7,955 nucleotides of DNA from Prolixibacteraceae bacterium (GTDB lineage: Bacteria; Bacteroidota; Bacteroidia; Bacteroidales; Prolixibacteraceae): the NCBI GenBank assembly GCA_017998095.1, contig JAGODU010000179.1, positions 1 to 7,955 on the forward strand, in the 5' to 3' direction. Below, one piece after another: positions 1 to 7,955 of this stretch. The position numbers and the translations under genes are program-made. The notes below the pieces were generated by a model that saw only the letters and a program-made list of their open reading frames with translations, had not been told where the DNA came from and made no database searches. Numbering within the stretch: the stretch's first letter is position 1; each line of letters opens with the position of its first letter.

Positions 1-40
1 AAAAGTGGGGAGAGAGTGGGGAGGGAGCAAACCGAGCAAG

Positions 41-74
41 AAAAAAGGGGAAGGCTTTAATTGCCTAACCCCTT
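41..74 (-). terminator. Rho-independent terminator downstream of the tRNA-Lys 3' fragment
   Basis: Read on the minus strand, AAGGGG, then an asymmetric A/AA internal loop, then AGGC pair across a 7-nt loop with GCCT and CCCCTT, followed immediately by a run of six T. It lies 8 nt past the tRNA CCA end, where a native tRNA terminator would sit. This supports bases 1-82 being the original flank of the tRNA gene rather than element sequence. Confidence 0.75.
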
Positions 75-82
75 GATTTTAT

Positions 83-127
83 TGGTGAGCCCTGTCGGGA
101 TCGAACCGACAACCTACTGATTAAGAG
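83..127 (-). other. 3' fragment of tRNA-Lys(CTT): probable attachment site (att) of an integrated element
   Basis: On the minus strand this stretch matches tRNA positions 32-76. It has the anticodon loop CTCTTAA with anticodon CTT, the 3' anticodon strand TCAGT, a variable loop, the T stem GTCGG/CCGAC around TTCGATC, the 3' acceptor strand AGGGCTC, discriminator A and CCA. No D arm, 5' anticodon strand or 5' acceptor strand follows at higher coordinates, so it cannot fold as a tRNA. The break falls exactly at the 5' side of the anticodon loop, a known crossover position for tyrosine integrases using tRNA genes. Inference: this is the att copy left on the distal side, and an intact tRNA-Lys lies at the other end of the element beyond this window. 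It could instead be a relic of an older deletion. Confidence 0.8.
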
Positions 128-299
128 AAAATAACCTCCGGGCTTCATAACTCCTCAATGTTATGGTTAATATATTGATTATACAAAATAATTAGCTTTT
201 ATATTCTGTTTGATTTTGGCAAATATTATCCGGATTTTGCTCATTTTTAAATATTTTTCTCACACAGATCCACACACAGTTTACTTTAAATTTTAACTT

Positions 300-397
300 T
301 CCTTACCTTACCACAGAACCTCATTTTAGAGGGTCAATCCCTGCCATCTTGGAGCCAATCCCTAGCCAGAACTGTGCCTAAGGCGGCAAGGATATTT
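300..397 (-). ncRNA. Candidate structured small RNA, unassigned
   Basis: The predicted transcript from the 403-431 promoter would begin near 396. It carries no start codon with a ribosome-binding site. Its first bases CCTTGC (386-391) can pair, with one G-U, with GTAAGG (306-311). Inside that, CACAG (374-378) can pair with CTGTG (312-316). A local hairpin of about 6 bp with one mismatch forms around TAAAAT (near 323-335). This is hand pairing only. No known RNA family is recognised and no clear Rho-independent terminator follows, so the 3' end is arbitrary. Confidence 0.25.
335..363. repeat. Pair of direct repeats CAATCCCT(A)GCCA, 21 bp apart
   Basis: CAATCCCT occurs at 335-342 followed by GCCA, and at 356-363 followed by AGCCA. 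The 21-bp offset is two helical turns. An AGGG/CCCT inverted repeat (330-333 and 339-342) overlaps the first copy. This spacing is typical of paired protein-binding sites; which protein would bind is unknown. Confidence 0.4.
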
Positions 398-402
398 ACT
401 CT

Positions 403-431
403 ATTATGAGATGAACATGCCCTTCAGTCAA
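403..431 (-). promoter_or_regulatory. Sigma-A type promoter reading toward the att end
   Basis: On the minus strand, -35 TTGACT (431-426), a 17-nt spacer, and -10 CATAAT (408-403), each five of six bases from consensus. The predicted start is near 396. There is no open reading frame immediately downstream, only the repeat-rich region and the tRNA fragment, so it may drive a non-coding RNA. Confidence 0.5.
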
Positions 432-494
432 CGACAGTATCACCTCTTACCGTCAAATTTTCGATTGTTACTTCATAATGAAGGTAAAGAAAAA

Positions 495-518
495 TCGCAA
501 AGAACGCAGGTCACTTTT
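495..518. repeat. Dispersed repeat modules AAAGAACGCA and CAGGTCACTTTT (left copy)
   Basis: AAAGAACGCAG (499-509) and CAGGTCACTTTT (507-518) overlap here. The same two modules recur near the right edge in the opposite order (CAGGTCACTTTT at 7793-7804, AAAGAACGCA at 7813-7822). AAAGAACGCAG occurs once more at 1359-1369. All copies lie between genes. They look like shuffled pieces of a dispersed intergenic repeat; no inverted termini or open frame are associated. Confidence 0.45.
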
Positions 519-588
519 ACCTATCCATGAACTTTGCTTTTCTCATCTCAACTTAAGAAGATTTAAAAACTTCCGGATTTATGCCATT

Positions 589-1272
589 TCAAGCCATCCT
601 GATGCCATATACAAGGCTCTCAGAAGCTTTGTTTTGAGCTGTTGACTCAAGGCTTGATTGATCATTGTGATATTTGGATATCTTTGACCGGAATTTTGAC
701 ATGTCATCCGGATAACCGATACCTTCCAATATATCCTCATAAGAAACTGTGCAATCAAGCTTGTCTGCTTTGGGGGGAACATTCTTAATGCAATCCCGCC
801 ACAGCTGGTTGACTTGAAGCCTTTCCAGCATCCCTTTGAAACGGATGCTTTTCATCGCTTGTGGGTCGATTTTGGGGTTGTCGCGGGCTGGATTCCCGCA
901 AGTGCTTAACCTGCCGAAGCCGTGATAGAGGGTGTTCATTTGTAGATATTCGTCAGCTTTCTTAGTCCAGTTGAAATGAAACACGTTAAATCCGGGGGTA
1001 ACTTCAATCAAATAATGGTGAATGTTCTCTCCTTCGCCATCATGTTCAAATTTATCAATCACTGTGAATGTAAACTTATAAATATCATAGAGAATATGTT
1101 TCATGTAATGCCCATTCACGTCACTAACCGAGTATTTATCAATATCAATACATGGATAGAACAACAGACTGTCGCCAATGCGATATTCACCACCTTTCTT
1201 TCTGAGTTTGAAGCCTAACATTCCCTCATTGAAAAATAATGTTCCCAAGTGCGACAAATCATTGGTAGGCAT
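589..1272 (-). CDS. Hypothetical protein, 227 aa, unrecognised
   Basis: I do not recognise this protein. It starts at an ATG preceded by AGAGGAAA about 6 nt upstream and has its own TATAAT promoter, so expression is well supported. It has no signal peptide or membrane segment, and looks cytoplasmic. The first half is mixed beta/aromatic (many Tyr, Phe, His between residues 25 and 115). The second half is charged and helical, with KADKLDCTVSYEDILEGIGY near residues 168-187 and a Ser/Gln-rich, probably disordered tail. Only scattered Cys and His occur, with no catalytic or zinc signature that I can defend. It is the first protein gene inside the att end and is transcribed toward it, a position where cargo or excision genes often lie. 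Function unknown. Confidence 0.8.
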   Translation of the reverse strand: MPTNDLSHLGTLFFNEGMLGFKLRKKGGEYRIGDSLLFYPCIDIDKYSVSDVNGHYMKHILYDIYKFTFTVIDKFEHDGEGENIHHYLIEVTPGFNVFHFNWTKKADEYLQMNTLYHGFGRLSTCGNPARDNPKIDPQAMKSIRFKGMLERLQVNQLWRDCIKNVPPKADKLDCTVSYEDILEGIGYPDDMSKFRSKISKYHNDQSSLESTAQNKASESLVYGIRMA

Positions 1273-1295
1273 GGTATTTCCTCTGTTTCGTGATA

Positions 1296-1324
1296 ATTAT
1301 ATGGTCACAACAAATGTATCATAA
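1296..1324 (-). promoter_or_regulatory. Promoter of the 227-aa gene
   Basis: Perfect -10 TATAAT (1301-1296) with a weak -35 TTATGA (1324-1319) at 17 nt. The -10 lies 23 nt before the ATG, leaving a leader of about 16 nt that holds the ribosome-binding site. The weak -35 suggests either low basal activity or an activator. Confidence 0.5.
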
Positions 1325-1358
1325 AATTGATTATTTTGTGTATTTCAATAACGATAAA

Positions 1359-1369
1359 AAAGAACGCAG
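1359..1369. repeat. Third copy of AAAGAACGCAG
   Basis: An 11-nt exact match to 499-509, lying about 35 bp upstream of the -35 of the 227-aa gene. See the left copy for the full pattern. Confidence 0.35.
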
Positions 1370-1507
1370 CAGTTTTAAAGCACAGAAATGTACGTTTTGA
1401 GTGATATTTCATCTAAATATGGTTGTAATTGAGTCAGGGATTAATCTTATTTCTGGAATCTCTTACATGAGATAGCAGAACATCATTTTCATCAACACAA
1501 ATTGTCA

Positions 1508-1798
1508 TCACCATAATCCAGCCTTTCTGTATGCTTGACTGTCTTCTGGTATTGGTGAAGCAGAAGGCCAACCTTCGCCTTCTAAATCTTGTCTTATATG
1601 GATTTCAGCAGCTTTAGCTGCCCTGTCTCCCCATTTTTTTCTGACTTCTGCAATGCCTCCGAGATGATGCCTAACATGCCTGTGGCGAGTACCATAAGGT
1701 TCTTGACCGAAAAAAGCATCTAACCATAAATGGACTTCCGGAAAGGCTTCTCCTATTTCTTTTTCACATTGTCTACAGTGGTTTTCAAAGCTTGCCAT
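1508..1798 (-). CDS. Small phage/element-type protein with RHRxxRHHxxGI motif (DUF6915-like), 96 aa
   Basis: Two in-frame ATGs lie six bases apart. AAAGG sits directly against the first but about 7 nt before the second (1798), so the second is chosen. The protein is cytoplasmic and rich in His and Trp. It shows W-L-D-A-F-F followed by RHRHVRHHLGGI (residues 39-50 of the 96-aa form) and a later HIRQDL. The layout of W.D, RHR..RHH..GI and HI..DL resembles the short DUF6915-type proteins seen in phages and mobile elements. That assignment is from memory of the motif pattern and is tentative. The clustered His could bind a metal, but this is unproven. It lies about 97 nt downstream of the CxxC module of the main operon with no strong terminator between them, so it may be its last gene. 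Confidence 0.65.
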   Translation of the reverse strand: MASFENHCRQCEKEIGEAFPEVHLWLDAFFGQEPYGTRHRHVRHHLGGIAEVRKKWGDRAAKAAEIHIRQDLEGEGWPSASPIPEDSQAYRKAGLW

Positions 1799-1895
1799 GA
1801 TCATACCTTTTAGTTCAGTGGCACGAGTTCTTTACTATATTATTTCATTTTCCCTTTATTATCCATCTGATTCAAGGAACTGAGATCAGAAGCAA

Positions 1896-2186
1896 TTAGT
1901 CGTAACAGAGTGTGCAGACGATTTGCAGTTCGCTCCCGTTGATGATAGTCACATTATTCCCGAGGTTATGATTAAAAGTGACGCAGTGACCACAATCGAG
2001 TTGAAATTTTTTTTTTGAGAGGATTGATTTTAATGAATCGCAGTCGTCATAGAGCTTGCCTCTATCACAATCCGTAGCTAATCCAGCTAATGGCTCTGCT
2101 ATGGATTTGGAGTTTTTAAAGTTTTTTTTCCGGTTCCTGATAGTCATGATGCGGATGTAATGAGAAATATTCATTGAGTATTTCAT
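1896..2186 (-). CDS. CxxC zinc-ribbon-like module, out of frame with the preceding ribbon-helix-helix gene
   Basis: The C-terminal part reads LDCGHC, then a 24-residue stretch containing NHNLGNNVTIING, then CTLC near the end. This gives four Cys plus a His, a plausible zinc site. The same short 'DCGH...HNLGNN' pattern is familiar from small element proteins. The frame is open from 2186, but its first 25 or so residues overlap the RHH gene and do not look like protein. None of the three candidate ATGs (2186, 2174, 2147) has a ribosome-binding site. The protein-like part begins just past the RHH stop at 2116. Losing one A from the A8 run at 2122-2129 would join the two into one protein of about 126 aa. 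It is therefore probably the 3' half of one gene, separated by a frameshift, polymerase slippage or a sequencing error. An A10 run at 2007-2016 also lies inside it. Confidence 0.55.
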   Translation of the reverse strand: MKYSMNISHYIRIMTIRNRKKNFKNSKSIAEPLAGLATDCDRGKLYDDCDSLKSILSKKKFQLDCGHCVTFNHNLGNNVTIINGSELQIVCTLCYD

Positions 2187-2274
2187 CTAATACATGCGTC
2201 ATGGGCCTCTGCTCTCGTAGCCTCAATTTATATAGTCTCTTGATATTTTCATCACTTATTCTTGGCTGATACAT
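2116..2274 (-). CDS. Ribbon-helix-helix (CopG/Arc-type) small regulator, 52 aa
   Basis: The 52-codon frame starts at an ATG with GGGAGG 8 nt upstream, 20 nt after the stop of the previous gene. The sequence begins MYQPRISDENIKRLYKLRL and continues REQRPMTHVLDEILNEYF. This fits the RHH layout: a short beta strand (RIS), helix A (DENIKRLYKLRLRE), a turn with Pro, then helix B (THVLDEILNEYF). RHH dimers bind DNA through paired strands and commonly act as repressors or relaxosome/partition accessory proteins. In this operon it could autoregulate, and the palindrome at 5025-5042 is a possible target (inference). The frame ends at a TAA four bases past an A8 run, with a zinc-ribbon-like module continuing in the +1 frame. 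Confidence 0.75.
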   Translation of the reverse strand: MYQPRISDENIKRLYKLRLREQRPMTHVLDEILNEYFSLHPHHDYQEPEKKL

Positions 2275-2294
2275 GACTTTGGGCCTCCCTTTTG

Positions 2295-2486
2295 TTACTC
2301 GACATCGACATAATCCATGACAACTGCGAGCAGGTTGTTGTAGTCACCAGCGGTTGCCTTCTCTATAAACTCTTTGGCTTCTCGCTCCATGCCTTCTTTC
2401 ACTAGAGCCTTTCTGACTGTTCCGATAATAAAGAAAGCATTTCCATCACGACCAATAAGCCTAACCTTGGGCCTTTGCTTTTCCAT
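2295..2486 (-). CDS. Small conserved element protein, 63 aa
   Basis: ATG at 2486 is chosen over a TTG two codons upstream because GGAGG lies 7 nt before the ATG. The sequence has RPKVRLIGRDGNAFFIIGTV at residues 5-24, then a charged helical middle (KEGMEREAKEFIEKATAGDYNN) and a C-terminal LLAVVMDYVDVE. I recognise the PKVxLIGxDGNAF pattern as a recurrent short protein of phages and integrative elements, without a known function. It is soluble and acidic at its C-terminus. It sits between the cysteine peptidase and the RHH gene, in the same direction and within 65 nt of both, consistent with one operon. Confidence 0.8.
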   Translation of the reverse strand: MEKQRPKVRLIGRDGNAFFIIGTVRKALVKEGMEREAKEFIEKATAGDYNNLLAVVMDYVDVE

Positions 2487-2549
2487 AAACAATCCTCCAT
2501 TGAATTTGATTTGCCAGTTGAATTTTAATATTGATGGTTTGAGGCTGGA

Positions 2550-3086
2550 TTAATGATCGCTTAAAAAGAAAGTTTCTTTTAATACGAATTTATACGGTTT
2601 TCCCTTTGACTTTTTACCCAATGCGCAACGAGAAATATTGATGGTTTTCATCATTGACGAATCAAACAAGCTTACTCGTTTTGGTGACACAGACCTGATC
2701 ACCGTCCAATGATCCCAGTCGGGGCAATAAAAACCGACAATCACCGCCCTTTTTTCATCCGCCTCAAGGAACGTTTGTATTTCTCCAAAGAAATCCTCCA
2801 CGTTCATTTTATTGACTCCACGAAAAGGATTTTTGCAGGTAATTGAATAGTTCACCATCACCACATTTTTCAAAATGCTCAACACCTCACTTTTTGATAT
2901 CCCAGCGGTAATCACTTTGCTTAAACTTTTCTTTTTCTCCATATGAGTTAAGCACTCCCTAAATAACTTCATGCATTTTTCTTCTGATATAGTCTTTACG
3001 AGCAATCTGGTGGCGTTGATAATGCTATAGACACCGCATAGACCGTCAAGGTAGCCTTGCTCGTAAGGAAGCATGTTCATCGCCAT
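2550..3086 (-). CDS. Papain-like cysteine peptidase-fold protein, 178 aa
   Basis: The ATG at 3086 has AAGGAG 6 nt upstream; a TTG two codons earlier is rejected. The AAGGAG site overlaps the TAA of the DUF2958 gene, so translation is probably coupled. Near the N-terminus, Q10 precedes DGLCGVYSIINA, with C17 at the head of a helix as in papain/C39-type enzymes (Gln oxyanion hole plus Cys nucleophile). WDHWTVI supplies H126 and VSLFDSS supplies D142, in the order and spacing of a Cys-His-Asp triad. There is no signal peptide or membrane segment, so it acts in the cytoplasm. Fold and triad are inferred from motifs. Substrate is unknown: it could process an operon partner, remove a modifier, or act on host defence proteins. 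The length is compact for the fold, with no extra domain. Confidence 0.7.
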   Translation of the reverse strand: MAMNMLPYEQGYLDGLCGVYSIINATRLLVKTISEEKCMKLFRECLTHMEKKKSLSKVITAGISKSEVLSILKNVVMVNYSITCKNPFRGVNKMNVEDFFGEIQTFLEADEKRAVIVGFYCPDWDHWTVIRSVSPKRVSLFDSSMMKTINISRCALGKKSKGKPYKFVLKETFFLSDH

Positions 3087-3097
3087 ATTCAACTCCT

Positions 3098-3418
3098 TTA
3101 TGGGTTCCTGATCCTTTTAATTTCCGCTGCCGGTCTGATTTTCCAATACTCCTCAGGTTCACAGTCGATCTCCAGCCAGCCAATTTTGATGTTTTTCAAC
3201 TCTGCAAAAGAAATGTATCCCCATTCGGCGCATTGATGGTCATCATTCAAAATGGCGTATCCCCAAAACAGATCGTCACCGTCGTATTCGGCAATGTACC
3301 AGTCACAGCCGCCAATAAAGAAATGCAGATAAATCAATTTGTCTTTCAGCGGAACTTGCTCCGTTTCATAAAGCTTTGGTATGCAGTCAAGCTGCTCTTT
3401 CGATGGTACGTTCCACAT
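3098..3418 (-). CDS. DUF2958 domain protein, 106 aa
   Basis: The ATG has AAAGGAGG about 9 nt upstream, which lies inside the ardC-like gene; the two genes overlap by 32 nt in different frames. The protein is a single DUF2958 domain across its whole length: MWNVPSKEQL, then LYETEQVPLKDKLIYLHFFI, GGCDWYIAEYDGDDLFWGYA, and EWGYISFAEL, ending in the W-K-I-R-P-A pattern. The family is common on plasmids, phages and integrative elements, often next to antirestriction genes, and its biochemical role is not known. It is small, acidic, aromatic-rich and cytoplasmic. The tight overlap with the ardC-like gene suggests co-translation and a shared role early after element transfer (inference). Confidence 0.88.
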   Translation of the reverse strand: MWNVPSKEQLDCIPKLYETEQVPLKDKLIYLHFFIGGCDWYIAEYDGDDLFWGYAILNDDHQCAEWGYISFAELKNIKIGWLEIDCEPEEYWKIRPAAEIKRIRNP

Positions 3419-4202
3419 GGTTTGTAACCTCCTTTCCCAAAATAAAGTTAAGAATCATTTCGACATCATGAATAACTTGCAGACACGCCGTTATTGGCTT
3501 TAAATCGGCTTCTGCGGCATATCTTTCGATATACCAGTAGGTATTGCCCAATGTTTTACCCGGCGCTTTGCCGGTTAAATGACAGAGTGCCTGGGCAGAC
3601 AGTTCGGCAGTGATCTCCTGATCCCATCTTTGGCCGGGTTTTAATTTGCCGATGCATAATTCATAAGCGGCATGAGCGAGTTCATGGAAAAAGACTATTT
3701 CCTCCGGGGAAGTGATGGCTATTTCTTTGATGTTGGAAATGTAAACGCCCAAGAATTTCCGATCAGGTGCAATTGTGGAAACGGTTATGCCCCACTCTTT
3801 TGCTCTTTCCAGCAAGGGCAAATCCGGCAAAGGAATTTTCTTTTCATACTCCAATAACGCCCCTTCCGTATCTTCCACCCGAAATACCGGTTTGGCTAAA
3901 AAGCCTTTCAGTATTTCATTTTCATCATCTTCGATTCTCCTTTTTCCTTTCACGAAGTAAGGAACCAGAATGTAGATTGCTTTAGCCCCGCTTTTGACCG
4001 ATCTGCCGACGCGGTTCCACTGCCTGATTCCTCTGGCATCGATAGTTCCCGACAGGAACATGATCATTTTGTTCATGTATGACCACTTATCCGAAGGGAT
4101 ACCGATTACGGGAAACATGGCATAAGCAATAGCTTTGGGAACATCTCCTGTCTTGAACTTTTCCAAAATACTATGCAGCACCATCTGAACTTTGTTGTTC
4201 AT
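3387..4202 (-). CDS. ArdC-like antirestriction protein (ssDNA-binding domain plus zinc metallopeptidase), 271 aa
   Basis: The start ATG has AAGGAGG 7 nt upstream. Residues about 1-85 match the ArdC N-terminal ssDNA-binding domain, including ARGIRQWNRVGRSVKSGAKA followed by the IYILVPY strand. Residues about 130-260 form a zincin domain with HELAHAA (H173, E174, H177) and a downstream acidic helix QEITAELSAQAL, where E200 is the likely third zinc ligand. Family knowledge: ArdC proteins of conjugative plasmids bind single-stranded DNA and protect incoming DNA from restriction. The complete HExxH implies an active peptidase rather than a relic. The gene follows the recombinase by 129 nt with a hairpin between, and overlaps the DUF2958 gene by 32 nt. 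It is slightly shorter than the plasmid ArdC prototype, which is near 300 aa. Confidence 0.88.
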   Translation of the reverse strand: MNNKVQMVLHSILEKFKTGDVPKAIAYAMFPVIGIPSDKWSYMNKMIMFLSGTIDARGIRQWNRVGRSVKSGAKAIYILVPYFVKGKRRIEDDENEILKGFLAKPVFRVEDTEGALLEYEKKIPLPDLPLLERAKEWGITVSTIAPDRKFLGVYISNIKEIAITSPEEIVFFHELAHAAYELCIGKLKPGQRWDQEITAELSAQALCHLTGKAPGKTLGNTYWYIERYAAEADLKPITACLQVIHDVEMILNFILGKEVTNHVERTIERAA

Positions 4203-4233
4203 AAATAAACCTCCTTTCTTTTGATTTAATTTC

Positions 4234-4256
4234 CAGCAGGCGCACCTCTCCTGCTG
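4234..4256. promoter_or_regulatory. 7-bp inverted repeat between the recombinase and ardC-like genes
   Basis: CAGCAGG (4234-4240) and CCTGCTG (4250-4256) form a perfect 7-bp stem with a 9-nt loop. In the minus-strand transcript the 5' arm and loop contain AGGAGAGG. No T run follows on that strand, so it is not a minus-strand terminator. It may be an mRNA processing or stability element, or an operator. On the plus strand it is followed by TGTTTTTG, a weak terminator at best. Confidence 0.45.
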
Positions 4257-4331
4257 TGTTTTTGCTTGGTTAAAAATTGCAGTTTTGTCGGATTAAGCTT
4301 TTGAGTGTGACTAACGGTTAAATAGTGATAG

Positions 4332-4949
4332 TTACTTTAAAATGGTATTGGCTAGGTTTTGGTTCATTTCCGGCATGATATCGGCATATAAACTCGTCAT
4401 AGCGATTGATGCATGCCCAAGTTGCTTTTGCACGAAACGAATGTTTTTTGCCTTGGCTAAAAGTAAAGTGGCGTAAGTATGCCGCGAACTGTGGATGGAA
4501 TAATGTTGTGGCAAACCGGCTTTTATTATGGCTTTTTTGAAGCTGATTTCCAGAGCAGTTGTGGTGTAATGCTTTCCTCCCCTGCCGGCAAGTAATGGTG
4601 AATCAAAATCTATTGGTTCCTTCCATTGCTTCTTGATCTCGATATAACTTTTCAAATGAACGACTATTTCATCATCAAGATAGACATCCCGTTTCTTCCC
4701 CCGTTTCCCGCAATGGACAATCAAATAATTTTCTTTGCCATTTAGGCATAAGTCAATCATTTTAAGAGCAGCAATCTCCATGACTCTTAAACCTGAGTTC
4801 AATGCCAAGTGAATAAGCATGTAACGGTTAACCCACGTCTTTCTTTGCTCTGATAAATCAGCGTTTGCTTCTTTCTTGCAACAACGCAACAGCTTGTTCT
4901 TTTCCTTTACCGATAAAAATTTATCTCTGGTGATTATATAATTATTCAT
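4332..4949 (-). CDS. Tyrosine recombinase/integrase, catalytic domain only, 205 aa
   Basis: The ATG at 4949 is preferred to a GTG two codons upstream because AAGGAG lies 6 nt before it. In the 205-aa numbering the tyrosine recombinase set is complete: R55 in SGLRV, the beta-hairpin K82 in CGKRGKKRDVYL, H153 and R156 in HSSRH, H179 in LGH, and the nucleophile Y188 in SLYAD. It forms a 3'-phosphotyrosyl link with DNA. Only about 50 residues precede the first catalytic Arg, so the SAM-like core-binding and arm-binding domains of typical element integrases are missing. This is the size class of FimB/FimE-type invertases and small Xer-like proteins. The clear start signal and promoter argue it is intact rather than 5' truncated. 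It is the first gene of the main operon. Whether it acts at the tRNA-Lys att site 4.2 kb away is unproven. Confidence 0.9.
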   Translation of the reverse strand: MNNYIITRDKFLSVKEKNKLLRCCKKEANADLSEQRKTWVNRYMLIHLALNSGLRVMEIAALKMIDLCLNGKENYLIVHCGKRGKKRDVYLDDEIVVHLKSYIEIKKQWKEPIDFDSPLLAGRGGKHYTTTALEISFKKAIIKAGLPQHYSIHSSRHTYATLLLAKAKNIRFVQKQLGHASIAMTSLYADIMPEMNQNLANTILK

Positions 4950-5024
4950 AGCCACCTCCTTTTGTGGTTTTTAAACAACTCCATCATAAATTGAATCTTG
5001 ATTAAACAATGAGATAACGGTTGG

Positions 5025-5042
5025 CAGTATTGATAAATACTG
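5025..5042. promoter_or_regulatory. 18-bp palindrome in the leader of the recombinase operon
   Basis: CAGTATT (5025-5031), GATA, AATACTG (5036-5042): perfect 7-bp arms with a 4-bp centre. It starts about 30 nt after the predicted transcription start and 75 nt before the start codon. It could be a repressor operator or an RNA hairpin. TAACGGTT lies just beside it (5015-5022) and recurs at 4312-4319 and 4822-4829. Confidence 0.5.
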
Positions 5043-5077
5043 AAATTACTATTTTACTACTTTTATTTTTCGATAAT

Positions 5078-5106
5078 ATTATAACATAAACTCAAAGAAA
5101 AGTCAA
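5078..5106 (-). promoter_or_regulatory. Strong sigma-A promoter of the recombinase-ardC operon
   Basis: On the minus strand, -35 TTGACT (5106-5101), a 17-nt spacer, and a perfect -10 TATAAT (5083-5078) preceded by TGT, an extended -10 pattern. The predicted start near 5071 leaves a leader of about 120 nt before the recombinase ATG. A 16-bp perfect AT palindrome, TATATTTATAAATATA (5128-5143), lies upstream of the -35 and may act as an UP-like element or binding site. It is the best promoter in the window. Confidence 0.8.
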
Positions 5107-5160
5107 GTTAATTATTTGATATTATTCTATATTTATAAATATATGTAGTGTGGTTTAATG

Positions 5161-5200
5161 AAAAAAAGCAATAAAAAACCCCGCCATTATGACGGGGTTT
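5161..5200 (-). terminator. Rho-independent terminator of the secreted coiled-coil gene
   Basis: On the minus strand, AAACCCCG (5200-5193) pairs with CGGGGTTT (5183-5176), with an inner CAT/ATG extension. It is followed by more T and then a second run of seven T ending at 5161. It lies about 70 nt past the stop codon at 5270 and insulates the recombinase operon promoter from upstream transcription. Confidence 0.85.
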
Positions 5201-5269
5201 CAGAAGTAAATATCTTACGGTAAACCCTGAGTGTTCTTCAAAGGAAATTAGCTAAATGGAATTCCGATA

Positions 5270-6109
5270 TCATTGCATCACCTTAATAACAATGCCAGCC
5301 AGTTGAGCGCTTGGAAAATCTTTTCCATTTATTACGACACGCTCCAACCATATATATCCTTTATCTTTTCGTAAATCATAGAATGCCCATTGAAATTTAT
5401 GTTTTTTCCTTGTTACATTATCAGAGACGCTTTGTTCTAAAAGCCAAAGATTTTCCTTTTTTGTCCATTTTACTTTGCCATTCAGTTTATCTAACAATTC
5501 AACCACAGCAGCCATATTTCCGGACAAACCGGACCCGGCATATGTTTGGAATTGGCCACCTAAAAAATCTTTAGGTGGTCCTGATGATGACCACTTTTGA
5601 ACAAGTGTATTTATTTTGTTTTGCTTTTCAGCAACTTCTTGATTTTGTTTTTGCTTCTCTGCTTCCTTCTGCTTCAAAATCTCCTCTCCAAGTGAAATGT
5701 ACTCACACACGTATCCTCCTATATACTGACCTACTGACCGATTGGAACTAATTTCTTCTTCTGTCAGTTTTACTTTGACTTCTAACTTGTCGGATGTCTT
5801 AATTTGGTACTGTGCTGAAGGAAAATTCTTGACATAAAATGTCAAGCTACAGCCTTCCGGGTCTTTGAAGTATACACTTTCGGTACCTTTCAGTTCTGGG
5901 AATACATCTGAGTTCGCAGGACCACTGTACTCACCTGGAATGTTGTACTCATCACCAATCTTGAAGTTGTATTTTTCACATTGTTTTTGTTGTTTCGGTC
6001 CTGTGGACAATTCATTTCTTTGTTTTTGGGCGGCATACAAGTTATTTTCAGCGGCGACAATTACGGTGATCAAGACGAAAACAAAAAGGATAGTCAATAC
6101 TTTTCTCAT
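5270..6109 (-). CDS. Secreted or membrane-anchored coiled-coil protein, 279 aa
   Basis: I choose the internal ATG at 6109: GGAGG lies 7 nt upstream (6121-6117) and the protein then begins with a typical signal peptide, MRK followed by a hydrophobic core (residues 4-20, ending VIVAA). Possible cleavage follows residue 20, or near residue 27; alternatively it stays as a signal anchor. After it come a Gln/Lys-rich linker (27-45), a beta-rich segment (46-140), a coiled-coil stretch of Lys, Glu and Gln (about 141-172), and a second beta-rich domain (about 178-279) with many Trp and Lys. No catalytic motif is seen. I do not recognise the family. The frame continues upstream to an ATG at 6214 through the remnant of another gene. 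It has its own promoter and terminator, so it is a single-gene unit, possibly an envelope-located cargo protein. Confidence 0.75.
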   Translation of the reverse strand: MRKVLTILFVFVLITVIVAAENNLYAAQKQRNELSTGPKQQKQCEKYNFKIGDEYNIPGEYSGPANSDVFPELKGTESVYFKDPEGCSLTFYVKNFPSAQYQIKTSDKLEVKVKLTEEEISSNRSVGQYIGGYVCEYISLGEEILKQKEAEKQKQNQEVAEKQNKINTLVQKWSSSGPPKDFLGGQFQTYAGSGLSGNMAAVVELLDKLNGKVKWTKKENLWLLEQSVSDNVTRKKHKFQWAFYDLRKDKGYIWLERVVINGKDFPSAQLAGIVIKVMQ

Positions 6110-6214
6110 AATTTTACCTCCATTAATTTGTCCTTTCTTGGCTCCGATAGACTTTGCGTCAAAATAAACCCATATGCTCGTTCCAATGATGACCATAAAC
6201 AACAAATAATCCAT
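6110..6214 (-). pseudogene. Truncated small membrane protein gene fused in frame to the next gene
   Basis: The ATG at 6214 has AAAGGAG 7 nt upstream and begins MDYLLFMVIIGTSIWVYFDA followed by KSIGAKKGQ. This is the N-terminal signature of short membrane proteins that carry WVYFDAKxIGxKKGQ after one hydrophobic segment. In that family, as I recall it, a second membrane segment follows. Here the sequence runs straight into the ribosome-binding site and signal peptide of the 279-aa gene without a stop. It could yield a 314-aa form with two hydrophobic segments, or it may simply be a remnant that supplies the promoter-proximal start. A short leader peptide role is also possible. Confidence 0.5.
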
Positions 6215-6236
6215 TGCTTTTCTCCTTTCTTATCAA

Positions 6237-6265
6237 ATAATAACACGTTTAATTGAAGGTGTCAG
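6237..6265 (-). promoter_or_regulatory. Promoter of the secreted coiled-coil gene
   Basis: On the minus strand, -35 CTGACA (6265-6260), a 17-nt spacer, and -10 TATTAT (6242-6237), each five of six bases from consensus. It lies 23 nt before the ATG at 6214. The 11-bp palindrome GTGTCAGACAC (6259-6269) covers the -35 box, so a bound protein there would block the promoter. Confidence 0.6.
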
Positions 6266-6269
6266 ACAC
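6259..6269. repeat. Perfect palindrome GTGTCAGACAC over the -35 box
   Basis: The arms GTGTC and GACAC flank a single central A. It occurs once in the window. It could be an operator. The GTGTCAGACAC core also resembles short dispersed palindromes found between genes in many bacteria, so a genome-wide repeat is the alternative reading. Confidence 0.4.
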
Positions 6270-6313
6270 GGTTATTTCGTATTTTTAATATAATCGTAGT
6301 TTTCTTAAATAAA

Positions 6314-7126
6314 TTAGACATGGCCTCTTATCATTTTTTCACTACAAATCATGGTTACTCCGAAAGCGGATTCGCTTTCTGCATATAGTGCATCACCACC
6401 AATAACAGAGCATTCACTGTTCGTTAACTTTTCAATTTCATCAATGATTGGATGAAGATGCTTAGGAATGGAAAAGCCGTCACCTAAATTTGAAGAAGCA
6501 ATGTAGAAAACATCTGATGCCCGTTTTATGGTGTCAATGTTGCCCGATAAGAATTGCCGAAAGTTAGGCAGATATTCAGTCGGTTGACTTTCAAAAAATA
6601 AATATCTTCCAGTGGTGCTTGATAGGGCTTGCTTCATATCAGAAAAGTCGCGGGAAAGAAGCCTTGGAAATATCCATACGCGGCACATGTCTTTCATAAA
6701 TTGTGTGATCTTTCTTTCGCCATCCTTTTTCTCAAAGAAAATAATCGCTTCATTAGTTGAGGATTGAACTCGACAAGCCATGTCTCCAGTACCCAATAAA
6801 ACTAACGTGAAGAGAAAAGAGCACATGTTTTCGGAAATTAATTTCTCTCTGGTTGCCCAAAAGAATGAGTCTTGCTGAGAACCGAGGAGAAATATTATAT
6901 CTCTGTTGGAAAGGTCCGGAATCGGCTTATATCGATCTTCATTAGGCAATATGACGGTTAACAGTGGAGTTTCATTTTCTGCGAATAAATCTGGATCATC
7001 TTCACGGTACTTCTGAAAACATTTTATAAGCTCTTTAAATTCTATATTGACGCATTGCCCGATCTCTTGGCCTTTTCCGCCAATACCAATAAAACATGCC
7101 TTAAAATCAAATGATGCTTGATCCAT
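6314..7126 (-). CDS. Divergent FtsZ/tubulin-superfamily protein, 270 aa
   Basis: An N-terminal strand FIGIGGKG (12-19) matches the FtsZ T1 loop position. RDIIFLLG (75-82) matches the strand DMVFIAAG that precedes the T4 loop. LLSRDFSDMKQALS (156-169) matches the T7 catalytic loop and helix H8 (FtsZ consensus DFADVRTVMS), with D160 and D163 kept. The C-terminal part (FYIASS, helix PIIDEIEKLT, strand ECSVIGG, strand AFGVTMICS) follows the FtsZ C-terminal domain order. The T4 signature GGGTGTG is replaced by SQQDSFFW, so GTP binding is doubtful. It is shorter than the FtsZ core (about 310 aa) and lacks the C-terminal tail. Family placement is by eye and is the main uncertainty. The ATG has no clear ribosome-binding site and follows the 192-aa gene by 38 nt, suggesting coupled or low expression. 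An inactive scaffold or filament cap is possible. Confidence 0.6.
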   Translation of the reverse strand: MDQASFDFKACFIGIGGKGQEIGQCVNIEFKELIKCFQKYREDDPDLFAENETPLLTVILPNEDRYKPIPDLSNRDIIFLLGSQQDSFFWATREKLISENMCSFLFTLVLLGTGDMACRVQSSTNEAIIFFEKKDGERKITQFMKDMCRVWIFPRLLSRDFSDMKQALSSTTGRYLFFESQPTEYLPNFRQFLSGNIDTIKRASDVFYIASSNLGDGFSIPKHLHPIIDEIEKLTNSECSVIGGDALYAESESAFGVTMICSEKMIRGHV

Positions 7127-7164
7127 TATATTCTATTCATTATCTGTTTCATAATAGTTACTAA

Positions 7165-7743
7165 TTAATAGTCAACTTTTTTAAATAGCATTAGAAGCAC
7201 TTCTCGCATTCTTTCCTTTGATACGACAATATCTTTGTCTTCATGTGCGGACATCCTTTTACGAGTAAGGAATTTATCCACATAGAGGTTAAGTATCCAA
7301 AGAGCAGCTTGGACAGAAACGTGCGCTAACCATTCATAACGGCGAGGTCGTTTTATGGAAAATCCTTTCGCCATCGAATGAGAGAATTGATATTGACCGC
7401 AATCCAAACGACGAGCATCGCATTTATTCAGCGATACAGTTGACTCAATAGGGAATCGTAATTCTTCAGTCTCATCGACTTGATTTAGATAAAGGGTAAA
7501 ATCGCCATCTTCATGGGAATTAGGCAATTTTAATCTAGTTGTATTAATGGATTGATATTCTATTTCTCGCTCAAGAACATCAAAGAGTTGTTGATAAGTT
7601 AGACGTATGGTTTCGGTTGGAGCACTTTTACGAAAATAAGATATGTTTCCCGAGGTAAGTTCTATGTGTCCTTTTACTTCACTCGTCTTCCCGACAGCAT
7701 CAATTCTCATGAAAAATTTTGATTTTGATTCTCTTCTCGCCAT
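7165..7743 (-). CDS. Hypothetical protein, 192 aa, partner of the FtsZ-like gene
   Basis: The ATG at 7743 has GAGGA 8 nt upstream; a TTG five codons earlier overlaps that site and is rejected. The family is not recognised. It has a basic N-terminus (MARRESKSKFF), then a beta-rich half (about residues 10-120) with GHIELTSGNISYFRKSAPTE and LTYQQLFDVLEREIEY. The helical C-terminal half contains RRYEWLAHVSVQAALWILNL, YVDKFLTRKRM and a final amphipathic helix MREVLLMLFKKV. There is no signal peptide. The WLAHVSVQAALWILNLYV stretch is hydrophobic but broken by polar residues, so a buried or membrane-touching helix is possible. It is followed 38 nt later by the FtsZ-like gene on the same strand, so the two probably form a two-gene operon. 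No strong promoter is visible between 7744 and the window edge. Confidence 0.8.
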   Translation of the reverse strand: MARRESKSKFFMRIDAVGKTSEVKGHIELTSGNISYFRKSAPTETIRLTYQQLFDVLEREIEYQSINTTRLKLPNSHEDGDFTLYLNQVDETEELRFPIESTVSLNKCDARRLDCGQYQFSHSMAKGFSIKRPRRYEWLAHVSVQAALWILNLYVDKFLTRKRMSAHEDKDIVVSKERMREVLLMLFKKVDY

Positions 7744-7792
7744 AATGCACGTCCTCAATTTAATTTATAAACTGTATTTCCTCATCATTGCA

Positions 7793-7822
7793 CAGGTCAC
7801 TTTTCACGACGGAAAGAACGCA
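7793..7822. repeat. Dispersed repeat modules CAGGTCACTTTT and AAAGAACGCA (right copy)
   Basis: CAGGTCACTTTT (7793-7804) and AAAGAACGCA (7813-7822) are exact copies of the modules at 507-518 and 499-508, in the same orientation but swapped order. They sit in the leader region of the 192-aa gene. The nearby TCATCATTGC is also repeated (7782-7791 and 7939-7948). Confidence 0.4.
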
Positions 7823-7955
7823 AAGCGATCAGGCATCTGCCCCCCTCCCCATTGTCAAGACAAAAAACATGCAAAGTTAAGGTGTGTTTTATAAGTCTGC
7901 ACGTTGTTTAAAAATCCTTTTCCCTTTACTCATTTCTATCATCATTGCTCAGAGG

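Follow-up and report, generated by a model that had tools for sequence, protein, structure and literature searches.

A compact FtsZ-superfamily family with a probably lost nucleotide site on a likely mobile element, and its possible role as a cap for host FtsZ

TubZ and PhuZ, the tubulin-like proteins of plasmid partition and phage centring, respectively, are encoded on mobile elements. A contig of a Prolixibacteraceae bacterium carries, within the stretch of 7,955 nucleotides analysed here (the window), a gene for a 270-aa protein that an earlier note, made from the letters of the DNA, had described as FtsZ/tubulin-like and as forming a two-gene unit with an unrecognised 192-aa neighbour. The question raised by this locus is whether the protein is another filament motor of that kind or a member of the FtsZ/tubulin fold put to a different use. 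The pair and the features next to it are the following:

6314..7126, minus strand: gene of the 270-aa protein, a putative pseudo-FtsZ of FtsZ/tubulin fold with a probably dismantled nucleotide site (ORF, model, profile comparison)
7165..7743, minus strand: gene of the 192-aa neighbour, a family without Pfam or NCBIfam match (ORF, family searches)
5270..6214, minus strand: 314-aa gene with hydrophobic N-terminal segments, next downstream and on the same strand as the pair (ORF list)
5175..5201, minus strand: terminator-like hairpin past the 314-aa gene, with a 12-bp stem and a T-rich tail (hairpin scan)

Both open reading frames of the pair are as described in the earlier note, both on the minus strand with a gap of 38 nt, and both belong to real families. 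A search of 5.8 billion proteins returned, apart from the window's own proteins, 22 relatives for the 270-aa protein and 11 for its 192-aa neighbour, and a profile search added four to the former, giving 26. Three of the 27 proteins, the window's own included, (P0022, P0024 and P0039) are fragments and were left out of the alignment. The 24 full-length members have 258-270 residues and share 35 invariant columns at pairwise identities down to 34 %, and this uniformity indicates that the family is not in decay. The plasmid records contained no relative of the 270-aa protein and the phage collection none of either protein; tblastn of the 270-aa protein against 50,697 phage records gave no match. 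Peptide-pattern scans, by which distant copies may be missed, found no confirmed relative of either family in the genome contig collection and none in IMG/VR. Neither protein of the pair had a match at E ≤ 1 in Pfam, NCBIfam or PADLOC, and in PHROGs the sole match of the pair was one of the 270-aa protein at E 0.098.

The AlphaFold2 model of the 270-aa protein was computed with its own family alone as input and has moderate confidence. In a search of PDB structures the model retrieved FtsZ and TubZ (best E 9e-9), and its Rossmann-like N domain and its FtsZ/tubulin C-terminal domain each gave separate matches. The C-terminal half of the model has the order helix, strand, helices, strand, helix, strand, strand, in agreement with the strand order proposed previously. 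In a viral structure library the top three rows were FtsZ/tubulin-like (best E 2.0e-6); RusA-like and other proteins from the fourth row onward, at E 4e-4 or worse and mostly with about half of the model covered, were taken as generic matches. Another Rossmann-like protein, 3i0z, matched the N domain as well as FtsZ did.

The relationship was also seen when profiles were compared. The profile of the 24 full-length relatives matched that of 10 FtsZs (from E. coli and from plasmid records) with a score of 42.9 and an E value of 3.7e-5, residues 140-262 being placed on residues 189-313 of E. coli FtsZ, a stretch that begins at the T7 loop and takes in the whole C-terminal domain. On rerun the score was 43.6, with 21.1 as the highest value among 100 column shuffles and 14.1 for the reversed profile. 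The signal lies in the C half, which alone scored 44.4 against a maximum of 17.2 among 100 column shuffles, and two disjoint subsets, the four diverged members and the other 20, scored 41.9 and 34.8 in the same register. The family of the 192-aa partner scored 12.7 against the FtsZ profile. The N half had no sequence similarity to FtsZ above chance (score 11.9, reached by 72 of 100 shuffles), and the single member P0001 scored 15.8, no better than shuffles. When the family profile was searched against PDB sequences, the FtsZ 8grw was found in the same register at an E value of only 1.5; the cowpox protein CPXV018, an unrelated poxvirus protein which came ahead of it (E 0.25), was rejected as a chance match.

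Scans of single members stayed at noise level. The NCBIfam model TIGR00065 (FtsZ) was hit by five of 24 members (best E 0.021) and was equalled once by an unrelated model. In Pfam, where the Tubulin model matched none of the 23 members scanned, FtsZ_C was hit by two of them (best E 0.095), SapB_1 by five (best E 0.064) and Cupin_NOL9 by one (E 0.023). Because unrelated models scored alike, these hits were not used as evidence, and the case for FtsZ is made by the profile comparison and the predicted model. On these grounds we regard the 270-aa protein as very probably a diverged member of the FtsZ/tubulin fold that is homologous to FtsZ. The relationship claimed in the earlier note was thus borne out, as was its reading of the T7 loop and the C-terminal strand order.

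How much of the FtsZ machinery would be retained can be judged from four stretches of the 270-aa gene:

7070..7087, minus strand: T1-like turn G-x-G-x-x-G after strand 1, residues 14-19 (model, family alignment)
6869..6889, minus strand: place of T4, residues 80-86, where a strand leads into a short conserved G-S-Q turn (model, alignment)
6635..6670, minus strand: T7-like loop and start of helix 8, residues 153-164 (profile, alignment)
6344..6709, minus strand: FtsZ-like C half with T7, helix 8 and C-terminal domain, residues 140-261 (profile comparison)

The T4 signature GGGTG(S/T)G was present in none of the 24 relatives, compared to nine of the 10 control FtsZs; at its place the strand runs via the short G-S-Q turn into a helix. 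FtsZ has T2, helix 2, strand 3 and T3 between the equivalents of the second and third strands of the 270-aa model, where only about 15 residues (59 to 75) are found, and the T2/T3 segment thus appears to be deleted in the predicted structure. The T1 loop, which the earlier note had also listed, is seen in the model as a G-x-G-x-x-G turn, the three glycines of which occur in 23, 21 and 21 of the 24 members. It was not accepted as sequence evidence, since the N half scored at the level of shuffles, and T1 is thus a feature of the predicted structure. The earlier note would have been refuted by a predicted structure lacking a Rossmann-like GTPase domain and a tubulin C-terminal domain; both domains are in the model, the former in a stripped-down state without T4. 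Judging from alignment and model, the nucleotide site has probably been lost, and nucleotide binding with it.

Among the stretches compared, the T7 loop had the highest conservation (0.87, against 0.75 overall, in 24 relatives). The earlier note had missed, besides the absence of T4, the changes within this loop. Its first aspartate is invariant in the family, as in the 10 control FtsZs, but the asparagine of FtsZ is replaced by serine in all 24 relatives. At the second aspartate position nine relatives, including the window protein, have aspartate and 12 have cysteine, the aspartate being absent from 15 of 24. In the controls the second aspartate was conserved to at least 90 % and the asparagine to less than 90 %, and the strict pattern N-x-D-x-x-D occurred in seven of the 10. 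The C-terminal linker and conserved peptide of FtsZ are absent; the proteins stop right after the last strand and thus have no C-terminal tail, which is in line with the earlier note.

A nucleotide-site-deficient "pseudo-FtsZ" of this kind is unlikely to be a TubZ/PhuZ-type filament motor, the N domain being stripped down and without T4. A motor for DNA segregation or cargo positioning, for which the 192-aa protein would be a new TubR-like adaptor, would share with TubZ and PhuZ the tubulin-like fold and the mobile-element location that is inferred here. However, the protein differs from them in having no GTP signature in any of the 24 relatives and no long C-terminal tail, and neither a recognisable TubR nor centromere-like repeats were seen. 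TubR structures are in the PDB, and no PDB sequence was matched by the profile of the 192-aa family, in line with the earlier note, which had seen no obvious TubR-type partner. Around and ahead of the start of the pair (256 bases, 7700-7955; the window ends 212 bases upstream of the pair) there are only two two-copy repeats. A scan of 4956-7955 gave no more than five tandem rows, all short, of low score and with periods of 6-10; no iteron array was seen in either stretch. With a conserved pairing of the two genes only weakly supported (see below), we consider a motor of this kind the most improbable of the explanations weighed here.

It is somewhat more conceivable, though still doubtful, that the 270-aa protein is a decaying or neutral FtsZ remnant, or that the old fold has acquired another function, such as metabolite binding or that of an enzyme. 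The loss of the FtsZ nucleotide signature and the N domain being as close to 3i0z as to FtsZ are consistent with this. The 26 relatives, and the uniform length and invariant columns of the full-length ones, argue against decay but not against moonlighting.

A little more room is left for a scaffold of the mobile element. The protein would then assemble with itself, into filaments or a small homo-oligomer, either nucleotide-free or bound to an unusual ligand, and the 192-aa protein would act as adaptor. Members as distant as 34 % pairwise identity retain conservation in the N domain as well as in the T7/C-terminal half, so both faces may be in use. For the diverged FtsZl1 family, the available text of Makarova and Koonin (2010; PMC2875224) suggests that filaments are formed by a novel mechanism. 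On the other hand, with no T4 and no room for T2/T3 in the model, the loops which form the partner face of FtsZ appear to be gone, and the tail is lacking in all 24 relatives of 258-270 residues. A scaffold is therefore possible, but we would not favour it.

Comparison with other members and regulators of the superfamily places the family further. It shares with FtsZ the two-domain fold and, by profile, T7, helix 8 and the C-terminal domain; it differs in T4, in T2/T3, which were not found in the model, in the serine and the frequently lost second aspartate of T7, and in the tail. FtsZl1 and FtsZl2 are likewise diverged families of the FtsZ superfamily whose biochemical role is unknown, according to the available passages of the source, but they have kept the nucleotide-binding N domain with T4, and have different C-terminal regions with a long extra part (PMC2875224). 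As far as those passages describe them, the divergence is the inverse of the present one, in which the C half is kept and the nucleotide loops are gone. A compact FtsZ-superfamily family with this inverse divergence is an unusual find. Among open-licence papers none was found that describes a mobile-element FtsZ family deficient in its nucleotide site. 

The 192-aa neighbour offers fewer clues. Its family of 12 sequences is uniform, the window's sequence sharing 49-84 % identity with the others, and its model was unusable (pLDDT 42). Pfam gave weak hits with LARA_dom in three of the 12 sequences (best E 0.0042) and with Vps36 in one (E 0.043), besides two single hits at E 0.2; the best PHROGs hit, in one of the 12, had E 0.0011. 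None of these was regarded as a sign of homology. Over residues 3-64 the protein resembles a 64-aa protein that stands alone on a Methylomonas koyamae plasmid (45 % identity, E 8e-11) and whose gene has a WYL regulator and a PDDEXK nuclease resembling PDC-S26 in its vicinity. PF00091 matched nothing in the whole Methylomonas record and no FtsZ-like annotation is present among the 23 features listed for it, indicating that this N-terminal module exists apart from an FtsZ-like gene. For the 64-aa module, the plasmid search returned only the module itself, the IMG/VR search gave no relative, and matches to phage records (E 1-4) were rejected as chance. On the same plasmid (L001, 7155-10709) the nuclease, a 193-aa protein, the 64-aa module and a 150-aa protein stand in a row with the WYL regulator upstream, possibly an uncharacterised defence-type operon.

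A role in phage defence or counter-defence could be imagined from this setting, the 270-aa protein being a sensor or decoy, an FtsZ mimic which would be hit by phage inhibitors of FtsZ and would signal via the 192-aa protein. FtsZ-binding proteins are known from phages, and a defence protein is triggered by one FtsZ complex, as stated in the accessible part of PMC13423816; the 64-aa plasmid protein, nearest among the named relatives of the N-terminal module of the neighbour, also lies close to the WYL regulator and the PD-(D/E)XK nuclease. However, PADLOC matched neither protein, the Methylomonas record has no FtsZ-like gene by PF00091 or among its listed features, and the 270-aa protein had no plasmid match. 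We consider this reading improbable, though less so than the motor.

The two-gene unit proposed in the earlier note was only weakly supported. The longest contig recorded is of equal length for both window proteins (13344 bases), and also for P0011 and P0026 (2412 bases), which are inferred from this equality to be one other candidate pair, weakly supported since the chance of one such equality was roughly estimated at several per cent. For the seven other 270-aa relatives on contigs of at least 4 kb (P0013, P0016, P0017, P0019, P0022, P0036 and P0038), the longest contig equalled that of none of the 11 partner relatives, in a search that finds only shared exact words and in which the cluster-wise longest contig hides shorter ones. 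Conserved pairing of the two genes thus remains weakly supported. The 314-aa gene begins 99 nt past the stop codon of the pseudo-FtsZ gene and is possibly read through from the pair. The hairpin behind it is one of two terminator-like sites found compared to 2.0 expected, i.e. at chance level. By eye, the 314-aa frame has two hydrophobic stretches near the N terminus, and an internal ATG near 6109 may be the true start.

The mobile-element setting is indicated by two further features:

4332..4955, minus strand: tyrosine recombinase of 207 aa (PF00589, E 2.6e-26)
83..127, minus strand: tRNA-Lys(CTT) gene, 3' half only, read as an attachment-site remnant

Among the matches listed for the recombinase there were 13 NCBIfam models, all under their cut-offs. 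An ArdC-like anti-restriction gene (3387-4202, minus strand; phrog_7245, E 1.1e-5) is followed by that of a DUF2958-like protein (3098-3418, minus strand; E 0.033). A 37-base pattern from the tRNA-Lys remnant was found in 14 IMG/VR contigs. In three of them (L017, L018 and L022) ARAGORN detected a complete tRNA-Lys at that site, some of the others being cut by contig ends, and in the stretch examined six of the 14 have an integrase related to that of the window. The Rfam hit "Plastid-ycf2" at 85-145 (E 0.015, below the gathering score) was discarded, the tRNA-Lys reading being preferred. As the 5' half of the tRNA gene is missing, the element is expected on the right, the side of the recombinase and the ArdC-like gene; its right end is outside the window, so that a location of the pair inside the element is likely but not proven. 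Elsewhere in the window, a 180-aa protein (2550-3092, minus strand) has G-L-C-G-V-Y near the N terminus and W-D-H-W later, which by eye suggests a papain-like cysteine peptidase, and gave no Pfam match; a 98-aa protein (1508-1804, minus strand) resembles DUF6915 (E 1.4e-5), its 25.6 bits being slightly under the Pfam cut-off of 27.

What, then, could a pseudo-FtsZ of this kind do? FtsZ filaments are built by docking of the T7/C-terminal face of a subunit onto the GTP-bound face of its neighbour. The T7 loop completes the active site of the neighbouring subunit, and changes of N208, D210 or D213 in Staphylococcus aureus FtsZ suppress assembly (PMC8936486, available text). With its own nucleotide pocket lost, and the T7 surroundings and first aspartate kept, the 270-aa protein could serve the nucleotide face of another protein, most simply that of host FtsZ. 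Binding no nucleotide, as we infer, it would not be a GTP-driven motor; its T7/C-terminal face would join the GTP face of host FtsZ and, without a second face to receive a further subunit, it would cap or sequester the host protein. Division would then be delayed, for instance while the mobile element replicates, transfers or is under stress, and the role of a cognate regulator, adaptor or antidote would fall to the 192-aa protein. Capping or sequestration of host FtsZ by the 270-aa protein is a tentative proposal, which we hold for somewhat likelier than any of the other explanations. The complete reading, a mobile-element-borne pseudo-FtsZ family with the GTP face deleted and the T7/C-terminal docking face kept, acting as a non-hydrolysing cap for host FtsZ filaments with its regulator encoded alongside, is given a probability of roughly 30 %. 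The loss of the other T7 residues, as read from the alignment, speaks against strong docking, or would make the contact non-hydrolysing; beta-tubulin is likewise without the second acidic T7 residue.

SulA and MciZ are small inhibitors of FtsZ assembly and, like Gp0.4, are not known to be FtsZ homologues; a blocked FtsZ assembly would be a possible outcome shared with the 270-aa protein. ARC3 of plant chloroplasts has an FtsZ-like domain and is larger than the 270-aa protein. Proteins that block FtsZ assembly thus occur in nature, including Gp0.4 of phage T7 (PMC13423816) and ARC3, which negatively regulates it (PMC5471200; PMC13335998) and carries a C-terminal MORN region (PMC5471200), as described in the available parts of these sources. 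Compared by description, ARC3 offers a functional parallel, a protein with an FtsZ-like domain that restrains FtsZ, although contact with FtsZ is only proposed for the present family.

A recent survey of FtsZ/tubulin evolution gathered its homologues with the N-terminal Tubulin model PF00091, according to the accessible text (PMC9871819). A family which has lost the N-terminal part and kept the C half of FtsZ would escape such a search. If the cap reading is true, this would be a division-control weapon made from the division protein itself and missed because surveys seek the N-terminal GTPase domain. If binding to host FtsZ is true, the protein would be a natural dominant-negative and a tool to ask which FtsZ face drives treadmilling; if it is false, the FtsZ fold would be in a use that needs no nucleotide.

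FtsZ paralogues were also seen on large plasmids, in Pseudoalteromonas (L009) beside a WYL protein and a recombinase, in Pontibacillus (L006) beside a DivIVA-domain gene, and in Marinomonas (L010), in diverged form, beside a PcfJ-domain gene. On a plasmid of Rhizobium sp. SL42 (L026), the stretch 4001-4330, with a hypothetical gene at 4022-4405 (127 aa), matches only residues 206-315 of FtsZ (35.5 %), a C-half-only piece which is perhaps a remnant.
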